Assembly: GCF_010119195.1 (NCBI RefSeq)
Contig: NZ_WRXL01000002.1
Span: 248,001 to 312,000 of the forward strand
Source: Haloarcula salina
Lineage (GTDB): Archaea; Halobacteriota; Halobacteria; Halobacteriales; Haloarculaceae
Reading direction: 5' to 3'
Length of the DNA stretch: 64,000 nucleotides
The notes under the pieces are model-generated. The model worked only from the letters and a program-made list of their open reading frames with translations, ran no database searches and was not told where the DNA came from. The translations under genes were made by a program, and so were the position numbers. This document shows, piece by piece, positions 1-64,000 of the stretch (the stretch's first letter is position 1; each line of letters starts with the position of its first letter).

Positions 1-2034
1 CTCAGCAAGGCCGAGATGGCGACGGCAATGCCCGAGGCCGGCGGCACGTACGTCTATATCGAGCGGTCGATGGGGCCGCTTCTGGGGACAGTCTCCGGAC
101 TCGGGACGTGGTTCTCTCTCTCGTTCAAGGGTGCGCTCGCGCTCGTCGGCGGCGTCCCGTACCTCGTGCTCCTGTTCGACCTCCCGATCCGTCCGGTCGC
201 GATCGCGCTCGCCGTCGTTCTCGTCCTCGTCAACATCCTCGGCGCGGAACAGACCGGCCGGCTCCAGATCGGTATCGTCGCGGTGATGCTCGTGGCGATC
301 GGCTGGTTCGTCGCCGGCGGCGGTCCGGCGGTCGATCCCGCCAGCTACGGCGGGATGTGGGACTACGGTGTCGAGGGGATATTCGCCGCGACCGGCCTGG
401 TGTTCGTCTCCTTCGCGGGCGTGACCAAGATCGCCTCCATCGCCGAGGAGGTCGAGGACCCGGACCGCGTTATCCCGCTCGGGATGCTCGGTTCGCTCGC
501 CTTCACCACGCTGCTGTACGTGCTCGTCGTCGCCGTCGTCGTCGGCGTCATCCCGCTCGACCAGCTCGCCGGGAGCACGACGCCGATCGCGGACGCGGCG
601 GCGGCGACGCTCGGCACTACCGGCGTCGCGGCCGTCGTCCTCGCGGCGATTCTGGCTCTGGTCAGTACGGCCAACGCCGGCATCCTCTCCTCCTCGCGCT
701 ACCCGTTCGCCATGAGCCGCGACGGACTCGCACCCGGACTGTTCAGCACGGTCAGCGACCGATTCGGCACCCCGGTGACCGCGATCACGCTGACCGGCGG
801 CGTGATGCTCCTCCTCATCCTCTTCGTTCCGATTCTGGAAATCGCGAAACTCGCGAGCGCGTTCAAGATACTCGTGTTCGCGCTCATCAACGTCGCGCTC
901 ATCGGTTTCCGGGAGAGCGACGCCCCGGACTACGACCCCTCTTTCGAGGTGCCGCTGTACCCGTGGACGCCGATATTCGGCACCCTGACCGGCTTCGCCC
1001 TGCTGACACAGATGGGCCTCATCGCGATGGTCGGGGCCGTCGGCATCGTCGCCGCCAGTGTCGTCTGGTATCTGGGGTACGTCCGGCCGAGAGTCACCAG
1101 AGAGGGAGCGATCAAGGGGTCCGTCCGCCGGAGCCTCGGCGACCGCGCGCTCGACCGGACCGAGGAGACGCTCGACGGGTCGGCAGAGTCCTCGGTGCTG
1201 GTCGCGCTTCCCGAGGGCGCTTCGCGGGAGAGCGAAGCGACGCTGCTGGAGATCGGAGCCGCGCTCTCGCCCGACGGCAGCCGTCTCTCCGTCGTCCAGT
1301 TCGACGAGGTCCCCGACCAGCAGCCCCTCGATTACGCCTCCGGCGTGCAGTCTTCCGACGACCTCGAATTCGAACGCCGCACCGATGCGCTGTCGGCCGA
1401 CCTCGACGTCCCCGTCGAGTACGGCGAGCTCGTGAGCCACCATCCCGAACGGGCCGTCGCCAACGCGGTCGACGAGCGAGCCGTCGACATCCTCCTGGTG
1501 GAACAGGGCGCGACGTTCGAGGACTCGCTGCTGGGCGACAGTATCGAGCGCATCCGAAAGCAAGCTGACTGTGACACTATCGCCGTCGATGCCCACCCAC
1601 TCGACGCGCTGGAGACGATCACCCTCGTCACGACCCGCGGCCCGTACGACCCGCTGAAGGTCCGCGTCGGCAACGCCGTGGCGACTGAGACCGGGGCCGC
1701 CCTCCGGTTCCTCTATCCGCTCGACGAGCGCCAGTCGACCGAGGAACGGGCACAACTCGAAGCGTACCACGACGACCTACTGGACCTCTGTGACGTGCCG
1801 ACGGAGCGGACGTTCGTCGACCGGAACGACCTCTCGGCGGCGATCGACGCGGCTGGGAGCGACAGGGAATTGCTGGTGCACGCGAACAACGGGGGGCTTT
1901 CGGCCCGCGCATCAGACGAGGGCAGGACCGCGCAGTCGGCGATCGAGGACGGCGACCACGCGTCGATGGAGGTGCACACGAAAACGCATCCCGACGGCGT
2001 CGTCGGTCGCTTCCTCGAACGGCTGGCGTTCTAG
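1..2034 (+). CDS. APC-family amino acid permease with C-terminal universal stress (USP) domains, 5' truncated by the window
   Basis: The reading frame is open from base 1, so the gene begins before the window; 677 residues are visible. The first ~360 residues are strongly hydrophobic with the APC-superfamily character (an early EAGGTY motif, many membrane segments), consistent with a cationic or neutral amino-acid permease in the cytoplasmic membrane. From about residue 395 the chain becomes soluble and acidic, and holds two USP-like halves (SSVLVALPEG..., then TLVTTRGPYD...), as in the haloarchaeal Cat-type permeases; USP domains probably sense nucleotide or stress state. The stop faces the convergent GGGP synthase with no gap (2034/2035). 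Substrate cannot be told from sequence. Confidence 0.88.
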   Translation, partial: LSKAEMATAMPEAGGTYVYIERSMGPLLGTVSGLGTWFSLSFKGALALVGGVPYLVLLFDLPIRPVAIALAVVLVLVNILGAEQTGRLQIGIVAVMLVAIGWFVAGGGPAVDPASYGGMWDYGVEGIFAATGLVFVSFAGVTKIASIAEEVEDPDRVIPLGMLGSLAFTTLLYVLVVAVVVGVIPLDQLAGSTTPIADAAAATLGTTGVAAVVLAAILALVSTANAGILSSSRYPFAMSRDGLAPGLFSTVSDRFGTPVTAITLTGGVMLLLILFVPILEIAKLASAFKILVFALINVALIGFRESDAPDYDPSFEVPLYPWTPIFGTLTGFALLTQMGLIAMVGAVGIVAASVVWYLGYVRPRVTREGAIKGSVRRSLGDRALDRTEETLDGSAESSVLVALPEGASRESEATLLEIGAALSPDGSRLSVVQFDEVPDQQPLDYASGVQSSDDLEFERRTDALSADLDVPVEYGELVSHHPERAVANAVDERAVDILLVEQGATFEDSLLGDSIERIRKQADCDTIAVDAHPLDALETITLVTTRGPYDPLKVRVGNAVATETGAALRFLYPLDERQSTEERAQLEAYHDDLLDLCDVPTERTFVDRNDLSAAIDAAGSDRELLVHANNGGLSARASDEGRTAQSAIEDGDHASMEVHTKTHPDGVVGRFLERLAF

Positions 2035-2748
2035 CTATCTGACCGTCGCGGTCGCGTCCTGTGCGCCCTTCACCGTCTCGCGGACGGCGTCGACGCCCTC
2101 GTCGTGGACGAGGTCGCCGACGACGATGGTGTCGGCGTGCTGGGCCATCGCGCGGGCGGACTCGTAGTCGTGGATGCCGCCGCCGTAGAACAGCGTGGCG
2201 TCGTCGAGAATGTCGGCGGCGGCGGCGACCTTCTCGGTGTCGCCGAGCATCCCGGAGTACTCGACGTAGACGATCTCCTGACCCAGCAGGTGTTCGGCGG
2301 CCTCGGCGTAGGCGGCGACCTCGTCGGCGTCGAGGTCGCAGTTGGCCTGCGTGTAGGCGGCCACGGAGGCGTCGGGGTTCATGACGATGTAGGCCTCGGT
2401 GAAGGTGCGCGACCAGTCGATGTCGTCGTCGATGCGGATCCACTCCTTGTGCGCGCCGGTGATCCACGTCACGTCGCCGGCGTTCATCACGACGGGGATG
2501 AGGTAGCCGTCGTGGCGGTCGCTGTGGACTACGGACGCGGGGTTCGAGGGCTCGATGTAGACGGGGATGTCGTACTTGCCGCAGGCGTCGACGACCCGCT
2601 TCATCTTCTCCTCGGTCATGCCGGTCGTCCCGCCGACCTCGATGGCGTCGGTCCCCGTCGCGGCCACGTCCTCGTAGGTCTCGCCGTCGACCAGCGTCTT
2701 GTCCGGGTCGATCTTCACGATGTGGTCCCAGTCCGCCCAGTCGCTCAT
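2035..2748 (-). CDS. Geranylgeranylglyceryl phosphate synthase (phosphoglycerol geranylgeranyltransferase)
   Basis: 237 residues, a full-length TIM-barrel PcrB/GGGPS protein. It joins geranylgeranyl diphosphate to sn-glycerol-1-phosphate, making the first ether bond of archaeal lipids at the membrane face. Family signatures seen: YVEYSG at 161-166 and the phosphate-binding YGGGIHD at 188-194, with an acidic haloarchaeal surface. A TATA-like motif around 2774-2780 lies about 29 nt upstream of the ATG at 2748, so the mRNA is probably leaderless. Works in the same lipid pathway as hmgB (55466-56803), but the two are far apart and not co-transcribed. Confidence 0.95.
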
Positions 2749-2862
2749 ACCTGCCAGACTTGCGCGTGGCCGTATAACCGCTTCGGATACACCGATGTCG
2801 GCCCGCGCCGGCCTGTCGAACCGCTCTGCACGCTAACAGTCGACTATATACGTCTCCGAAGA

Positions 2863-2869
2863 TTTATGA
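2863..2869 (+). promoter_or_regulatory. TATA box for the membrane protein at 2894
   Basis: TTTATGA centred at 2866, 28 nt upstream of the ATG at 2894, the spacing expected for a leaderless archaeal transcript. A second AT-rich block (CTATATACG, 2844-2852) lies further up and could be an alternative box. Confidence 0.5.
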
Positions 2870-2893
2870 CGGTTATGTTACAAACGTCTGACG

Positions 2894-3370
2894 ATGATCC
2901 CTGACGGTCGACGGTACGTCCTCGCCACCATTCGGGGCGTACTCGTGCTCTCCGGTCTCGTCGTCACGGTGGCGGTCCTGTACTCCTTCGCGTCGATGCC
3001 GGCGTCGACGGCGGAGCACGGCGGCTTCGTCCGGGGACTCGCCTACCTGTTCGGGAGCGCCCTCTTCCTCCTCGCGCTCGGCGGCATCGGGCTCGGAATC
3101 GTCCTGCCGTCGCTACTGGGCACTGGCGAGAGATTCGGATTCGGCCACTGGCAGTGGCGCTGTCTCCAGGGAGCCGGCGGCCTGTTTCTCGGCGGATTCG
3201 CCGTCGGTTTGGCGATCGGACTGATCACGCAGTTGCAACTCGGCCTCCTCGTCTGGTTCGTGGCCATCGTGCTCGGGGCGTTCGCCGTCAGCGGCGTGCT
3301 GGCCTGGCGGCTGTTCGAGGTGTTCGTCGACGCGGTGGCGCGACTCGTCGCCGAGGAAGCCGCGGACTGA
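2894..3370 (+). CDS. Uncharacterised four-helix membrane protein
   Basis: 158 residues with about four hydrophobic segments (roughly 9-30, 45-70, 90-112, 115-140), short loops and a C-terminal amphipathic acidic tail (VDAVARLVAEEAAD). I do not recognise a characterised family; similar small membrane proteins are common in haloarchaea. The ATG at 2894 is supported by a TATA box 28 nt upstream. It is 20 nt upstream of the Rieske-type gene in the same direction, so both may share a transcript, but no functional link can be shown. Confidence 0.75.
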   Translation: MIPDGRRYVLATIRGVLVLSGLVVTVAVLYSFASMPASTAEHGGFVRGLAYLFGSALFLLALGGIGLGIVLPSLLGTGERFGFGHWQWRCLQGAGGLFLGGFAVGLAIGLITQLQLGLLVWFVAIVLGAFAVSGVLAWRLFEVFVDAVARLVAEEAAD

Positions 3371-3390
3371 CGGCGGGCGGCCGAAGGCTG

Positions 3391-3819
3391 ATGCCGTCGG
3401 GCGTCCAACGGGCCGCCGTGCATAATCTGACGACGGTCGATTCGGTCCACGAGGAGGGGTCGTACCTGTTCACCGCCGACGGCCCGCACGGCGACCCGGA
3501 GGAGGTGATTCTCGTCCCCTGCGAGGACGGTGTCGAGGCCTGGATCAATCGGTGTACGCACGAGGCCCAGCGCTTCGACACCGGCCGGGGGGTCCCGATG
3601 CGGGACGACCAGCTCATCTGTCCGCGACACGGCTCGCTGTTCGACGCCTGCGAGGGCGACTGCGACAACGGCGAGGCGGCCGGCACGACGCTCCCCTCCG
3701 TCGACATCTCCGAGACGCACGGCGACGTGTACCTCACCGACGACGACTACGCGTTCGCTCACGAGGGCGGCATCGACGACGACGACGGCCCGAGTTCCAC
3801 GTCGCACCTGCAACTGTGA
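3391..3819 (+). CDS. Stand-alone Rieske [2Fe-2S] ferredoxin-like protein
   Basis: 142 residues. The two Rieske cluster boxes are complete: C55-T-H57 (RCTHEAQRF) and C77-P-R-H80 (ICPRHGSLFD), so two Cys and two His can hold a 2Fe-2S centre. There is no membrane anchor and no oxygenase catalytic domain, so it is a soluble electron carrier or regulatory ferredoxin of the NirD/BphF type rather than a bc1 subunit. The tail is acidic. An in-frame GTG at 3418 is an alternative start; ATG 3391 is chosen because it follows the upstream gene closely. Electron partner unknown. Confidence 0.88.
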   Translation: MPSGVQRAAVHNLTTVDSVHEEGSYLFTADGPHGDPEEVILVPCEDGVEAWINRCTHEAQRFDTGRGVPMRDDQLICPRHGSLFDACEGDCDNGEAAGTTLPSVDISETHGDVYLTDDDYAFAHEGGIDDDDGPSSTSHLQL

Positions 3820-3852
3820 ACCGCCGACGGTGATTCCCGTTCGATCGTCGGG

Positions 3853-4251
3853 CTATCCGCCGGTGAGCACCTCATCAGCGCGGATACCGAGGATCACGCG
3901 CTCGGTCTCGATCGGGTTCGGGTACTCGTCTTCGCCCATGTAGCGCTTCGCCAGCGTGTCGATGTGTTCGCGTGCGCCCTCCGTCGTCACCTCGTCGACC
4001 TCGCCGGTCACGGAGAGGAACCGATAGGGGTTGTCCGGATCGGTCATGCTCACGGAGACGGTGGGGTCGGCGTCGACGTTGCGGGCCTTCCGCCGCCCGC
4101 GTTCGGTGTTGACGAGCAGCCGGTCACCGTCGTCGTCGTAGTCGATCCAGACGGGTGTCGTGTGGGGCTTTCCGTCCGGATTCATGGTCGTCACGTGCGC
4201 GAACGTCGCCTTCTCGAACAGGTCGTGAAACTCCTCGGGTATCGATGGCAC
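3853..4251 (-). CDS. PPOX-class (F420-dependent type) oxidoreductase-like protein
   Basis: 132 residues with the split-barrel flavin/F420-binding pattern: FAHVTTMNPDGKPHTTPVWI near the N-terminus, then NTERGRRKARNV and a conserved YRFLSVTGEV strand. This matches the TIGR03618-type group of pyridoxamine-phosphate-oxidase-like proteins, many of which bind F420. Substrate unknown. I place the start at the GTG at 4251 (MPSIPEEF...) because a TATA-like TTAAT block at about 4276-4283 is 27 nt upstream; a GTG four codons earlier at 4263 is also possible. Confidence 0.8.
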   Translation of the reverse strand: MPSIPEEFHDLFEKATFAHVTTMNPDGKPHTTPVWIDYDDDGDRLLVNTERGRRKARNVDADPTVSVSMTDPDNPYRFLSVTGEVDEVTTEGAREHIDTLAKRYMGEDEYPNPIETERVILGIRADEVLTGG

Positions 4252-4318
4252 GCGTCGACGCACTCTCGCCGGCCGATTAACTGTACCGCCGTCGAGAACG
4301 GCGGCGACGCGAAGCGAC

Positions 4319-6850
4319 TCAGGCCTCCAGTTCGCCCTGCCACTCCCGGACCTGGGTGGCGCTGACGCCCTGGACCTCCGTGGCGATCACGTCGGGGTCG
4401 ACGTCGCGGAGCGCGTCGAGCGAGTCCACGCCCGCGTCTTCGAGCTTCTCGGCGGTCGCCGAGCCGATGCCGTTCAGGTCTTCGAGGTCCTCGACGGCGG
4501 TCCGGGCCTGGTACTCCTCGAAGTTACAGATCGGACAGCCAAGCTCCCACGGGTCGTCGCTGTCGGGGTCGACGACGAGTTCGGGCAGGTCGTGCTCCTC
4601 GCAGACCTCGTCGGTCACCTCGATGTCGCCGTTGCGCGGCAGCGGGAGCGAGTAGTCGCAGTCCGGGTAGCGCGTACAGCCGACGAGACGGGACCCCGAG
4701 CGGAGGTGCTTGATTGCGAGTTCTCCGCCGTGCGCTTCGGCGGCTTCGCCGCCTTCGCCTCGTTGCTCCTCCGGAGCAACGCCGTCACCGCACTCTGGAC
4801 ACGGCCCGATCACTTCGTCCTCGCTCGCGTCGGCCTTCTCGGCCTCGCAGCGGGGACAGCCGTGGACGAAGGTGTCCCGGCCGGCGAGCATCTTCACGTG
4901 GTGCATGTCGTGGTCCTCGCAGTGGTCGTCCAGCACGAGCGGCTCGCCGGTCGACGGGAGGGGGAGCGTGTTGCGGCAGTCCGGGAACCCGTCGCAGCCG
5001 ACGAAGTACGAGCCCTGTCGCGAGCGCCGAATTAGCATGTCCTCGCCGCACTCCGGACACGGGCCGACCGTCTTGTCGGCCTTCAGCGACTCCTGGAGGT
5101 GCTCGCCGATCTCCTCGCGGGAATCCCGAAGCTCATCGAAGACGCGCTTGAGCATCTCGCGGGACTCGTCGGCCACCGTGTCGAGCGTCTCCTCTCCGTT
5201 GGCGATGGCGGTCATGTCCGCTTCCAACTGGGCGGTCATCTCGTCGCTGACCACGTGGTCGGCGAACTCCTCGGCGGCCTCGACGACGGCCATCGCGAGG
5301 GTCGTCGGCCGCGGCGGGTCGCCCTCGATGTAGCCCCGGTCGTACAGCTTCTCTATGGAGTTGTGCCGCGTGGACTTCGTTCCGAGTCCCCGGTCCTCCA
5401 TGGTCTGGATGAGCCGCGACTGGCCGTAGCGACGCGGCGGCTGGGTCTGCTTGTCCTCCATGCGGACTTCGGTGATCGACAGCTCCTCGCCTTCTTCCAC
5501 GTCGGGGACGTGGTTCTCGCTGGCGCTGGAGTAGGGGTAGACCTCGTGGTAGCCCGCTTCGACGAGGCGCTTCCCGTTGGCCTTCAGCGAGCGACCGCCC
5601 GCTTCGGCGACGACGCGCAGGTGCTCCCAGGTCGCGGCCTCGGCCACCGTCGCGAAGAAGCGCCGGACGACCAGTTCGTAGATCTCCCACTCGTCGTCCG
5701 AGAGGTCGACCTTCGGCGGGATCTCGCCGGTCGGGTGGATCGGCGGGTGGTCGGTCGTCTCCTCGTCGCCCTCCGTGGCGGTGATCTCGTCTTGCTCCAG
5801 CAGCGATTCGGCGTCCTCGCCGAAGGAGCCGGCCCCGACGAACTCGTCGAGGAGCTCCTCCTCGTCCAGGTCCTCGGGATAGACCGTGTTGTCCGTGCGC
5901 GGGTAGGTCATGTACCCGGCGGTGTAGAGCTCCTCGGCGATGGACATCGCGCGCTGGGCGGAGTAGCCGAGCGACCCGGCCGCCGAGATGAAGGCGGTGG
6001 TGTTGAACGGCGTCGGCGGACTGTCGGTGCGGGTCCGGCGGCGGACGCTCGTCACCGTCGCCGCGTCGACGCTCCGCAGGTCGGCGTAGGCGGCCTCGGC
6101 GTCGCCCTCGTCCCAGACGCGCTCGGCCTCTTTCCCGTCGTCGTCGTAGAAGTACTGGGCCTCGAAGCCCGAGCCGTTCTTCTGCAGGTCCGCGAAGATC
6201 TCCCAGTAGTCCTCGGGGTCGAACGCCTGGATCTCTCGCTCGCGGTCGACGATGAGCTTCAGGGTCGGCGACTGGACCCGGCCGACCGAGATGAAGTCGT
6301 CGCCCAGTTGGCGCGCGGACAGCGAGAGGAAGCGGGTCAGCGCCGCGCCCCAGACCAGGTCGATGATCTGGCGCGCCTCGCCCGCGGCCGCGAGGTCGAA
6401 GTCGATGTCGTCGGGGTTGGCGAAGGCCTCGCGGACCTCACGCTCGGTGATCGAGGAGAAGCGCACGCGGTCGACGGGCGCGTCGGTCACCTCGCGGATG
6501 AGCTCGTAGGCCTCCTTGCCGATGAGTTCGCCCTCGCGGTCGTAGTCCGTCGCGATGGTGGCCTCGTCGGCCTTCTCGGCCAACTGTTGCAGCGTCGTGA
6601 CGATGTTCTCCTGGGTCGGTTCCTTGGTCACGTCTGCGTCGATGAGTTCGACCGGCTCTACGTCGCGCCAGTCGCTGTACTCCGCGGGGAAGTCGACGCC
6701 GACGACGTGCCCGGAGAGGCCGACGACGCGGGTGTCGCCCCACCGGTAGACGTTGACGCCGTTGCGTCGCTGCGCGGAGGCGCTCCCCTCCGAGAGGATC
6801 TCCGCGATCCGGCGTGCGGCGTTGTCCTTCTCGGTGATGATCAGCCTCAT
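4319..6850 (-). CDS. topA: DNA topoisomerase I (type IA) with C-terminal zinc ribbons and helix-hairpin-helix
   Basis: 843 residues. It relaxes negative supercoils by single-strand passage. Domains in order: Toprim from residue 1 (MRLIITEKD) with TDYDREGE at 101-108; type IA core with SVGRVQSPTL at 188-197; catalytic tyrosine Y316 in GYMTYPRTD; then several CxxC zinc ribbons (CPECGED..., CPRCEAEK, CPECGDG..., CPICNFEE) and a final HhH motif (LNGIGSATAEKLEDAGV). The frame stays open 100 codons upstream, but the Toprim start and an AGGTGGT ribosome site at about 6858-6864 fix the ATG at 6850; a TATA-like box lies at 6899-6907. The third ribbon carries an odd in-frame insert built of two palindromes (see 4739-4780). 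Confidence 0.96.
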   Translation of the reverse strand: MRLIITEKDNAARRIAEILSEGSASAQRRNGVNVYRWGDTRVVGLSGHVVGVDFPAEYSDWRDVEPVELIDADVTKEPTQENIVTTLQQLAEKADEATIATDYDREGELIGKEAYELIREVTDAPVDRVRFSSITEREVREAFANPDDIDFDLAAAGEARQIIDLVWGAALTRFLSLSARQLGDDFISVGRVQSPTLKLIVDREREIQAFDPEDYWEIFADLQKNGSGFEAQYFYDDDGKEAERVWDEGDAEAAYADLRSVDAATVTSVRRRTRTDSPPTPFNTTAFISAAGSLGYSAQRAMSIAEELYTAGYMTYPRTDNTVYPEDLDEEELLDEFVGAGSFGEDAESLLEQDEITATEGDEETTDHPPIHPTGEIPPKVDLSDDEWEIYELVVRRFFATVAEAATWEHLRVVAEAGGRSLKANGKRLVEAGYHEVYPYSSASENHVPDVEEGEELSITEVRMEDKQTQPPRRYGQSRLIQTMEDRGLGTKSTRHNSIEKLYDRGYIEGDPPRPTTLAMAVVEAAEEFADHVVSDEMTAQLEADMTAIANGEETLDTVADESREMLKRVFDELRDSREEIGEHLQESLKADKTVGPCPECGEDMLIRRSRQGSYFVGCDGFPDCRNTLPLPSTGEPLVLDDHCEDHDMHHVKMLAGRDTFVHGCPRCEAEKADASEDEVIGPCPECGDGVAPEEQRGEGGEAAEAHGGELAIKHLRSGSRLVGCTRYPDCDYSLPLPRNGDIEVTDEVCEEHDLPELVVDPDSDDPWELGCPICNFEEYQARTAVEDLEDLNGIGSATAEKLEDAGVDSLDALRDVDPDVIATEVQGVSATQVREWQGELEA
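4739..4780. repeat. Twin palindrome inserted in the topA coding sequence
   Basis: Two perfect short palindromes, 4739-4753 (6-bp arms, loop TTC) and 4762-4780 (8-bp arms GTTGCTCC/GGAGCAAC, loop TCC), 8 bases apart. They encode the Gly/Glu/Ala-rich stretch between CPECGDG and ELAIKHLRSG of TopA, about 18 residues that the first zinc ribbon of the same protein lacks. This looks like an in-frame insertion of a palindromic element tolerated in a loop. Confidence 0.65.
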
Positions 6851-6930
6851 CAGACACCACCTGTCTCTGTCATTACGGGTCGCTACGCCGCGACACGTTC
6901 TAAAAGCTTTCGGCAAAATCGGCCGACAGC

Positions 6931-6967
6931 GCGGGTGTGCGAGCGCTTGCGTCACACCCGCGGGTGT
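6931..6967. repeat. Hairpin and overlapping perfect palindrome
   Basis: GCGGGTGTG pairs with CACACCCGC across a 13-nt loop, and the right arm is itself half of the 14-bp palindrome ACACCCGCGGGTGT. It lies about 25 bp upstream of the topA TATA box; a protein-binding site is possible but not shown. Confidence 0.5.
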
Positions 6968-7282
6968 ACGCGCGGGCAGGAACAATCGGCCTCTCCGCTC
7001 GTCTGCGTCGCTGATGTCGAGCCGCCGCTGACGCTGACGTCGGCGACACTGCCCGTTCTGACACGTGCAACGGTACCAACCCTCGCGTACTGCAGATCGT
7101 GCACGAATAGCGCGCAGAATTTGAGCAATTCTGTTCATCTGCGCATTCAAAACTGGAAATGCTCACGGCAATAGTCGAGACGAGAACCGGACCAAATCCC
7201 CCATATATCGTGTATTGGGGTGATCTGGTCGCTTTCCTGAGCTATATCCGCAATGAACGTATTCGAGCATAATTCCACATGA

Positions 7283-7290
7283 TTTATATA
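7283..7290 (+). promoter_or_regulatory. TATA box of the sugar ABC transporter operon
   Basis: TTTATATA centred at 7287, about 29 nt before the ATG at 7316. This supports a leaderless mRNA and selects ATG 7316 over the in-frame GTG at 7304. Confidence 0.7.
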
Positions 7291-7315
7291 CCATGGGCAT
7301 ATCGTGAGTATTTGT

Positions 7316-8665
7316 ATGCAGGGAGACCACAGTCACACTCGGCGGCGGTTCATCAAAGGCGCGGGAACTATCGGCACTATCGCACTCGCGGGCTGCGGCG
7401 GCAACGCCGGTTCGGACGGCTCGGACGGGTCGGGCGGCACGGAAGGTTCCGACGGCTCTGACGGCTCCGGCGGGAGCACGGGGACCGGCTCGGAGTCGAT
7501 GGCCGACAGCATCGTCTTCTACAACGCCGGGAGCCTGAAGTACGACCCCGGGACGGAGGAGAACATCACCCGGTTCGAGGAGGAGACGGGCATCTCCGTC
7601 GAGGTCAACGAGGTCCCGTGGAACAACCTCAAGACCAGCCTCACCACCATCTGGCGGAACAAGGACGCCACTGTCGACGCGTTCAACGGCCCGACGTGGT
7701 GGCTGGCCGACTTCGTCGCCTCCGACTGGCTCGAACCGCTCGAACTGAGCGACAGCCACATGTCGAACTTCCCGGAGAACCTCCGGAACCTCGTCACGCT
7801 CGACGGGAAGACGTACATGGCCCCGGAGTTCGGCAAGTGGGGAACCTACCTCTACGACGCGGCCCACTTCGAGGAACAGGGCGTCAGCGAACCGCCCCAG
7901 ACCTGGGACGAGGTCGTCTCGAAGGGGAAACAGCTCAACACCGAGGACACGTCGCCGTTCGCCTTCACGTGGTCGAACAAGGACGTGTTCACGTTCAAGC
8001 AGTTCCTCTACCAGGCCGGCGGCCAGCTGTTCAACGACAGCAACGAGCCGACGTTCGTCGACGCGGGGATGGACGTGATGAACTTCTTCACCCGACTCCG
8101 CGAGAACGACCTCCTGCCCAACGGCATCTCCAGCATGGGCGAGGGCGGGGCGGGCGACACGTTCATCGCGGGCCAACTGGCGTCCGTGGAGTCCTGGACG
8201 CCGCTGGGCGCTCGCGCGCTCGACGCCGACGGCTGGGGCGCGGACCGCCTCGGCAGCGCGAAGCCCCCCGAAGGGCCGGACTCGCGCGCCACCTTCCAGG
8301 ACACGAACGGCATCAGCGTCTCGGCGTTCTCGGAGAACAAGCGAGCGGCGAAGAAGTTCGCGCAGTACATGACCACGCCGGCGTCCTCGAAGACCAACAT
8401 GAAGGTCGAAGGCAACCCCGCGGTCATCCCGTCGGTCTACGACGAGCCGGAGATTCAGGACCAGTACCCGTCCTGGCTGCTGGAGGACATGAAGTTCAAC
8501 CTCGAACACGCCAAGAGCGAGACGTACCTCGCGCAACCGCAGGTCGACGACTACCTCTCCGAGCAGATCACGCCCGCGCTGCTGGGCGACAAGGATCCGC
8601 AGGACGCCCTCGAAACCGCCCAGAGCAACATCGAGCGGCTGTACCAGGACATCGGACTGCTCTGA
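7316..8665 (+). CDS. Sugar-type ABC transporter substrate-binding lipoprotein (Tat-exported)
   Basis: 449 residues, family-1 (MalE/UgpB-like) solute-binding protein. The N-terminus has a twin-arginine signal (TRRRFIKG, residues 8-15), a hydrophobic stretch and a lipobox ending in C27 (LAGC), followed by a Gly/Ser-rich linker, so it is exported folded and anchored by lipid outside the membrane. The mature domain has the SBP pattern (IVFYNAGSLKY, ... WWLADFVASDWLEPL, YLAQPQVDDYL). First gene of an operon with two permeases and an ATPase. The neighbouring GlpR-type regulator suggests a sugar or glycerol-type substrate; which one cannot be read from sequence. Confidence 0.9.
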   Translation: MQGDHSHTRRRFIKGAGTIGTIALAGCGGNAGSDGSDGSGGTEGSDGSDGSGGSTGTGSESMADSIVFYNAGSLKYDPGTEENITRFEEETGISVEVNEVPWNNLKTSLTTIWRNKDATVDAFNGPTWWLADFVASDWLEPLELSDSHMSNFPENLRNLVTLDGKTYMAPEFGKWGTYLYDAAHFEEQGVSEPPQTWDEVVSKGKQLNTEDTSPFAFTWSNKDVFTFKQFLYQAGGQLFNDSNEPTFVDAGMDVMNFFTRLRENDLLPNGISSMGEGGAGDTFIAGQLASVESWTPLGARALDADGWGADRLGSAKPPEGPDSRATFQDTNGISVSAFSENKRAAKKFAQYMTTPASSKTNMKVEGNPAVIPSVYDEPEIQDQYPSWLLEDMKFNLEHAKSETYLAQPQVDDYLSEQITPALLGDKDPQDALETAQSNIERLYQDIGLL

Positions 8666-8712
8666 TCGCGGGCTGAACACACCACACCCAACTGAACTGA
8701 CCATTCCACTAC

Positions 8713-9639
8713 ATGTCGACAGAAAAACAATCGCTTCGACGCACACTCGACCGGCTGTTCGTGCCGCTGACGGTCGGGCCGACGATGCTCTGGATCGCCG
8801 CCGTCATCGTCTACCCGACCCTGAAGCTGTTCTGGAGCAGCGTCTTCTGGACGAATCCCATCAACGGACAGCGGGAGTTCGTCGGGCTTCGAAACTTCCA
8901 GCGGCTCATCTTCGCCGAGGAAGGCGGCGCGTTCCTCGGACTGGCGCCGGACTTCGTCTCGATCACCTGGCACACTATCGTCTACGTCGGCCTCAGCGTG
9001 AGTATCTCGTTCGCACTGGGCCTCGGCATCGCGCTCCTGCTCGATAAGGACCTCAAGGGACGGGGCTGGTTCAGGACCGCCGTCATCGTCCCGTGGATCC
9101 TGCCGTACGTGATGAGCGGCCTGATGTGGCGCTGGATGTTCCAGTCCGAGTACGGCGCGATCAACGGCCTGCTCACCCAGTCCGGGCTTCTCTCCAGCAA
9201 GATCGCGTTCTTCTCGGACGGGACGCTGGCGATGATGGCGCTCATCATCGCGGACATCTGGGTGTTCACGCCGTTCATCATCATCATCCTGCTCGCCGGA
9301 CTGCAGAACGTCCCGGAGCAGTTGTACGACGCAGCGGAAGTCGACGGCGCGGGACGGATCTCGCGGTTCGTCAACGTGACCTACCCGTTCCTGAAGCCGT
9401 CGATCCTGGTCGCGCTGACCATCCGCATCATCTTCGACATCCGCGCGCTCGACCTCGTCTGGGTGATGACCCAGGGCGGTCCGGGCAAGTCCACGGAAGT
9501 CTGGGCCTCCTGGCTCTACCGCACCGCACAGGTCTTCAACCGTCCCGGAGAGGGCGCGGCGCTCGGCGTCGTCCTGCTCGCGGTCACGTTCATGATCGTG
9601 GCCGTGCTGTACAACGTCTTCGGTGACTCCCCCTACTGA
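8713..9639 (+). CDS. Sugar ABC transporter permease (MalF/UgpA type)
   Basis: 308 residues with six predicted membrane segments. The cytoplasmic EAA loop that docks to the ATPase is visible as LYDAAEVDGAGRISRF followed by the conserved P of VTYPFLKP. The typical first helix (TMLWIAAVIVYPTLKLFW) and the periplasmic-side FVGLRNFQRL segment match the MalF/UgpA family. It starts 47 nt after the binding protein and ends 2 nt before the second permease. Confidence 0.92.
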   Translation: MSTEKQSLRRTLDRLFVPLTVGPTMLWIAAVIVYPTLKLFWSSVFWTNPINGQREFVGLRNFQRLIFAEEGGAFLGLAPDFVSITWHTIVYVGLSVSISFALGLGIALLLDKDLKGRGWFRTAVIVPWILPYVMSGLMWRWMFQSEYGAINGLLTQSGLLSSKIAFFSDGTLAMMALIIADIWVFTPFIIIILLAGLQNVPEQLYDAAEVDGAGRISRFVNVTYPFLKPSILVALTIRIIFDIRALDLVWVMTQGGPGKSTEVWASWLYRTAQVFNRPGEGAALGVVLLAVTFMIVAVLYNVFGDSPY

Positions 9640-9641
9640 CA

Positions 9642-10562
9642 ATGAGTACGAACCAATCCACCCTCGGCCAACTGATCGCGGCGCTCGGACTCGACACCGA
9701 CAACGAGTGGCCCCACGTCGTTCGCGAGCGCCTCGTCGCTTACGGACTGCTGGGCCTGTACGTCTTCGTCATCTGGTTCCCGATCTACTTCATCTTCATC
9801 ACCAGCATCAAGCCGTCCGGGGCCGTCCTCGACATCCCCATCTCGTTCCTCCCGACCCAGCCGACGGTCAGCAACTACGTCGAAATCTTCCAGAACCGAC
9901 CGTTCGAACTGTACACGCTCAACAGCCTCATCGTCGCTAGCACGACGACCCTCATCTGCGTCACGCTGGGGACCGTCACGGGCTACTCGTTCTCCCGGTA
10001 CGACTTCGTGGGCAACAAGGCGCTGTTGCTGTCCATCGTCGGCGCGCGGATGATCCCGCCGATCGCGCTCATCGTTCCGTTCTTCACCATCATGTCGAAC
10101 CCGCCGCTCATCGGCGGGCTCACGGGGAGTCTGTACGACACCCGAATCGCGCTCATCCTGACGTACACGTTCTTCAATCTCCCCTTCGCCGTCTGGATCA
10201 TGAAGAACTACTTCGACGGCGTCCCCGAGTCGCTGGACGAACAGGCCCGCATCGACGGCTGTTCGCGCTGGGAGGGGTTCGTCAAGATCATCCTCCCGAT
10301 GGCGAAGCCGGGCATCGCGGCCACGGCGATTCTCGCCTTCATCTTCTCGTGGAACGAGTTCGTCTTCGCGCTCGTTCTCACGTCTTCGGAGCAGGCACAG
10401 ACGCTGCCCATCGCCGTCTCGCTGTTCGTCGCCGACGACTTCGTGGACTGGGCGCACCTCGCCGCCGGAGGGATGATCGCGGCACTGCCCGGCATCCTGT
10501 TCGGGCTGTTCTTCCAGCAGTACATCGTGAGCGGACTAACGCAAGGAGCGGTCAAGGAGTAA
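9642..10562 (+). CDS. Sugar ABC transporter permease (MalG/UgpE type)
   Basis: 306 residues, six membrane segments after a ~30-residue cytoplasmic lead. The EAA loop reads SLDEQARIDGCSRWEGF, and the SYSFSRYDF-like segment (TGYSFSRYDFVGNK) is typical of the MalG/UgpE half. Pairs with the preceding permease to form the channel; starts 2 nt after it, so translation is coupled. Followed by the ATPase after 5 nt. Confidence 0.92.
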   Translation: MSTNQSTLGQLIAALGLDTDNEWPHVVRERLVAYGLLGLYVFVIWFPIYFIFITSIKPSGAVLDIPISFLPTQPTVSNYVEIFQNRPFELYTLNSLIVASTTTLICVTLGTVTGYSFSRYDFVGNKALLLSIVGARMIPPIALIVPFFTIMSNPPLIGGLTGSLYDTRIALILTYTFFNLPFAVWIMKNYFDGVPESLDEQARIDGCSRWEGFVKIILPMAKPGIAATAILAFIFSWNEFVFALVLTSSEQAQTLPIAVSLFVADDFVDWAHLAAGGMIAALPGILFGLFFQQYIVSGLTQGAVKE

Positions 10563-10567
10563 TCACT

Positions 10568-11698
10568 ATGGCACACGTAGAACTCAACGAACTCGTAAAG
10601 GAATTCGACGACGTCACGGCTGTCGACGGCATCTCGCTCGACATCCCCGACGAGAGCTTCACCGTCCTCGTCGGGCCGTCCGGCTGTGGGAAAACGACGA
10701 CCCTGCGCCTCATCGCGGGGCTCGAACGGGCGACCGACGGCGAGATCCGCATCGGCGACGAGGTCGTCAACGACCAGCGCGCCTACGAGCGGGACATCGC
10801 CATGGTGTTCCAGAACTACGCGCTGTACCCGCACAAGACGGTCCGCGAGAACATGCGCTTCGGCCTCGAACAGCACGACACCGCCGAGGACATCATCCAG
10901 GACCGCGTCGCCGAGGCCGCCGAACTGCTGCAGATCGAGGAACTGCTCGAACGCCGCCCGGCGGAGCTCTCGGGCGGCCAGCAACAGCGCGTGGCGCTCG
11001 GCCGCGCCATCGTCCGCGACCCGGCCGTCTTCCTGATGGACGAGCCGCTGTCGAACCTCGACGCGAAGCTCCGCGTCCAGATGCGCGCCGAACTCAACAA
11101 GCTCCACGACGAGCTGTCGACGACGACCGTGTACGTCACCCACGATCAGGTCGAGGCGATGACGCTGGCCGATCAGATCGCCGTCATGGACAACGGCCAG
11201 ATCCAGCAGGTCGGCGCGCCCACGCACGTCTACTCGAACCCGCAGAACATGTTCGTCGCCGGCTTCCTCGGATCCCCGAGCATGAACTTCCTCGAAGGCA
11301 CGCTCGGGCGAGACTCCGACGGGAAACTGCAACTCGACCTCGGGACGGACACGCACGACGTGCCCGCCGAATTCGCAGACGAACTCGAGGGATACATCGG
11401 CGAGCGCGTCGTCCTCGGCATCCGACCCGAGAACATCTCGCTCAATCAGGACGGCATCGCCGCGAACGTCCACCCCGCGACCGTTCAGGTCGTCGAACCG
11501 CAGGGCGAGAAGACGGTCCTCGAACTCGACCTCGACACAGACCAGACGATCAAGGCCGCCGTCGACCCCGACACGACGGTCGAGATGGACGACAGCGTCA
11601 ATCTGCGCTTCGACCGCGACTCGCTCCAGTACTTCGATCCGCAGACGGGTGAGTCCCTGACCTACGAGACGGCGTCGGAACAGAAAGTAACCGCCTGA
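10568..11698 (+). CDS. Sugar ABC transporter ATP-binding protein (MalK/UgpC/MsmX type)
   Basis: 376 residues. Walker A GPSGCGKTT at about 37-45, Q-loop in VFQNYALYPH, signature LSGGQQQ, Walker B VFLMDEPLSNLDA and switch His in YVTHDQVEAMT are all intact. The C-terminal ~140 residues form the OB-type (TOBE) regulatory domain of CUT1 importers (GIRPENISLNQDG). Drives the two permeases upstream. Translation probably begins at ATG 10568, 5 nt after the preceding stop. Confidence 0.94.
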   Translation: MAHVELNELVKEFDDVTAVDGISLDIPDESFTVLVGPSGCGKTTTLRLIAGLERATDGEIRIGDEVVNDQRAYERDIAMVFQNYALYPHKTVRENMRFGLEQHDTAEDIIQDRVAEAAELLQIEELLERRPAELSGGQQQRVALGRAIVRDPAVFLMDEPLSNLDAKLRVQMRAELNKLHDELSTTTVYVTHDQVEAMTLADQIAVMDNGQIQQVGAPTHVYSNPQNMFVAGFLGSPSMNFLEGTLGRDSDGKLQLDLGTDTHDVPAEFADELEGYIGERVVLGIRPENISLNQDGIAANVHPATVQVVEPQGEKTVLELDLDTDQTIKAAVDPDTTVEMDDSVNLRFDRDSLQYFDPQTGESLTYETASEQKVTA

Positions 11699-11700
11699 CG

Positions 11701-11874
11701 ATGCGAGCAGAGACTGTGCATGTCCCGTCTCGCGTCTCTCTGACAGCGTTCGCCATCGCCGGCGTACTGGCGGCGATCGCGATATACAACTACGCGTCCG
11801 GGGTCTACGGTGGCGCGATCGTCAGCAGCATCGGGACGGTCGTCGCGACGCTGCTGGGGACCCTCGCCGAATAA
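11701..11874 (+). CDS. 57-residue membrane protein at the end of the ABC operon
   Basis: A complete small frame, ATG at 11701 two bases after the ATPase stop, TAA at 11872-11874. It encodes 57 residues with two hydrophobic stretches (VSLTAFAIAGVLAAIAIYNY and a Gly-rich AIVSSIGTVVATLLGTL), i.e. one or two membrane helices. Position suggests translation coupling to the ATPase and a small accessory subunit or a regulator of the transporter. I do not recognise the family. Support is length, hydrophobic pattern, position and clean boundaries; it could still be untranslated. Confidence 0.6.
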   Translation: MRAETVHVPSRVSLTAFAIAGVLAAIAIYNYASGVYGGAIVSSIGTVVATLLGTLAE

Positions 11875-12040
11875 GTCGCGGACCACACAGCCATGTGTGT
11901 CACAAACAATATAAATACCGAAATAGAAACCGTGCAATATATCTCTGAGACTTCCACTGGCCGCCGAACGCCCGTCTCCGCTCGACGCCATGGACGCCGA
12001 CTCCACGAGTGACCAGAATGAAACGAATAACTACTAATTT

Positions 12041-12065
12041 ACGTCCCACGCCTGTACGTGGACGT
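12041..12065. promoter_or_regulatory. Dyad in the glpR-type promoter, candidate operator
   Basis: ACGTCCCACG (12041-12050) and CGTGGACGT (12057-12065) form a near-perfect inverted repeat with a 6-nt centre. A TATA-like CTAATTTACG at 12033-12042 places the transcript start within the dyad. A repressor bound here would block initiation, so autoregulation is plausible. A second AT block (AATATAAATACC, about 11908-11919) is a further possible promoter element. Confidence 0.45.
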
Positions 12066-12103
12066 AGACCACAGACTCGCTTGCCCGGGTTTGACACGTG
12101 ACT

Positions 12104-12877
12104 ATGTTGCCTGACAAACGTCGGAAGGAGATCGTGCGGAAAGTCAACGAGTCAGATCGGGTGACGGTCGAGGAACTCACGGAGGCGTTCGGGGTCTCGG
12201 GGGCGACGATCCGGCGTGACCTCGCTTCGCTGGCCGAAGACGGGCTTATCGAGCGGTTCCACGGCGGTGCGCTACCGGCGCCGGACCACAACGGGAGTGA
12301 GGGACGGGTCCAGGACGACGTGAAGAACCCGAGCGGGAAGCAGGCCATCGCCGAGCGGGCGGTCGAGGAACTCGAAGACGGCGACGCGGTCTTCTTCGAC
12401 ACGGGCCAGACCGCGATGGAGGTGGCGAAGGCGATTCCCGACTCCGTGTCCCTCCTCGTGGCGACGAACTCCCCGGAGACCGCCTTCGAGCTCAGGGAGT
12501 CCTGCGGCGAGGTGAAAGTCGTCGGCGACTCGCTGCGGCCCACCTCGGACGCGCTCGTCGGACCCAGCGGCGAGTCCTACCTCAAGAAGACGAACTTCGA
12601 CCTCGTCTTTCTGGAGACCGACGCCATCCACGACGACGGCAGCCTCTCCGTGTCCAACGAGGACGAGGCGCGCATCAAGTCGCTGCTCGTCGACGGCGGT
12701 CACCGCGTCATCCTCGTCGCCGACGGGAGCAAGCTCGGGAAGCAGAGCTTCCGCGAGTTCGCCACCATCGACGACATCGACATCTTCATCACCGACGTGG
12801 CGCTCGACGAGGAGATGCGAGACGTGTTCGAACGGGCCGACGTGCGCATGATCGACAACCAACTCGTCGTGAGCTGA
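12104..12877 (+). CDS. glpR: DeoR/GlpR-family transcriptional regulator
   Basis: 257 residues. N-terminal winged helix of the DeoR type (RVTVEELTEAFGVSGATIRRDL, residues ~20-41, then GLIERFHGGAL) and C-terminal sugar-phosphate sensor domain (FFDTGQTAMEVAKAI, LVATNSPETA, ADGSKLGK). Haloarchaeal GlpR represses fructose and glucose catabolic genes in Haloferax (family knowledge); here it follows the sugar ABC operon in the same direction but with its own promoter region. ATG 12104 is chosen over GTG 12098 since it gives the conserved MLPDKRRKEIV start. Confidence 0.88.
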   Translation: MLPDKRRKEIVRKVNESDRVTVEELTEAFGVSGATIRRDLASLAEDGLIERFHGGALPAPDHNGSEGRVQDDVKNPSGKQAIAERAVEELEDGDAVFFDTGQTAMEVAKAIPDSVSLLVATNSPETAFELRESCGEVKVVGDSLRPTSDALVGPSGESYLKKTNFDLVFLETDAIHDDGSLSVSNEDEARIKSLLVDGGHRVILVADGSKLGKQSFREFATIDDIDIFITDVALDEEMRDVFERADVRMIDNQLVVS

Positions 12878-12941
12878 CGCCGCTCGCCGTCCGGACCGTC
12901 GACTTCGACGCACTCTTGTCGCCGATGGCCGAACACCGTGT

Positions 12942-13490
12942 ATGGACCGCCGGACCAGCAAAGTCCTTCGTGGCGTCGCCGCGGCGCTCGTGTTCGCGAC
13001 GGCCGCGTTTCACCTCTGGTGGGGTCTCCCGCGGAGCATCATCTACGCGCAGGCGATGGACGGACTCCTCGGTCAGGGACTGCCGCCGGACCCGCGTCCG
13101 TTCCTGTTCGTCGCCTTCGCCGCGCTGTTGCTGGCCGGCCCGTACCTCGTGACCCGTGGCGTCGTCGGCCTCCGGAACGCCTACCTCGCCGGCATGCTCC
13201 TCATGGTCGCGTCCATCGCCGCGTGGGTGTTCTGGCACGCCACCGGCCACGGCGCGTTCCTCGTCGACGGCTTCTCCGCCCCCTCCTCGGGCGGTAGCGG
13301 CCACCACAACGGAGGCAGCACCGTCCTGCTGATACTGGACCACTTCAACACCGAACCGGTGGAGTCGGCGATCAAGACCATCGAGGCCGTCGCGGCCGCG
13401 ATATTCGTCACGCTGCTGTGGAGAGACCCCGCGATACTCCCGGCCGAACGCCGGGACCGCGCGGAGTCGAACGCGTCCAGCGATTCGTAG
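12942..13490 (+). CDS. Uncharacterised membrane protein
   Basis: 182 residues with four hydrophobic segments (about 8-27, 52-70, 78-100, 142-160), a His/Gly-rich loop (SSGGSGHHNGG) between the third and fourth, and a charged C-terminal tail. No family recognised. Monocistronic as far as can be seen: GlpR ends 64 nt upstream, and the gatB-derived repeat region begins 9 nt after its stop. Its transcript would therefore run into the repeats antisense to gatB. Confidence 0.75.
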   Translation: MDRRTSKVLRGVAAALVFATAAFHLWWGLPRSIIYAQAMDGLLGQGLPPDPRPFLFVAFAALLLAGPYLVTRGVVGLRNAYLAGMLLMVASIAAWVFWHATGHGAFLVDGFSAPSSGGSGHHNGGSTVLLILDHFNTEPVESAIKTIEAVAAAIFVTLLWRDPAILPAERRDRAESNASSDS

Positions 13491-13499
13491 CTCGCCCTC

Positions 13500-13540
13500 T
13501 TACCCGTCCAGTTCCTCGCGCAGCAGTCCGTTCACGTCAC
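13500..13540 (-). repeat. gatB 3'-end duplicate, copy A (short)
   Basis: On the minus strand it reads DVNGLLREELDG followed by TAA, matching the last codons of gatB (GDVNGLLREELN, stop TGA). The match begins abruptly after the element at 13542, so this is a fragment and not a gene. Confidence 0.85.
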
Positions 13541-13541
13541 C

Positions 13542-13602
13542 CCACCTTTTTCGACCTCGGGTGCGCTCCCGTCGGTCGCGCACCACTCGTCGAAAAATCT
13601 GG
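13542..13602. repeat. 61-bp inverted-repeat element, unit 1
   Basis: Ends CCACCTTTTTCGAC and GTCGAAAAATCTGG form imperfect terminal inverted repeats. At positions 19-43 of the unit, GGTGCGC pairs with GCGCACC across 11 nt. Unit 2 has the same length and the same layout. Confidence 0.75.
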
Positions 13603-13648
13603 ACCAAAACGCGCTCGTTCGCTCGCCCCGCTCGCTCACGACCGTGAA

Positions 13649-13667
13649 CCGTGGCCGACGGCCACGG
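13649..13667. repeat. Perfect 8-bp hairpin with GAC loop
   Basis: CCGTGGCC, loop GAC, GGCCACGG. It lies directly before copy B of the gatB tail and is part of the inserted DNA, not of gatB. Confidence 0.6.
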
Positions 13668-13671
13668 ATGC

Positions 13672-13738
13672 TACCCGTCCAGCTCCTCGCGCAGCAGTCC
13701 GTTCACGTCGCCGGGGTCGGCGCTCCCGCCGGTCTTGC
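13672..13738 (-). repeat. gatB 3'-end duplicate, copy B (long)
   Basis: About 67 bp matching the end of gatB with few differences. The minus strand reads KTGGSADPGDVNGLLREELDG then TAG (13671-13673), against KTGGSADPGDVNGLLREELN then TGA in the gene. Similarity stops just before the second 61-bp element. Confidence 0.88.
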
Positions 13739-13740
13739 TG

Positions 13741-13801
13741 CCACCTTTTTACTCGTTGGGTTCGCTCGCTGCGCTCGCGAACCGCGCCTCGAAAAACGTG
13801 G
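13741..13801. repeat. 61-bp inverted-repeat element, unit 2
   Basis: Ends CCACCTTTTT and CTCGAAAAACGTGG; inner hairpin GGTTCGC/GCGAACC at unit positions 19-43. Compared with unit 1 the fourth stem pair has changed from G-C to T-A, keeping the pairing. On the gatB (minus) strand the right end gives a T-run, so it may serve as the gatB terminator. Confidence 0.75.
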
Positions 13802-13807
13802 GCGAAA
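13789..13807 (-). terminator. T-run downstream of gatB, shared with maeB
   Basis: On the + strand TCGAAAAACGTGGGCGAAA; read on the minus strand it ends in a T-run about 35-50 nt past the gatB stop. The identical 19 bases occur at 42267-42285 just past the maeB stop, so it is probably a recurrent terminator sequence. Confidence 0.5.
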
Positions 13808-13837
13808 ATGCCGCTCACTCCCGACGGTCGTTCGCGG

Positions 13838-15352
13838 TCAGTTTAGCTCTTCTCGCAGCAGCCCGTTCACGTCGCCGGGGTCGGCGCTCCCACCGGTCTT
13901 CTGCATGACCTGGCCCACGAGGAAGTTGAGCGCGCCGTCCTCGCCGGCGTGATAGTCGGAGACCGCGTCGGGGTTCTCGTCGATAGCGGCTTCGACGGCC
14001 TGCTGCACCTCGTCGCCGGAGGTCTTGCCGAGGCCCTCGCGGTCGACGATGGCGTCGGGGTCGTCGCCTGTGTCGAGCATCTCCCGCAGGACCGTCTCGT
14101 GGGCGTTCTTGGCGGTGATCTCGTCCTCAGCGACGAGTTCGACCAGGCGCGTCACCTCGTCGAAGCGGTCGTCCAGGTCGGTGATTTCCATGTCGCGGTA
14201 GTTCAGTTCGCCCAGTAGGTTGTCGGCGACCCACGTGGCCGCGAGGTCGGCGTCGAAGCGCTCGGCGACGCTCTCGAAGAAGTCGGCGACCTGCTTCGTG
14301 CTGGTGAGCTTCGACGCCGCTTCCTCGCTCAGGCCGTACTCGGCGACGAAGCGCTCGCGGCGGGCGTCGGGCAGTTCCGGGATGGGGACCTCGTCTTTCC
14401 AGTGGCTGACCCGCAGCGGGGGCAGGTCGGCCTCCCGGAAGTAGCGGTAGTCCTTCTCCTCCTCCTTCGAGCGCATCGACACCGTGTTGCCGTGGGTCTC
14501 GTTGAAGTGGCGGGTCTCCTGCGCGACGGCGCGGCCCGACTGGATGAGCTTGCGCTGGCGCGAGGCCTCGAAGGCGAGGGCCTGCTCGGCCCCCTTGTGG
14601 CTGGAGATGTTCTTGACCTCGGTTCGGTTGGCGTCTTCGAGCACCGCGTCGTCGATGTCGCCGCCCTCGCCCACCTCGTCGGCGTCGACCATCGAGAGGT
14701 TCGCGTCGATGCGGAGGCTGCCGTCCCGGGTCGCGTCGAAGACGCCGAGGTACTCGAGGACTTCTTCGAGCTTTTCGAGGAAGGCGCGGACCTCGCCCGG
14801 CGCGCGGAAGTCCGGTTCGGTGACGATCTCCATCAGGGGCGTGCCGGCGCGGTTGTAGTCGACGAGCGTGTAGTCCGCGCGCTCGATGGAGCAGGTCCGG
14901 GACTCCAGCGGGCCGGTCCCTTCACGGACGTGCTTGATGGAGCCGGGGTCCTCTTCGAGGTGCGCCCGTCGGATATCGACGCTCCGGCGCTCGCTCTCGA
15001 CGGCGAACTCCAGTTCGCCGTCCTGGCAGATGGGCGAGTCGTACTGCGTGATCTGGAAGTTCTTCGGGAGGTCGGGGTAGTAGTAGTTCTTCCGGTGGAA
15101 CGTCGTTTCTTCGGGGATGTCGGCGTCGATGGCCTTGCCGACCTTCACCGCCGCCTCGACGGCCCCCTCGTTGACCACGGGGAGCGCGCCGGGCAGGCCG
15201 AGACACACCGGGCACGTGTGGGTGTTGGGCTCGGCGTCGGCGACGTCGGTCGAACAGCCACAGAAGATCTTCGTCTCCGTCTCGAGCTGGACGTGGACCT
15301 CCAGCCCGATGACGGCCGCGAGGTCGCGGGACTCGGACGCTTGTGCGGTCAT
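13838..15352 (-). CDS. gatB: Aspartyl/glutamyl-tRNA(Asn/Gln) amidotransferase subunit B
   Basis: 504 residues, full length. GatB is the kinase/transamidase subunit that converts Asp-tRNA(Asn) or Glu-tRNA(Gln) to the amide with GatA and GatC. Seen: GLEVHVQLETETKIFCGC at the N-terminus, the zinc-site cysteines (FCGC and CPVCLG), EDPGSIKHV and NRAGTPLMEIVTEPDF of the cradle domain, and the C-terminal YqeY-like tRNA-binding domain ending VGQVMQKTGGSADPGDVNG. gatA and gatC are not in the window. A TATA-like CTTTAG at about 15378-15385 makes the ATG at 15352 probably leaderless. The last residue (N, TGA) differs from both downstream fragments (DG). Confidence 0.95.
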   Translation of the reverse strand: MTAQASESRDLAAVIGLEVHVQLETETKIFCGCSTDVADAEPNTHTCPVCLGLPGALPVVNEGAVEAAVKVGKAIDADIPEETTFHRKNYYYPDLPKNFQITQYDSPICQDGELEFAVESERRSVDIRRAHLEEDPGSIKHVREGTGPLESRTCSIERADYTLVDYNRAGTPLMEIVTEPDFRAPGEVRAFLEKLEEVLEYLGVFDATRDGSLRIDANLSMVDADEVGEGGDIDDAVLEDANRTEVKNISSHKGAEQALAFEASRQRKLIQSGRAVAQETRHFNETHGNTVSMRSKEEEKDYRYFREADLPPLRVSHWKDEVPIPELPDARRERFVAEYGLSEEAASKLTSTKQVADFFESVAERFDADLAATWVADNLLGELNYRDMEITDLDDRFDEVTRLVELVAEDEITAKNAHETVLREMLDTGDDPDAIVDREGLGKTSGDEVQQAVEAAIDENPDAVSDYHAGEDGALNFLVGQVMQKTGGSADPGDVNGLLREELN

Positions 15353-15483
15353 TGTCCGGGGTTCGGTGGCGCGTGGCTAAAGGCTAACGACCCGTCAGAG
15401 ACGGGTCAGCCGACGTGCCCGCCGGCGGTCGCTTCCAGTCAGCGAGTGCGAACGTATCAGCCGTAGTGCCAATGTCTGACGTA

Positions 15484-15491
15484 GGTATAAG
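15484..15491 (+). promoter_or_regulatory. TATA box of the coiled-coil/smc/scpA operon
   Basis: GGTATAAG centred at 15487, 30 nt before ATG 15517. It supports the short start (MCGNRVEELE) over the open frame upstream, and is probably the promoter for smc and scpA too. Confidence 0.6.
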
Positions 15492-15516
15492 TGTCCAGAC
15501 CGGCTGGGTAACGGGT

Positions 15517-15822
15517 ATGTGCGGCAATCGCGTCGAGGAACTCGAAACGCGCGTCAGAGAACTGGAAGCGTCGGTCGAGGGGCTGACCGACGAACTGGTC
15601 GAGTGCAAGGTCCGCATCCGTGAACTGGAGAGCGCCGTCGACGAAGACAGCGGGTTCGAGGCCGACTCCGCCGATTCGTCCGACGACGAGATCGTCACCC
15701 CGAACGAGGCCGACACACCTAACACCGAGGATACCGAGGAATCGGATAACAGGGAGGAAGCCGAGGCCGAGTCGGAGACCGAGTCCGAAGAGGAGTCGGG
15801 GTCCGACATCATCGTCGCGTAG
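15517..15822 (+). CDS. Small acidic coiled-coil protein upstream of smc (DUF7518-like)
   Basis: 101 residues. Residues ~3-45 form a heptad-type coiled coil (CGNRVEELETRVRELEASVE, CKVRIRELESAV) and the rest is a low-complexity Asp/Glu/Ser tail ending IIVA. The gene ends 20 nt before smc and shares its promoter, so co-expression with the condensin genes is likely. I believe it belongs to a haloarchaea-restricted family labelled DUF7518, from memory. Function unknown; a binding partner of SMC or ScpA is an inference from position only. Confidence 0.75.
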   Translation: MCGNRVEELETRVRELEASVEGLTDELVECKVRIRELESAVDEDSGFEADSADSSDDEIVTPNEADTPNTEDTEESDNREEAEAESETESEEESGSDIIVA

Positions 15823-15842
15823 GCCGTCGGTCACACCACCGC

Positions 15843-18800
15843 ATGCACATCAAAGAGCTCGTCCTCGACAACTTCAAGAGCTTCGGGCGGAAGACCCGAA
15901 TCCCGTTCTACGAAGATTTCACTACCATCAGCGGCCCGAACGGCTCGGGCAAGTCGAACATCATCGACGCCGTGCTCTTCGCGCTGGGACTGGCTCGAAC
16001 CTCCGGCATCCGCGCCGAGAAGCTGACCGATCTCATCTACAACCCCGGCCACGCCGACGAGGAGACCGACTACGACGGCGAGCGCCAGGCCAGCGTCGAG
16101 GTGATTCTCGCCAACGAAGACCGGACGCTCGAACGGTCGCAGGTCGTCAACGCCGCCGGCACGGAGGACGTGGGCGACGTGGACGAGATCGCCATCAAGC
16201 GCCGCGTCAAGGAGACCGAGGACAACTACTACTCCTACTACTACATCAACGGCCGCTCGGTCAACCTCTCGGACATTCAGGACCTGCTCGCTCAGGCCGG
16301 CGTCACGCCGGAGGGCTACAACGTCGTCATGCAGGGCGACGTGACCGAGATCATCAACATGACGGCCGGCTCTCGCCGGGAGATCATCGACGAGATCGCC
16401 GGCGTCGCTCAGTTCGACGCGAAGAAGGCCGACGCCTTCGACGAACTGGAGGTCGTCCAGGACCGCATCGACGAGGCCGAACTCCGCATCGAGGAGAAAC
16501 GAGAGCGGCTCGACCAACTGGAAGACGAGCGCGAGACGGCCCTGCAGTACCAGGAACTGCGCGACGAGAAAGAAGAGTACGAGGGCTACCGGAAGGCCGC
16601 CGAACTCGAAGACAAACGGGACGAACTGACGGCGGTCGAGGAAACGATCGACGACCTCGAAGACGAACTCACCGAACTCCAGACCGAACTGGACGAGCGA
16701 CAGGGGAAGGTCATCCGACTCGAAGACGAGCTCCACGGGCTCAATCAGGAGATCGAGCGCAAGGGCGAGGACGAACAGCTCGCCATCAAGCGCGATATCG
16801 AGGAGATCAAAGGCGACATCTCGCGGCTCGAAGACAAGATCGAGTCGGCCGAGGAGGCGGTCGAGAGCGCCGAGAACGAGCGCCGGCAGGCGTTCGTCCA
16901 GATCGACCGCAAGCAGGAGACCATCGACGACCTGGAGAGCGACATCCGCGAGACGAAGGTCGCGAAGTCGAACGTCAAGGCCGACATCGCCGAGAAGGAG
17001 TCCGAACTCGCCGAGGTCCAGCAGCGCATCGACGAGGTCGGCGAGGAGTTCCAGGAGGTCAAGGACGAACTCGAAGCGAAGCGCTCGACGCTGGAGACGC
17101 TCAAGAGCGAGAAGAACGACCTCCAGCGCGAGCAGGACCGACTGCTCGACGAGGCCCGACGGCGCTCGAACGCCGAGGACGAGAAGCGCGCGGCCATCGA
17201 GGAGGCCGAGGCGCAGATCCCCGACCTCGAAGCCGAGATCGACGACCTGCAGACGGAACTGGAGAAAGCCGAGAAGAACAAGGCGACCATCGCCGACGTG
17301 GTCGACGATCTGCGCGCCGAGAAACGGGAACTCCAGTCGGACCTCGACGACCTCGAAGACGAGATCAGCGCGAAGCAACAGGAGTACGCCCAACTGGAGG
17401 CGAAGGCCGGCGAAGACGGCGACTCCTCGTACGGCCGCGCGGTGACGGCCATCCTCAACGCCGGCCGGGACGGCGTCCACGGCACGGTCGGCCAACTGGG
17501 CGGCGTCGACCCCGAGTACGCCACGGCCTGTGAGACGGCGGCCGGCGGGCGACTCACCCACGTCGTGGTCGACGACGACGGCGTCGGTCAGCGCTGTATC
17601 GAGTACCTCAAATCGCGCAACGCCGGCCGGGCGACGTTCCTGCCGATCACGCAGATGCAGAACCGCTCGCTCCCGTCGCTGCCGAACGTTGACGGCGTCG
17701 TCGACTTCGCGTACAACCTCGTCGACTTCGACCCCGAGTACGCGGGCGTGTTCTCTTACGTCCTCGGCGACACGGTCGTCGTCGACAGCATGGATACCGC
17801 CCGCGACCTGATGGGCGACTACCGGATGGTGACGCTCGACGGCGACCTCGTCGAGAAGTCCGGCGCGATGACCGGCGGCTCCTCTTCGGGGACGCGGTTC
17901 TCCTTCTCCGGTGGAGCAGGGAAGCTCGAACGCGTCGCAAAGCGCATCAACGAACTCGAAGACGAGCGGGCCGACGTGCGCGACGACCTCCGAGACGTGG
18001 AGGAGCGCCTCGACGACGCCCGCGACCGCGAGTCCGACGCGACCGAGCAACTCCGCGATATCGAGGCCAGTATCGAGCGGAAAGAGGAGACCCTTCAGGA
18101 CACGCGCGACAGCATCGAGCAACTGGAGGCCGACCTCGAAGAGATCGCGGCCGAGCGCGAGGACGTGGCCGACCAGATGGACGAACTGGAGGCCGATATC
18201 GAGGACAAGACCGCTGAGATCGAGTCCCTCCAGTCCGACATCGACGAGCTCGAATCGGAGGTCGCCGACTCCGCGCTCCCGGACCTGACCGACCGGCGCG
18301 AAGCCATCAAGGACGACGTCGACGCGCTCGAAGACCGGCAGGACGACCTCGACGCCGAGCTCAACGAGTACCAACTGGAGAAGCAGTACGCCGAGGAGGC
18401 CATCGAGGACCTCCACGACGACATCGAGGCCGCACAGAACCGCAAGGCCGAACACGAGGAACGCATCGACGACCTCGAAGCGGAGATCGAGGAGAAGCGA
18501 GAGCTGAAAGCCGAGAAGGAACAGGCCGTCGCGGACCTCGAGGACGAACTGGCCGATCTCAAAGCGGAGCGAGAGGAACTGCGAGAGACCCTCCAGGACG
18601 CGAAGGAGGCCCGCGACGAACAGCAGGCCGCCGTCTCCGAGGTCGAGCGAGACCTCGAAGGCGAGCGCGAGGAGCGCGAGCGCCTCGAGTGGGAGATCGA
18701 CGAACTCGAAGCGCAGGTCGGTGACTACGACCCCGACGACGTGCCGGACCACGAGACCGTCGAGCGCGAGATCGAGCGGCTGGCGAGCGAGATGGAGAAG

Positions 18801-19436
18801 CTGGAGCCGGTCAACATGCGCGCCATCGAAGAGTACGACCGGGTGGCCGACGACCTCGAGGAACTGGAGGAGAAGAAGGCCACGCTCGTCGAGGAGGCCG
18901 ACGGCATCAGAGAGCGGATCGACACCTACGAGGCGCGCAAGAAGGAGACGTTCATGGAGTCGTTCACCGAGATCAACGAGCAGTTCGAGGACATCTTCGA
19001 ACGGCTCTCGAACGGCACCGGCCACCTCCACCTGGAGGACGAGGAAGACCCCTTCGAAGGCGGGCTGACGATGAAGGCCCAGCCGGGCGACAAGCCCATC
19101 CAGCGGCTGAACGCGATGTCCGGCGGCGAGAAGTCGCTGACCGCGCTGGCGTTCATCTTCGCCATCCAGCGTCACAACCCCGCGCCGTTCTACGCGCTGG
19201 ACGAGGTCGACGCGTTCCTCGACGCGGCCAACGCCGACCTCGTCGGCGAGATGGTCGACGAACTCGCCGGCGACGCCCAGTTCGTCGTCGTCTCGCACCG
19301 CTCGGCCCTGCTGGAGCGCTCCGAGCGCGCCATCGGGGTGATGATGCAGGGCGACAACGTCTCGGCCGTCACCGGCATCGACCTCTCGGGTGACGGAGCG
19401 GACGACGGCGACGAGGAGGTGCCGGCGGATGACTGA
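15843..19436 (+). CDS. smc: Chromosome segregation/condensin ATPase SMC
   Basis: 1197 residues, the usual SMC length. Walker A GPNGSGKSN near residues 32-40; long coiled coil; hinge about 525-690 (YGRAVTAILNAG, VGQLGGVDPEYATA, TGGSSSGTRFSF); second coiled coil; ABC signature MSGGEKSLTALA near 1090 and Walker B YALDEVDAFLDAAN. It forms the ring that compacts and segregates DNA with kleisin ScpA, whose start codon overlaps its stop. The coiled-coil arms are extremely acidic, which is why long open frames appear on the opposite strand; those are artefacts. Confidence 0.97.
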   Translation: MHIKELVLDNFKSFGRKTRIPFYEDFTTISGPNGSGKSNIIDAVLFALGLARTSGIRAEKLTDLIYNPGHADEETDYDGERQASVEVILANEDRTLERSQVVNAAGTEDVGDVDEIAIKRRVKETEDNYYSYYYINGRSVNLSDIQDLLAQAGVTPEGYNVVMQGDVTEIINMTAGSRREIIDEIAGVAQFDAKKADAFDELEVVQDRIDEAELRIEEKRERLDQLEDERETALQYQELRDEKEEYEGYRKAAELEDKRDELTAVEETIDDLEDELTELQTELDERQGKVIRLEDELHGLNQEIERKGEDEQLAIKRDIEEIKGDISRLEDKIESAEEAVESAENERRQAFVQIDRKQETIDDLESDIRETKVAKSNVKADIAEKESELAEVQQRIDEVGEEFQEVKDELEAKRSTLETLKSEKNDLQREQDRLLDEARRRSNAEDEKRAAIEEAEAQIPDLEAEIDDLQTELEKAEKNKATIADVVDDLRAEKRELQSDLDDLEDEISAKQQEYAQLEAKAGEDGDSSYGRAVTAILNAGRDGVHGTVGQLGGVDPEYATACETAAGGRLTHVVVDDDGVGQRCIEYLKSRNAGRATFLPITQMQNRSLPSLPNVDGVVDFAYNLVDFDPEYAGVFSYVLGDTVVVDSMDTARDLMGDYRMVTLDGDLVEKSGAMTGGSSSGTRFSFSGGAGKLERVAKRINELEDERADVRDDLRDVEERLDDARDRESDATEQLRDIEASIERKEETLQDTRDSIEQLEADLEEIAAEREDVADQMDELEADIEDKTAEIESLQSDIDELESEVADSALPDLTDRREAIKDDVDALEDRQDDLDAELNEYQLEKQYAEEAIEDLHDDIEAAQNRKAEHEERIDDLEAEIEEKRELKAEKEQAVADLEDELADLKAEREELRETLQDAKEARDEQQAAVSEVERDLEGEREERERLEWEIDELEAQVGDYDPDDVPDHETVEREIERLASEMEKLEPVNMRAIEEYDRVADDLEELEEKKATLVEEADGIRERIDTYEARKKETFMESFTEINEQFEDIFERLSNGTGHLHLEDEEDPFEGGLTMKAQPGDKPIQRLNAMSGGEKSLTALAFIFAIQRHNPAPFYALDEVDAFLDAANADLVGEMVDELAGDAQFVVVSHRSALLERSERAIGVMMQGDNVSAVTGIDLSGDGADDGDEEVPADD

Positions 19437-20340
19437 CGACGACATCCCGCTGAACATCACCGGACACGAGGACCGCGAGCCGCCCGAGGGGGCGTCGTCG
19501 CTTCTCGGCGGTGCGGAGCAGTCGGACTCCGAGGCAGACTCCGACGAGGACGAAGCGACCGACGACGTCGAACCGGTAGAGGTCCTCGTGCAGTTGGCCG
19601 ACGACGGTGAGATCGATCCGTGGGACATCGACGTGGTTCGGGTCACCGACAAGTTCCTCACGCGCATCGACGACGCGGACCTCCGGACCTCCGGCCGGGC
19701 GCTGTTCTACGCGAGCGTCCTGATCCGGATGAAGAGCGACGCGATGCTCGGCGAGGACGACGCCGAGGAGGACCCCGCCGAGCCGTGGGAGCAGGCGATG
19801 ACCGAGGACGCGCCCATCGAGCAGCCGGACCCGTTCTCGGCGCTGGAGTCAGAGATGGATCGGCGGCTCGAACGCCGCCGCGCCCGCGGGATGCCACAGA
19901 CGCTCGACGAACTGGTTCGCGACCTCCGGGACGCCGAGCGGGACTCGTGGTGGAAGGAGTCCCGCGAGTACGACACCAGCGACTCTCCGAGCGGCTTCCA
20001 GCGCGGGACACAGGAACTGGACTACCGCGGGGCCGACGACTTTCGGATGGACGACGAGCCGACCGCGGCCGACGTGACCGGCACGGCCCACGCCGAGAAC
20101 ATCGATGACATCATCGATGACGTCCACGACGCCGTGCGCGAACACTACGACCAGGGACGCGACGAAGTGCTGTACCGCGAGGTCGAGACGGCCGGCGGGA
20201 CGCGCGTCGAGACGTTTCTCGGACTGCTTTTCCTGGCCCACCGCGGCCAGGTTCGCCTCCAGCAGGACGACCTGTTCGGCGACCTCTGGATTCAGGACCC
20301 GAACACGGCGACCGGGTCGGGCGAGGCCGTCGCGGACTGA
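19429..20340 (+). CDS. scpA: Segregation and condensation protein A (kleisin)
   Basis: 303 residues. The start ATGAC overlaps the last codons of smc by 8 bases, so the two are translationally coupled. An acidic lead (~45 residues) is followed by the ScpA N-terminal domain (VEVLVQLADDGEIDPWDIDVV...LTRIDDADLRTSGRALFYAS) and a C-terminal winged helix (VETFLGLLFLAHRGQVRLQQDD). ScpA bridges the two SMC heads. No scpB is visible nearby, which is common in haloarchaea. Confidence 0.93.
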   Translation: MTDDDIPLNITGHEDREPPEGASSLLGGAEQSDSEADSDEDEATDDVEPVEVLVQLADDGEIDPWDIDVVRVTDKFLTRIDDADLRTSGRALFYASVLIRMKSDAMLGEDDAEEDPAEPWEQAMTEDAPIEQPDPFSALESEMDRRLERRRARGMPQTLDELVRDLRDAERDSWWKESREYDTSDSPSGFQRGTQELDYRGADDFRMDDEPTAADVTGTAHAENIDDIIDDVHDAVREHYDQGRDEVLYREVETAGGTRVETFLGLLFLAHRGQVRLQQDDLFGDLWIQDPNTATGSGEAVAD

Positions 20341-20403
20341 GCCGGCGGGCGGCGAGGTCGTGGAGGCGGGACGCTTACGGTTCTGTGGACCCAAGTCCGG
20401 CGC

Positions 20404-20979
20404 GTGCAGTACGACGACCTCTCGAAGGGAGTCGCAGCGGTGTTCGCCGTCCTGACGGTCGTCCTCACAGCGATCGGTGTCGTCGTCAATCCGGCCGTGC
20501 TCTTCCTGGCGCTGATGTTCGGCGTCTCGACGTACGTCATGTACTACCACCTCAGCGGCAAGATGGCCGCGAGTCTCTACGAACGGGTGGAACGCCGCGC
20601 CGCGCAGAACACCGGCGGCGCTCGCCGAGGTGGGTTCGGGGCCGGGCCGCGCGAGGAGTGGGAGCCGCCGCGTGACGGCCGAACCGCACGCGGTACGCGC
20701 CGCGCTCGCGAGTCCCAACAGCGCGGCCGTCAGTCGACGCGGCGACGGCAACAGCGTCAAGGGAAGCAACGACGTCGCCGACAGCGGGTCCAGGCGGCCG
20801 ACGGGCCCAGCCCCACAGAGGCCTATCGGACGCTCGGGCTCGACCCGGACGCGGACCAGGGCGCGATCAAGCGGGCCTACCGGGAGAAGGTCAAGGAGGT
20901 CCACCCCGATACCGACAGCGGGAGCGAGGCCGAGTTCAAGCAGGTGAAGGCGGCCTACGAGCGACTGTCGGACGACTGA
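20404..20979 (+). CDS. Membrane-anchored J-domain protein
   Basis: 191 residues starting at GTG 20404. Two membrane helices (about 9-27 and 29-50), a long Arg/Gln-rich basic linker (~60-135), and a C-terminal J domain: TEAYRTLGLDPDADQGAIKR with the HPD tripeptide at 167-169. The HPD loop is needed to stimulate DnaK ATPase, so it may recruit DnaK to the membrane. It lies 63 nt after scpA on the same strand. The J domain is at the C-terminus, unlike classical DnaJ; the basic linker is unusual for a halophile and may bind nucleic acid or membrane. Confidence 0.82.
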   Translation: MQYDDLSKGVAAVFAVLTVVLTAIGVVVNPAVLFLALMFGVSTYVMYYHLSGKMAASLYERVERRAAQNTGGARRGGFGAGPREEWEPPRDGRTARGTRRARESQQRGRQSTRRRQQRQGKQRRRRQRVQAADGPSPTEAYRTLGLDPDADQGAIKRAYREKVKEVHPDTDSGSEAEFKQVKAAYERLSDD

Positions 20980-21016
20980 CCGCAATCCACATATCCGGCC
21001 GACCGGAGTGAGAGAC

Positions 21017-21700
21017 ATGGACAGCGACGTGCCGCCGCTCGTCGTCGATATAGACGGGACATTGACTGACGAGTCACGAGCGCTCGACCCCCGTGTCGTC
21101 CCCGTACTTCGGGAGTGGCCCGAACGGGTCGTCGTCGCGACCGGAAAGGCGATGCCCTTCCCTATCGCCCTCTGTGAGTTCCTCGGTATCGAACGGACCG
21201 TCGTCGCAGAGAACGGCGGCGTCGTGTTCGTCGAGGCGACCGACGAACTCAGGCTGGAAGGGGACTACGAAGCCGCCGTCGCGGTCGCCGAGGCGTACCG
21301 CGACCTCGGATACGATTTCGGGTTCGGAGAGATCGACCTGGCGAACCGCTGGCGCGAGACGGAACTGGTCGTGAGTCTCGACCGGCCCCTGGAACCGCTG
21401 GAGGAACTGGCGGCCGCGAAGGGGCTGGTGGTCCTCGACACCGGATTCGCCTATCACGTCACGGACCCGGTCGTCGACAAGGGGACCGGTCTGGAGGCGG
21501 TCTGCGAGGAACTGACGCTCGACCCTGGCGACTTCCTCGCGGTCGGCGACTCCGTCAACGACGCGCAGATGTTCGATCTCGCCGGCGAGGCAGTCGCCGT
21601 CGCGAACGCCGACGAGACCGCTCGCGACCGTGCGGACCGTGTGACAGACGCGTCCTTCGCCGACGGGTTCCTCGAAGCCGTCGCACCGTACCGGGCCTGA
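21017..21700 (+). CDS. pgp: Phosphoglycolate phosphatase, archaeal HAD type
   Basis: 227 residues. HAD motif I VVDIDGTLTDE (catalytic D11), motif II in VVVATGKAMP, Lys in DPVVDKGTGLEAV and motif IV GDSVNDAQMFDLAG are present, with a Cof-type (C2) cap, as in the archaeal phosphoglycolate phosphatase group (TIGR01487). It removes phosphate from 2-phosphoglycolate or a related sugar phosphate. ATG 21017 is preferred over GTG 21008 because a TATA-like CACATATC at 20986-20993 lies ~27 nt upstream. Confidence 0.88.
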   Translation: MDSDVPPLVVDIDGTLTDESRALDPRVVPVLREWPERVVVATGKAMPFPIALCEFLGIERTVVAENGGVVFVEATDELRLEGDYEAAVAVAEAYRDLGYDFGFGEIDLANRWRETELVVSLDRPLEPLEELAAAKGLVVLDTGFAYHVTDPVVDKGTGLEAVCEELTLDPGDFLAVGDSVNDAQMFDLAGEAVAVANADETARDRADRVTDASFADGFLEAVAPYRA

Positions 21701-21958
21701 ATCGCGTTCGGGTCGCTCGTCGCGCTTGTGTCTGGCGAACAGGCGACACCGCCGGCCTTTCCTTCCACGCGGGATGGCGTCGCACGACCGCGGGTCCCGC
21801 GTGGCCGCTCAGTCCATCGGTCGTTCTGGACTCGGCTTCGGTCAAGAACCCTCTCACGAGCGTTATTGTGAGAGAGACACTCAGCCATCGGCCACAGGAC
21901 CGCTCAGGAGCCGAAAATCCGGGGAAGGCTTTTATCTCCGCCACCGTTACGGAGTGAC

Positions 21959-23584
21959 ATGAGCCCCGACCGGGCCGTCCTCCGGCGCGCGCTCGAGCGC
22001 GGCGAGCGGGAGGGCGGCAGCGTCGAGTTCAAGGAACGGCTCACCGAGAACCTCCACCTGTCCGAGGGGCGACTCGAATCGCTCGCGGCGCAGTTGCGCC
22101 ACCGCGTCCTCTCCGGCGACGGGGAGGCGACCTACGTCGTCGGCGTCACCGACGACGGCGGCCTCGCCGGCATCTCGCCGGCCGAGTTCTCCGAGTCGAT
22201 GGACGTGCTGAGCCTGCTCGCCGACGAGGCGAACGCTCACATCGAGGACGTGAAGACGTGGGGCGTCGACGGCGTCGGGGGCGACGGCGCGGCCGACGGC
22301 ATCGTCGGCGTCGCGACCGTCACCGAGGGATCGGTCCTCGCGGACGACGACCACATCGTCGTCGGGACCGCCGGCCACGTCGACCACGGGAAATCGACGC
22401 TCGTCGGGTCGCTCGTCACGGGCGACGCGGACGACGGCCAGGGCGGGACTCGCGGCTTCCTGGACGTACAGCCACACGAGGTCGAGCGTGGGCTGTCGGC
22501 GGACCTCTCCTACGGCGTCTACGGCTTCGACGACGACGGGGAGCCGATTCGGATGGACAACCCACACCGGAAAGACGACCGCGCACGCGTCGTCGAGGAG
22601 TCCGACCGCCTCGTCTCGTTCGTCGACACCGTCGGCCACGAGCCGTGGCTCCGGACGACGATCCGCGGCCTGGTCGGGCAGAAACTGGACTACGGACTGT
22701 TGACCGTCGCGGCCGACGACGGCGTGACCGAGACCACGCGCGAACACCTCGGCATCCTGCTTGCGACGGACCTCCCGACGGTCGTCGCGATAACGAAGAT
22801 CGATCTGGTCGACGAGCAGCGCGTTGCCGACGTGGAACGCTCCGTCGAGCGGGCGCTGCGAGAGGTCGACAAGACGCCGCTGCGGGTCGAGCGCCACGGC
22901 GTCCGGACGGCGATCGACGAGATCTCGGAGACCGTCGTTCCCGTCATCACCACGAGCGCAGTCACCCAGGAAGGTCTCGGTGACCTCGACGCCATGTTCG
23001 AGGCGCTGCCGAAGACCGCCGGCGAGGTCGGCGACTTCCGGATGTACGTCGACCGGACCTACAACGTCCAGGGCGTCGGTGCGGTCGCGTCGGGGACGAT
23101 CAAGTCGGGCGAGGTCGAGGCCGGCGACGAACTGCTGATCGGGCCGATGCAGGACGGGAGCCTCCGTCCGGTCGAGGTCCGTTCGATCGAGATGCACTAC
23201 CATCGCGTCGACGAGGCCAAGGCCGGTCGAATCGTCGGAATCGCGCTCAAGGGCGTCCGAGAAGCGGATATCGAACGCGGGATGGTCCTGCTCCCGCGCG
23301 ACGCCGACCCCACGCCGGTCCGGGAGTTCGAGGCCGAGGTGATGGTGTTGAATCACCCGACGCGCATCGGCGACGGCTACGAACCGGTCGTCCACCTCGA
23401 GACGGTCAGCGAGGCCGCGGTGTTCCACCCCGAGGGCGGACAGCTGCTGCCGGGCGACGCCGGCGAGACGACGGTCCGGTTCAAGTTCCGCTCCTATCTC
23501 GTCGAGGAGGGCCAGAAGTTCGTCTTCCGTGAGGGCCGCTCGAAGGGCGTCGGAACGGTGACCGACATCACCCCGGCGGAGTAA
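21959..23584 (+). CDS. GTPBP1-like translational GTPase
   Basis: 541 residues. An N-terminal ~130-residue domain (SVEFKERLTENLHLSEGRLE...) precedes a translation-factor GTPase: G1 GHVDHGKST at 139-147, G3 DTVGHE, G4-like AITKIDLVD, then EF-Tu domains II and III (VQGVGAVASGTIKSGEV; VLLPRDADPTPVREFEAEV). This matches the GTPBP1/GTPBP2 group, relatives of EF-1A linked in eukaryotes to ribosome rescue and exosome-mediated decay (family knowledge). A TATA-like CTTTTATC at 21929-21936 puts ATG 21959 at the transcript start. The G1 neighbour is atypical (HGKST rather than HGKTT), as in this family. Confidence 0.85.
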   Translation: MSPDRAVLRRALERGEREGGSVEFKERLTENLHLSEGRLESLAAQLRHRVLSGDGEATYVVGVTDDGGLAGISPAEFSESMDVLSLLADEANAHIEDVKTWGVDGVGGDGAADGIVGVATVTEGSVLADDDHIVVGTAGHVDHGKSTLVGSLVTGDADDGQGGTRGFLDVQPHEVERGLSADLSYGVYGFDDDGEPIRMDNPHRKDDRARVVEESDRLVSFVDTVGHEPWLRTTIRGLVGQKLDYGLLTVAADDGVTETTREHLGILLATDLPTVVAITKIDLVDEQRVADVERSVERALREVDKTPLRVERHGVRTAIDEISETVVPVITTSAVTQEGLGDLDAMFEALPKTAGEVGDFRMYVDRTYNVQGVGAVASGTIKSGEVEAGDELLIGPMQDGSLRPVEVRSIEMHYHRVDEAKAGRIVGIALKGVREADIERGMVLLPRDADPTPVREFEAEVMVLNHPTRIGDGYEPVVHLETVSEAAVFHPEGGQLLPGDAGETTVRFKFRSYLVEEGQKFVFREGRSKGVGTVTDITPAE

Positions 23585-23587
23585 CGC

Positions 23588-24070
23588 CTACTCTCTGCGA
23601 GCGACGTACTCGCCAGCAGTCTTCTCGGCGAGACCGAACTCGACCGCCCACTCCAGTAGATTCTCGGTTCGCTCCCGCCAGACGACTTCCCAGTCGGCGT
23701 GGCGTTCGCGCTCCCAGCGGGGAATATCCTCGCGGAGCGCATCGAACGCATCGTCGGGGTCCAGCGACCCGTCAGCGAACGCGTCGACGAGCGCGTCGAC
23801 GCCGAACACCGACCGTCTGAACGCCTCGGCGGCCTGTTCCGGTTCGAAGTCACGCTTGGTGCGGTAGTAGCCGCGATCGCTCTCGGCAACGAGACCGAGG
23901 GCTCGCAGGAAGACGAGATACGCCTGTGCGGTCTCGCGGTCTCCCACGTCCGTCTCTTGCTGGATCGCTCGACAGCAGTCCGCTTCGTCGCCGGGAACGA
24001 GCGGAATCGCGCCGCGGGCCCGTTCCAGGAAGACGAGCGAGCGCGGCGGCGGGGCGACCTTGTATCGCAC
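23588..24070 (-). CDS. Uncharacterised haloarchaeal protein, possible winged-helix fold
   Basis: 160 residues, GTG start at 24070, 2 nt after the mch stop, so co-transcribed with mch. The first 65 residues look like a helical/winged-helix arrangement (CRAIQQETDVGDRETAQAYL..LRALGLVAESDRGYYRTKRD), where GLVAE..GYYRT resembles a wing; the remainder is helical and rich in Trp/Glu. I recognise no named family. It could be a regulator or a structural partner; the operon link to mch is the only functional hint. Confidence 0.75.
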   Translation of the reverse strand: MRYKVAPPPRSLVFLERARGAIPLVPGDEADCCRAIQQETDVGDRETAQAYLVFLRALGLVAESDRGYYRTKRDFEPEQAAEAFRRSVFGVDALVDAFADGSLDPDDAFDALREDIPRWERERHADWEVVWRERTENLLEWAVEFGLAEKTAGEYVARRE

Positions 24071-24072
24071 GG

Positions 24073-25005
24073 TCAGAGGCCGAAGCTCTCGGCCAGCACG
24101 TCGTCGCGCGTCCCGCCGACGACGTGCGTGTCGTCGCCGACGACGTCGATGGTCACCGCGGCGGGGCCGAACAGTTCGACCGGGAGCTCCGCGAAGTCCC
24201 AGTCAACGTCTTCGAAGACGCCTTCGAGCGGTTCCGCGTACTCCGCGGCCGCGACGGACGGGACCTCCTCGAAGCGGTCGAACGGCTCGTCGACGGTGAG
24301 GTGGACCTCACTCCCGTAGGCCAGCGCGTCCGTGGTTCGGGCCATCGCCGTCGCCTCGTCGCCGGCGACGGGCGCGACCGGCGCGCGGCCACTGGCCGAC
24401 AGCACCGAGACCGGATCGTAGCCGAGTTCGGTCAGTCGGAAGACGGCGAGTTCGGCGGCTCGGGCCGCGGCGACGACGCTTCCGGTGACGCTCGCGGTCG
24501 CGAACGACGGGAGGAACACGCCGGTCTCGGGGACGCCGGTCCGCTCGGCCACTCGACTCGCAACGGCTTCGTCCGGGAGTTCGTCCGTCTCGACGGCCAG
24601 CACGGCGAAGTCGGCGTCCTCGCGGTAGCCGATCCGCTGGAAGGCGTCTTCCTCCGCGACGAGCGCGCGGGCCGGGCCGCTCCCGAGCCCCTCGAAGCCG
24701 TCGACGGCGAGCTCCCAGCCGCCCTTCTGCGAGCACAGCAGCGCGAGCGCCGGGTGATCGGTCGCCAGTTCCACGTGGGTCAGCGGCGCGCCGTCGACGG
24801 TGTCCATCGTCGACTGGACCGTCGCCAGGCCGGCGGTCTGGATCTCCGCGAGCAACATCCCGGCCTCGACAGCGCCGGGGACCTCGACGCCGAAGTCGAG
24901 CACCGCGGCGTCGCCGTCGAGCGCGTGTACGTCTATCGTGAGTTCGTCGGCGAAGTCGATGGCCTCGTCGATAAGTTCCGTGGCCATCCGATTGAGGCTG
25001 TCCAT
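24073..25005 (-). CDS. mch: Methenyltetrahydromethanopterin cyclohydrolase
   Basis: 310 residues, full length for Mch. It interconverts N5,N10-methenyl- and N5-formyl-tetrahydromethanopterin; haloarchaea are not methanogens and probably use it on a folate- or pterin-linked C1 pool. Family features: VEVPGAVEAGMLLAEIQTAG, TSMDTV-like QSTMDTVDGAP, CSQKGGWE, and the C-terminal ELFGPAAVTIDVVGD. An AT block (GATTAAAG, 25027-25036 on the minus strand) supports ATG 25005; an internal ATG at 24987 is an alternative. Followed in the operon by the unknown 160-residue protein. Confidence 0.93.
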   Translation of the reverse strand: MDSLNRMATELIDEAIDFADELTIDVHALDGDAAVLDFGVEVPGAVEAGMLLAEIQTAGLATVQSTMDTVDGAPLTHVELATDHPALALLCSQKGGWELAVDGFEGLGSGPARALVAEEDAFQRIGYREDADFAVLAVETDELPDEAVASRVAERTGVPETGVFLPSFATASVTGSVVAAARAAELAVFRLTELGYDPVSVLSASGRAPVAPVAGDEATAMARTTDALAYGSEVHLTVDEPFDRFEEVPSVAAAEYAEPLEGVFEDVDWDFAELPVELFGPAAVTIDVVGDDTHVVGGTRDDVLAESFGL

Positions 25006-25029
25006 GCGCGGTCTTTGGCACCCTCCCCT

Positions 25030-25362
25030 TTAATCTCCACCTTCGGACGCGCCGCTGCGGGCCTCGCGGCCGAGGTGGTCTTCGACGGCGTCCACTTTGT
25101 CGCTCGCCCGCTGGTCGACGGTCCGCTTGTCGTCGACCTTCAGGAACGTGCTCACTCGGTCGCTCTGCGCGCCGACGGCCTCGTGGGCGGCGTGGGTGGC
25201 AGCGAACAACTCTTCGCTGTCCTCCGCTTCGATGATCGTCCCCATCGGCATCGTCTCGTACTCCACGTCGAAGTCGTCGAGGGCCGCGACGGCGTCCGCG
25301 ACGTACGGCGACATGCTGTCTTCGATGACCGGTGCGACCGAGAGGAACCCGATACAGGTCAT
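25030..25362 (-). CDS. MTH1187-type thiamine-binding/YkoF-like protein
   Basis: 110 residues. The N-terminal MTCIGFLSVAPVIEDSMSPY and central YETMPMGTIIEAEDSEELF are the signatures of the MTH1187/YkoF ferredoxin-like fold family, which forms small oligomers and is thought to bind thiamine or its precursors. The ATG at 25362 is chosen over 25374 because a TATA-like CAATATTTAG (25387-25396, minus strand) is ~29 nt upstream and the shorter start fits the family. It ends 25 nt upstream of mch; the mch TATA box lies in this space, so mch also has its own promoter. Confidence 0.85.
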   Translation of the reverse strand: MTCIGFLSVAPVIEDSMSPYVADAVAALDDFDVEYETMPMGTIIEAEDSEELFAATHAAHEAVGAQSDRVSTFLKVDDKRTVDQRASDKVDAVEDHLGREARSGASEGGD

Positions 25363-25476
25363 GCGCGTTCGCACGCGCGCCTGTGACTAAATATTGCTCC
25401 TTGGCTCCACGGCCCTTGCCGGATCGCGAGTCGGGACGGAGCGAACTGCCCTTCCCGCAGGGCGGGACGCTGTGGC

Positions 25477-26130
25477 CTACTCGGCGTCCTCGACAGGTGC
25501 GCCGCGGGCGTTCTTCTGAACGCTTCGGAGGCCCTGCTTGGCCTTCTGCTTCGAGGCGTAGCCCTGGCCGCAGTCCGCGATGATGTCGCCGTTGTCGTGG
25601 CGGAGCCGCCAGCGCGGCTTGCCCTCGCTGTCCTCGAACAGTTCGAACGTCGCCTTGCTACCGCCCTCTGCGGGCGTCTCCGGCTCGTCGTCTCTCGTCT
25701 GGTCGACGACGTACGCGCCGGGAGCGTTTTTCTTGACGCTTTCGAGGCCCTGTTTGGCCTTCTGCTTCGATGCGTACCCCTCGCCACCATCGGCGATGAT
25801 GTTCCCGTTGCGGTGGACGAGTCGCCAGCGCCACTGTTCGGCGCTGTCCTCGTAGACCTCGAACGTCGCTAAGCTCGCCTGGGCGTCCGTGTCGATCTCG
25901 CCCGCGTCCGCGGGCCACTCCATCTGGATATCGAGGCTGACGGTGTCGTCCGCGCGCTCGATCTCGACCGCCAGGTCGGTTTCTGCCGGTGGGTCGACCG
26001 TCACAGTCTGTTCGTCGTCTGCCGGAACGGGCTCGCCGCGGCCAAGTGCGTCCGCCAGCCGCCGGAAGTACGACGCGATTCCTCTTCGACTGCGCTTCTC
26101 TGACGACTCGTGGACCGTCTCGTCTGTCAT
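25477..26130 (-). CDS. HVO_2922-type protein: amphi-Trp domain plus two DUF1508 repeats
   Basis: 217 residues. Residues ~28-75 (LGRGEPVPADDEQTVTVDPP..AVEIER..LDIQMEWP) resemble the amphi-Trp domain; residues 88-143 and 160-212 are two copies of the DUF1508/YegP unit, each with WRWRL or PRWRL, GNIIADGGEGYASKQKAKQG-type core and SVKKNA. DUF1508 units form swapped dimers; biochemical role unknown. The name is by analogy with Haloferax HVO_2922, from memory. TATA-like CATTATC at ~26155-26163 places the ATG 26130 near the transcript start, so the upstream open frame to 26271 is rejected. Confidence 0.85.
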   Translation of the reverse strand: MTDETVHESSEKRSRRGIASYFRRLADALGRGEPVPADDEQTVTVDPPAETDLAVEIERADDTVSLDIQMEWPADAGEIDTDAQASLATFEVYEDSAEQWRWRLVHRNGNIIADGGEGYASKQKAKQGLESVKKNAPGAYVVDQTRDDEPETPAEGGSKATFELFEDSEGKPRWRLRHDNGDIIADCGQGYASKQKAKQGLRSVQKNARGAPVEDAE

Positions 26131-26244
26131 GCGGCCGAACAATCGACCGGTCGACAGATAATGGTATTCCCAAACCGGGCCCGAGTTCCGACCCGGGCGA
26201 ACCGAGCGATTCGGCGGACCGTCCGCTCGGGAGTTGCGTTCGAC

Positions 26245-26263
26245 AGAAATGCGCTGGCTGGGA
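26245..26263 (-). repeat. tRNA-Gly 3'-end fragment, copy 1
   Basis: AGAAATGCGCTGGCTGGGA is identical to 26572-26590, which is the acceptor 3' strand of tRNA-Gly plus five flanking bases. The T-arm continuation TTTGAACCC resumes at 26315-26323 after a ~50-bp interruption made of two palindromes. Confidence 0.8.
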
Positions 26264-26267
26264 GTGA

Positions 26268-26310
26268 GCAATCGCGGAGCGATTGCGATTCCCGACAGAC
26301 GAAGTCTGTC
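26268..26310. repeat. Twin palindrome interrupting tRNA fragment copy 1
   Basis: GCAATCGC, loop GGA, GCGATTGC (26268-26286) and GACAGAC, loop GAA, GTCTGTC (26294-26310), 7 bases apart. Read on the other strand the loops are TTC then TCC, the same order and nearly the same spacing as the twin palindrome in topA (4739-4780), though stem sequences differ. Confidence 0.65.
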
Positions 26311-26433
26311 GGTGTTTGAACCCGGTGCAAATCCTCGCTACGGTCGAATTTCCGCGACTCAAATCCGAGTGCGAGTTCACGACTCACGGAAGACACGCAC
26401 ACGCGACGCGGTACTCGACGGGATTGTTCACCG

Positions 26434-26458
26434 TAGAACTGCGCTGGCTGGGATTTGA
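26434..26458 (-). repeat. tRNA-Gly 3'-end fragment, copy 2
   Basis: The stretch from TAGAACTGCGCTGGCTGGGA to 26458 matches 26571-26595 with one difference and then loses similarity two bases into the T loop. It is 190 bp from copy 1 and 137 bp from the real tRNA end. Confidence 0.8.
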
Positions 26459-26576
26459 CCCGGACCGAGAAATGCTCGCTCACGCTGGTCGCTGCGCGCT
26501 CCTCGTAGCGTTCAAATCAGGACGATTTCGTCTCGCGACGCGACTCGCTGCGCTCGTCGGTCAGCGTCAGTAGAAA

Positions 26577-26648
26577 TGCGCTGGCTGGGATTTGAACCCA
26601 GGTTGTGACCATGGCAAGGTCACGTGATACCAACTACACTACCAGCGC
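26577..26648 (-). tRNA. tRNA-Gly(GCC)
   Basis: 72 nt, read on the minus strand. Acceptor stem GCGCTGG/CCAGCGC with discriminator A (no encoded CCA, as usual in haloarchaea), D arm with GTG/CAC stem, anticodon arm TGACC-TTGCCAT-GGTCA giving anticodon GCC, and T arm CTGGG-TTCAAAT-CCCAG. No intron. The probable TATA box at 26736-26747 is unusually far away because the 5' end has been duplicated with 39 bp inserted. Confidence 0.95.
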
Positions 26649-26702
26649 GCACTTCGTTCGCCCTGACCCTCGCGACCGTCGGTCGCTCGGTACCAGCGCG
26701 CA
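26640..26702 (-). repeat. Duplicated 5' end of tRNA-Gly flanking a 39-bp insert
   Basis: TACCAGCGCGCA occurs at 26640-26651 (the tRNA 5' end and two bases upstream) and again at 26691-26702, 51 bp apart. The 39 bp between contain the hairpin GCGACC-GTC-GGTCGC (26672-26686). The arrangement looks like a target duplication or a tandem duplication at the 5' end. Confidence 0.75.
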
Positions 26703-26735
26703 ACGCCTCGTTGCAATCAAATCTGGGGAGGGTGA

Positions 26736-26747
26736 TAGTAAAAAGCC
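26736..26747 (-). promoter_or_regulatory. TATA box of tRNA-Gly
   Basis: On the minus strand GGCTTTTTACTA, centred near 26741. The predicted start, about 26714, is 12 nt before the duplicated tRNA end at 26702 but 66 nt before the real one, implying a long 5' leader for RNase P to remove. Confidence 0.55.
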
Positions 26748-26930
26748 TTCCGTTTTCCGGGAAAACCGTGGGAAGTGAGGCCAATCGCCCCGCCGGACCT
26801 TCGGGGAGCGTGTGTTGTGGTCACACGACATGGACTTTCGAAAGCGGCAACGGTTCGAACCGCGCGTTCGGTCTCGAGGCGGCATGACGGACCATGTGAA
26901 CGCGCCGCACCGCGAGCGCGAAACGCGGTC

Positions 26931-26940
26931 TTTTTAAGGA
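26931..26940 (+). promoter_or_regulatory. TATA box of the SPOUT-L3-SecY operon
   Basis: TTTTTAAGGA about 60 nt upstream of ATG 26995, giving a short leader of ~30 nt, with GGAAGGGGAG just downstream. Likely the main promoter for the whole ribosomal operon since no long gap follows until secY ends. Confidence 0.5.
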
Positions 26941-26994
26941 CGGGAAGGGGAGATACCGGCACAGTCTAGTGGCGCGACGTGGAAGCGTCACGGC

Positions 26995-27840
26995 ATGACG
27001 ACCAGCGTACTCGTGCCGTCTTCCCTCGCACGGGAAGCCGAAGACAGACGCGAGGCAACTCGCAAGCTCGGATACGTGGCCCGCGCGGCCGCGGTCTTCC
27101 GGGTGGATCGGCTGACAGTGTACCCCGACCCTGACGGGGCGGGCAAGTGGGAAGACGGGTTCGTCGAAACCGTGCTGCGGTACGCCGCGACGCCCCCGCA
27201 CCTCCGAAAGGAGATGTGGGATAAGCGGGACGAACTGGAGTACGTCGGCGTCCTGCCGCCGCTCCGCGTGCGTTCACAGACCGGCTCCGGATCTGAGGGT
27301 TCGGGGTCGTTAAGACAGGGAATCGTGACCGAGGTCGGAGCTGATGGGCGCGTCCGGGTCAATTGCGGCATGCAACACCCGATCTCCCTCCCCGTTCCAG
27401 ACGGACTGGACGCGGGCGAGGGGGAGCGCGTGACCGTCAGGGTCTCTTCGCGACGGCCGGTCCGGGCGAAACTCGTCGACGTCCCACAGTCGGGATTCGA
27501 CGTTGTCGCCGCGGACCTCGATGCGGCACTCTCGCGCGACGATGCCGGGCACACTATCGCGTCCTCGCGATACGGCGAGCCGGTAACGTCGACCCGTCTC
27601 GGCCAGCTGGCCGAGCGGCGCGACGCCGAGGGCGGCATGACCGTCGCCTTCGGGGCACCCGAGCGCGGGTTACCGTCGATACTCGACGTCGCCCCGGACG
27701 CCGTCGGGGGAGACCAGACAGACGACGATCCAGCAGGGTTCGACCTCTGGCTGAATACGGTTCCGAACCAGGGCAGCGAGGTCGTGCGAACGGAGGAAGC
27801 TCTGTTCGCCTCCCTCGCCTGTCTAACCCTCACGGAGTAA
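26995..27840 (+). CDS. SPOUT-class RNA methyltransferase (SPOUT1/C9orf114-like)
   Basis: 281 residues. N-terminal VLVPSSLAREAEDRREATRK and central FRVDRLTVYPDPD, YAATPPHLRKEMW and LPPLRVR match the archaeal family that precedes rpl3 in many archaea, homologous to human SPOUT1; an OB-like insertion follows (GIVTEVGADGRVRVNCG). The C-terminal AFGAPERGLPSIL and NTVPNQGSEVVRTEEAL form the SPOUT trefoil-knot SAM site. Predicted to methylate rRNA (N3-uridine in relatives), so its place at the head of the ribosomal operon fits. rpl3 starts 4 nt later. Confidence 0.85.
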   Translation: MTTSVLVPSSLAREAEDRREATRKLGYVARAAAVFRVDRLTVYPDPDGAGKWEDGFVETVLRYAATPPHLRKEMWDKRDELEYVGVLPPLRVRSQTGSGSEGSGSLRQGIVTEVGADGRVRVNCGMQHPISLPVPDGLDAGEGERVTVRVSSRRPVRAKLVDVPQSGFDVVAADLDAALSRDDAGHTIASSRYGEPVTSTRLGQLAERRDAEGGMTVAFGAPERGLPSILDVAPDAVGGDQTDDDPAGFDLWLNTVPNQGSEVVRTEEALFASLACLTLTE

Positions 27841-27844
27841 ACGA

Positions 27845-28861
27845 ATGCCACAACCAAGCAGACCACGCAAAGGCTCGCTGGGCTTCGGCCCGCGCAAGCG
27901 CTCGACGAGCGAGACGCCTCGCTTCAACAGCTGGCCGTCCGACGACGGCCAGCCGGGCGTCCAGGGGTTCGCCGGCTACAAGGCGGGCATGACCCACGTC
28001 GTGCTCGTCAACGACGAGCCCAACTCCCCCCGCGAGGGGATGGAGGAGACCGTCCCCGTGACGGTCGTCGAGACGCCGCCGATGCGCGCCGTCGCCCTGC
28101 GTGCGTACGAAGACACGCCGTACGGTCAGCGTCCGCTGACGGAAGTCTGGACCGACGAGTTCCACTCGGAACTCGATCGGACACTGGACGTTCCGGAGGA
28201 CCACGATCCGGACGCTGCAGAGGAACAGGTACGAGACGCACTCGAGGCCGGTACTCTCGGGGACGTGCGACTTATCACGCACACCGTCCCTGACGCCGTC
28301 CCGAACGTCCCGAAGAAAAAGCCCGACGTGATGGAGACTCGCGTCGGCGGCGGCTCCGTCTCGGACCGCCTCGACTACGCGCTCGACCTCGTCGCCGACG
28401 GCGGCGAGCACGCCATGAACGACATCTTCCGCGCCGGCGAGTACGCCGACGTGGCCGGTGTCACGAAGGGCAAGGGGACCCAGGGTCCCGTCAAGCGCTG
28501 GGGCGTCCAGAAGCGGAAGGGCAAGCACGCCCGCCAGGGATGGCGTCGACGGATCGGAAACCTCGGTCCGTGGAACCCGTCCCGCGTGCGCTCGACGGTC
28601 CCCCAGCAGGGGCAGACCGGCTACCACCAGCGCACCGAGCTGAACAAGCGCCTCGTCGACATCGGCGAGGGCGACGAGCCCTCCGTCGACGGCGGCTTCG
28701 TCAACTACGGCGAGGTCGACGGGTCCTACACGCTCGTGAAGGGCTCCGTGCCCGGCCCGGACAAGCGCCTGGTGCGCTTCCGGCCCGCAGTGCGTCCGAA
28801 CGACCAGCCGCGCCTCGACCCCGAGGTGCGCTACGTCTCCACCGAATCGAACCAGGGATAA
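27845..28861 (+). CDS. rpl3: Ribosomal protein uL3
   Basis: 338 residues, the archaeal/eukaryotic long form. Starts PQPSRPRKGSLGFGPRKRST and carries FAGYKAGMTHV and the central extension near the peptidyl transferase centre (GVTKGKGTQGPVKRWGVQ, RVRSTVPQQGQTGYHQRTE). It binds 23S rRNA and helps early 50S assembly. Follows the SPOUT methyltransferase by 4 nt and precedes rpl4 by 3 nt, so one transcript. Confidence 0.97.
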   Translation: MPQPSRPRKGSLGFGPRKRSTSETPRFNSWPSDDGQPGVQGFAGYKAGMTHVVLVNDEPNSPREGMEETVPVTVVETPPMRAVALRAYEDTPYGQRPLTEVWTDEFHSELDRTLDVPEDHDPDAAEEQVRDALEAGTLGDVRLITHTVPDAVPNVPKKKPDVMETRVGGGSVSDRLDYALDLVADGGEHAMNDIFRAGEYADVAGVTKGKGTQGPVKRWGVQKRKGKHARQGWRRRIGNLGPWNPSRVRSTVPQQGQTGYHQRTELNKRLVDIGEGDEPSVDGGFVNYGEVDGSYTLVKGSVPGPDKRLVRFRPAVRPNDQPRLDPEVRYVSTESNQG

Positions 28862-28864
28862 CCC

Positions 28865-29605
28865 ATGCAGGCAACAATCTACGACCTGGACGGCGACGCC
28901 GACGGCGAGGTCGACCTGCCGGACGTCTTCGAGACGCCGGTTCGGTCCGACCTCATCGCCAAGGCCGTACGCGCCGCCCAGGCAAACCGGAAGCAGGACT
29001 ACGGGTCCGACGAGTACGCCGGCCTCCGAACGCCGGCCGAGTCCTTCGGTAGCGGTCGCGGTCAGGCGCACGTCCCGAAGCAGGACGGCCGCGCCCGCCG
29101 CGTCCCGCAGGCGGTCAAGGGGCGACGCGCCCACCCGCCGAAAGCCGAGAAGGACCGCTCGATCGACCTCAACGACAAGGAACGGCAACTGGCCGTTCGC
29201 TCGGCGCTGGCCGCCACGGCCGACGCCGACCTCGTCGCCGAGCGCGGCCACGACTTCGACCGCGACGAGGTCCCCGTCGTCGTCTCCGACGACTTCGAGG
29301 ACCTGGTCAAGACGCAGGAAGTCGTCGACGTGCTGGAGGCGCTGTCCGTCCACGCGGACATCGACCGCGCCGACGACACGAAGATCAAGGCCGGACAGGG
29401 GAAGGGCCGCGGCCGGAAGTACCGCCGTCCCTCCTCGATTCTGTTCGTCACCAGCGACGAGCCGTCGACGGCCGCCCGCAACCTCGCCGGGGCCACCGTG
29501 GCCACGGCACAGGAGGTCAACGCGGAGGACCTGGCCCCCGGCGGCCAGCCCGGCCGACTCACCGTCTTCACCGAGTCCGCACTCGCGGAGGTGGCCGACA
29601 GATGA
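28865..29605 (+). CDS. rpl4: Ribosomal protein uL4
   Basis: 246 residues, archaeal-type uL4 with the tunnel-lining loop (YAGLRTPAESFGSGRGQAHV, AVKGRRAHPPKAEKD) and C-terminal ATAQEVNAEDLAPGGQPGRL. An assembly initiator of the large subunit that also lines the exit tunnel. Its stop overlaps the start of rpl23 by 4 bases (ATGA), a typical coupled junction. Confidence 0.97.
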   Translation: MQATIYDLDGDADGEVDLPDVFETPVRSDLIAKAVRAAQANRKQDYGSDEYAGLRTPAESFGSGRGQAHVPKQDGRARRVPQAVKGRRAHPPKAEKDRSIDLNDKERQLAVRSALAATADADLVAERGHDFDRDEVPVVVSDDFEDLVKTQEVVDVLEALSVHADIDRADDTKIKAGQGKGRGRKYRRPSSILFVTSDEPSTAARNLAGATVATAQEVNAEDLAPGGQPGRLTVFTESALAEVADR

Positions 29606-29859
29606 GCTGGGACGTCATCAAGTACCCGCACGTCACCGAGAAGGCCATGAACGACATGGACTTCCAGAACAAGCTGCAGTTCGTCGTCGACGACCGGTCG
29701 AGCAAGACCGACGTGGCCGACGCCGTCGAGGCGCAGTACGAGGTGACGGTCGAGAGCGTGAACACGCAGAACACGATGGACGGCGAGAAGAAGGCCGTCG
29801 TTCGCCTCTCCGAGGACGACGACGCCCAGGAAGTCGCCTCCAGGATCGGGGTGTTCTAA
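29602..29859 (+). CDS. rpl23: Ribosomal protein uL23
   Basis: 85 residues, the usual compact archaeal uL23 (WDVIKYPHVTEKAMNDMD; QYEVTVESVNTQNTMDGEKK). It sits at the mouth of the exit tunnel and is a docking site for SRP and the Sec channel. Overlaps rpl4 by 4 nt and is separated from rpl2 by 2 nt. Confidence 0.97.
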   Translation: MSWDVIKYPHVTEKAMNDMDFQNKLQFVVDDRSSKTDVADAVEAQYEVTVESVNTQNTMDGEKKAVVRLSEDDDAQEVASRIGVF

Positions 29860-29861
29860 CG

Positions 29862-30584
29862 ATGGGACGACGAATCCAAGGGCAACGGCGCGGCCGCGGG
29901 ACCTCCACGTTCCGCGCCCCGTCGCACCGCTACAAGGCTGATCTGGAGCACCGCAAGGTCGAGGACGGCGACGTCATCGCCGGCACGGTCGTCGACATCG
30001 AGCACGACCCGGCCCGCTCGGCTCCGGTCGCCGCAGTCGAGTTCGAGGACGGCGACCGCCGCCTCGTCCTCGCGCCGGAAGGCGTCGGCGTGGGCGACGA
30101 ACTACAGGTCGGCGTCAGCGCCGAGATCGCGCCCGGGAACACGCTCCCGCTCGCCGAGATCCCGGAAGGGGTCCCGGTGTGCAACGTCGAGGCCAGCGCC
30201 GGCGACGGCGGGAAGTTCGCCCGCGCGTCCGGCGTCAACGCGACGCTGCTCACCCACGACCGCAACGTCGCGGTCGTCAAGCTCCCCTCCGGAGAGATGA
30301 AACGGCTCGACCCGCAGTGTCGCGCCACCATCGGCGTCGTCGCCGGTGGCGGCCGCACTGACAAGCCGATGGTCAAGGCCGGAAACAAGTACCACAAGAT
30401 GAAAGCGCGCGGGACGAAGTGGCCCAACGTCCGCGGTGTCGCGATGAACGCCGTCGACCACCCGTTCGGTGGCGGCGGCCGACAGCACCCGGGCAAGCCG
30501 AAGTCCATTTCGCGTAACGCCCCGCCTGGCCGCAAGGTCGGGGACATCGCCTCGAAGCGAACAGGTCGAGGTGGCAACGAATGA
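29862..30584 (+). CDS. rpl2: Ribosomal protein uL2
   Basis: 240 residues. [20 protein letters not shown] start, SH3-like central domain and the conserved C-terminal [20 protein letters not shown] loop, which contains the histidine region close to the peptidyl transferase centre. Ends overlapping rps19 by 4 nt. Confidence 0.97.
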
Positions 30585-31003
30585 GTTCAGAGTATCAAAT
30601 CGGCCACGAAGGAGATTTCTCCTTCCGCGGCCACACGCTCGACGAGCTGCAGGAGATGGAGCTCGACGAAGTCGCGGAACTGCTCCCCGCTCGACAGCGG
30701 CGAAGTATCACACGCGGCCTGACCGAGGAGAAGCAGAAGCTGCTCGAGAAGGCCCGCGAGGCCGGCGAAGAGGAGACGGCCAACGACCCGATCCGGACGC
30801 ACCTGCGCGACATGCCGGTGCTGCCGGTGATGGTCGGTCTCACCTTCGCCGTCCACGACGGCCAGAACTTCGAGCGTGTCAAAGTCGAGCCCGAGATGCT
30901 CGGTCACTACCTCGGTGAGTTCCAGCTCACCCGGAGTAGCGTCGAACACGGTCAGGCCGGTATCGGGGCAACACGCTCCTCGAAGTTCGTACCGCTCAAG
31001 TAA
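30581..31003 (+). CDS. rps19: Ribosomal protein uS19
   Basis: 140 residues, longer than bacterial S19 through an N-terminal extension ([33 protein letters not shown]) as in other archaea. The conserved core [20 protein letters not shown] and final FVPLK are present. It contacts the A-site finger and tRNA on the small subunit head. Overlaps rpl2 by 4 nt; rpl22 follows after 2 nt. Confidence 0.97.
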
Positions 31004-31005
31004 TC

Positions 31006-31473
31006 ATGGGAATCAGCTACTCAGTCGAAGCCGACCCGGACACGACGGCCAAAGCGATGCTCCGGGAGCGGCAGATGAGCTTCAAGCACAGCAAGGCCAT
31101 CGCCCGAGCGATCAAGGGCAAGACGGCCGGCGAGGCTGTCGACTACCTCGAAGCGGTCATCGAGGGCGACCAGCCCGTTCCGTTCAAACAGCACAACTCG
31201 GGCGTCGGCCACAAGCGCAAGGTCGACGGCTGGGACGCCGGTCGCTACCCGCAGAAGGCGAGCGAGGCGTTCCTGGACCTGCTCGAGAACGCCGTCGGCA
31301 ACGCCGACCACCAGGGCTTCGACGGTGAAGCCATGGAGATCATGCACGTCGCCGCCCACAAGGTCGGCGAACAGCAGGGTCGCAAGCCCCGCGCGATGGG
31401 GCGCGCCTCGGCGTGGAACAGCCCGCAGGTCGACGTGGAACTCATCCTCGAAGAACAGGAGGAGGCCGAATAA
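31006..31473 (+). CDS. rpl22: Ribosomal protein uL22
   Basis: 155 residues. Archaeal uL22 with MLRERQMSFKHSKAIARAIK, NSGVGHKRKVDGWDAGRYPQ and the tunnel hairpin GRKPRAMGRASAWNSPQVD. It lines the exit tunnel opposite uL4. The stop TAATG shares one base with the rps3 start. Confidence 0.97.
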   Translation: MGISYSVEADPDTTAKAMLRERQMSFKHSKAIARAIKGKTAGEAVDYLEAVIEGDQPVPFKQHNSGVGHKRKVDGWDAGRYPQKASEAFLDLLENAVGNADHQGFDGEAMEIMHVAAHKVGEQQGRKPRAMGRASAWNSPQVDVELILEEQEEAE

Positions 31474-32381
31474 TGGCCGACGAACAGCAGTTCATCGAGG
31501 ACGGACTCCAGCGGACCCAGATCGACGAGTTCTTCGCTGACGAACTCGGTCGCGCCGGCTACGGCGGCATGGACGTCGCCAAGACGCCGATGGGGACCCA
31601 GATCGTCCTGAAGGCCGAAAAGCCCGGTATGGTGATCGGCAAGGGCGGGAAGAACATCCGGAAGATCACGACCGAACTCGAAGAGCGCTTCGACCTCGAC
31701 GACCCGCAGGTCGACGTGCAGGAGGTCGAGGAACCGGATCTCAACGCCCGCATCGTCGCGGACCGACTGGCCAACGCCCTCGAGCGTGGCTGGTACTTCC
31801 GCAAGGCGGGCCACACCACGATCGACCGGATCATGGAATCCGGCGCGCTGGGCGCGGAGATCGTCCTCTCGGGGAAGGTCACCGGCGCTCGCTCGCGGGT
31901 GGAGAAGTTCAACCGCGGCTACGTCAAGCACAATGGCGAGCCCGCCGAGGAGATCGTCGACAGCGGCGTCGGCGTCGCCGTGATGAAGCTCGGCACCATC
32001 GGCGTCCGCGTGAAGATCATCCCGCCGGACGCGGAGCTCCCCGACGACTTCGAGATCTACGAGGACGTCGAGGTCGAGGACTACGTCGCCGACACCGACG
32101 GCGAGTCGGTCGAGGAACTCCTCGAAGGCGAGCCCGAGGAAGACGCAGAGACCACCGAGGTCGGCCACGCCGACCCCGAGGAAGTCGACGACGACGTCGA
32201 CGAGGAGGTCATCGAAGAGGAGATCGTCGAAGAGGACGTCGAAGTCCCGACTGACGAGGACGTCGAGGACGTCGACGTCGACGAACTCGAAGACGCGGTC
32301 GACGAGGAACTCGACGAAGACGTCGAAGCCGAAGCCGAAGAGCTGATGGACGAAATGGACGAGGAGGATGACGACGAATGA
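31473..32381 (+). CDS. rps3: Ribosomal protein uS3 with long acidic tail
   Basis: 302 residues. The KH domain (EKPGMVIGKGGKNIRKITTE) and the S3 C-terminal domain (GWYFRKAGHTTIDRIM, VSGARSRVEKF-like GKVTGARSRVEKFNRGYVKH, MKLGTIGVRVKII) occupy about residues 1-190. The last ~105 residues are almost only Asp, Glu and Val and end in DEEDDDE, a haloarchaeal extension. It forms part of the mRNA entry channel. ATG 31473 is chosen (TAATG overlap with rpl22); the open frame to 31413 is not used. Confidence 0.96.
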   Translation: MADEQQFIEDGLQRTQIDEFFADELGRAGYGGMDVAKTPMGTQIVLKAEKPGMVIGKGGKNIRKITTELEERFDLDDPQVDVQEVEEPDLNARIVADRLANALERGWYFRKAGHTTIDRIMESGALGAEIVLSGKVTGARSRVEKFNRGYVKHNGEPAEEIVDSGVGVAVMKLGTIGVRVKIIPPDAELPDDFEIYEDVEVEDYVADTDGESVEELLEGEPEEDAETTEVGHADPEEVDDDVDEEVIEEEIVEEDVEVPTDEDVEDVDVDELEDAVDEELDEDVEAEAEELMDEMDEEDDDE

Positions 32382-32593
32382 CCGTCCTGCACGTCCAGGA
32401 AGTCCGCGACATGACGCCCGCCGAGCGGGAGTCTGAGCTCGACGAACTGAAGACCGAACTGCTGAACGCCCGGGCCGTGCAGGCCGCGGGTGGCGCGCCG
32501 GAGAACCCCGGCCGCATCAAGGAACTGAAGAAGGCCATCGCGCGGATCAAGACGGTCCAGCGCGAAGAAGGCGACCTTCAGGAGAACGAATAA
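32378..32593 (+). CDS. rpl29: Ribosomal protein uL29
   Basis: 71 residues, two-helix bundle as expected (LHVQEVRDMTPAERESELDE; NPGRIKELKKAIARIKTVQR). It sits beside uL23 at the tunnel exit. Overlaps rps3 by 4 nt and shares one base with the rnp1 start (TAATG). Confidence 0.96.
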   Translation: MTVLHVQEVRDMTPAERESELDELKTELLNARAVQAAGGAPENPGRIKELKKAIARIKTVQREEGDLQENE

Positions 32594-32880
32594 TGCCACT
32601 GACGCCCGAGACGCTCCCCCGTCACGAACTCGTCGGCCTCGACTGCGAGGTCGTCGCCGCGTCCAGCGTGGACGCCGTCGGCATCAGCGGAACGGTCGTC
32701 GCCGAGACGACCCAGACGCTTGCCATCGAGGGTGCAGACCGGGTGTGGCACGTGCCGAAGGACACGGCGACGTTCGCGTTCGCGCTCCCCGCGGGCGAGA
32801 GAGTCCGCGTGGAGGGTGACCGTCTCGTCGCCCGTCCCGCTCGTCGCACAGAGAACACAGGAGATTCACAATGGCGCTAG
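32593..32880 (+). CDS. rnp1: Ribonuclease P protein component 1 (Rpp29/Pop4)
   Basis: 95 residues, a small Sm-like barrel: [48 protein letters not shown]. With Rpp21 it forms the specificity-side protein pair of archaeal RNase P, which trims tRNA 5' leaders such as that of the tRNA-Gly in this window. Sits between rpl29 and rps17, its normal archaeal place, and its end overlaps rps17 by 10 nt. Confidence 0.94.
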
Positions 32881-33224
32881 GACTGAACGTACAGGAACCG
32901 GAGGAAGCCTGTGCCGACCAGAACTGCCCGTTCCACGGAGAGCTCTCCGTGCGCGGTCAGACGCTGGACGGCGAGGTAGCCTCCACCGACATGGAGAAGA
33001 CTGTCGTCGTCGAGCGCGAGTACGACGTGAAGGTGCCCAAGTACGACCGCTTCATGAAGCGGCGGAGCCGCGTTCCGGCTCACGCACCCGACTGTCTCGA
33101 CCTCGCGGTCGGCGACACGGTCACGATAGCAGAGTGTCGACCGCTCTCGAAAACGAAAAGCCACGTCGTCGTCAGCGTGGGCTCTGACGAGCCCACAGAC
33201 GGCGAACAGGACGGTGATGCCTGA
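32871..33224 (+). CDS. rps17: Ribosomal protein uS17
   Basis: 117 residues, archaeal S17 (OB fold: [40 protein letters not shown]). The N-terminus has a pair of cysteines ([10 protein letters not shown]) typical of the archaeal protein, and the tail is acidic. Starts inside rnp1 (10-nt overlap) and ends sharing one base with the rpl14 start. Confidence 0.96.
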
Positions 33225-33622
33225 TGGAAGCACTCGGTGCTGACGTCACGCAGGGCCTCGAAAAGGGCTCGCTCATCACGTGTGCGGACAACACTGGTGC
33301 GCGACAGCTCAAGGTCATTTCCGTCCACGGCTACTCGGGAACGAAGAACCGCCACCCCAAGGCTGGGCTGGGCGACAAGATCACGGTCTCGGTCACCAAG
33401 GGGACGCCGGAGATGCGTCGCCAGGTGCTCGAAGCCGTCGTCGTCCGCCAGCGAAAGCCGATCCGTCGACCCGACGGTACCCGCGTCAAGTTCGAAGACA
33501 ACGCGGCCGTCATCGTCGACGAGAACGAGGACCCGCGCGGGACCGAGCTGAAAGGTCCCATCGCACGGGAAGTCGCACAGCGATACGGCAGCGTGGCATC
33601 CGCAGCGACGATGATCGTATAG
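33224..33622 (+). CDS. rpl14: Ribosomal protein uL14
   Basis: 132 residues, one of the most conserved ribosomal proteins; [39 protein letters not shown] and [20 protein letters not shown] are diagnostic. It forms an intersubunit bridge. Starts on the last base of the rps17 stop (TGATG); 4 nt gap to rpl24. Confidence 0.97.
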
Positions 33623-33626
33623 AACC

Positions 33627-33989
33627 ATGAGCAAGCAACCACACAAACAGCGAACGAGTCAACGACGCGCGCCGCTTCACGAGAAGCACAAGCAGGTCCG
33701 CGCGACGCTGTCCGACGACCTCCGCGAGGAGTACGGGCAGCGCAACGTCCGCGTCAACGCCGGCGACACCGTCGAGGTGCTCCGCGGCGACTTCGCCGGC
33801 GAGGAAGGCGAGGTCGTCGACGTCGACCTCGACGACGCCGTCATCCACGTCGAAGACGTCACGCTCGAGAAGACCGACGGCGAGGAGGTCCCGCGACCGC
33901 TGGACACCTCGAACGTCCGCGTGACGGATCTGGACCTCGACGACGAGAAGCGCGAGGCGCGTCTCGAATCGGAGGATGATTCCGCATGA
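33627..33989 (+). CDS. rpl24: Ribosomal protein uL24
   Basis: 120 residues. Archaeal N-terminal segment ([20 protein letters not shown]) followed by the KOW motif ([20 protein letters not shown]) and an acidic end. An early 50S assembly protein near the tunnel exit. Overlaps rps4e by 4 nt. Confidence 0.96.
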
Positions 33990-34693
33990 GTAACCACCAG
34001 AAGCGGCTCTCGGTGCCCGACAGCTGGCCCGTAGAGCGCAAGACGGCGACGTTTACGGTCAAGGCCGGCGCCGGCCCGCACGGCGAGTCGGGGGTCCCCC
34101 TGCTCATCGTCCTGCGGGACGTGCTCGGCTACGCCGACAACCGCAAAGAAGCCCGCTACGCCCTCAACGAGGACAACGTCCTCATCAACGGCAAGGCCAT
34201 CTCCGACGAGGAGCGCCCCGTCGGGATGTTCGACATCCTGGCGTTCACCGAGCGCGAGGAGTACTACCGCGTGTTCCCCGGCGAGGGCGGTCGGCTGGCG
34301 CTGACCGCGATCGACCCGGACGCGGCCGAGTCCAAGCTCGGCAAGATCGTCACCAAGACGCGCGTCCCGGGCGGGGACGTCCAGCTCGGTCTCCACGACG
34401 GCGAGACGCTCGTCGTCGACGACGACCAGACCTACGCCGTCGACGACTCCGTCGTCGTCGGCAACGAGGACGGCGAGATCGTCGCTCACTTCGAGTACGA
34501 GGAGGGCGCGCTCGTCACCGCCGTCGACGGCGCTCACGCCGGCGAGATCGGCGAAATCGACGAGATTCAGGTCACGCCGGGCTCGGCGCAGAACAACGTG
34601 TTGGTCTCCCAGGACGACGGCGAGGGCTTCGAGACGGTCGAAGAGTACGTCGTCGTCATCGACGAGAACTTCACGGGTGATGACGATGAGTAG
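33986..34693 (+). CDS. rps4e: Ribosomal protein eS4
   Basis: 235 residues, archaeal/eukaryotic eS4. S4-like RNA-binding motif ([40 protein letters not shown]) and a KOW-like C-terminal part ([20 protein letters not shown]). It has no bacterial counterpart. The end overlaps the beginning of rpl5 (ATG 34686) by 8 nt. Confidence 0.96.
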
Positions 34694-35219
34694 CGAGAGC
34701 GAAGCCGGCGGCGACTTCCACGAGATGCGCGAACCGCGCGTCGAGAAGGTCGTCGTCCACATGGGCATCGGCCACGGTGGCCGCGACCTCGCCAACGCCG
34801 AGGACATCCTCGGCGAGATCACCGGCCAGACGCCGGTGCGCACGAAGGCCAAGCGGACCGTCGGCGAGTTCGACATCCGCGAGGGCGACCCCATCGGTGC
34901 GAAGGTCACGCTTCGGGACGAGATCGCAGAGGAGTTCCTCACGACCGCGCTGCCGCTCGCCGACCTGTCGGCGACTCAGTTCGACGACACCGGCAACTTC
35001 AGCTTCGGCGTCGAGGAACACACCGAGTTCCCGAGCCAGGAGTACGACCCGAGCATCGGAATCTACGGGCTGGACGTGACGGTCAATCTCGTCCGCCCCG
35101 GCTACCGTGTCGCGAAGCGCGACAAGGCGTCGCGCTCGATTCCGACGAACCATCGACTCAACCCGGCCGACGCGGTCGCCTTCGTCGAGTCGACTTACGA
35201 CGTGGAGGTGAGCGAATGA
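34686..35219 (+). CDS. rpl5: Ribosomal protein uL5
   Basis: 177 residues. [40 protein letters not shown] and [20 protein letters not shown] identify it; it binds 5S rRNA with uL18. Several starts are possible (GTG 34677, ATG 34680, ATG 34686); ATG 34686 is chosen because [14 protein letters not shown] fits the haloarchaeal pattern. Overlaps the downstream rps14 by 4 nt. Confidence 0.95.
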
Positions 35220-35401
35220 GCGAAAGTGAAACCACAGACGAGCCCGATTCCGAGACGGCAGCCAGCGAACGGACTGGCCAGCTCGAGTCCTGTCAGCGCT
35301 GCGGGCGCGAACAGGGACTCGTCGGCAAGTACGACATCTGGCTGTGCCGCCAGTGCTTCCGCGAGATTTCGCGGGGTATGGGCTTCAAGAAGTACAGCTA
35401 A
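35216..35401 (+). CDS. rps14: Ribosomal protein uS14, zinc-ribbon type
   Basis: 61 residues with an acidic lead and an intact C26-x2-C29/C44-x2-C47 zinc ribbon ([20 protein letters not shown]) and the conserved end [14 protein letters not shown]. Zinc-containing form as in all archaea. Overlaps rpl5 by 4 nt; rps8 follows after 2 nt. Confidence 0.96.
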
Positions 35402-35403
35402 CA

Positions 35404-35796
35404 ATGACAGGGAACGACCCATTCGCCAGCGCACTGTCGGCACTCAACAACGCCGAGAGCGTCGGGCACTTAGAGCAGACAGTATCGCCCGCTTCGAACG
35501 AGATCGGTTCCGTCCTCGAGGTCTTCTACGACCGCGGGTACATCGACGGGTTCAGCTTCGTCGACGACGGCAAAGCCGGTGAGTTCGAAGTCGAACTGAA
35601 AGGAGCCATCAACGAGTGTGGCCCGGTCAAGCCCCGCTACTCGGCGGGCGCCGACGAGTTCGAGAAGTGGGAGAAGCGGTTCCTCCCCGCCCGTGACTAC
35701 GGGACCCTCGTCGTCACCACCAGCCACGGCGTCATGAGCCACTACGAGGCTCGTGAGGAGGGCGTTGGTGGCCAGGTCATCGCGTACGTATACTAA
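35404..35796 (+). CDS. rps8: Ribosomal protein uS8
   Basis: 130 residues. DPFASALSALNNAES start, the conserved YIDGFSFVDDGKAGEFEVEL and the diagnostic C-terminal GTLVVTTSHGVMSHYEAREE. It binds helix 21 of 16S rRNA. ATG 35404 follows the rps14 stop by 2 nt; the longer open frame from 35344 overlaps rps14 and is rejected. Confidence 0.97.
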   Translation: MTGNDPFASALSALNNAESVGHLEQTVSPASNEIGSVLEVFYDRGYIDGFSFVDDGKAGEFEVELKGAINECGPVKPRYSAGADEFEKWEKRFLPARDYGTLVVTTSHGVMSHYEAREEGVGGQVIAYVY

Positions 35797-35798
35797 CA

Positions 35799-36335
35799 AT
35801 GCCACGAGTAGAACTGGAAATTCCGGAGGACGTGTCCGCCGAGCAGGACCATCTCGACGTCACCGTCGAGGGCCCCAACGGCAGTGTCACACGTCGGCTC
35901 TGGTACCCCGACATCGACGTGAGCGTCGACGGCGACGCCATCGCAATCGAGTCCGACGAGGACGACGCAAAGACGATGTCGACGATCGGTACCTTCGAGA
36001 GCCACATCGAGAACATGTTCCACGGCGTGACCGAGGGCTGGGAGTACGAGATGGAAGTCTTCTACTCTCACTTCCCGATGCAGGTCAACGTCGAGAGTGA
36101 CGAGGTCGTCATCGAGAACTTCCTCGGCGAGAAGGCCGCCCGCCGCACGTCGATCCACGGCGACACGGACGTCGAGATCGACGGCGAGGAGCTCACGCTC
36201 ACCGGCCCCGACATCGAGGCCGTCGGCCAGACCGCCGCGGACATCGAACAGCTCACGCGCATCAACGACAAGGACGTGCGCGTGTTCCAGGACGGGGTGT
36301 ACATCACCCAGAAACCGAACCGAGGTGACGCCTGA
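35799..36335 (+). CDS. rpl6: Ribosomal protein uL6
   Basis: 178 residues, two tandem alpha/beta units ([40 protein letters not shown]) with the archaeal end [19 protein letters not shown]. It lies near the factor-binding site. Begins 2 nt after rps8; its stop shares one base with the rpl32e start (TGATG). Confidence 0.97.
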
Positions 36336-37192
36336 TGGCAGACAACCCCGACAGGAAGAGCAGCGACGCCGACGCGAACGAAGAGGCGCTCACGCAGGGC
36401 GACGGCCCGCAGGAAGACGTCGAGTCGGAACAGCCGCTCGACGGCGAGCGCGCCGAAGACCCCGACAAGGTGGCCGAGCAAGCGCAGGAAGACGACGACG
36501 AGTACGCCGACCTGACCGACATCAGCGGCGTCGGTGACGCGAAGGCGGACTCCCTGCGCGAGGCCGGCTTCGAGACTGTCGACGACGTCCGCGCCGCCGA
36601 CCAGTCCGCACTGGCGGAAGTGAGCGGCATCGGGAACGCGCTCGCGGCCCGTATCAAGGCCGACGTTGGCGGACTCGAAGTCGAGTCCGAGACCGAGGCC
36701 GAAGTCGAAGAGGAAGGCGACGAAGCGACCGAGGCCGACGAGGACGTGGAGACGGAACTCCAGGCCCGCGGCCTCAGCGAGAAGACGCCTGACCTCGACG
36801 ACGAGGAAGCGCGGCTGCTGGCCCAGCGACGACGGGTCGGCAAGCCGCAGTTCAACCGGCAGGATCACCACAAGAAAAAGCGCGTCTCGACCTCGTGGCG
36901 CCGCCCGCGCGGCCAGCTCTCGAAGCAGCGCCGCGGCATCAAGGGCAAGGGCGACACCGTCGAGGCGGGCTTCCGCTCGCCGACCGCGGTCCGCGGCAAG
37001 CACCCCTCGGGCTTCGAGGAGGTCCGCGTGCACAACGTGGCCGACCTCGACGGCGTCGACGGGGACACCGAAGCGGTCCGCATCGCCTCCAAGGTCGGCG
37101 CTCGCAAGCGCGAGCGAATCGAGGAGGCCGCCGAGGACGCCGGCATTCGCGTCCTCAACCCCACCTACGTCGAAGTCGAGGTGAGTGAGTGA
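36335..37192 (+). CDS. rpl32e: Ribosomal protein eL32 with N-terminal helix-hairpin-helix extension
   Basis: 285 residues, about twice the size of typical eL32. Residues ~1-50 are acidic; ~50-110 hold two HhH motifs ([39 protein letters not shown]) like those in DNA/RNA-binding proteins; eL32 proper runs from ~145 ([18 protein letters not shown]...) to the end. The HhH extension is a known haloarchaeal feature; its role is unclear. The stop shares one base with rpl19e. Confidence 0.94.
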
Positions 37193-37641
37193 TGACAGAC
37201 CTCTCCGCACAGAAGCGACTCGCGGCGGACGTACTCGACGTCGGGAAGAACCGCGTCTGGTTCAACCCCGACCGACAGGGCGACATCGCCGACGCGATCA
37301 CCCGCGAGGACGTTCGCGAACTGGTCGATGAGGGCGCCATCCAGGCGAAAGACGAGAAAGGCAACTCCCGGGGACGCGCCCGGGAGCGACAGCGGAAACG
37401 CGCCTACGGCCACCAGAAGGGAGCCGGTTCCCGGAAGGGCAAGGCCGGGGCGCGACAGGACCCCAAGAAGGATTGGGAGTCGCGCATCCGCGCGCAGCGC
37501 AAGAAGCTGCGCGAACTGCGCGACGACGGCTCGCTGTCGAGTTCGCAGTACCGCGACCTCTACGACAAGGCCGGCGGTGGCGAGTTCGACAGCGTCGCCG
37601 ATCTCGAACGATATATCGACGCAAACCACGGTGACGCATAA
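37192..37641 (+). CDS. rpl19e: Ribosomal protein eL19
   Basis: 149 residues, archaeal/eukaryotic eL19: LSAQKRLAADVLDVGKNRVW, FNPDRQGDIADAITREDVRE and the Arg/Lys-rich long helix (RGRARERQRKRAYGHQKGAG). Unusually basic for this acidic proteome because it threads through rRNA. ATG 37192 overlaps the rpl32e stop by one base; the GTG at 37189 is not used. Confidence 0.96.
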   Translation: MTDLSAQKRLAADVLDVGKNRVWFNPDRQGDIADAITREDVRELVDEGAIQAKDEKGNSRGRARERQRKRAYGHQKGAGSRKGKAGARQDPKKDWESRIRAQRKKLRELRDDGSLSSSQYRDLYDKAGGGEFDSVADLERYIDANHGDA

Positions 37642-38204
37642 TGGCGACAGGACCACGATACAAAGTGCCGATGCGGCGACGCCGCGAGGCCCGAACCGAT
37701 TACCATCAGCGGTTGCGCCTGCTGAAATCCGGCAAGCCCCGTCTCGTTGCTCGAAAGAGTAACAAACACGTCAGGGCGCAGCTGGTGACTCTCGGGCAGA
37801 ACGGTGACGACACCCTTGCGTCCGCTCACTCGAGCGACCTCGCCGAGTACGGCTGGGAGGCTCCGACGGGCAACATGCCCTCGGCGTACCTCACCGGTCT
37901 GCTCGCCGGGCTTCGCGCACAGGAAGCGGGCGTCGAAGAGGCGGTGCTCGACATCGGCCTCAACAGCCCGACACCCGGAAGCAAAGTATTCGCGATCCAG
38001 GAGGGCGCGATCGACGCCGGCCTGGAGATCCCGCACAACGACGACGTACTCGCCGACTGGCAGCGCACGCGCGGTGCCCACATCGCCGAGTACGACGAGC
38101 AGCTCGACGAGCCGCTGTACAGCGGCGACTTCGACGCTGCAGATCTCCCGGAGCACTTCGACGAGCTCCGCGAGACCCTACTGGAAGGTGACATCGAACT
38201 ATGA
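37641..38204 (+). CDS. rpl18: Ribosomal protein uL18
   Basis: 187 residues, archaeal long uL18 (homologous to eukaryotic L5): [40 protein letters not shown], and a C-terminal acidic extension. It binds 5S rRNA with uL5. One-base overlap with rpl19e (TAATG) and 4-nt overlap with rps5. Confidence 0.96.
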
Positions 38205-38839
38205 GTGCTAACAACGGATGGGAGCCGCGGACACGCCTCGGCAAGCAGGTCGTCGAGGGCGAAATCGACTCCATGCAGGAGGCGCTGAACTCCGGGCTCC
38301 CGCTGAAGGAATCGGAAGTCGTCGACCAGCTCGTTCCCGACCTGGAAGACGAAGTGCTGGACATCAACATGGTCCAGCGGATGACAGACTCCGGCCGCCG
38401 CGTGAAGTTCCGCTGCGTGGTCGCGGTCGGTAACCGCAACGGCCTCGTCGGCTACGCCGAGGGGCGAGACGATCAGGTCGGCGGTGCGATCCAGAAAGCG
38501 ATCGACATCGCGAAGCTGAACCTCATCGACGTCTCCCGCGGCTGCGGGTCCTGGGAGTGTGGCTGTGGCCGTCCGCACACGGTCGCGCTGCGAACCGAGG
38601 GCAAGGCCGGGAGCGTCGAGGTCGAGCTCCAGCCGGCCCCGCGCGGGCTGGGCCTCGCGGGCGGAGAGACCGTCCGCAAGGTGCTCGAACTCGCCGGCAT
38701 CGAGGACATCTGGACGCGCAGTAGCGGTAACACGCGGACCACGGTCAACTTCGCGAAGGCGACGTTCAACGCCCTCCAGAACACGGCCGAGGCCCGCGTC
38801 CCCGAACGGACCTTCGAGAAGCGAGAGGTGATCGAGTGA
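38201..38839 (+). CDS. rps5: Ribosomal protein uS5
   Basis: 212 residues. Archaeal/eukaryotic uS5 (S2-like) with the double-stranded RNA-binding domain ([40 protein letters not shown]) and an unusual Cys-rich loop [13 protein letters not shown] found in archaeal members. It helps hold the mRNA entry site. The stop shares one base with the rpl30 start. Confidence 0.96.
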
Positions 38840-39303
38840 TGCACGCGCTCGTCCAGCTCCGCGGCACGGTCAACATGGACGGAGACATCGAAGACACGCT
38901 GGAGATGCTCAACATCCACCACGTGAACCACTGCACGCTCGTCCCCGACACGGACGCCTATCGCGGCATGGTGACGAAGGTCAACGACTTCGTCGCCTAC
39001 GGCGAGCCGAGCCAGGAGACCCTCGAGACGGTCCTGGAGACGCGCGCCGAGCCGCTCGAAGGCGACGCCGACGTCGACGACGAGTGGGTCGCCGAGAACA
39101 CCGAGTACGACGACGTCGCCGGACTCGCGTGGGCGCTCATCTCCGAGGAGACGACGCTGCGAGAGCAGGGGCTCTCCCCGACGCTCCGTCTGCACCCGCC
39201 CCGCGGCGGCCACGACGGAGTCAAGCACCCGGTCAAGGAAGGCGGTCAGATCGGGAAGCACGACACCGACGGTATCGACGACCTCCTGGAGGCGATGCGA
39301 TAA
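38839..39303 (+). CDS. rpl30: Ribosomal protein uL30
   Basis: 154 residues, the long archaeal form: LVQLRGTVNMDGDIEDTLEM, LNIHHVNHCTLVPDTDAYRG, and the C-terminal LRLHPPRGGHDGVKHPVKEG extension. ATG 38839 lies on the rps5 stop; the GTG at 38836 is inside rps5 and unlikely. One-base overlap with rpl15. Confidence 0.95.
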   Translation: MHALVQLRGTVNMDGDIEDTLEMLNIHHVNHCTLVPDTDAYRGMVTKVNDFVAYGEPSQETLETVLETRAEPLEGDADVDDEWVAENTEYDDVAGLAWALISEETTLREQGLSPTLRLHPPRGGHDGVKHPVKEGGQIGKHDTDGIDDLLEAMR

Positions 39304-39788
39304 TGACGAGCAAGAAGCGACGACAGCGCGGCTCGCGAACGCACGGCGGCGGCTCGCACAAGAACCGTCGCGGTGCCGGTCACCGCGGTGGTCGCGGTGC
39401 CGCCGGTCGTGACAAGCACGAGATGCACAACTACGAGCCGCTCGGCAAGAGCGGCTTCAAGCGTCCCCAGAAGGTCCAGGAAGACGTCGCGACGATCGAC
39501 GTCCGCGAGATCGACGAGAACGTCACGCTCCTGGCCGCCGAAGACGTCGCCGAGGTCGAAGATGGCGGCTTCCGCGTTGACGCACGCGACGTCGTCGACG
39601 ACGCCGAGGACGCCGATTACGTGAAGGTCCTCGGTGCCGGGCAGGTCCGACACGAGCTCACGCTCGTCGCGGACGACTTCTCCGAGGGCGCTCGCGAGAA
39701 GGTAGAGGCCGCGGGCGGCAGCGTCGAACTGACCGACCTCGGACAGGAACGGCAGGACGAGGCCGAAACAGACGCGGACGAGGAGTAA
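39303..39788 (+). CDS. rpl15: Ribosomal protein uL15
   Basis: 161 residues. The Gly/Arg/His-rich N-terminus (KRRQRGSRTHGGGSHKNRRG, AGHRGGRGAAGRDKHEMHNY) winds through 23S rRNA, followed by the globular domain and an acidic end. Late-assembly 50S protein, encoded directly before secY in bacteria and archaea. The secY start is 6 nt further on. Confidence 0.96.
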   Translation: MTSKKRRQRGSRTHGGGSHKNRRGAGHRGGRGAAGRDKHEMHNYEPLGKSGFKRPQKVQEDVATIDVREIDENVTLLAAEDVAEVEDGGFRVDARDVVDDAEDADYVKVLGAGQVRHELTLVADDFSEGAREKVEAAGGSVELTDLGQERQDEAETDADEE

Positions 39789-39794
39789 CGACCG

Positions 39795-41261
39795 ATGAGC
39801 TGGAAGGACACCGCCGAACCACTGCTCGTCCGGATGCCCGCAGTCCGCCGTCCGGAGGGCCACGTCCCGTTCAAGCGCAAGCTCACCTGGACCGGGGGCG
39901 TGTTGCTGATGTACTTCTTCCTGACGAACGTGAAGCTGTTCGGGCTGGACCTCGACGCCAGCCAGCAGGTGTTCGGGCGCTTCTCGTCCATCCTCGCGTC
40001 CGGGCAGGGGAGCATCATGCAACTCGGCATCGGTCCGATCGTCACGGCGTCCATCGTGCTACAGCTCCTCGGTGGTGCGGACCTGCTGGGACTGAACACC
40101 CAGGAGGACCCGCGTGACCAGATCCTCTATCAGGGCCTCCAGAAGCTGCTGGTGCTCGTGATGATCTGCCTGACGGGGATCCCGATGGTGTTCGCCGGCA
40201 ATTTCCTGCCGGCAGACACGGCGGTCGCGAGTTCGCTGGGCATCGGGACCTTCGGTGTCCAGTGGCTCATCTTCGCCCAGATGTTCGTCGGCGGTGTCCT
40301 CATCCTGTTCATGGACGAGGTCATCTCCAAGTGGGGCGTCGGCTCCGGTATCGGCCTGTTCATCGTCGCCGGCGTGAGCCAACGGCTCGTCGGCGGCGTG
40401 CTGACGACGCCGTTCATCGGGAACAGCGAGGGGATCCTCTACACGTGGTACCTGTTCATCACCGGCGAGCGCGGGACCGGACCCGTGCTCGCGGCCGACG
40501 GCCTCCAGACGGTGTTGCTCCAGGGCGAGCTGCTCGGCCTGGTCACCACCGTGCTCATCTTCGCCGTCGTCGTCTACGCCGAGTCGGTCCGCGTCGAGAT
40601 CCCGCTCTCGAACGCCCGCGTGAAAGGTGCGCGTGGCCGGTTCCCGGTCAAGCTCATCTACGCGAGCGTCCTGCCGATGATTCTCGTCCGGGCGCTGCAG
40701 GCCAACGTTCAGTTCCTGGGCCGGATCCTCAACGCCCAGTTACAGGCGGACATGCCCGCGTTCCTCGGCACGTACGCCAACGGGCAGCCGACCAGTGGGC
40801 TGTTCTACTATCTCGCCCCCGTCCAGAGCCGTGCCGACTGGATGTGGTGGCTCGAAGGGACGACCCAACCGATCTGGCAGATCCTCATCCGCGTCGGCAT
40901 CGACCTCACGGTCATGCTGGTCGGTGGGGCGATCTTCGCCGTCTTCTGGGTCGAGACGACCGACATGGGCCCGGAGGCGACGGCCAAGCAGATCCACAAC
41001 TCCGGGATGCAGATCCCCGGCTTCCGCCAGAACGTCGGCGTCATCGAGAAGGTCCTCGAGCGCTACATCCCGCAGGTGACGATCATCGGCGGCGCGCTCG
41101 TCGGCCTCCTGGCCGTCATGGCCAACATGCTCGGTACTATCGGCGGCGTCTCCGGTACCGGGCTGCTGCTGACGGTCTCCATCACGTACAAGCTGTACGA
41201 GGAGATCGCCGAAGAGCAGCTCATGGAGATGCATCCGATGATGCGCCAGATGTTCGGCTGA
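39795..41261 (+). CDS. secY: Protein translocase subunit SecY
   Basis: 488 residues with ten predicted membrane segments, archaeal SecY/Sec61-alpha type. Family features: GVLLMYFFLTNVKLFGLD (first helix, after the plug-side lead), FMDEVISKWGVGSGIGLFIV, NARVKGARGRFPVKLIYASV and the C-terminal TGLLLTVSITYKLYEEIAEE. It is the protein-conducting channel, paired with SecE and Sec-beta encoded elsewhere. Last gene of the ribosomal operon; 168 bp of non-coding DNA follow. Confidence 0.97.
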   Translation: MSWKDTAEPLLVRMPAVRRPEGHVPFKRKLTWTGGVLLMYFFLTNVKLFGLDLDASQQVFGRFSSILASGQGSIMQLGIGPIVTASIVLQLLGGADLLGLNTQEDPRDQILYQGLQKLLVLVMICLTGIPMVFAGNFLPADTAVASSLGIGTFGVQWLIFAQMFVGGVLILFMDEVISKWGVGSGIGLFIVAGVSQRLVGGVLTTPFIGNSEGILYTWYLFITGERGTGPVLAADGLQTVLLQGELLGLVTTVLIFAVVVYAESVRVEIPLSNARVKGARGRFPVKLIYASVLPMILVRALQANVQFLGRILNAQLQADMPAFLGTYANGQPTSGLFYYLAPVQSRADWMWWLEGTTQPIWQILIRVGIDLTVMLVGGAIFAVFWVETTDMGPEATAKQIHNSGMQIPGFRQNVGVIEKVLERYIPQVTIIGGALVGLLAVMANMLGTIGGVSGTGLLLTVSITYKLYEEIAEEQLMEMHPMMRQMFG

Positions 41262-41396
41262 TCTGGGCCGCGTTCGGTCGACCGGCGGCCGATCACACCC
41301 GTTCTGCGTTTCACTTACCGACCGCCAGTGGGATTATCTGGACAATTGCGTCGTTGGGTGTCCAGTGAACCCGTGTTTGGTACTCCCTTGAGGGCA

Positions 41397-41406
41397 TATA
41401 TTTAAT
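41397..41406 (+). promoter_or_regulatory. Strong TATA box for the RNase H-like gene
   Basis: TATATTTAAT centred at 41401, 28 nt before ATG 41430. One of the clearest promoters in the window; it separates this gene from the secY transcript. Confidence 0.7.
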
Positions 41407-41429
41407 AGCGTCCTCAACTAAGTAGTCCC

Positions 41430-42092
41430 ATGGCCGCATACGGCCGGCCGTCCCTTCGAGACTTGTTCGACGAATCACCGACCCCGCACATCGCGCATCC
41501 GCCGCGGAGTCACCATCGAGACTTCTACATCGCTACAGACGGGTCGTTCAAACCCCACAGCGGTGCGACAGTCACCGATGGCGATTCGAAGCGACCGACC
41601 GGTGGACTCGGTGTCGTCGTCGAGACGCTCGACGGCGAGCGCGTGGTCCGGCTGTCGGTCCCCGACACGTGCCCCGACAACAACGTCGCGGAGTATCGAG
41701 CGCTCCACCTGGGCCTCGACGTGCTCGCGGCGCGCGCACCGCCGAACGCCCGCGTCGGGCTCCTCATCGACCACGACCAGCTCGCGGCGAACGTCAACGC
41801 CGAGGTGCTGGCGACCCACGGCTCCGCGTACGACCCGCCCCACTCCGTGTCCGTCCCGCCAGCGACGGGGCTTCACTGGCGAGGGATTCAGGCGCGTATC
41901 AACGGCTTCGGCGAGGTCCGTGCCGCTCGCATCTCCGGGGACCGTAACCCCGCGCATCCGCTGGCGAACGCGCCCGACCAGTACGCCCACGTCAACGGCG
42001 AACCGGACCGCTGTGTCCTGCCGGAGTCCCCGTCGGTCGACGAGCGGGTCCCGCCGCCGTCGCGCGCTGAACGCGGCGGCGTCTCCGACTGA
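41430..42092 (+). CDS. RNase H-like (RNase HI/RVT_3-type) domain protein
   Basis: 220 residues. An N-terminal ~30-residue lead precedes an RNase H fold: DFYIATDGSFKPHSG (first Asp), TGGLGVVVETLDGERVVRL, NVAEYRALHLGLDVLAA (Glu), LLIDHDQLAANV (third Asp position). The fourth catalytic position, usually ADxLA, reads AHPLANA, so Asp is replaced by His as in many RVT_3 members. The expected role is removal of RNA from RNA/DNA hybrids, or a nucleic-acid-binding relative. The last ~40 residues are low-complexity. Confidence 0.8.
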   Translation: MAAYGRPSLRDLFDESPTPHIAHPPRSHHRDFYIATDGSFKPHSGATVTDGDSKRPTGGLGVVVETLDGERVVRLSVPDTCPDNNVAEYRALHLGLDVLAARAPPNARVGLLIDHDQLAANVNAEVLATHGSAYDPPHSVSVPPATGLHWRGIQARINGFGEVRAARISGDRNPAHPLANAPDQYAHVNGEPDRCVLPESPSVDERVPPPSRAERGGVSD

Positions 42093-42266
42093 GCGGCCGG
42101 CCGCAGTGAGCGTCCCGGAACCGGCGGCGATAGCGTCGTCGCTCGGCTCTCTTTCTGAACCCGCCGACGCGCGGCGGCCGTGACGGGGCCTGAGACCGCG
42201 GTTCGGTGACCGGCTTGCACACCGGTGATGTCACTCGATTCGGCCGATAGTACCACCAGAAAGGAG

Positions 42267-42285
42267 TCGAAAAACGTGGGCGAAA
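42267..42285 (-). terminator. T-run downstream of maeB, identical to the one after gatB
   Basis: TCGAAAAACGTGGGCGAAA, the same 19 bases as 13789-13807. On the minus strand it gives a T-run ~25-40 nt past the maeB stop. Here no matching CCACCTTTTT left end is present, so it is a solo half. Confidence 0.5.
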
Positions 42286-42307
42286 CGCGCCCGCGTCGCT
42301 CGCGTGT

Positions 42308-44560
42308 CTACTCCTGCTGTGCGTCGACGACGGCGACGCCGGCGAGGTTCACGATGTCCTTGACCTCGTCGCCGCGCTGGAGGACGTGGACGGGTTTGTC
42401 CATGCCGACGAGCATCGGGCCGATGGCCTCCGCGCCGCCGAGGCGCTGGAGCAGTTTGTAGCCGATGTTACCGGCTTCGAGGTTCGGGAACACGAGGACG
42501 TTCGCGGCGTCGTCGAGTTCGGAGAACTCGTAGGTCTCGTTGAGGATGTCCTCGACGACGGCGGTGTCGGCCTGCATCTCGCCGTCGACGGGGAAGTCGA
42601 CGCGGCCGTCGTTCTGCAGGCGCTCGACGGCGCGGCGGATCTTGTAGGTCCCCTCGTTGTCGACGCTGCCGAAGTTCGAGTACGACAGCATCGCGGCGCG
42701 CGGCTCGACGTTGAAGCTCCGGGCTAGTTCGCCGGTGTGGCGCGTGACCTCGGCGAGCACGTCGGTGTCGGGGTCCTGATTGACCGTGGTGTCCGCACAG
42801 AAGATGACGCGGTTCTTGAACGTCAGCATGTAGACGCCGGCGGCGTAGTCGGCGTCGTCGGCCGTCCCGATGACCTGCAGCGGCGGACGTAGCGCCGAGG
42901 GGTAGTGGTGGGTCAGGCCGGTCAGCATCGCGTCGGCGTCGCCCATCTCGACCATGACGCTGCCGAGGTAGTTCCCGTCGCGGATCAGTTCGTCGGCCTC
43001 GCGGCGCGTGACCCCCTTCCGCTGGCGGAGTTCGTACAGCCGATCGGCGTAGTCGCCCACGTCGGCCGTTTCGGGGTCGACGACGACGGGGTCGAACTCC
43101 AGGCCGAACTTCCGGCGGGTGGACTCGATGCGGTCGGCGTCGCCGATGAGGATGGGCTCGGCGATGCCCTGCTCGACGAGCTGGTAGGCCGCGCGGATCA
43201 TCTTCTCGTCGTGGCCCTCGGCGAGGACGACCCGCTTCGGGTCGCTCTTGGCCTTGTTGAGGACGACCCGCATCATCTCGCGGGACTTGCCCAGGCGGGC
43301 TTCGAGCTTCTCGACGTAGCCAGTCGTGTCGATCTCCTTTCGCGCCGCACCGCTCTCGATGGCCGCTCGCGCGACGGCGGGCGTCACCTCGAACAGGACG
43401 CGCGGGTCGAGCGGTTTCGGGATGATGTAGTCCGGGCCGAACTGGAGCGGTTGGTCGCCGTAGGCCTTCACGACCTCGTCGGGCACGTCCTGCTTGGCGA
43501 GGTCCGCGAGGGCGCGGGCCGCGGCGACCTTCATGTCCTCGTTGATCTCGGTCGCGCGAACGTCGAGCGCACCGCGGAAGATGAACGGGAAACCGAGCAC
43601 GTTGTTGACCTGGTTCGGGTAGTCGGAGCGCCCGGTCGCCATGATGACCGTGTCGTCCCGGGCGGCCTTGGCGTCCTCGTAGGCGATCTCGGGGTCGGGG
43701 TTGGCCATCGCGAAGATGATCGGGTCGCTCGCCATGGATCGCACCATCTCCTGGTCGACGATGCCGCCGACCGAGAGGCCGACGAACACGTCGGCACCTC
43801 GCATCGCGTCGCTGAGGTCGCCCCCCGGAATGTCGCGGGCGAACTCCTGTTTGAACTGATTGAGGTCCTCGTGGGCGGCCCGCTCCTCGGTGATGATCCC
43901 CGAGGAGTCACACATCGTGATGTTCTCCTTCTCGACGCCGAGCGAGACGTAGAACTTCGCCGAGGCGATGGCCGAGGCCCCGGCGCCGGAGAAGACGACC
44001 TCTAGCTCGTCGAGTTCCTTGTCGGCGATCTCGGCGGCGTTGACCAGCGCCGCGCCGGAGATGATAGCGGTCCCGTGCTGGTCGTCGTGGAACACCGGGA
44101 TGTCGAGGTCCTCGCTCAGGCGGCGTTCGACCTCGAAGCACTCGGGCGCGGCGATGTCTTCGAGGTTGATGCCGCCGAAGGTCGGCTCCATCGCGCTGAT
44201 CGTCTGGATCATCGACTCGGCGTCGTCCGTGTCGAGTTCGATGTCGAAGACGTCGATGTCGGCGAAGCGCTTGAACAGCACGCCCTTCCCCTCCATGACC
44301 GGCTTCCCGGCCTCGGGGCCGATGTCGCCGAGGCCGAGCACTGCCGACCCGTCGGAGACGACGCCGACGAGGTTCCCCTTCGCCGTGTACTCGAAGGCCC
44401 GCTCGGCGTCCTCGGCGATCTCTTCGCACGGCGCGGCAACGCCCGGCGAGTACGCGAGCGAGAGGTCGCGCTGCGTGTTCGTCGGCTTCGTCGTCGCTAT
44501 CTCGATCTTTCCTGGCGGCTCCCGCCGATGATACTCGAGGGCGTCCTCGTCAAGTCCCAT
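42308..44560 (-). CDS. maeB: NADP-type malic enzyme with C-terminal phosphotransacetylase-like domain
   Basis: 750 residues, the standard MaeB length. Residues ~1-420 are malic enzyme ([78 protein letters not shown]), oxidising malate to pyruvate and CO2 with NAD(P); residues ~430-750 resemble phosphate acetyltransferase ([56 protein letters not shown]), usually regulatory in MaeB. A T-rich TATA-like block at about 44580-44588 (minus strand) makes ATG 44560 probably leaderless. It links the TCA cycle to gluconeogenesis. Confidence 0.94.
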
Positions 44561-44665
44561 ATCGCGGGGTCGAACGCATCCCTAAAAAAGACAACTTTAC
44601 CGTCAATAAACGAGCGTTACACCGACAGTCGTCGAATCGATGGCGCGCGTCGACCGCCTCGCCGC

Positions 44666-46600
44666 TCACGAGCCGTCGCTGGTCAGGTCGTCGACGCGGT
44701 CAGTGAGTTCGTCGACGGCGTCCTGCTGGCGTTCGGTCGCCGCCACGATCTGGTTCGTCGCCGCCTCGGCGTCCTCGGCGTGTTCCTGGACGTCCTCGAC
44801 CATCGCGGTGATGTCTTCGATGTCGCCGGCCTGGTCGTCGTTCGCGTTCGCGACCTCCTGAATCCCGTTCGTGGCCTCCTCGACCGCCTCGGAGATCTCA
44901 CCGAGCGCGTCGAGCACCTGGGTGATCTCGGCCTCGGCGCGCTCGATCTGCTCGTGGGTGGAGTCGACGATCTCGGTGGTCTCGGTCGCCTGGTCCTGAA
45001 TCGTGTTGATGCTCGCGGAGATCTCGGAGGCGTACTCTCCGGTCTCGTTCGCCAGCGTCTTGACCTCGTCTGCGACCACGGCGAACCCGCTCCCGCTCTC
45101 GCCGGCGCGAGCGGCCTCGATGTTGGCGTTGAGCGCGAGCATGTTCGTCTGCTCGGCCACGTCGGCGATGATCTCGACGATCTCGCTCACTTCGTCCATC
45201 TGCTCGTCCAGGCCCTCGACCGTCTCGACGAGGTCCTGGCTCGTCTCCGTGAGGCCGTCGGTGACGTCCTTGACCGCCTCGCCCGCGTCCGACCCCTCTT
45301 CGGCGGCGCTTTTGGCTCGCTTGGCCGCCGACGCGACCTCGCTCGACGTGGCGGCGACCTCCTCCATCCCGGCTCCGATGTTCTGGATGTTCTCGGCCGC
45401 TCTGGTCAGCGACTGGGACTGCTGGCTCACCCGCTCTTCGACGGTCTCCGCGGACGACGCCGTCTGTCCGATGGTCGCGGCCAGTTCCTGTGCCTGTTCG
45501 TCGACCTTGTGGGTCAACTGCTGGACCTGCTCGGCCATGTCGTTGAGCGACGTGACGACCTCGTAGAGCTGGTCGTCGACGTACTCTTCGTTCTCGTCGC
45601 GGTCGAAGGACGCCCGGGCGTCGAGTCGGCCGTTCTGGAGCGCCGACATCGTCGACTTGACCTCCTCGACCAGTTCCGTCACCGCCTCGTGACGCCTGGC
45701 TTCGTCGGTCCGGTCCTGAACCATTTCGACGACGGCGACGAGCTCGTCCCCGTCGTATATCGGCGCCGCGCTGAACGAGATGTGGCGCTCGCTGCCGTAC
45801 TGGTCGGCCATCACGCTCGTGTCGCGGTAGAGCGTGAAGTCCGCGTCCTCGACCCTCGGCACGTCGTACTCCTCGTGGGTCCGTTCCGGCGCGTCGAGGA
45901 CCTTATCGGCGAGCGTCTTGCCTCGGCGCCCGTCGGGATAAAACGCCATGCTCGACATCTCCATCTCCTGTGCCTCCGCTTCGGAGACGCCGGTGAGCTC
46001 TTCGATCGAGCTGTTCCACGTGAGGATGTCCCCGTCTGTGCCGAGGACGAACAGCGGCGTGCCGATGTGGTCGAGTACGCTGTGGAAGTCCAGGCCCGCC
46101 ACCGGATCGGCGGCTGCTGTCGGCGACGCCGCAGAGTCGTCGGCGGCCGCGTAGGCGTCGACGCCCGTTCGCGTCACGAACTGGGCCGTTTCGAGCCCGT
46201 CCCGGAGTTCGTTCTCGACCGCGTCCAGGGTGGCGTGCGCGTCGGAATCGAGTTCTTGCCGGAGGTGTCCGAACGCGGCCTCGACGAGCGACTCGACGAC
46301 GAAGCCCTGAGACGCGACGAACTCGTCGGGGCCGATGCCGTCTCGCTCGTACTCGGCGATCAGGTCGCGAATGGTCGCCGGGTCCAGCGCGAACTGGCGC
46401 TCTACGTGTTGTCGCCCGACCTCGGCGGCGTCGTCGCCGTCGAAGACATCGGCGAGCCGAGGCGACTCGGCGTCGATTGCGTCGTCCAGAAAGCGCGTCT
46501 GTCCGTCTGCGACGCCCACTCCCCCGTCGGACCGCGGCCGTGCTGAGGACCCTGTTCGCGGGTCCCGTTCACGGATCCGTTCGGTGATGTCTTCGAACAT
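44666..46600 (-). CDS. Soluble methyl-accepting transducer (Htr type) with N-terminal helical domain and PAS domain
   Basis: 644 residues with no membrane segment. Order: helical domain of unknown type (~35-150), PAS sensor (~170-300: VLDHIGTPLFVLGTDGDILT, WNSSIEELTG), a HAMP-like/linker helix, and an MCP signalling hairpin whose tip reads EQTNMLALNANIEAARAG with the neighbouring SGFAVVADEVKTLA. It should form receptor arrays with CheA/CheW (not in this window) and sense an internal cue. The ATG at 46600 is preferred: a TATA-like CTTTTATG on the minus strand at ~46633-46640 lies ~35 nt upstream; ATG 46636 is an alternative. The N-terminal domain may be a protoglobin-like fold, but I cannot confirm haem residues. 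Confidence 0.88.
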   Translation of the reverse strand: MFEDITERIRERDPRTGSSARPRSDGGVGVADGQTRFLDDAIDAESPRLADVFDGDDAAEVGRQHVERQFALDPATIRDLIAEYERDGIGPDEFVASQGFVVESLVEAAFGHLRQELDSDAHATLDAVENELRDGLETAQFVTRTGVDAYAAADDSAASPTAAADPVAGLDFHSVLDHIGTPLFVLGTDGDILTWNSSIEELTGVSEAEAQEMEMSSMAFYPDGRRGKTLADKVLDAPERTHEEYDVPRVEDADFTLYRDTSVMADQYGSERHISFSAAPIYDGDELVAVVEMVQDRTDEARRHEAVTELVEEVKSTMSALQNGRLDARASFDRDENEEYVDDQLYEVVTSLNDMAEQVQQLTHKVDEQAQELAATIGQTASSAETVEERVSQQSQSLTRAAENIQNIGAGMEEVAATSSEVASAAKRAKSAAEEGSDAGEAVKDVTDGLTETSQDLVETVEGLDEQMDEVSEIVEIIADVAEQTNMLALNANIEAARAGESGSGFAVVADEVKTLANETGEYASEISASINTIQDQATETTEIVDSTHEQIERAEAEITQVLDALGEISEAVEEATNGIQEVANANDDQAGDIEDITAMVEDVQEHAEDAEAATNQIVAATERQQDAVDELTDRVDDLTSDGS

Positions 46601-46725
46601 GATCTGACTGATTTCTGGTCTTTTCTTCACCCGCATAAAAGTGAGCCCAATAATATCATGGACGATAATCACGTACTGTCGCGCGCGAAAAGAGAGCATA
46701 AGTACGTGCGACCGAAGTTCTAGGT

Positions 46726-47214
46726 ATGACCACCCGTTTCCGCCGACTGGTGGCGACGACGACCGTCCTGACGTTCGCGCTCATCCTGCTCGGCGTGTAC
46801 ACCGGTGCCGTCGGTGCGGGACTGACCTGTGCGGCGCGCTGGCCGTTCTGCGACGGCTGGATGGGACTGTTCCCGGCAAACTGGGCGAGCTTCGTCGAGT
46901 GGTTCCATCGCCTCGTCGCGATGATCACCGGCTTCGCCATCCTCGGGTCGACGATCGCCGCCTGGCGCGGCGGGTACAGCCGGCGGATCAGGCTCGCGAC
47001 GGCCGTCGCGACGGTCGTCCTCCCGGTCCAGGTCCTGCTGGGCGCGAACACCATCTTCAACTTCGGCGTGCTCGCCCAGGTGCTGCACCACGGCGCCGCA
47101 CAGCTCATCTTCGGGGCGATGGTCGCGGCCACCGCGTGGGCCTACAGCGACACGGGCGAAGCAGAGGCCGCGCGGACCGCCGACAGCGCCCGGGCGGCCA
47201 GCGCGGACGACTGA
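46726..47214 (+). CDS. ctaA: COX15/CtaA-family haem A synthase, half-size
   Basis: 162 residues with four membrane helices, half the size of bacterial CtaA, as in some archaea where the protein is thought to dimerise. The extracellular cysteine pair is present (C34 and C40 in LTCAARWPFCDGW), and the conserved histidines occur in EWFHRLVAMITG and VLHHGAAQLIFG. It oxidises haem O to haem A for terminal oxidases. TATA-like CATAAGTA (46697-46704) is ~26 nt upstream of ATG 46726, divergent from the transducer gene. Confidence 0.85.
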   Translation: MTTRFRRLVATTTVLTFALILLGVYTGAVGAGLTCAARWPFCDGWMGLFPANWASFVEWFHRLVAMITGFAILGSTIAAWRGGYSRRIRLATAVATVVLPVQVLLGANTIFNFGVLAQVLHHGAAQLIFGAMVAATAWAYSDTGEAEAARTADSARAASADD

Positions 47215-47340
47215 GTCCGACTGCCGTGCGGTCGCGGTCAGTTCGAGTCACACCGCGTTCGGCGGAAAACTGGACGGAACAACCACGCAGATTGTAAATC
47301 CTTCGTAAGACTCATATCTGTCGGGAAGTTCGCAATGCGT

Positions 47341-48135
47341 ATGTCCGAGAATCGAACGTCTCGACGCGAGTACCTCACAGTCGTCGGTAGCACCGCAGTC
47401 ACGCTCTCGGTCGCCGGCTGTATGGGCGGCGGTGGCGGTGGCAGCGACGAGAACGAAGTCGTCGCCGGGACTGCACCGGGATTCCCGCCCTTCGAGATGA
47501 AGCAGGACGGCGAACTCGTCGGCTTCGACATCGACCTACTCGAAGCGGTCATCGACGAGACGGAGTACACCCTGGCGAGCTGGAAGGAGTTCGAGTTCAA
47601 GTCGCTGATCCCGGCGCTGACGAACGACAACATCGACGTGGTCGCCGCGGGGATGACCATCAACGACGAGCGCGATCAGACGATCGACTTCACCGACCCG
47701 TACTACAGTTCGAATCAGGCCATCGTCGTCCGTGCCGAGGGCGACTTCTCGCCGGGCTCGCTGTCCGACCTCTCGGGGCACGCGATCGGGGCACAGAAGG
47801 GGACAACCGGCGAGAGCGTCGTTCAGGAGCAACTCATCGACGGCGGCTCCCTCGACGAGAGCAACTACAACTCCTACGGGAACTACGTGCTGGCGGTCGA
47901 GGACCTCCAGAACGGCAACATCGACGCCGTCGTCATCGACCAGCCGGTCGCCGAGACGTTCGCCGCACAGCGGCCCGTCACAATCGCGTTCACCTACGAG
48001 ACCGGCGAGAACTTCGGGTTCGGCGTCCGGGAAGAAGACGACGAGTTCACGCAGGCGCTGAACAGCGGCCTGGCCGCGGTCCAGGACGGAAGCACCTACC
48101 AGGACCTGACCAACAAGTGGTTCGGCCAGCAGTGA
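47341..48135 (+). CDS. Polar amino-acid ABC transporter substrate-binding lipoprotein
   Basis: 264 residues. Tat-type lipoprotein signal: TSRREYL (residues 6-12), hydrophobic stretch, lipobox SVAGC with C27, then a Gly-rich linker. The mature part is a family-3 solute-binding protein (FPPFEMKQDGELVGFDIDLL, DNIDVVAAGMTINDERDQTI, GAQKGTTGESV), typical for glutamine, glutamate or basic amino acids. Start ATG 47341 rather than 47335 because a TATA-like CATATC at 47313-47318 lies ~26 nt upstream. First gene of a four-gene transport operon. Confidence 0.92.
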   Translation: MSENRTSRREYLTVVGSTAVTLSVAGCMGGGGGGSDENEVVAGTAPGFPPFEMKQDGELVGFDIDLLEAVIDETEYTLASWKEFEFKSLIPALTNDNIDVVAAGMTINDERDQTIDFTDPYYSSNQAIVVRAEGDFSPGSLSDLSGHAIGAQKGTTGESVVQEQLIDGGSLDESNYNSYGNYVLAVEDLQNGNIDAVVIDQPVAETFAAQRPVTIAFTYETGENFGFGVREEDDEFTQALNSGLAAVQDGSTYQDLTNKWFGQQ

Positions 48136-48138
48136 CCG

Positions 48139-48819
48139 ATGCACGCGTTTCCGTTGCAGAGTGACTGGGCGTTCGTCCTCGGCAGCCTCGACCTGCTGTT
48201 CGAGGGGCTGGTCGTCACGGTCGCACTGACCGCGGCCAGCATCGCCCTCGGGTTCCTGCTCGGGTTTCCGGCCGGGGCGGTGGAGGTGTACGGCCGCGGC
48301 CCGCTCGCAAGCATCGTCGAGACGGCCGGCGTCGTTCTTCGCGGGACGCCGCTGCTGGTCATCATCATCATCCTGTTCTTCGTCGTCTCCGTCTCGAGCA
48401 GCGCGTTCGTCACCGCGGCCGTCGCGCTCGGCCTCCGGAGCGGGGCCTACCAGTCACAGATCTTCCGCGGCGCGCTCCAGAGCGTCGACGAGGGCCAACT
48501 GGAGGCCGCGCGTTCCGTCGGGATGGGGCGTCTGCAGGCCATCCGTCACGTCGTCGTCCCGCAGGCGCTCCGGCGGAGCGTCCCCGGGTTTCAAAACGAG
48601 TTCACCATCGTCCTGAAAGACACCAGTATCGCCATCGTCATCGGTCTCGGCGAACTACTGACCGTCGGACAGAACCTCTATCAGGGCGGGCAGTCGACCG
48701 CGGCACTGGAGATCTTCCTCACCGTGAGCCTCATCTACTTCGTCCTCACGTTCACCACGAACCGTACGCTCGACTACGTCGACGATCACTTCACAATCCC
48801 CGGAGGTGAGCAGGCGTGA
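48139..48819 (+). CDS. Amino-acid ABC transporter permease (first)
   Basis: 226 residues, HisM/GlnP type with about five membrane segments. The conserved FRGTPLL-like motif (VLRGTPLLVIIIILFFVVSV) and the EAA loop (LEAARSVGMGRLQAIRHVVV) are seen. Starts 3 nt after the binding protein; its stop overlaps the ATPase start by 4 nt. Confidence 0.92.
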   Translation: MHAFPLQSDWAFVLGSLDLLFEGLVVTVALTAASIALGFLLGFPAGAVEVYGRGPLASIVETAGVVLRGTPLLVIIIILFFVVSVSSSAFVTAAVALGLRSGAYQSQIFRGALQSVDEGQLEAARSVGMGRLQAIRHVVVPQALRRSVPGFQNEFTIVLKDTSIAIVIGLGELLTVGQNLYQGGQSTAALEIFLTVSLIYFVLTFTTNRTLDYVDDHFTIPGGEQA

Positions 48820-49568
48820 GCGACCCGCTGTTGCGCCTCGACGACGTCTACAAGTCCTACGGCGACGAGCGGGTCCTCTCCGGCGTCAGCTTCGAGATGG
48901 AGACCGGCGACGTGGACGTGGTCATCGGCCCGAGCGGGTCCGGGAAATCGACGATGCTGCGTTGCGTGAACCGACTGACAGAGATCGACAGCGGGGCCAT
49001 CTACCTCGACGGCGACTGCGTCACCGACGCCGACACCGACGTGAACGAACTGCGAAAGCAGGTCGGGATGGTGTTCCAGGACTTCAATCTGTTCGCGCAC
49101 CTGACCGCGCTGGGCAACGTCACGCTCGGCCTCCGGAAGGTCCGCGGCATGGAGAAATCTGCCGCTCGCGAGAAGGGGTACGAACACCTCGAACAGGTGG
49201 GCCTGCTCGACCAGGCGGACTCCTACCCGGCGGAACTCTCGGGCGGGCAGAAACAGCGCGTCGGCATCGCTCGGGCGCTCGCGATGGACCCGAAGCTCCT
49301 GCTGTTCGACGAGCCGACCAGCGCGCTCGATCCGGAACTCGTCGGCGAGGTCGTCGACGTGATGCGCGACCTCGCGGCCGAGGGGATCACGATGCTCGTC
49401 GTCAGCCACGAGATGGGCTTCGCCCGCTCAGCCGCGTCGGACATCGTCTTCCTCGACGGCGGCGAAATCGTCGAGCACGGCCCGCCCGAACAGCTGTTCG
49501 AGAACCCGCGGGCCGACCGGACCCGGGAGTTCCTCGGTCGCTTGCGGACCGAACACGAGGAGGGCTGA
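48816..49568 (+). CDS. Amino-acid ABC transporter ATP-binding protein (GlnQ type)
   Basis: 250 residues, GTG start overlapping the preceding stop by 4 nt and preceded by a GGAGGTGAG ribosome site. Walker A GPSGSGKST, Q-loop VFQDFNLFAHLTAL, signature LSGGQKQRVGIARALA, Walker B LLLFDEPTSALDPEL and switch VVSHEMGF are intact. Powers the two flanking permeases. Confidence 0.94.
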   Translation: MSDPLLRLDDVYKSYGDERVLSGVSFEMETGDVDVVIGPSGSGKSTMLRCVNRLTEIDSGAIYLDGDCVTDADTDVNELRKQVGMVFQDFNLFAHLTALGNVTLGLRKVRGMEKSAAREKGYEHLEQVGLLDQADSYPAELSGGQKQRVGIARALAMDPKLLLFDEPTSALDPELVGEVVDVMRDLAAEGITMLVVSHEMGFARSAASDIVFLDGGEIVEHGPPEQLFENPRADRTREFLGRLRTEHEEG

Positions 49569-49571
49569 CGG

Positions 49572-50564
49572 ATGGGGGCCGAGACACAGGAGTCCGCGTC
49601 CGCGGCCGGCGGCCGGACGGTCCGCGCCCGGGCCGCCGACCTGACCGACCAGCCGCTCACGGCGCTCGCCGTCGCCGTCTTCTGGGCGTGGCTCGTCGTC
49701 CGGTGGACGAACGACTTCCTCCTCGACGGCTCGCTCGCCCCCCGCGGAACGTCGTTCTTCCCGACCGCGCCGATCGAGTTCGCCGCGTCCACGCTGTCCG
49801 GCGTCGCCGCGGACCTCGGCGTCTTCGGCCTCCCGTTCCGGTGGCTCGCGGGTCTCGTCGGGTTCGTCGCGGCCTCGGTTCCCTACCTGCCGGAACTGGC
49901 GACCGGCGTGTGGGTGACCGTCCTGCTGACGGTCTCGGGCATCGCCTTCGGGTTCGTCATCGCCGTCCCGCTCAGCATCGCCCGGGTGTACGGCGGGACG
50001 ATCACCCGATCTGTCGCACTGGCCTACACGGAGCTGTTCCGGGGCACGCCGCTGCTGGCACAGCTGTTCGTGCTGTACTTCGCGACGCCGCTCTCGATCT
50101 ACATCCGCGAACTGCCCGCCGTCGGGACCGGCTTCGTGCCCGCCCAGGCGTTCTGGGTCGCGGTCGTCGCGTTCACGCTCAACAGCGCGGCCTACCAGTC
50201 AGAGTACATCAGGTCGGCGCTGAACTCCGTCCCCGAGGGACAGCTCACCGCCGCGCGCTCGATCGGCCTCTCGAAGGTCGAGGGGATCCGGCACGTCGTC
50301 CTGCCACAGGGGCTGCGCTACGCCATCCCCGGCTGGTCGAACGAGCTCGTCTACCTCATCAAGTACTCCTCGCTCGCGAGCTTCATCACCGTCCGAGAGC
50401 TGTTCGAGCAGGCCGACGCCATCGCCAGCGAGACCTACCGCTACACGGAGCTGTTCGTCCTCGCCGGCCTGCTGTACCTCGCGCTGGTCGTCTCCGCGTC
50501 GCTGCTGATGGACGCCGTCGAACGGTACGTCGCGATTCCCGGCCTCGGCACGTCCGGCCGGTGA
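49572..50564 (+). CDS. Amino-acid ABC transporter permease (second)
   Basis: 330 residues, again HisM/GlnP type (YTELFRGTPLLAQLFVLYF; AARSIGLSKVEGIRHVVLPQ) but about 100 residues longer than the first permease through an N-terminal extension with an extra hydrophobic segment before ~100. The permease-ATPase-permease order with two different permeases implies a heterodimeric channel. The stop TGA (50562-50564) directly touches the convergent rfcL stop. Confidence 0.9.
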   Translation: MGAETQESASAAGGRTVRARAADLTDQPLTALAVAVFWAWLVVRWTNDFLLDGSLAPRGTSFFPTAPIEFAASTLSGVAADLGVFGLPFRWLAGLVGFVAASVPYLPELATGVWVTVLLTVSGIAFGFVIAVPLSIARVYGGTITRSVALAYTELFRGTPLLAQLFVLYFATPLSIYIRELPAVGTGFVPAQAFWVAVVAFTLNSAAYQSEYIRSALNSVPEGQLTAARSIGLSKVEGIRHVVLPQGLRYAIPGWSNELVYLIKYSSLASFITVRELFEQADAIASETYRYTELFVLAGLLYLALVVSASLLMDAVERYVAIPGLGTSGR

Positions 50565-52088
50565 CTACATGAAGTCGGAGAGCCCGGACTGCTGGTCGTC
50601 GTCTTCGGCCGCCTCGCTCGCTCGCTCGTCGTCCCCGTCGCCGTCGGCGTCCGCCGTCTCCGCCGCGTCGTCCCCGTCGCCGCCGAGCGTCACCTGCTGT
50701 TCGGACGAGCCGCCGTCGCCGACTGACTCGTCCTCGTCGCCCTCCGTCGCGCCGTCAGCGTCACCGCCGGCGTCAGCACTTGCGCCTTCGAACGCGCCGC
50801 CGGAGTGCTCGACGGCCGCTTCCTCGCGGCGTTCCTCGGCGTCCTCGACGATGGACTGGACCTTGTTCGTGTCCTTGCCGGACCCGGTGACGAACGAGAC
50901 GTGCTCGGCGTCCAGGTCGTAGGTGGCCGCCATCGCCACCGTCAGGTCGCGGTTCCGGCAGTGGTGGGTCATCGTCGAGAGGAAGGGAAGGATCTCCCGG
51001 CGGGCCGTCCGCATCGAGACGCCGTCGATGGTCGCGATCTGTTGTGCGATGTAGTCGCGGGTGTTTCGCGTCCCCTTCGAGCGCCCGAGCTTCGACCAGT
51101 AGCTCGGCGGACCGTAGCGCGTCCAGCCGCCCTTTTTGCCGTCGCGGGCCGCGGCGACGCCGGCGGTCATGTTGTCGCCGGCGTAGCGCCAGAACGAGTA
51201 GTTCTGCGTCTCGCGGACCCGCCCGAGCCACTGGTCCGCGTCGGAGAGCGCGGCGTAGGCGCGGACCAGTTCGGCCCCCTCGTAGTCCTTGGGCATGTTG
51301 TCCTCGATCCAGTTGATGAGGTCGTCCGGCGTCTCGTCCACGTCGTAGCTCGCCTCCAGGGCCTCCCGCGCGCCGCCCTCTTTGAGAACCACGTCGAGAT
51401 ACTCGAAGATACCCTCGGTAGTGTCACGCTCGCCGGTCACCACGTCCTCGGCGGTGAGGCGCTCGGTCGTCTCGGCAATGGCCTGAAGGTCCTTCACCGC
51501 GCCCCGCAGGTCGCCGCTGTTCTGCTCGGCGATGGCCTCTAGGGCTTCGGCCTCGAACTCGATGCCCTCCTGTCGACAGAGGTCCCGGAGGACGGGAACG
51601 ATGGACCGCGGCGACACGTCCCGGAACTCGATGTCCCGGCAGTTGTTCCGCAGGCCGTTGGACATGTCGTAGTACTCGTTGGCGATGAGGATCATCGGCT
51701 GGCTGGCCTCTTTGACCAGCGCGGTGACGGCCCGCGCGCCGCCGCGGTCGGCGTTCCCGTGGATGTTGTCCGCCTCGTCCATGACGACGAGCCGTCGGCC
51801 GCCGCCACCGGCTGTGAGCGTTCCAGATTTGGCGGCCTCACCGGCCACCCGCTCGATCACGTCCTTCGTCCGGGAGTCGCTGGCGTTGAGTTCGATGGTC
51901 GGCCACCCCATGTCGTTGGCCAGCGCGTGCGCGGCGGAGGTCTTCCCGATCCCGGGCGAGCCGTGGAGGATGACCGCCTCGCGGTGGTCGTCCCACGTGT
52001 CCGCCCACTCCTTGAGCGCGTCGCGGGCCTTGTCGTTGCCCCGCACTTCCGACAGCGTCGTCGGGCGGTACTTCTCCGTCCAGTCCAT
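50565..52088 (-). CDS. rfcL: Replication factor C large subunit (clamp loader)
   Basis: 507 residues. AAA+ domain: MDWTEKYRPTTLSEVRGNDK, Walker A GSPGIGKTS (43-51), Walker B LVVMDEADN (~106), and the RFC lid and collar; then a long acidic, low-complexity linker (about 425-490) and a C-terminal PIP box QSGLSDFM (500-507) for binding PCNA. With the small subunits it loads the PCNA ring on primed DNA. ATG 52088 is fixed by the canonical MDWTEKYRP start; the open frame upstream is not used. Confidence 0.95.
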   Translation of the reverse strand: MDWTEKYRPTTLSEVRGNDKARDALKEWADTWDDHREAVILHGSPGIGKTSAAHALANDMGWPTIELNASDSRTKDVIERVAGEAAKSGTLTAGGGGRRLVVMDEADNIHGNADRGGARAVTALVKEASQPMILIANEYYDMSNGLRNNCRDIEFRDVSPRSIVPVLRDLCRQEGIEFEAEALEAIAEQNSGDLRGAVKDLQAIAETTERLTAEDVVTGERDTTEGIFEYLDVVLKEGGAREALEASYDVDETPDDLINWIEDNMPKDYEGAELVRAYAALSDADQWLGRVRETQNYSFWRYAGDNMTAGVAAARDGKKGGWTRYGPPSYWSKLGRSKGTRNTRDYIAQQIATIDGVSMRTARREILPFLSTMTHHCRNRDLTVAMAATYDLDAEHVSFVTGSGKDTNKVQSIVEDAEERREEAAVEHSGGAFEGASADAGGDADGATEGDEDESVGDGGSSEQQVTLGGDGDDAAETADADGDGDDERASEAAEDDDQQSGLSDFM

Positions 52089-52212
52089 TGGGACGTGGTT
52101 GGCGCGACCGGCGTTTAGGGATTGCGGAGCGTCACTCCTCGGTGATCGCTTTCGGATTGGGGACCGTCTCACAGCCAGAAGACATATCCCGAACACCGCT
52201 CGTTCCCCAGCT

Positions 52213-52782
52213 ATGAGTGACACACAGCGGCGAAGCTACGCCGTCGGTGCAGTTGCCGGCGTCGCGGCGTTCGCTCTCGCGTACGTCCTCGTCTACGCCC
52301 TCAGCATCTCGGTGGTCCGGGACGCGCTGTTGACCGAGGTCGCCGAGGCGTTCGGCGACGAGCGGGCGGCCTGGAAGATCGTCGGCTGGGTGCTGTTCAA
52401 CGCCCAGTTCGTGACGACGACGATCACCGTCGACGTTCCGTTCATCGGCGGCACGTCGGCGGTCAACTTCATCGCCGAGAACGACTCGCTGTCGCCGGCC
52501 CTGTACGCGATTCCGCCCGCGCTGTTGACGGCCGCTGGCGTCGCGACGGCCCGACTCGACGGCGCTACAGATCTCGGGCGTGCGGTCCGCGTCGGCCCTG
52601 CGGTCGCGCTCGGCTATCTCCCGCTGTCGGTCCTCGGTGCGGTCCTGTTCACCGTCACTGCGGGCGAGGCCGGACAGGGCGCGCCGACCCTGCTGACCGC
52701 GGTCGTCGTCGCCGGCCTCCTCTACCCGGTCGTCTTCGGGACCGTCGGGGCCGCGCTCGCGACGGCGCTGGACGGCTCGTAG
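52213..52782 (+). CDS. Uncharacterised haloarchaeal membrane protein
   Basis: 189 residues, ATG 52213. Four to five hydrophobic segments (about 8-30, 95-112, 128-148, 160-180) with a longer extracellular or cytoplasmic loop around residues 40-90 (FNAQFVTTTITVDVPFIGGT). No named family recognised. The 124-bp gap to divergent rfcL contains an AT-rich ACATATCCC (~52181-52189) as a possible TATA box. Confidence 0.72.
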   Translation: MSDTQRRSYAVGAVAGVAAFALAYVLVYALSISVVRDALLTEVAEAFGDERAAWKIVGWVLFNAQFVTTTITVDVPFIGGTSAVNFIAENDSLSPALYAIPPALLTAAGVATARLDGATDLGRAVRVGPAVALGYLPLSVLGAVLFTVTAGEAGQGAPTLLTAVVVAGLLYPVVFGTVGAALATALDGS

Positions 52783-52836
52783 CGCGCGAGCGCCGCGGAG
52801 GTTTATGTGGGAAGCCGCGGCAAGCCCGGGACAGCC

Positions 52837-53406
52837 GTGACACCGTCCCGACGCACCGTCCGACTCGCCCGCGACCGCCGCGGCGTCACGCCCGTCGTCG
52901 GCGTGGCGCTCATGGTCTCGATCACAGTCCTCCTGGCGGCGGTGGTCGGCGGATACGCGATGAGCGCCGCGGCTGACGCGGGCCGGCCGATCCCGACCGT
53001 CGCTCGCTCGACGGGGAGCTTCGAGACCGGCCCCTCCGGCGGCTGTGGCGACAACACGATTCTGGTCCGCCACGAGGGCGGCGAGCGGATCGCGCCCGAA
53101 GACATCGAGGTCGCAGTTCGGCTCCCTGACGCCGACGCCGAGGCGCGGCTGGTCGACCTCCCTGTATCCGGGACCGCCCTCGGCCCGTCCGCCGTCTCTG
53201 ATCCCGACAATATCGTCTACGACTACTGCGTCGGCGGCGTCATCGCCGACGGCGGTCGGCCGTGGACGGCGGGTCGCGCCATCGCGTTCCAGGTGAACGC
53301 CGGTGGAGGGACGGTCGCGCCCGGCGACCGAATCGAGGTGTCTGTCGTCCACGAGCCCTCCGGCGGAATCCTCGCGGCGGTCACCATCACCGCTCGCCCT
53401 GAGTGA
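52837..53406 (+). CDS. Type IV pilin-like protein
   Basis: 189 residues from GTG 52837. The N-terminus has the haloarchaeal class III signal: charged lead, RRGVTPVVGVALMVSITVLL then AAVVGGYAM, cleaved by the prepilin peptidase just before the hydrophobic helix. The mature head (GCGDNTILVRHEGG..) has a Cys pair (C68, C129 approximately) and resembles DUF1628-type pilins. A GTTTATG box at 52801-52807 is ~30 nt before the start, arguing for GTG 52837 over GTG 52807. Likely a minor pilin or adhesin subunit; the partner secretion ATPase is not in the window. Confidence 0.82.
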   Translation: MTPSRRTVRLARDRRGVTPVVGVALMVSITVLLAAVVGGYAMSAAADAGRPIPTVARSTGSFETGPSGGCGDNTILVRHEGGERIAPEDIEVAVRLPDADAEARLVDLPVSGTALGPSAVSDPDNIVYDYCVGGVIADGGRPWTAGRAIAFQVNAGGGTVAPGDRIEVSVVHEPSGGILAAVTITARPE

Positions 53407-53454
53407 CCACCGTTCCGACACCCTTTTATTCGAGACACGCCACCGTGTGAACTA

Positions 53455-54162
53455 ATGGCAGGGGGAGCGCGCGACGATCTCGCGGAAAAGATGGCGGGCG
53501 AGGTAGCGCTGAGCGACGAACCGGGCGCGACCCTCCGGAAGTGGCGAACGGACTTCGACGTGGCCCAGACGGAACTCGCCGAGGAACTCGACGTGTCGCC
53601 GTCCGTCGTGTCCGACTACGAGAGCGGCCGACGGGACAACCCCGGCATCGGCGTCGTCAGGCGACTCGTCGTCGCGCTGCTCGATATCGACGAGAATCGG
53701 GGCGGCGACCACATCCGCCAGCACGCCCGCGTCCTCTCGGCCGGCTTCGACAGCGACGTGGTCCACGACCTCAGGGAGTACTCGGCCAACGTCCCGGTGG
53801 AGCGCGTCTACGACGCCACCGACGCCGAGGAACTGTTCCGGGGCAGTCAGGACACCGTCGCCGGCCACACCGTCATCAACTCCATCGCGGCCATCACGCG
53901 GCTCTCCTCCGACGAGTTCTACCAGCTGTACGGCCAGTCGACCAACCGCGCCCTCGTGTTCACGAACGTGACCCGGGGGGAGTCTCCGCTCGTGGCACTC
54001 AGGGTCGTCTCCCCGACGCCCAACGCGGTCATCCTCCACGGCCTGAACGACGACGCCGTCTGGGAGCACGCCGAGGACCTCGCGCGCATCGACGACTTCT
54101 CACTGGCGATCACCGACATGGATCTCGACTCCCTCCTCGGGGGCCTGCGGACCCTCCCCTAG
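53455..54162 (+). CDS. XRE-type transcriptional regulator (COG1709-like)
   Basis: 235 residues. Helix-turn-helix at ~27-72 (LRKWRTDFDVAQTELAEELDVSPSVVSDYESGRRDNP) followed by a ~150-residue C-terminal ligand or dimer domain (VERVYDATDAEELFRGSQDT, AITRLSSDEFYQLYG, VFTNVTRGESPLVALRVVSP). This matches the archaeal COG1709 regulators. A CTTTTATTC box (53424-53432) is ~27 nt before ATG 53455. Its stop and that of the convergent metallopeptidase-like gene share the tetramer CTAG (54159-54162). Confidence 0.85.
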   Translation: MAGGARDDLAEKMAGEVALSDEPGATLRKWRTDFDVAQTELAEELDVSPSVVSDYESGRRDNPGIGVVRRLVVALLDIDENRGGDHIRQHARVLSAGFDSDVVHDLREYSANVPVERVYDATDAEELFRGSQDTVAGHTVINSIAAITRLSSDEFYQLYGQSTNRALVFTNVTRGESPLVALRVVSPTPNAVILHGLNDDAVWEHAEDLARIDDFSLAITDMDLDSLLGGLRTLP

Positions 54163-55301
54163 CGCCCCCAGTACGCTCTCGGCGGCGCGAAGCCGTCGTC
54201 GAGGTCCCGCTTCGTCTCGTTGCCCAGGTACTCGCCGCCGGTTCCGAGCCAGCCCGATCCCGGATGGGACTGCCCGCCGACCAGCCCCGCGGTGTTGTGC
54301 AGCAGTTCGTGCGTCGTCACCGCCACTCGAAAGGTCACCGAGCCGTTGTAGGCCGGGACGCGCTCGGCGTCGACGATCGAGACGAACCCGGGCCGGTCTC
54401 CGTAGCCCGCGAGCGAGTCGCCGGCGACCGTCCCCACCGCGACGAGGTGGTACCGACAGCGGCCCGCGCCCATCGTCTCGCGGGTGTAGTACCGATCTCG
54501 GACGGGCTGGAGGTCGTTCGCGATCGCGATGGGCGACTCCATCCGTCCGCCGTCGGGAACCCTGTCGACGAAGTGGAGCGCGATCCCCGTCTCGCCGCCG
54601 GGGTTCGAGACGGGCATCTCGTCCCAGACGCGGCGCAGTTGCGCCTTCTCCGTCGCGGTGAACCGCTCGGCCCCGGCCGCGTAGATCGGTTGCACGTAGA
54701 CGTCCTTGCGGTCCGGGTCGGCGTCCGGGAGCGGTGCGCCGTCCGGCGTCGACTCGTTTCGCTCCCAGGCGTCCGGCAACCGGTCGCCGTCGCTGTCGAC
54801 GCCGGTCGGCCGCGAACACCGACCGGTCGCGTTCGAGAGGCTCGCCGGCGCGACCGTGTCTCCTTCGACCGCCGCGCCGATCGACGAGGACATCCCCGCG
54901 CGCTGGACGTCGCTCGCGACGCCGGTCGCGCCCGCGTCGCTGTCCCACATCGAACCGGTCCCGCCGAGCACAAGCAACATCGACCCGAAACAGACCGCAA
55001 GCAGAACCACGCTCCCGACCGCGAACACGGCCTTCGGCGACGACGGGCCGCCGGGTGCGAGACGAGCGCCGAGTCTGAACAGTCGGTAGCCGAGCGTCGC
55101 TGCGAGCCACAGCACGGCACCGGCCGTGACGAGCCCGAGTACCGCGCCGCCGACCAGCAGGGCCTCGCGCGGGAGGCGTCCGATCGCGTCGACGAGCGCG
55201 CCCACCGAGAGCGACGGCGGGGCGACTACACCGAGTCGGAGTGTGCCGGCGTACGCTCCTCCGGCGAGGACAAGCACGGCGAGAAGCGCCCGTCTGACCA
55301 T
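54159..55301 (-). CDS. Membrane-anchored HELLH metallopeptidase-like protein
   Basis: 380 residues. An N-terminal signal/anchor and two more hydrophobic segments (about 1-25, 45-70, 88-115) precede a ~260-residue extracellular part. This holds a calcium-binding type-3 repeat (VDSDGDRLPDAWERN), and a zinc-protease motif H331-E-L-L-H335 followed by NTAGLVGGQSHPGSG, where H346 could be the third ligand, as in metzincin-like enzymes. I infer a zinc endopeptidase at the cell surface; activity is untested. A TTAAG box at 55328-55336 (minus strand) supports ATG 55301. No close relative recognised. Confidence 0.72.
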   Translation of the reverse strand: MVRRALLAVLVLAGGAYAGTLRLGVVAPPSLSVGALVDAIGRLPREALLVGGAVLGLVTAGAVLWLAATLGYRLFRLGARLAPGGPSSPKAVFAVGSVVLLAVCFGSMLLVLGGTGSMWDSDAGATGVASDVQRAGMSSSIGAAVEGDTVAPASLSNATGRCSRPTGVDSDGDRLPDAWERNESTPDGAPLPDADPDRKDVYVQPIYAAGAERFTATEKAQLRRVWDEMPVSNPGGETGIALHFVDRVPDGGRMESPIAIANDLQPVRDRYYTRETMGAGRCRYHLVAVGTVAGDSLAGYGDRPGFVSIVDAERVPAYNGSVTFRVAVTTHELLHNTAGLVGGQSHPGSGWLGTGGEYLGNETKRDLDDGFAPPRAYWGR

Positions 55302-55465
55302 ACGGCCACTTGTCGGAAAATTCGGCTTAAGCGTTGCGTGCGCGCTATCAATCGCGAGAGTCTAGCGGGACGGCGTCGACCGTTGGTCGCTCGGTGATTC
55401 CTCGCTGCTCACGGGTCACTACGTTCCCCGTTCGCGTTCGAGGGCCGCGCTACGCGCGCCCCTCG

Positions 55466-56803
55466 CTACTCCACGTACCGATACTTCCGCTCACCCATCC
55501 GGCCCCAGCCGTCGAAGACGAACTCCTGCTCGGGCGGGGTGAACTCCTCCACGTCGGCGTCGGTGTCGTGGTTGTGCACGTCGTGGATCTGCTCGTACTC
55601 CTCGAAGGTGATGTCGTGGCGGTTCCGGATCTGGGTGTCCACGTCCAGCGCCGCGATCTCCTCCTCCCAGCCAGGGACGATCGTCTCGGCGTGGACCTCG
55701 GCCTGCGCGCCGGAGCCGTAGGAGGCGACCAACAGCCTGGCATCGTCGAGGTCGAGTCCGTTTTCACGGGCGTGCTTGAGGCCGGCGGCGCGGGCGATGT
55801 GGACGGAGCCGGTGTACCAGTTCCCGACCTCGCGGGAGATTTCGAGCGTCGGCTCGATGGCGTCGGCGTACCAGTCCTTGTAGCGCTCCGTCTCTGTCAG
55901 GTCGTCGGTGTACTCCTTGATTGCGGCGTGGAACTCGTCGTCGGTCTCGAACTCCTCGCGCACCGGCTGGTGGCCAATCTCCTCGGCGAGCAGGTCCTCC
56001 ACGTCGGTCCCGCGGACGATGTGTCGGTAGCCCAGGGCGGCTGCCTTCCGGACCATGCCGGGGAAGGGCGTGTGGAAGGGGATCATCTCGTAGTCGCCCG
56101 GGTGGATGTCGCCGGCCACCTCTGCGAAGTCGTCGAGCGCCTCCCGCATGCGGGCGAGGTAGACGTTCACCGAGCGCTTGCCGTCGACCGACGGAAACTG
56201 CTGGTTCGGTTTGAGGAAGTCCGTCTCGTCGGCGCTCCCGAAGCCCTGCTCGGCGGAGAGTTCGACCAGGCTCGGGTCCTCGTCGACGAGCATGGCGACC
56301 GCGCCGGCTCCCTGCGTGGCCTCGCCGGGGTCGTCGCGGGCGTACAGCGCCGTGTCGGTGGCGATGACGAGCGCGGCGCGGCCGCGGTTTCGGCCCGCGC
56401 GGATCCAGTTGTATGCGTCGTCTAGGCTCTGGGTTCCGGCGATGCAGGCGAACTTCCGCTCGCCCTTGTTGGCGTGGTGGAAGTCCTCGTCGAACACCTG
56501 TTCGAGACAGCCGGCGACGTACGTCGACACCGGCTTGGAGTTGTCGAAGGCGCTCTCGGTCGCCACGTCGATTCGACCGATGTCGTCGGGCGTCAGCCCC
56601 TTGCGCTCCATCAGGCGGTACGCGGCGTTCGACGCCATCGTGACGATGTCCTCGTAGACGTCGGGGAACGACGAGGCGCGCAGTCCCAGCCCCTTCGTGT
56701 ACTTCCCCGGATCGTCGCCCTGGGCCGGCGCGAACGTCTCGGCGAGGTCGAGTTTGAGCTTCCCGGTCCGGATTTCCATGGCGTCGATACCGACTGCAGT
56801 CAT
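55466..56803 (-). CDS. hmgB: Hydroxymethylglutaryl-CoA synthase
   Basis: 445 residues. It condenses acetoacetyl-CoA with acetyl-CoA to HMG-CoA, first committed step of the mevalonate route to isoprenoid lipids. Catalytic residues visible: E84-type (ATESAFDNSK), C120 in KFACIAGTQSL, and the His of IPFHTPFPGM, in thiolase fold. Length and acidic tail fit archaeal HMGS. A TATA box at 56824-56831 is 25 nt upstream of ATG 56803. The 164 bp after its stop up to 55302 carry CGAGGG/CCCTCG arms (about 55440-55466) that could form a terminator hairpin. Confidence 0.95.
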   Translation of the reverse strand: MTAVGIDAMEIRTGKLKLDLAETFAPAQGDDPGKYTKGLGLRASSFPDVYEDIVTMASNAAYRLMERKGLTPDDIGRIDVATESAFDNSKPVSTYVAGCLEQVFDEDFHHANKGERKFACIAGTQSLDDAYNWIRAGRNRGRAALVIATDTALYARDDPGEATQGAGAVAMLVDEDPSLVELSAEQGFGSADETDFLKPNQQFPSVDGKRSVNVYLARMREALDDFAEVAGDIHPGDYEMIPFHTPFPGMVRKAAALGYRHIVRGTDVEDLLAEEIGHQPVREEFETDDEFHAAIKEYTDDLTETERYKDWYADAIEPTLEISREVGNWYTGSVHIARAAGLKHARENGLDLDDARLLVASYGSGAQAEVHAETIVPGWEEEIAALDVDTQIRNRHDITFEEYEQIHDVHNHDTDADVEEFTPPEQEFVFDGWGRMGERKYRYVE

Positions 56804-56823
56804 ACACGCACGAACAATGCGAT

Positions 56824-56831
56824 TGTATATG
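56824..56831 (-). promoter_or_regulatory. TATA box of hmgB
   Basis: CATATACA on the minus strand, 25 nt from the ATG, giving a leaderless mRNA. Confidence 0.6.
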
Positions 56832-56898
56832 GGTTTGTCGACTCTAGCATCGACAGCTGTCTAATACCGTGGTCGACAGCGTGGAAACCCGACAGTCG

Positions 56899-57579
56899 CT
56901 ATCCACTCTCTGTCCCGGCTAACTCCGTGCTGAACGAGAAATCGACGATACACTCGCCCTCGACGGCGTCGTACGGTTCGTCCGGTGACGGTATGGCGCG
57001 CGACCAGGCCGTGTTGTTGACCACCAGTCGGTACGCGCCCGGCGAGACGGTGACCCGATTCTCCGCGATGTTGGTCTCGTGGAACTTCGACACCTCCACC
57101 AGGTGTCGCGCGCGGTACTCGCGCTGGAAGGCCTGGTACTCCTCCTCGGTAAACAGGAGCACGTCGACCGGCGGTCCACGGCGGACGATCATGTCGTAGG
57201 TCAGCGCGAACTGCTCGGTCGACTCGACCCCGTAGTCCTGGTACGTGTCTTCTTCGAGCCGGAACGTGGCCTCCATCGACCGCCTGTCCGTCTTTGGCTC
57301 CGGCGTCTCCGTCTCGACCTGAATCCGTGCGGGACTGTCCGTCGTCCCGTCCGCCGGGGCTGAGGCGGACGGCTGGGGCGTCGCGGTGTCGGCGGCCGCA
57401 GGCGGACTGTCAGCGGGCGTCGAAACCTCGGCGCGTTCGGGCGTTGCGGGCGACTGCGACGCCGTCGCCTCGGGGACCGGCGTCGTGTCTGATTCCTGTC
57501 GTGAACGCGTTCCGAGACAGCCGGCAGAGAACGCGGCGAGCAGCGCCACCCCGAATCCGCGGCGCGACAGGTCGTTCAT
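56899..57579 (-). CDS. Tat-exported lipoprotein of unknown function
   Basis: 226 residues. Signal SRRGFGVALLAAFSAGC with R6-R7 and lipobox Cys21, then a ~70-residue Pro/Ala/Thr/Ser-rich linker (typical cell-surface stalk, probably glycosylated), then a compact domain from ~98 (MEATFRLEEDTYQDYGVEST..., FSFSTELAGT) resembling an immunoglobulin- or beta-sandwich type domain. No family recognised. Divergently placed relative to the CAP-domain gene (57759). Confidence 0.72.
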   Translation of the reverse strand: MNDLSRRGFGVALLAAFSAGCLGTRSRQESDTTPVPEATASQSPATPERAEVSTPADSPPAAADTATPQPSASAPADGTTDSPARIQVETETPEPKTDRRSMEATFRLEEDTYQDYGVESTEQFALTYDMIVRRGPPVDVLLFTEEEYQAFQREYRARHLVEVSKFHETNIAENRVTVSPGAYRLVVNNTAWSRAIPSPDEPYDAVEGECIVDFSFSTELAGTESG

Positions 57580-57758
57580 ATCTCAGGACACTCACCGACC
57601 GTTAAGATGTTTACGGGCGTGTTTTCGTCGCTGGTAATCGGCGGGCCGATTTCGTCCAAACATATTTGTGGAGTGAAAGCCGACCCTACGGTACTCGTAT
57701 CAGCCTCCAAATACATGTTCTCGAATCGTCATCTCTCGGGGCGGGACACACTTCACAC

Positions 57759-58508
57759 ATGAACAGGTGGCTCCTTACGCTCGGGTTCGTGGTGTTGGCG
57801 GCGGTGAGCGCCCCCCTGGTCGTCGGTTCGGTCGCGGACGGACCGACGGCGGCCGACAGCGCGGACTCGGCGAAGACCGCGCCGCTGTCAACCACGGGCG
57901 CGCCGCCGTCGACGCCGAAAGCGGCCGATGCGGCGGTGGCAACAGCGGCCGGTGGCGACGCCGACGAGGGGGCTGCGGGGACCCATCGCGCGCTCTCGAC
58001 GCCGACAGCGGCTTCACAGACGGCACCCGACTCCGGTATCGACGAGGCCCGCTTCGAAGCCCACCTCGTCGCGGCGATCAACGACCGTCGGGGCGACCCG
58101 CTCGCCGACGACGCCGTCGACGCGTCTCTCGCCACCGACACGAAGACCGGGCGAACGCTCTCGTCCCTCGCCCGCAACCACAGCGAACGGATGGCCGCGC
58201 AGGGGCACGCCTCGCCTATCGCCGGCGGCATGGACACCCGGGACCGCTACGCGGCCGCCGGCCTGGCCGAGCGGTGCCGGCCGCGCCACGGGACGAACGC
58301 GTACTTCAGGCCGGTGACCGACCTCGAACTGGTCACGAGCGTCGACCCCAACGGCGCGAACGCGACCCGGACCGCGGACGCCGTCGCCGACTACTGGTTC
58401 GACCTGTCCGGGCCGCGCGATACGCTGTACATGCAAAACGTGAACCACGTCGGCGTGGGCGCGGCGACCGCCGACGGCGTCGTCTACGTCACCGTCGTGC
58501 TCTGCTAA
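57759..58508 (+). CDS. Secreted CAP (SCP/PR1) domain protein
   Basis: 249 residues. A signal-like helix (WLLTLGFVVLAAVSAPLVVG) is followed by an ~80-residue low-complexity Ala/Thr/Pro/Ser region and a CAP domain from ~90: FEAHLVAAINDRRGDP, LARNHSERMAAQGHAS, MDTRDRYAAAGL, YWFDLSGPRDTLYMQNVNHV, VGVGAATADGVVYVTVVLC. The four CAP-family His/Glu landmarks are partly present (NHSERM, HAS, NVNHVGVG). Two Cys may form a disulphide. CAP proteins act outside the cell in diverse ways; the role here is unknown. AACATATTTG (57657-57668) is a possible TATA box, with a leader of about 65 nt. Confidence 0.78.
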   Translation: MNRWLLTLGFVVLAAVSAPLVVGSVADGPTAADSADSAKTAPLSTTGAPPSTPKAADAAVATAAGGDADEGAAGTHRALSTPTAASQTAPDSGIDEARFEAHLVAAINDRRGDPLADDAVDASLATDTKTGRTLSSLARNHSERMAAQGHASPIAGGMDTRDRYAAAGLAERCRPRHGTNAYFRPVTDLELVTSVDPNGANATRTADAVADYWFDLSGPRDTLYMQNVNHVGVGAATADGVVYVTVVLC

Positions 58509-58530
58509 GTTCGGGGACGGCGCGACCGGG

Positions 58531-60513
58531 TTACGGAACGTCCTTTCGAATGGTGTCCGCGTTCCCCGCGGGATCGACGACCCGGAGCGACACCGTCGTA
58601 CCGGACGACACTTTTTCGCTCTGTAGGGTCTGGCCCGTCTCGTCGTCGAAGAGTCCGTCTCCGTCTAAGTCCCACTCGTAGTCCAGACTGTCTCCCTGTG
58701 GGTCGCTGGACGAACCGGCGTCGAAGTCCCACTTGTCGTTCGACTGCGGTCCGTCGGAGGAGATCGTGAACTCGGCGTTCGGTCGCTGACTCTCGCTCGC
58801 ACCGCCGGGGGTGACCGTGAACATCTTCGAGCCCGTGCCGCCGCTCGCCCGCTCGTAGGTCACCGTTATCGTGACGCTCTCGCCGCTCATGTCCGTCCGG
58901 CTCCCGAACCGTTCGAACTCGAACAGGTGGAACGTCGCACTCGACGTGTCTGACATCACCGGGTTCTGGCCGTTCAGGTCGCCGTCGTCGTCGACGTCCA
59001 CCGTCCGCGGGATATCGGCTCCGCCGCCGAAGTCAGTGTGGCCGTCGGTGTCCGCTTCGATGTACAGTTCGTTCCGCTGGGGAGCCGGGGGAAGGTAGTT
59101 GCTGACCGTGTCGCTGAGGTAGTCGATGTCGTCGTCTACGGGATCGATCGCGACCGTCGTGATCTCGATGCTCTCGCCGACTTCGTTGGTGACGGTAAAC
59201 CGGACCCCGCTCTCGGTCGAGCCGTCGCTCGCGACCGCGACCGCGTCCTCGTTGTAGATGAGGCCGCTGTTTCCGGAGCCGCCGTCGGACCCGCCGCCGC
59301 CATCGGTGACCGACACGTCCATCGACACGTTTTCGGGGGTCGACCCGTCGAACGTGCCGTCGAGACCTTGGATACTGAAGTTCAACTGGTTCGTCCCGAG
59401 CGGCGTGGAGTCGCTGGTCTGGTACTCGAAGGTGACCCGACCGTCGCCGTTGATCGTCGCTTCGTTCCGGTCGAGGCTCCCGCCACTTCCGCCGTCGACA
59501 CCTCCTTCAACCGTGATGCTCTCCCTGACAGTCGGATTGTTGTACGCGTCCCGGACCTCCAGAACGAGTTCGGTCGTCTCGCCGCGTGAGACCGTCTTCC
59601 CGTCCCCCTCGATGTCCGTGAGATACGCGACTGGCTCTGACGTTCGCCGGTTCCCGACACCGACTTTCGTCATCTGTAGCTGGTACGTCTCGCCGGGGTC
59701 AAGCTTCACGAGCACCGTGTGGTAGCCCGGCGGTGCGGGCGTCGGCGCGTCTTCGACCGCGGTGACCTTCGACTGGGTGGTCTCCAGGAACTCCCACTGT
59801 GCCGGAGCGCGTCTGGTGACGAGCAGGAGCGTGATCGGCGAGTCGTCGTCGGGGGCGTCGATCTGGACCTCGCGCGTGGAGCTACTGATCGGCCGCACGT
59901 CGACCGACACGCTCCCGGACGAGGCGCGGTCGAGCGAGCCGTTGAGCGTGACGAGTGAGATCTGCGTTCCGTCCACGAGCGACTGGTTCGCCATCGTGAG
60001 CTGTGCGGTCCGGAAATCGTTGTACAGCATCGTCTGGTCGTACACCGTCTGTGGCGGCGTCGTATAGACGTTGTACGACGGGTCGTACACGATGCTCCCC
60101 GTCGAGTAGACGCGACCCTGTCCTGGCTGAGTCGTGACGTTCCAGAAGTCGCCCGTCTCGCCGGTCACCGTCGCGTTTCGGACCGTCAGATTGACCGCGT
60201 CGGTCGCCGTGCCGTTCGTTCGGAGCGACCCGGACGGCGGACCGGGGTTCACCGCGACCGCGCGACTCGGGTAGTTCGTCCCGAGCGTCACCGACACCGC
60301 GGTCAGCGATCCGCCACCGGACTGCGAGACGACGGCGTTTCGAAGGTCCTGGAGCTGGAACTGCACCTGCTGATTGTGGTTGAACTCCACCTCGCGGTTC
60401 TGTTCCGGGACGACGAACGCCTGATACGAGGAAAAAGCGAGTATCAGCACGGCGAACAGCAACACGGCCCCGATCTGGACCGACTGGCCGCGCTCGTCGC
60501 CCGTGAAATCCAT
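58531..60513 (-). CDS. Large pilin-like surface protein with Ig-like and PKD-like domains
   Basis: 660 residues. The N-terminus DERGQSVQIGAVLLFAVLIL is a class III (pilin/archaellin-type) signal followed by a helix, but the protein is far larger than a pilin. Regions: a beta-rich domain (to ~270), an Ig/invasin-like unit (~280-400: KTVSRGETTELVLEVRDAYN), a Gly/Ser hinge, a further beta domain, and a C-terminal PKD-like region with calcium-type DLDGDGLFDDETG. GCTTTTTATC (60533-60543, minus strand) is ~26 nt upstream of ATG 60513. Probably a surface-anchored adhesin or S-layer associated protein; not homologous to a family I can name. Confidence 0.78.
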   Translation of the reverse strand: MDFTGDERGQSVQIGAVLLFAVLILAFSSYQAFVVPEQNREVEFNHNQQVQFQLQDLRNAVVSQSGGGSLTAVSVTLGTNYPSRAVAVNPGPPSGSLRTNGTATDAVNLTVRNATVTGETGDFWNVTTQPGQGRVYSTGSIVYDPSYNVYTTPPQTVYDQTMLYNDFRTAQLTMANQSLVDGTQISLVTLNGSLDRASSGSVSVDVRPISSSTREVQIDAPDDDSPITLLLVTRRAPAQWEFLETTQSKVTAVEDAPTPAPPGYHTVLVKLDPGETYQLQMTKVGVGNRRTSEPVAYLTDIEGDGKTVSRGETTELVLEVRDAYNNPTVRESITVEGGVDGGSGGSLDRNEATINGDGRVTFEYQTSDSTPLGTNQLNFSIQGLDGTFDGSTPENVSMDVSVTDGGGGSDGGSGNSGLIYNEDAVAVASDGSTESGVRFTVTNEVGESIEITTVAIDPVDDDIDYLSDTVSNYLPPAPQRNELYIEADTDGHTDFGGGADIPRTVDVDDDGDLNGQNPVMSDTSSATFHLFEFERFGSRTDMSGESVTITVTYERASGGTGSKMFTVTPGGASESQRPNAEFTISSDGPQSNDKWDFDAGSSSDPQGDSLDYEWDLDGDGLFDDETGQTLQSEKVSSGTTVSLRVVDPAGNADTIRKDVP

Positions 60514-60558
60514 GCCGTCAGTTGCGGAGTCGGTGATAAAAAGCTGACTGCGCAATTA

Positions 60559-61143
60559 TCAGCTTTCGTCTTCCTCTTCGACGACCTCGGGGTCGCTCAT
60601 CGCGGTCTGCAGGCTGTCGAGTCCGTTGACCCACTCCGAGACCAGCCCGTACTCCAGTTCCTCGGCGACCTCCATCGGGAGGTCCTCGCCGTCGATTATC
60701 TGTGTCCCGGCCTGCACGCAGTAGCCGAGTGCGGCGTCTAAGTCCTCTTCTGCCTCGGCGTCGGCCGCGGCCTCGATGTAGTCGGCGACGGTGGCGTCGG
60801 CCGCGACGCCCTCCGCGACGTACTCCTCGGCGGCGTAGAACACGCACAGCAGCGAGGTCTGGACGCCGTCGATCAGCATCAGCGTCTCCTCGTCGTCGAT
60901 ATCGATGTCGTCGAGGACGATGCTTCGGACCCCCGCCAGCTCGTCGAGGGTCGTCTCCTCGTCGAGCGTGTCGTCCTCGTAGTCGGTGATGATCTTCGCG
61001 ACCGCGATGGCGGCGTCGTCCTGCAGGTTCAACAGGAGGCGCGCGGAGTCCTCGTCTTCAGGGTCGACGTCTTCCTCGTCGATGCGGTCGAGCCAGTTCT
61101 GCCAGCGTTCCTCGGTGTAATACTCCCCCGGCGGAGTGCTCAT
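60559..61143 (-). CDS. DUF2150 family protein
   Basis: 194 residues, very acidic, all-helical (YYTEERWQNWLDRIDEEDVD; AAEEYVAEGVAADATVADYI; LEYGLVSEWVNGLDSLQTAM). This matches the haloarchaeal DUF2150 family from memory. Cytosolic, no signal. Function unknown. It is followed by the pilin-like gene after 45 nt, so the two may be co-transcribed. Confidence 0.82.
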   Translation of the reverse strand: MSTPPGEYYTEERWQNWLDRIDEEDVDPEDEDSARLLLNLQDDAAIAVAKIITDYEDDTLDEETTLDELAGVRSIVLDDIDIDDEETLMLIDGVQTSLLCVFYAAEEYVAEGVAADATVADYIEAAADAEAEEDLDAALGYCVQAGTQIIDGEDLPMEVAEELEYGLVSEWVNGLDSLQTAMSDPEVVEEEDES

Positions 61144-61292
61144 ACCACTCCGTTCGTCCCGTTGGGGATAGTAGTTTCGACCGGCGTTCCACGGTCACTG
61201 TGTCGTCTGAACCGCGAACCGGCAACTCACGGCGACGGACGGCCGATCCCGGACCTTCGGTCCGCTGGGACGCACCTCTCGACCGCCCGGAA

Positions 61293-62216
61293 TCAGAACA
61301 ACAGCGCCGGAACGGTGTTCCGAAAGATGTTGAGCGAGATCACGAACAGCAGGGCGACGACGAATCGGTTGAACCGCCGTTCGTCGATCTCGATGCGACG
61401 GAGGTACGTCCCGAGGAGGAGGCCGACGATCGTCACGACCGCGATGACCGAGCCGAGCCAGAGTCGATAGGGCGTCAGGAGGTCGGTAAACAGGGCCATC
61501 TGGACGATTCTGACGGTGAATATCGCACCGAGAACCATCGAGAGGCCGCCGATGTACCGTTCGGTGTCGCGCTCGAAGGTATGGAAGTAGGCCGGAAGCA
61601 GCGGACCGAGGTTGGCGACGGCCAGCAGGAACCCTTCGAGGAAGCCGGCCGTGCTCACTGCGATGGGGTTGTGCGTGCGATCGACGGTCACGAAGTCCTG
61701 TACGAGCTGGAAGACGACGTACCCGAGTATCACGAGCCCGATCAGGAAGGGGACGATCGGCCCGGTGCTGAACTCCGCGAGGAAGACGACGCCGAGGACC
61801 GAGCCGACGATTGCCATGAGGAGCAGGACCCACTCCTCGCGGACGAACGCCAGTCCGGTGTCGGTCTCGCCGATCTGGAACATGTTGAGCATCCACGGCG
61901 GAATCGCCAGCACGGCGACGGCGACCGTCGGGTCGATCACCGAGGCGAATATCGGGGTCGTGATGAGCGCGTACCCGAACCCGAGCATCCCCTTGACGAC
62001 GCCGGCGACGATGGCCACGAGGACGAACGCCGCGAGCAGTCCGAGCGACAGGTCGGACCGGAGTCCCGTGCTCAGATCGTCGAACCCGGGGAAAAAGACG
62101 ACCGAGCCGACGACGACGGCCAGGGTCGCGACGGCCATCATCACTTCGCGATACCGGAACTCGACGAGATTCGAAGCGAACTGTTCGACGTCGATGTGGG
62201 ACTCTGATGAACTCAT
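61293..62216 (-). CDS. TauE/SafE-family sulfite/anion exporter
   Basis: 307 residues with about eight hydrophobic segments in the TauE/SafE arrangement: two duplicated halves, the first starting AFVLVAIVAGVVKGMLGFGY, the second AVSTAGFLEGFLLAVANLGP. The VKGMLGFG and LGPLLPAYF motifs are typical. It exports sulfite, sulfoacetate or related anions in characterised cases; substrate unknown here. A 300-bp non-coding region follows upstream on its 5' side. Confidence 0.85.
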   Translation of the reverse strand: MSSSESHIDVEQFASNLVEFRYREVMMAVATLAVVVGSVVFFPGFDDLSTGLRSDLSLGLLAAFVLVAIVAGVVKGMLGFGYALITTPIFASVIDPTVAVAVLAIPPWMLNMFQIGETDTGLAFVREEWVLLLMAIVGSVLGVVFLAEFSTGPIVPFLIGLVILGYVVFQLVQDFVTVDRTHNPIAVSTAGFLEGFLLAVANLGPLLPAYFHTFERDTERYIGGLSMVLGAIFTVRIVQMALFTDLLTPYRLWLGSVIAVVTIVGLLLGTYLRRIEIDERRFNRFVVALLFVISLNIFRNTVPALLF

Positions 62217-62516
62217 GACTCTGCGCTGTGGGGCCCGCGGCGGGCCCGCGCTCGCCGGAGCCTAGCGACCGGGCCCTAACCCTCCGGCTATCGCGGAGAG
62301 ATCGACAGCAACTCGCGTCGAACCGCGACGAGCGAACCGGCGATACGCGGGTCCGATAGCGCCTGGGATCGGGAATTCGGCCAGATCTATCCGTCATAGA
62401 TTCGGGCAATATTCTCATCGACGTGCGCCGAGACACGGGGCAACCGCTCTGCCGCCCGCCCGGTTCGCCGAGCGACGCCCGTGGCTTTATGGCGTCAGAG
62501 GATGTTATGTCACCAC
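62217..62516. other. 300-bp intergenic region
   Basis: GC-rich at the left (62217-62340) with the palindrome-like GGGCCCGCGGCGGGCCC, AT-rich from ~62390 (ATAGATTCGGGCAATATTC). No gene. A CTTTATGG box at 62485-62492 is the promoter of the small membrane protein at 62517. Confidence 0.5.
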
Positions 62517-62825
62517 ATGGCACAGCGTCAGTCGACCCGTCGCTACGGCGACCCCACCGATCCGGTCACGGCCGCGGCGCTGGCGGAGCGTGTCGGACTC
62601 GCGCTGGTCGCCGTGACGCTCCCGCTCGCGCTCGTCGCGTTCACGGGTCTGGCCATGCAGGCGGCGTCGCCGTCGGCCGCGCTGACGACGGCAGCGGCTG
62701 CCATGCAGGGGCCAGTGCTGGCGGGGCGCGGGCTCACGGTGCTGTTCCACGCCGGCGCGCTCGGGACACTCCTCGGCTGTTGGCTTCTCGGCCTGGGACT
62801 GCTCCTGGACGGTCTCTACGACTGA
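62517..62825 (+). CDS. Uncharacterised small membrane protein
   Basis: 102 residues with two to three hydrophobic segments (about 25-46, 60-80, 80-100) and an Ala/Leu-rich composition. Start ATG 62517; CTTTATGG at 62485-62492 lies ~28 nt upstream. ATG 62502 and GTG 62481 are in frame but less well placed. Convergent with the MscS gene, their ends overlapping by 10 bp (62816-62825). Confidence 0.65.
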   Translation: MAQRQSTRRYGDPTDPVTAAALAERVGLALVAVTLPLALVAFTGLAMQAASPSAALTTAAAAMQGPVLAGRGLTVLFHAGALGTLLGCWLLGLGLLLDGLYD

Positions 62826-64000
62826 GCGTCGCCGTCGGATCGCATCGTGGCGCTGAGTTCCAGTTCCTCGTCGAGCAGCGCGCCCTCGCGGTTCGAGAGG
62901 GTCCGCTGGGGGAAGGGAATCGTGATCCCCTCGTCGTCGAAGGCGTCTTTGATGCCTCGAACCACCGCTGAGACTGCTCGCCACTTCCGGGGCGGCGTGG
63001 GATGGTCGATCCAGAAGCGACACTCCATGACGACGGCGGAGTCGCCGAAGGACTTCGGAACCACGTCGGGGGCCGGCGACTCGACGACGTGTTCGATGTC
63101 CGCCATCGCTTCGAGAGCGAGGTCCATCGCTCGGTCCACGTCCGCGTCGTAGTCGACGCCGACGTCGATTGTGAGCCGGAGAAGTCCCTTCCGACTACGG
63201 TTCGTGACGGCCCGGTCGCCGACCCTGTCGTTGGGGATGATGATGAACTCCCCGTCGAAGTTCTCGAGCCGCGTGTTGAATATGGTGATGTCGGTGACGA
63301 TGCCCTCGTTGTCGCCGATCTGCACCCAGTCGCCGATCGTGAAGGGCCGCGAGAACATCAGCACGAACCCGGCGATGAGCGACCCGAGCGTCTGCCGGGC
63401 CGCGAAACCGACGACGATGCCGAGAAAGCCCGCCCCGACCAGCAGTCCGCTGAGGTTGATCCCCCACAACGTGAGTGCGCTGGCCACGACGGTGACGAAC
63501 AGCGCTACCTGTCCCACCCGGAGGATGATCTCCTCCTGGTGTTCGGTGATACGGTCAGAGCCGTCGCCGAGCTGTGACACCGCCTTCTTGAGCTGCTCGG
63601 AGGCCGCGAAGCTCAACAGGAGCAGCAGTAGCGTCAGCCCGGCCTTGAACAGGTCCGGCACGGCCGAGGAGACGATGTCGACCATCGCGATGGCCCACTC
63701 GAACAGCCCCCAGACGATCAACAGCGCGAAGACAGAGCCCAGCAGGACGGTCACTTGCCCGAGGCGGAGGACCACACCCGAGAACGAGGTCGGCATGTAG
63801 TCGCCGACGATGTCCACCGTCTCGCCGACCTGCCCGGTCATGTAGCGCGAGGTCAGCGCTCGGCGGAGCTGGCGAATCGCCAGCGGAAGAACGAGGATCG
63901 CAACGAGCGCCGTCACCACGAGGACGCCCGCGCTGACCACGAGCCGTCCCTCGGTCGAGGTCAGCTGCTCCAGAATCGTCCTGGCCTGCTGGACGACCGC
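62816..64000 (-). CDS. mscS: Small-conductance mechanosensitive channel (MscS family), 5' truncated by the window
   Basis: Open through the right edge, so the N-terminus is missing; ~394 residues visible. Several membrane segments (upstream VVTALVAILVLPLAI, QVTVLLGSVFALLIVWG, FVTVVASALTLWGI, and the pore-type helix GAGFLGIVVGFAARQTLGSLIAG) are followed by the MscS beta domain (PFTIGDWVQIGDNEGIVTDI, GEFIIIPNDRVGDRAVTNRS) and an alpha/beta C-terminus. It opens under membrane tension to release solutes after osmotic downshock. Confidence 0.92.
   Translation of the reverse strand, partial: AVVQQARTILEQLTSTEGRLVVSAGVLVVTALVAILVLPLAIRQLRRALTSRYMTGQVGETVDIVGDYMPTSFSGVVLRLGQVTVLLGSVFALLIVWGLFEWAIAMVDIVSSAVPDLFKAGLTLLLLLLSFAASEQLKKAVSQLGDGSDRITEHQEEIILRVGQVALFVTVVASALTLWGINLSGLLVGAGFLGIVVGFAARQTLGSLIAGFVLMFSRPFTIGDWVQIGDNEGIVTDITIFNTRLENFDGEFIIIPNDRVGDRAVTNRSRKGLLRLTIDVGVDYDADVDRAMDLALEAMADIEHVVESPAPDVVPKSFGDSAVVMECRFWIDHPTPPRKWRAVSAVVRGIKDAFDDEGITIPFPQRTLSNREGALLDEELELSATMRSDGDAQS

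Follow-up and report, generated by a model that had tools for sequence, protein, structure and literature searches.

Hairpin elements behind gatB in Haloarcula salina belong to an apparently undescribed family that often lies between duplicated gene tails

Short palindromic elements that encode no enzyme are known from mitochondria, where the GC clusters of yeast (GC42) and the double-hairpin or repetitive hairpin elements of other mitochondrial genomes have variable stem sequences, are patchily distributed, and are exchanged between species by homologous recombination in their flanks (PMC4478555, PMC2800124). Prokaryotic MITEs are likewise small, noncoding, intergenic, and patchy between relatives, with inverted-repeat ends, and REP/BIME-type and DUS-type palindromes lie at gene 3′ ends, where some act as terminators. 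In T6SS/Rhs arrays, incoming DNA anchored in the conserved part of a gene is proposed to push the old 3′ part downstream (PMC5361080). Here we describe two hairpin elements behind the gatB gene of Haloarcula salina, in a window of 64,000 nucleotides (the whole stretch of DNA that was analyzed). The mobile GC cluster of yeast mitochondria is the nearest analogue found, but GC42 has a 2-nt putative target duplication (AG), whereas the sequence duplicated at the archaeal elements is a gene 3′ end of 26 to 145 nt, and these chromosomal elements also have fixed T5/A5 arms and are placed behind terminators. The T6SS/Rhs arrays import a new toxin or immunity module, whereas here only a hairpin element is found, with the same gene tail on both sides, at many unrelated housekeeping genes. 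REP/BIME-type and DUS-type palindromes occur in hundreds to thousands of copies, compared to about 20 copies in this genome, and the gene-tail duplication is a further difference. Literature searches, including searches with the core sequences as text, returned no description of the element, although they covered only open-access papers and not ISfinder, so an earlier description is possible.

The gatB gene (13838–15352, minus strand; Pfam GatB_N and GatB_Yqey) is followed, in its own direction, by hairpin 1 (CCGC..GCGG) and a T tract (CATTTTCGC) at 13802–13837, and then by the first element, T1 (13741–13801), which belongs to the CGCCCACG subtype. A second copy of the gatB 3′ end, with its stop codon, occupies 13671–13740; it starts directly at the T1 right end, GGTGG, and contains one extra C after 3 nt. 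The next segment (13603–13670), which is shared with the closest relative (genome G004; G numbers denote the genus genomes examined), contains CATCCG-hairpin 0 at about 13649–13668-CGGTTCACGG, a degenerate hairpin 1, and CGTTTTGGT leading into the second element, T2 (13542–13602), of the GGTCCAGA subtype. A third, shorter copy of the gatB 3′ end, again with a stop codon, lies at 13500–13541, and the convergent gene (12942–13490) ends 9 bp further on. Apart from the convergent gene, these features are read on the minus strand, and the duplicated tail corresponds to 13841–13900 of gatB itself.

The sequence-only reading had described two 61-bp inverted-repeat units with a compensated stem change, and this observation was confirmed. 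Both 61-nt units are present, and fold prediction placed the inner stem at positions 19–25/37–43 in each, with arms that differ by one compensated pair (G-C versus T-A). T2 folded far better than shuffled sequences (z about −6 on either strand), whereas T1 was weaker (z −2.1 on the plus strand and −2.7 on the minus strand) because its middle part does not pair. A covariance model built from 24 relatives, with both elements in the training set, scored T1 at 80 bits and T2 at 75 bits on the minus strand and found about 20 copies genome-wide at E < 0.01. Three corrections were needed. The elements are directional and are read in the gatB sense (T2 scored 75 bits on the minus strand and 24 on the plus strand); the shared 61 bp is not diagnostic, as 147 distinct relatives range from 51 to 73 nt, with 60, 52, and 53 commonest when counted without the first C; and the three copies of the gatB 3′ end that flank the units had been missed.

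On the gene strand, the family core is CCACGTTTTTC, hairpin 2, and GAAAAAGGTGG, usually preceded by a hairpin and TTTTTCG, with fixed outer arms (CCACGTTTTT / AAAAAGGTGG). The strict pattern occurred in 31 of 32 genus genomes and in 61 of 293 order genomes, where it was concentrated in the window's own family, Haloarculaceae; the reversed-pattern control gave none. Named hits were mostly Haloarcula, Halomicroarcula, Halomicrobium, Halorientalis, Halosimplex, and relatives. In 24 members of the 60-nt class, the structure was kept in 99.3% of cells, with 34 double-change cells against 7.5 in shuffles (covariation 0.266 against 0.069), and sliding the partner dropped pairing to 62.5% or less. Only the inner stem varies; the outer arms are invariant and say nothing about pairing. 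These results support a maintained palindrome, but they do not by themselves distinguish selection from palindrome-correcting mutation, since template switching of that kind would also produce covariation. No Rfam covariance model matched the region 13000–14200 up to E = 1, which provides no support for a known RNA family. Viral carriage was also considered, but the three viral-contig hits look like chance matches; the two that were read are AT-richer and lack the palindrome.

Of 158 elements with flanks, 74 carried, at or within a few bases of GGTGG, a direct copy of the sequence upstream of the element, usually the end of the upstream gene with its stop codon, whereas only 2 of 158 did so when flanks were swapped. 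These duplications were scored by local alignment, so old ones are missed. The copy started at offset 0 in 29 cases and mostly at 4 to 6 in the others; realignment showed that in 34 of 74 a single extra base, 27 times C, follows about the third base of the copy, as at window position 13737 (the T1 junction), and we found no explanation for this base. By coarse clustering, in which a few clusters lump different genes or tandem copies, about 35 gene sites are involved, with 15 clusters having more than one member; no copy could be traced from one gene to another. Gene names other than gatB were assigned from C-terminal peptides rather than a family search. In fresh, non-tandem cases (L004, L009, L124, L131, L157, L171, and L185; L numbers denote individual element loci) the copy runs through the gene's own hairpin and T tract, so that the element sits immediately behind the T tract. 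The named set was chosen with a pattern that includes the T tract, so we counted T tracts only among 40 elements found without requiring it: 38 had T4 or longer within 16 nt upstream, against 1.5% of control positions. The position behind T tracts, the single precise end at a stem base with variable duplication length, the extra base, and the strong stem covariation would also fit an RNA-mediated, retro-like or SINE-like propagation, in which an RNA or cDNA joint at the transcript 3′ end gives a long variable duplication as in target-primed reverse transcription. We consider this reading very unlikely, as it presently rests on neither a linked reverse transcriptase nor expression data, and stems at orthologous sites are often unrelated.

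With heuristic gene calls, the gene on the hairpin-1 side points toward the element in 91 cases and away in 20, and divergent settings are rare (3 of 152). Elements without a tail copy abut the next feature: 29 of 39 convergent neighbors have their stop codon 0 to 6 nt from GGTGG, and in 20 of 39 (e.g., L073, L103, L190, and L215) the distance is 0 to 1 nt, as if the element filled the intergenic space exactly. Four elements lie beside tRNA genes, and codirectional genes have a median start distance of 45 nt, about the room a core promoter needs. Ends kept to the last base suggest that the whole element is functional. A hairpin plus T tract at gene 3′ ends in the appropriate orientation, with T5 on both strands, is what a bidirectional terminator would show, and we infer from sequence alone that this is the most likely function.

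We next considered whether the family could be a MITE-like DNA transposon moved in trans by a transposase that makes unusually long, variable target duplications, such as are reported for IS1549/IS1634-type elements; the tail copies would then be target duplications and the gene-end placement would reflect survivorship. The arms resemble terminal inverted repeats, fresh cases have clean duplications bounded by the element, and filled and empty sites occur in sister genomes (G016 and G019, at gatB). However, a check by pattern positions found no larger segment with the same ends in the H. salina genome, and no transposase turned up among the six neighboring ORFs tested (ABC ATPase, DeoR-type regulator, one without a family, GatB, DUF7518, and SMC). 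In addition, the flanking duplications are long and variable instead of short and fixed as in a classic MITE, the orientation bias is not expected for a near-symmetric element, copies within the genome differ in stem sequence and length, and identical copies listed in relatives are mostly local arrays. Pooled mismatches between tails fell 31/23/110 on codon positions 1/2/3, more biased than neutral decay of a spare copy should give, which disfavors a plain target duplication followed by such decay; although the pooled sites are not independent, we read this bias as recombination with other species. We therefore regard a classic MITE, and likewise the variant with long target duplications, as unlikely.

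Comparison across the genus indicated horizontal movement. T1 with its junction differs at 3 of 138 positions (97.8% identity) between H. salina and G031, inferred to be H. vallismortis, while gatB is 89.4% identical. The closest relative, G004 (93.3%), has gatB directly followed by T2 and lacks T1. The second tail copy of H. salina matches G031 for its first 26 nt and then follows G004, and is thus a mosaic. T1 and T2 are different subtypes with different tail junctions, hence independent arrivals; this result, together with the presence of T2 without T1 in G004, led us to reject the single tandem duplication that had been named beforehand as a refutation of the sequence-only reading. T1, T2, and the elements of G016 and G005 have four different tail junctions at gatB, so the joining has recurred at one gene. 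G012 retains the altered gatB tail and a partial tail copy but no element, consistent with deletion at a short GAACG repeat. Within a genome the two tails are about 93% identical, while downstream tails of different species are about 80% identical. At pheT, which like gatB shows patchy presence across the genus, H. salina and G004 share the junction and a similar element, yet each has two matching tails that differ between the species; the first bases of the copy can keep changes shared between species while the rest follows the local gene. The T1 identity and the homogenized tails disfavor purely vertical inheritance with decay.

An alternative is that the elements are not mobile but are old, native bidirectional terminators of their gene pairs, and that tail duplications arise when incoming DNA of another species, carrying gene tail plus terminator, is anchored by homology in the gene and joined illegitimately at its other end (homology-facilitated illegitimate recombination). 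The exact fit between genes of elements without a tail copy, the synonymous divergence of tails, the transfer of T1 with its junction, and the similar displacement model for T6SS arrays (PMC5361080) are consistent with this view. We nevertheless consider it unlikely, because it does not explain why the illegitimate joint always falls at or within a few bases of the stem base GGTGG, nor the fixed arms across unrelated genes.

The explanation that we favor, with only moderate confidence, is that T1 and T2 are two independently acquired members of a family of non-autonomous palindromic elements, found mostly in Haloarculaceae, that lie directly behind a gene's terminator hairpin and T tract. In this model, when an element arrives at a gene, the 3′ end of that gene (26–145 nt detected, in fresh cases up to the T tract) ends up on both sides of it, so the gene stays intact, and the two tails are direct repeats that recombine, although the model does not specify how, or by which enzyme, the right end (GGTGG) is first joined to a gene tail. 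Our comparisons demonstrate the family, its covariation, the tail copies on both sides of elements with the gene left intact, their homogenization, the tandem (tail+element) arrays, and one interspecies transfer, that of T1 by homologous recombination through the gene tails; by contrast, function as two-way transcription terminators or insulators, and clean loss of the element by recombination between tails, are inferred. About half of the elements have no detectable tail copy, so duplication may not accompany every arrival, stems at the same gene in different species are often unrelated, which simple descent of one element does not explain, and the extra C near the junction is also left unexplained. 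A more speculative and, in our view, unlikely reading is a homing-like element without an enzyme of its own: a terminator hairpin whose precise stem-base end is joined, perhaps through RNA or a hairpin-cutting nuclease, to the tail of the gene it terminates, so that each arrival would duplicate a gene 3′ end that then serves as the homology arm for spread to other species and for clean loss.

The sequence-only interpretation, which had proposed a MITE-like element, a terminator family, or a small structured RNA, was thus supported in part: further copies exist in many haloarchaea, the stem covaries, placement is terminator-like, the absence of a nearby transposase held for the ORFs tested, and empty sites were found, whereas the MITE option was not supported. 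If the favored explanation is correct, some intergenic hairpins of Haloarculaceae are not static terminators but a recombining, horizontally exchanged class of element that displaces and duplicates the 3′ ends of core genes (gatB, pheT, and others) without breaking them. The gene-tail duplication would then be a clear marker for gain, loss, and interspecies recombination, and the exact stem-base junction points to a specific joining activity.

The subtype with linker GGTCCAGA or similar, instead of CGCCCACG, was also found in the H. salina genome at contig C8 (280381–280440), C1 (362493), and C7 (549369), and in L185; in L185 and in the window it is the downstream element of a mixed pair. Tandem arrays of identical (tail+element) units were observed in G005 (3 units of 186 bp at each of two places, C1:56512–56935 and 3341576–3341999) and in G011 (4 units of 170 bp, C1:1319199–1319777). 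Elsewhere in the window, at 42266–42288 on the minus strand, a left half of the same element (TTTCGCCCACGTTTTTCGA) without a right end lies shortly behind the end of a malic-enzyme-like gene, at which relatives carry complete elements with tail copies (L126 and L155).
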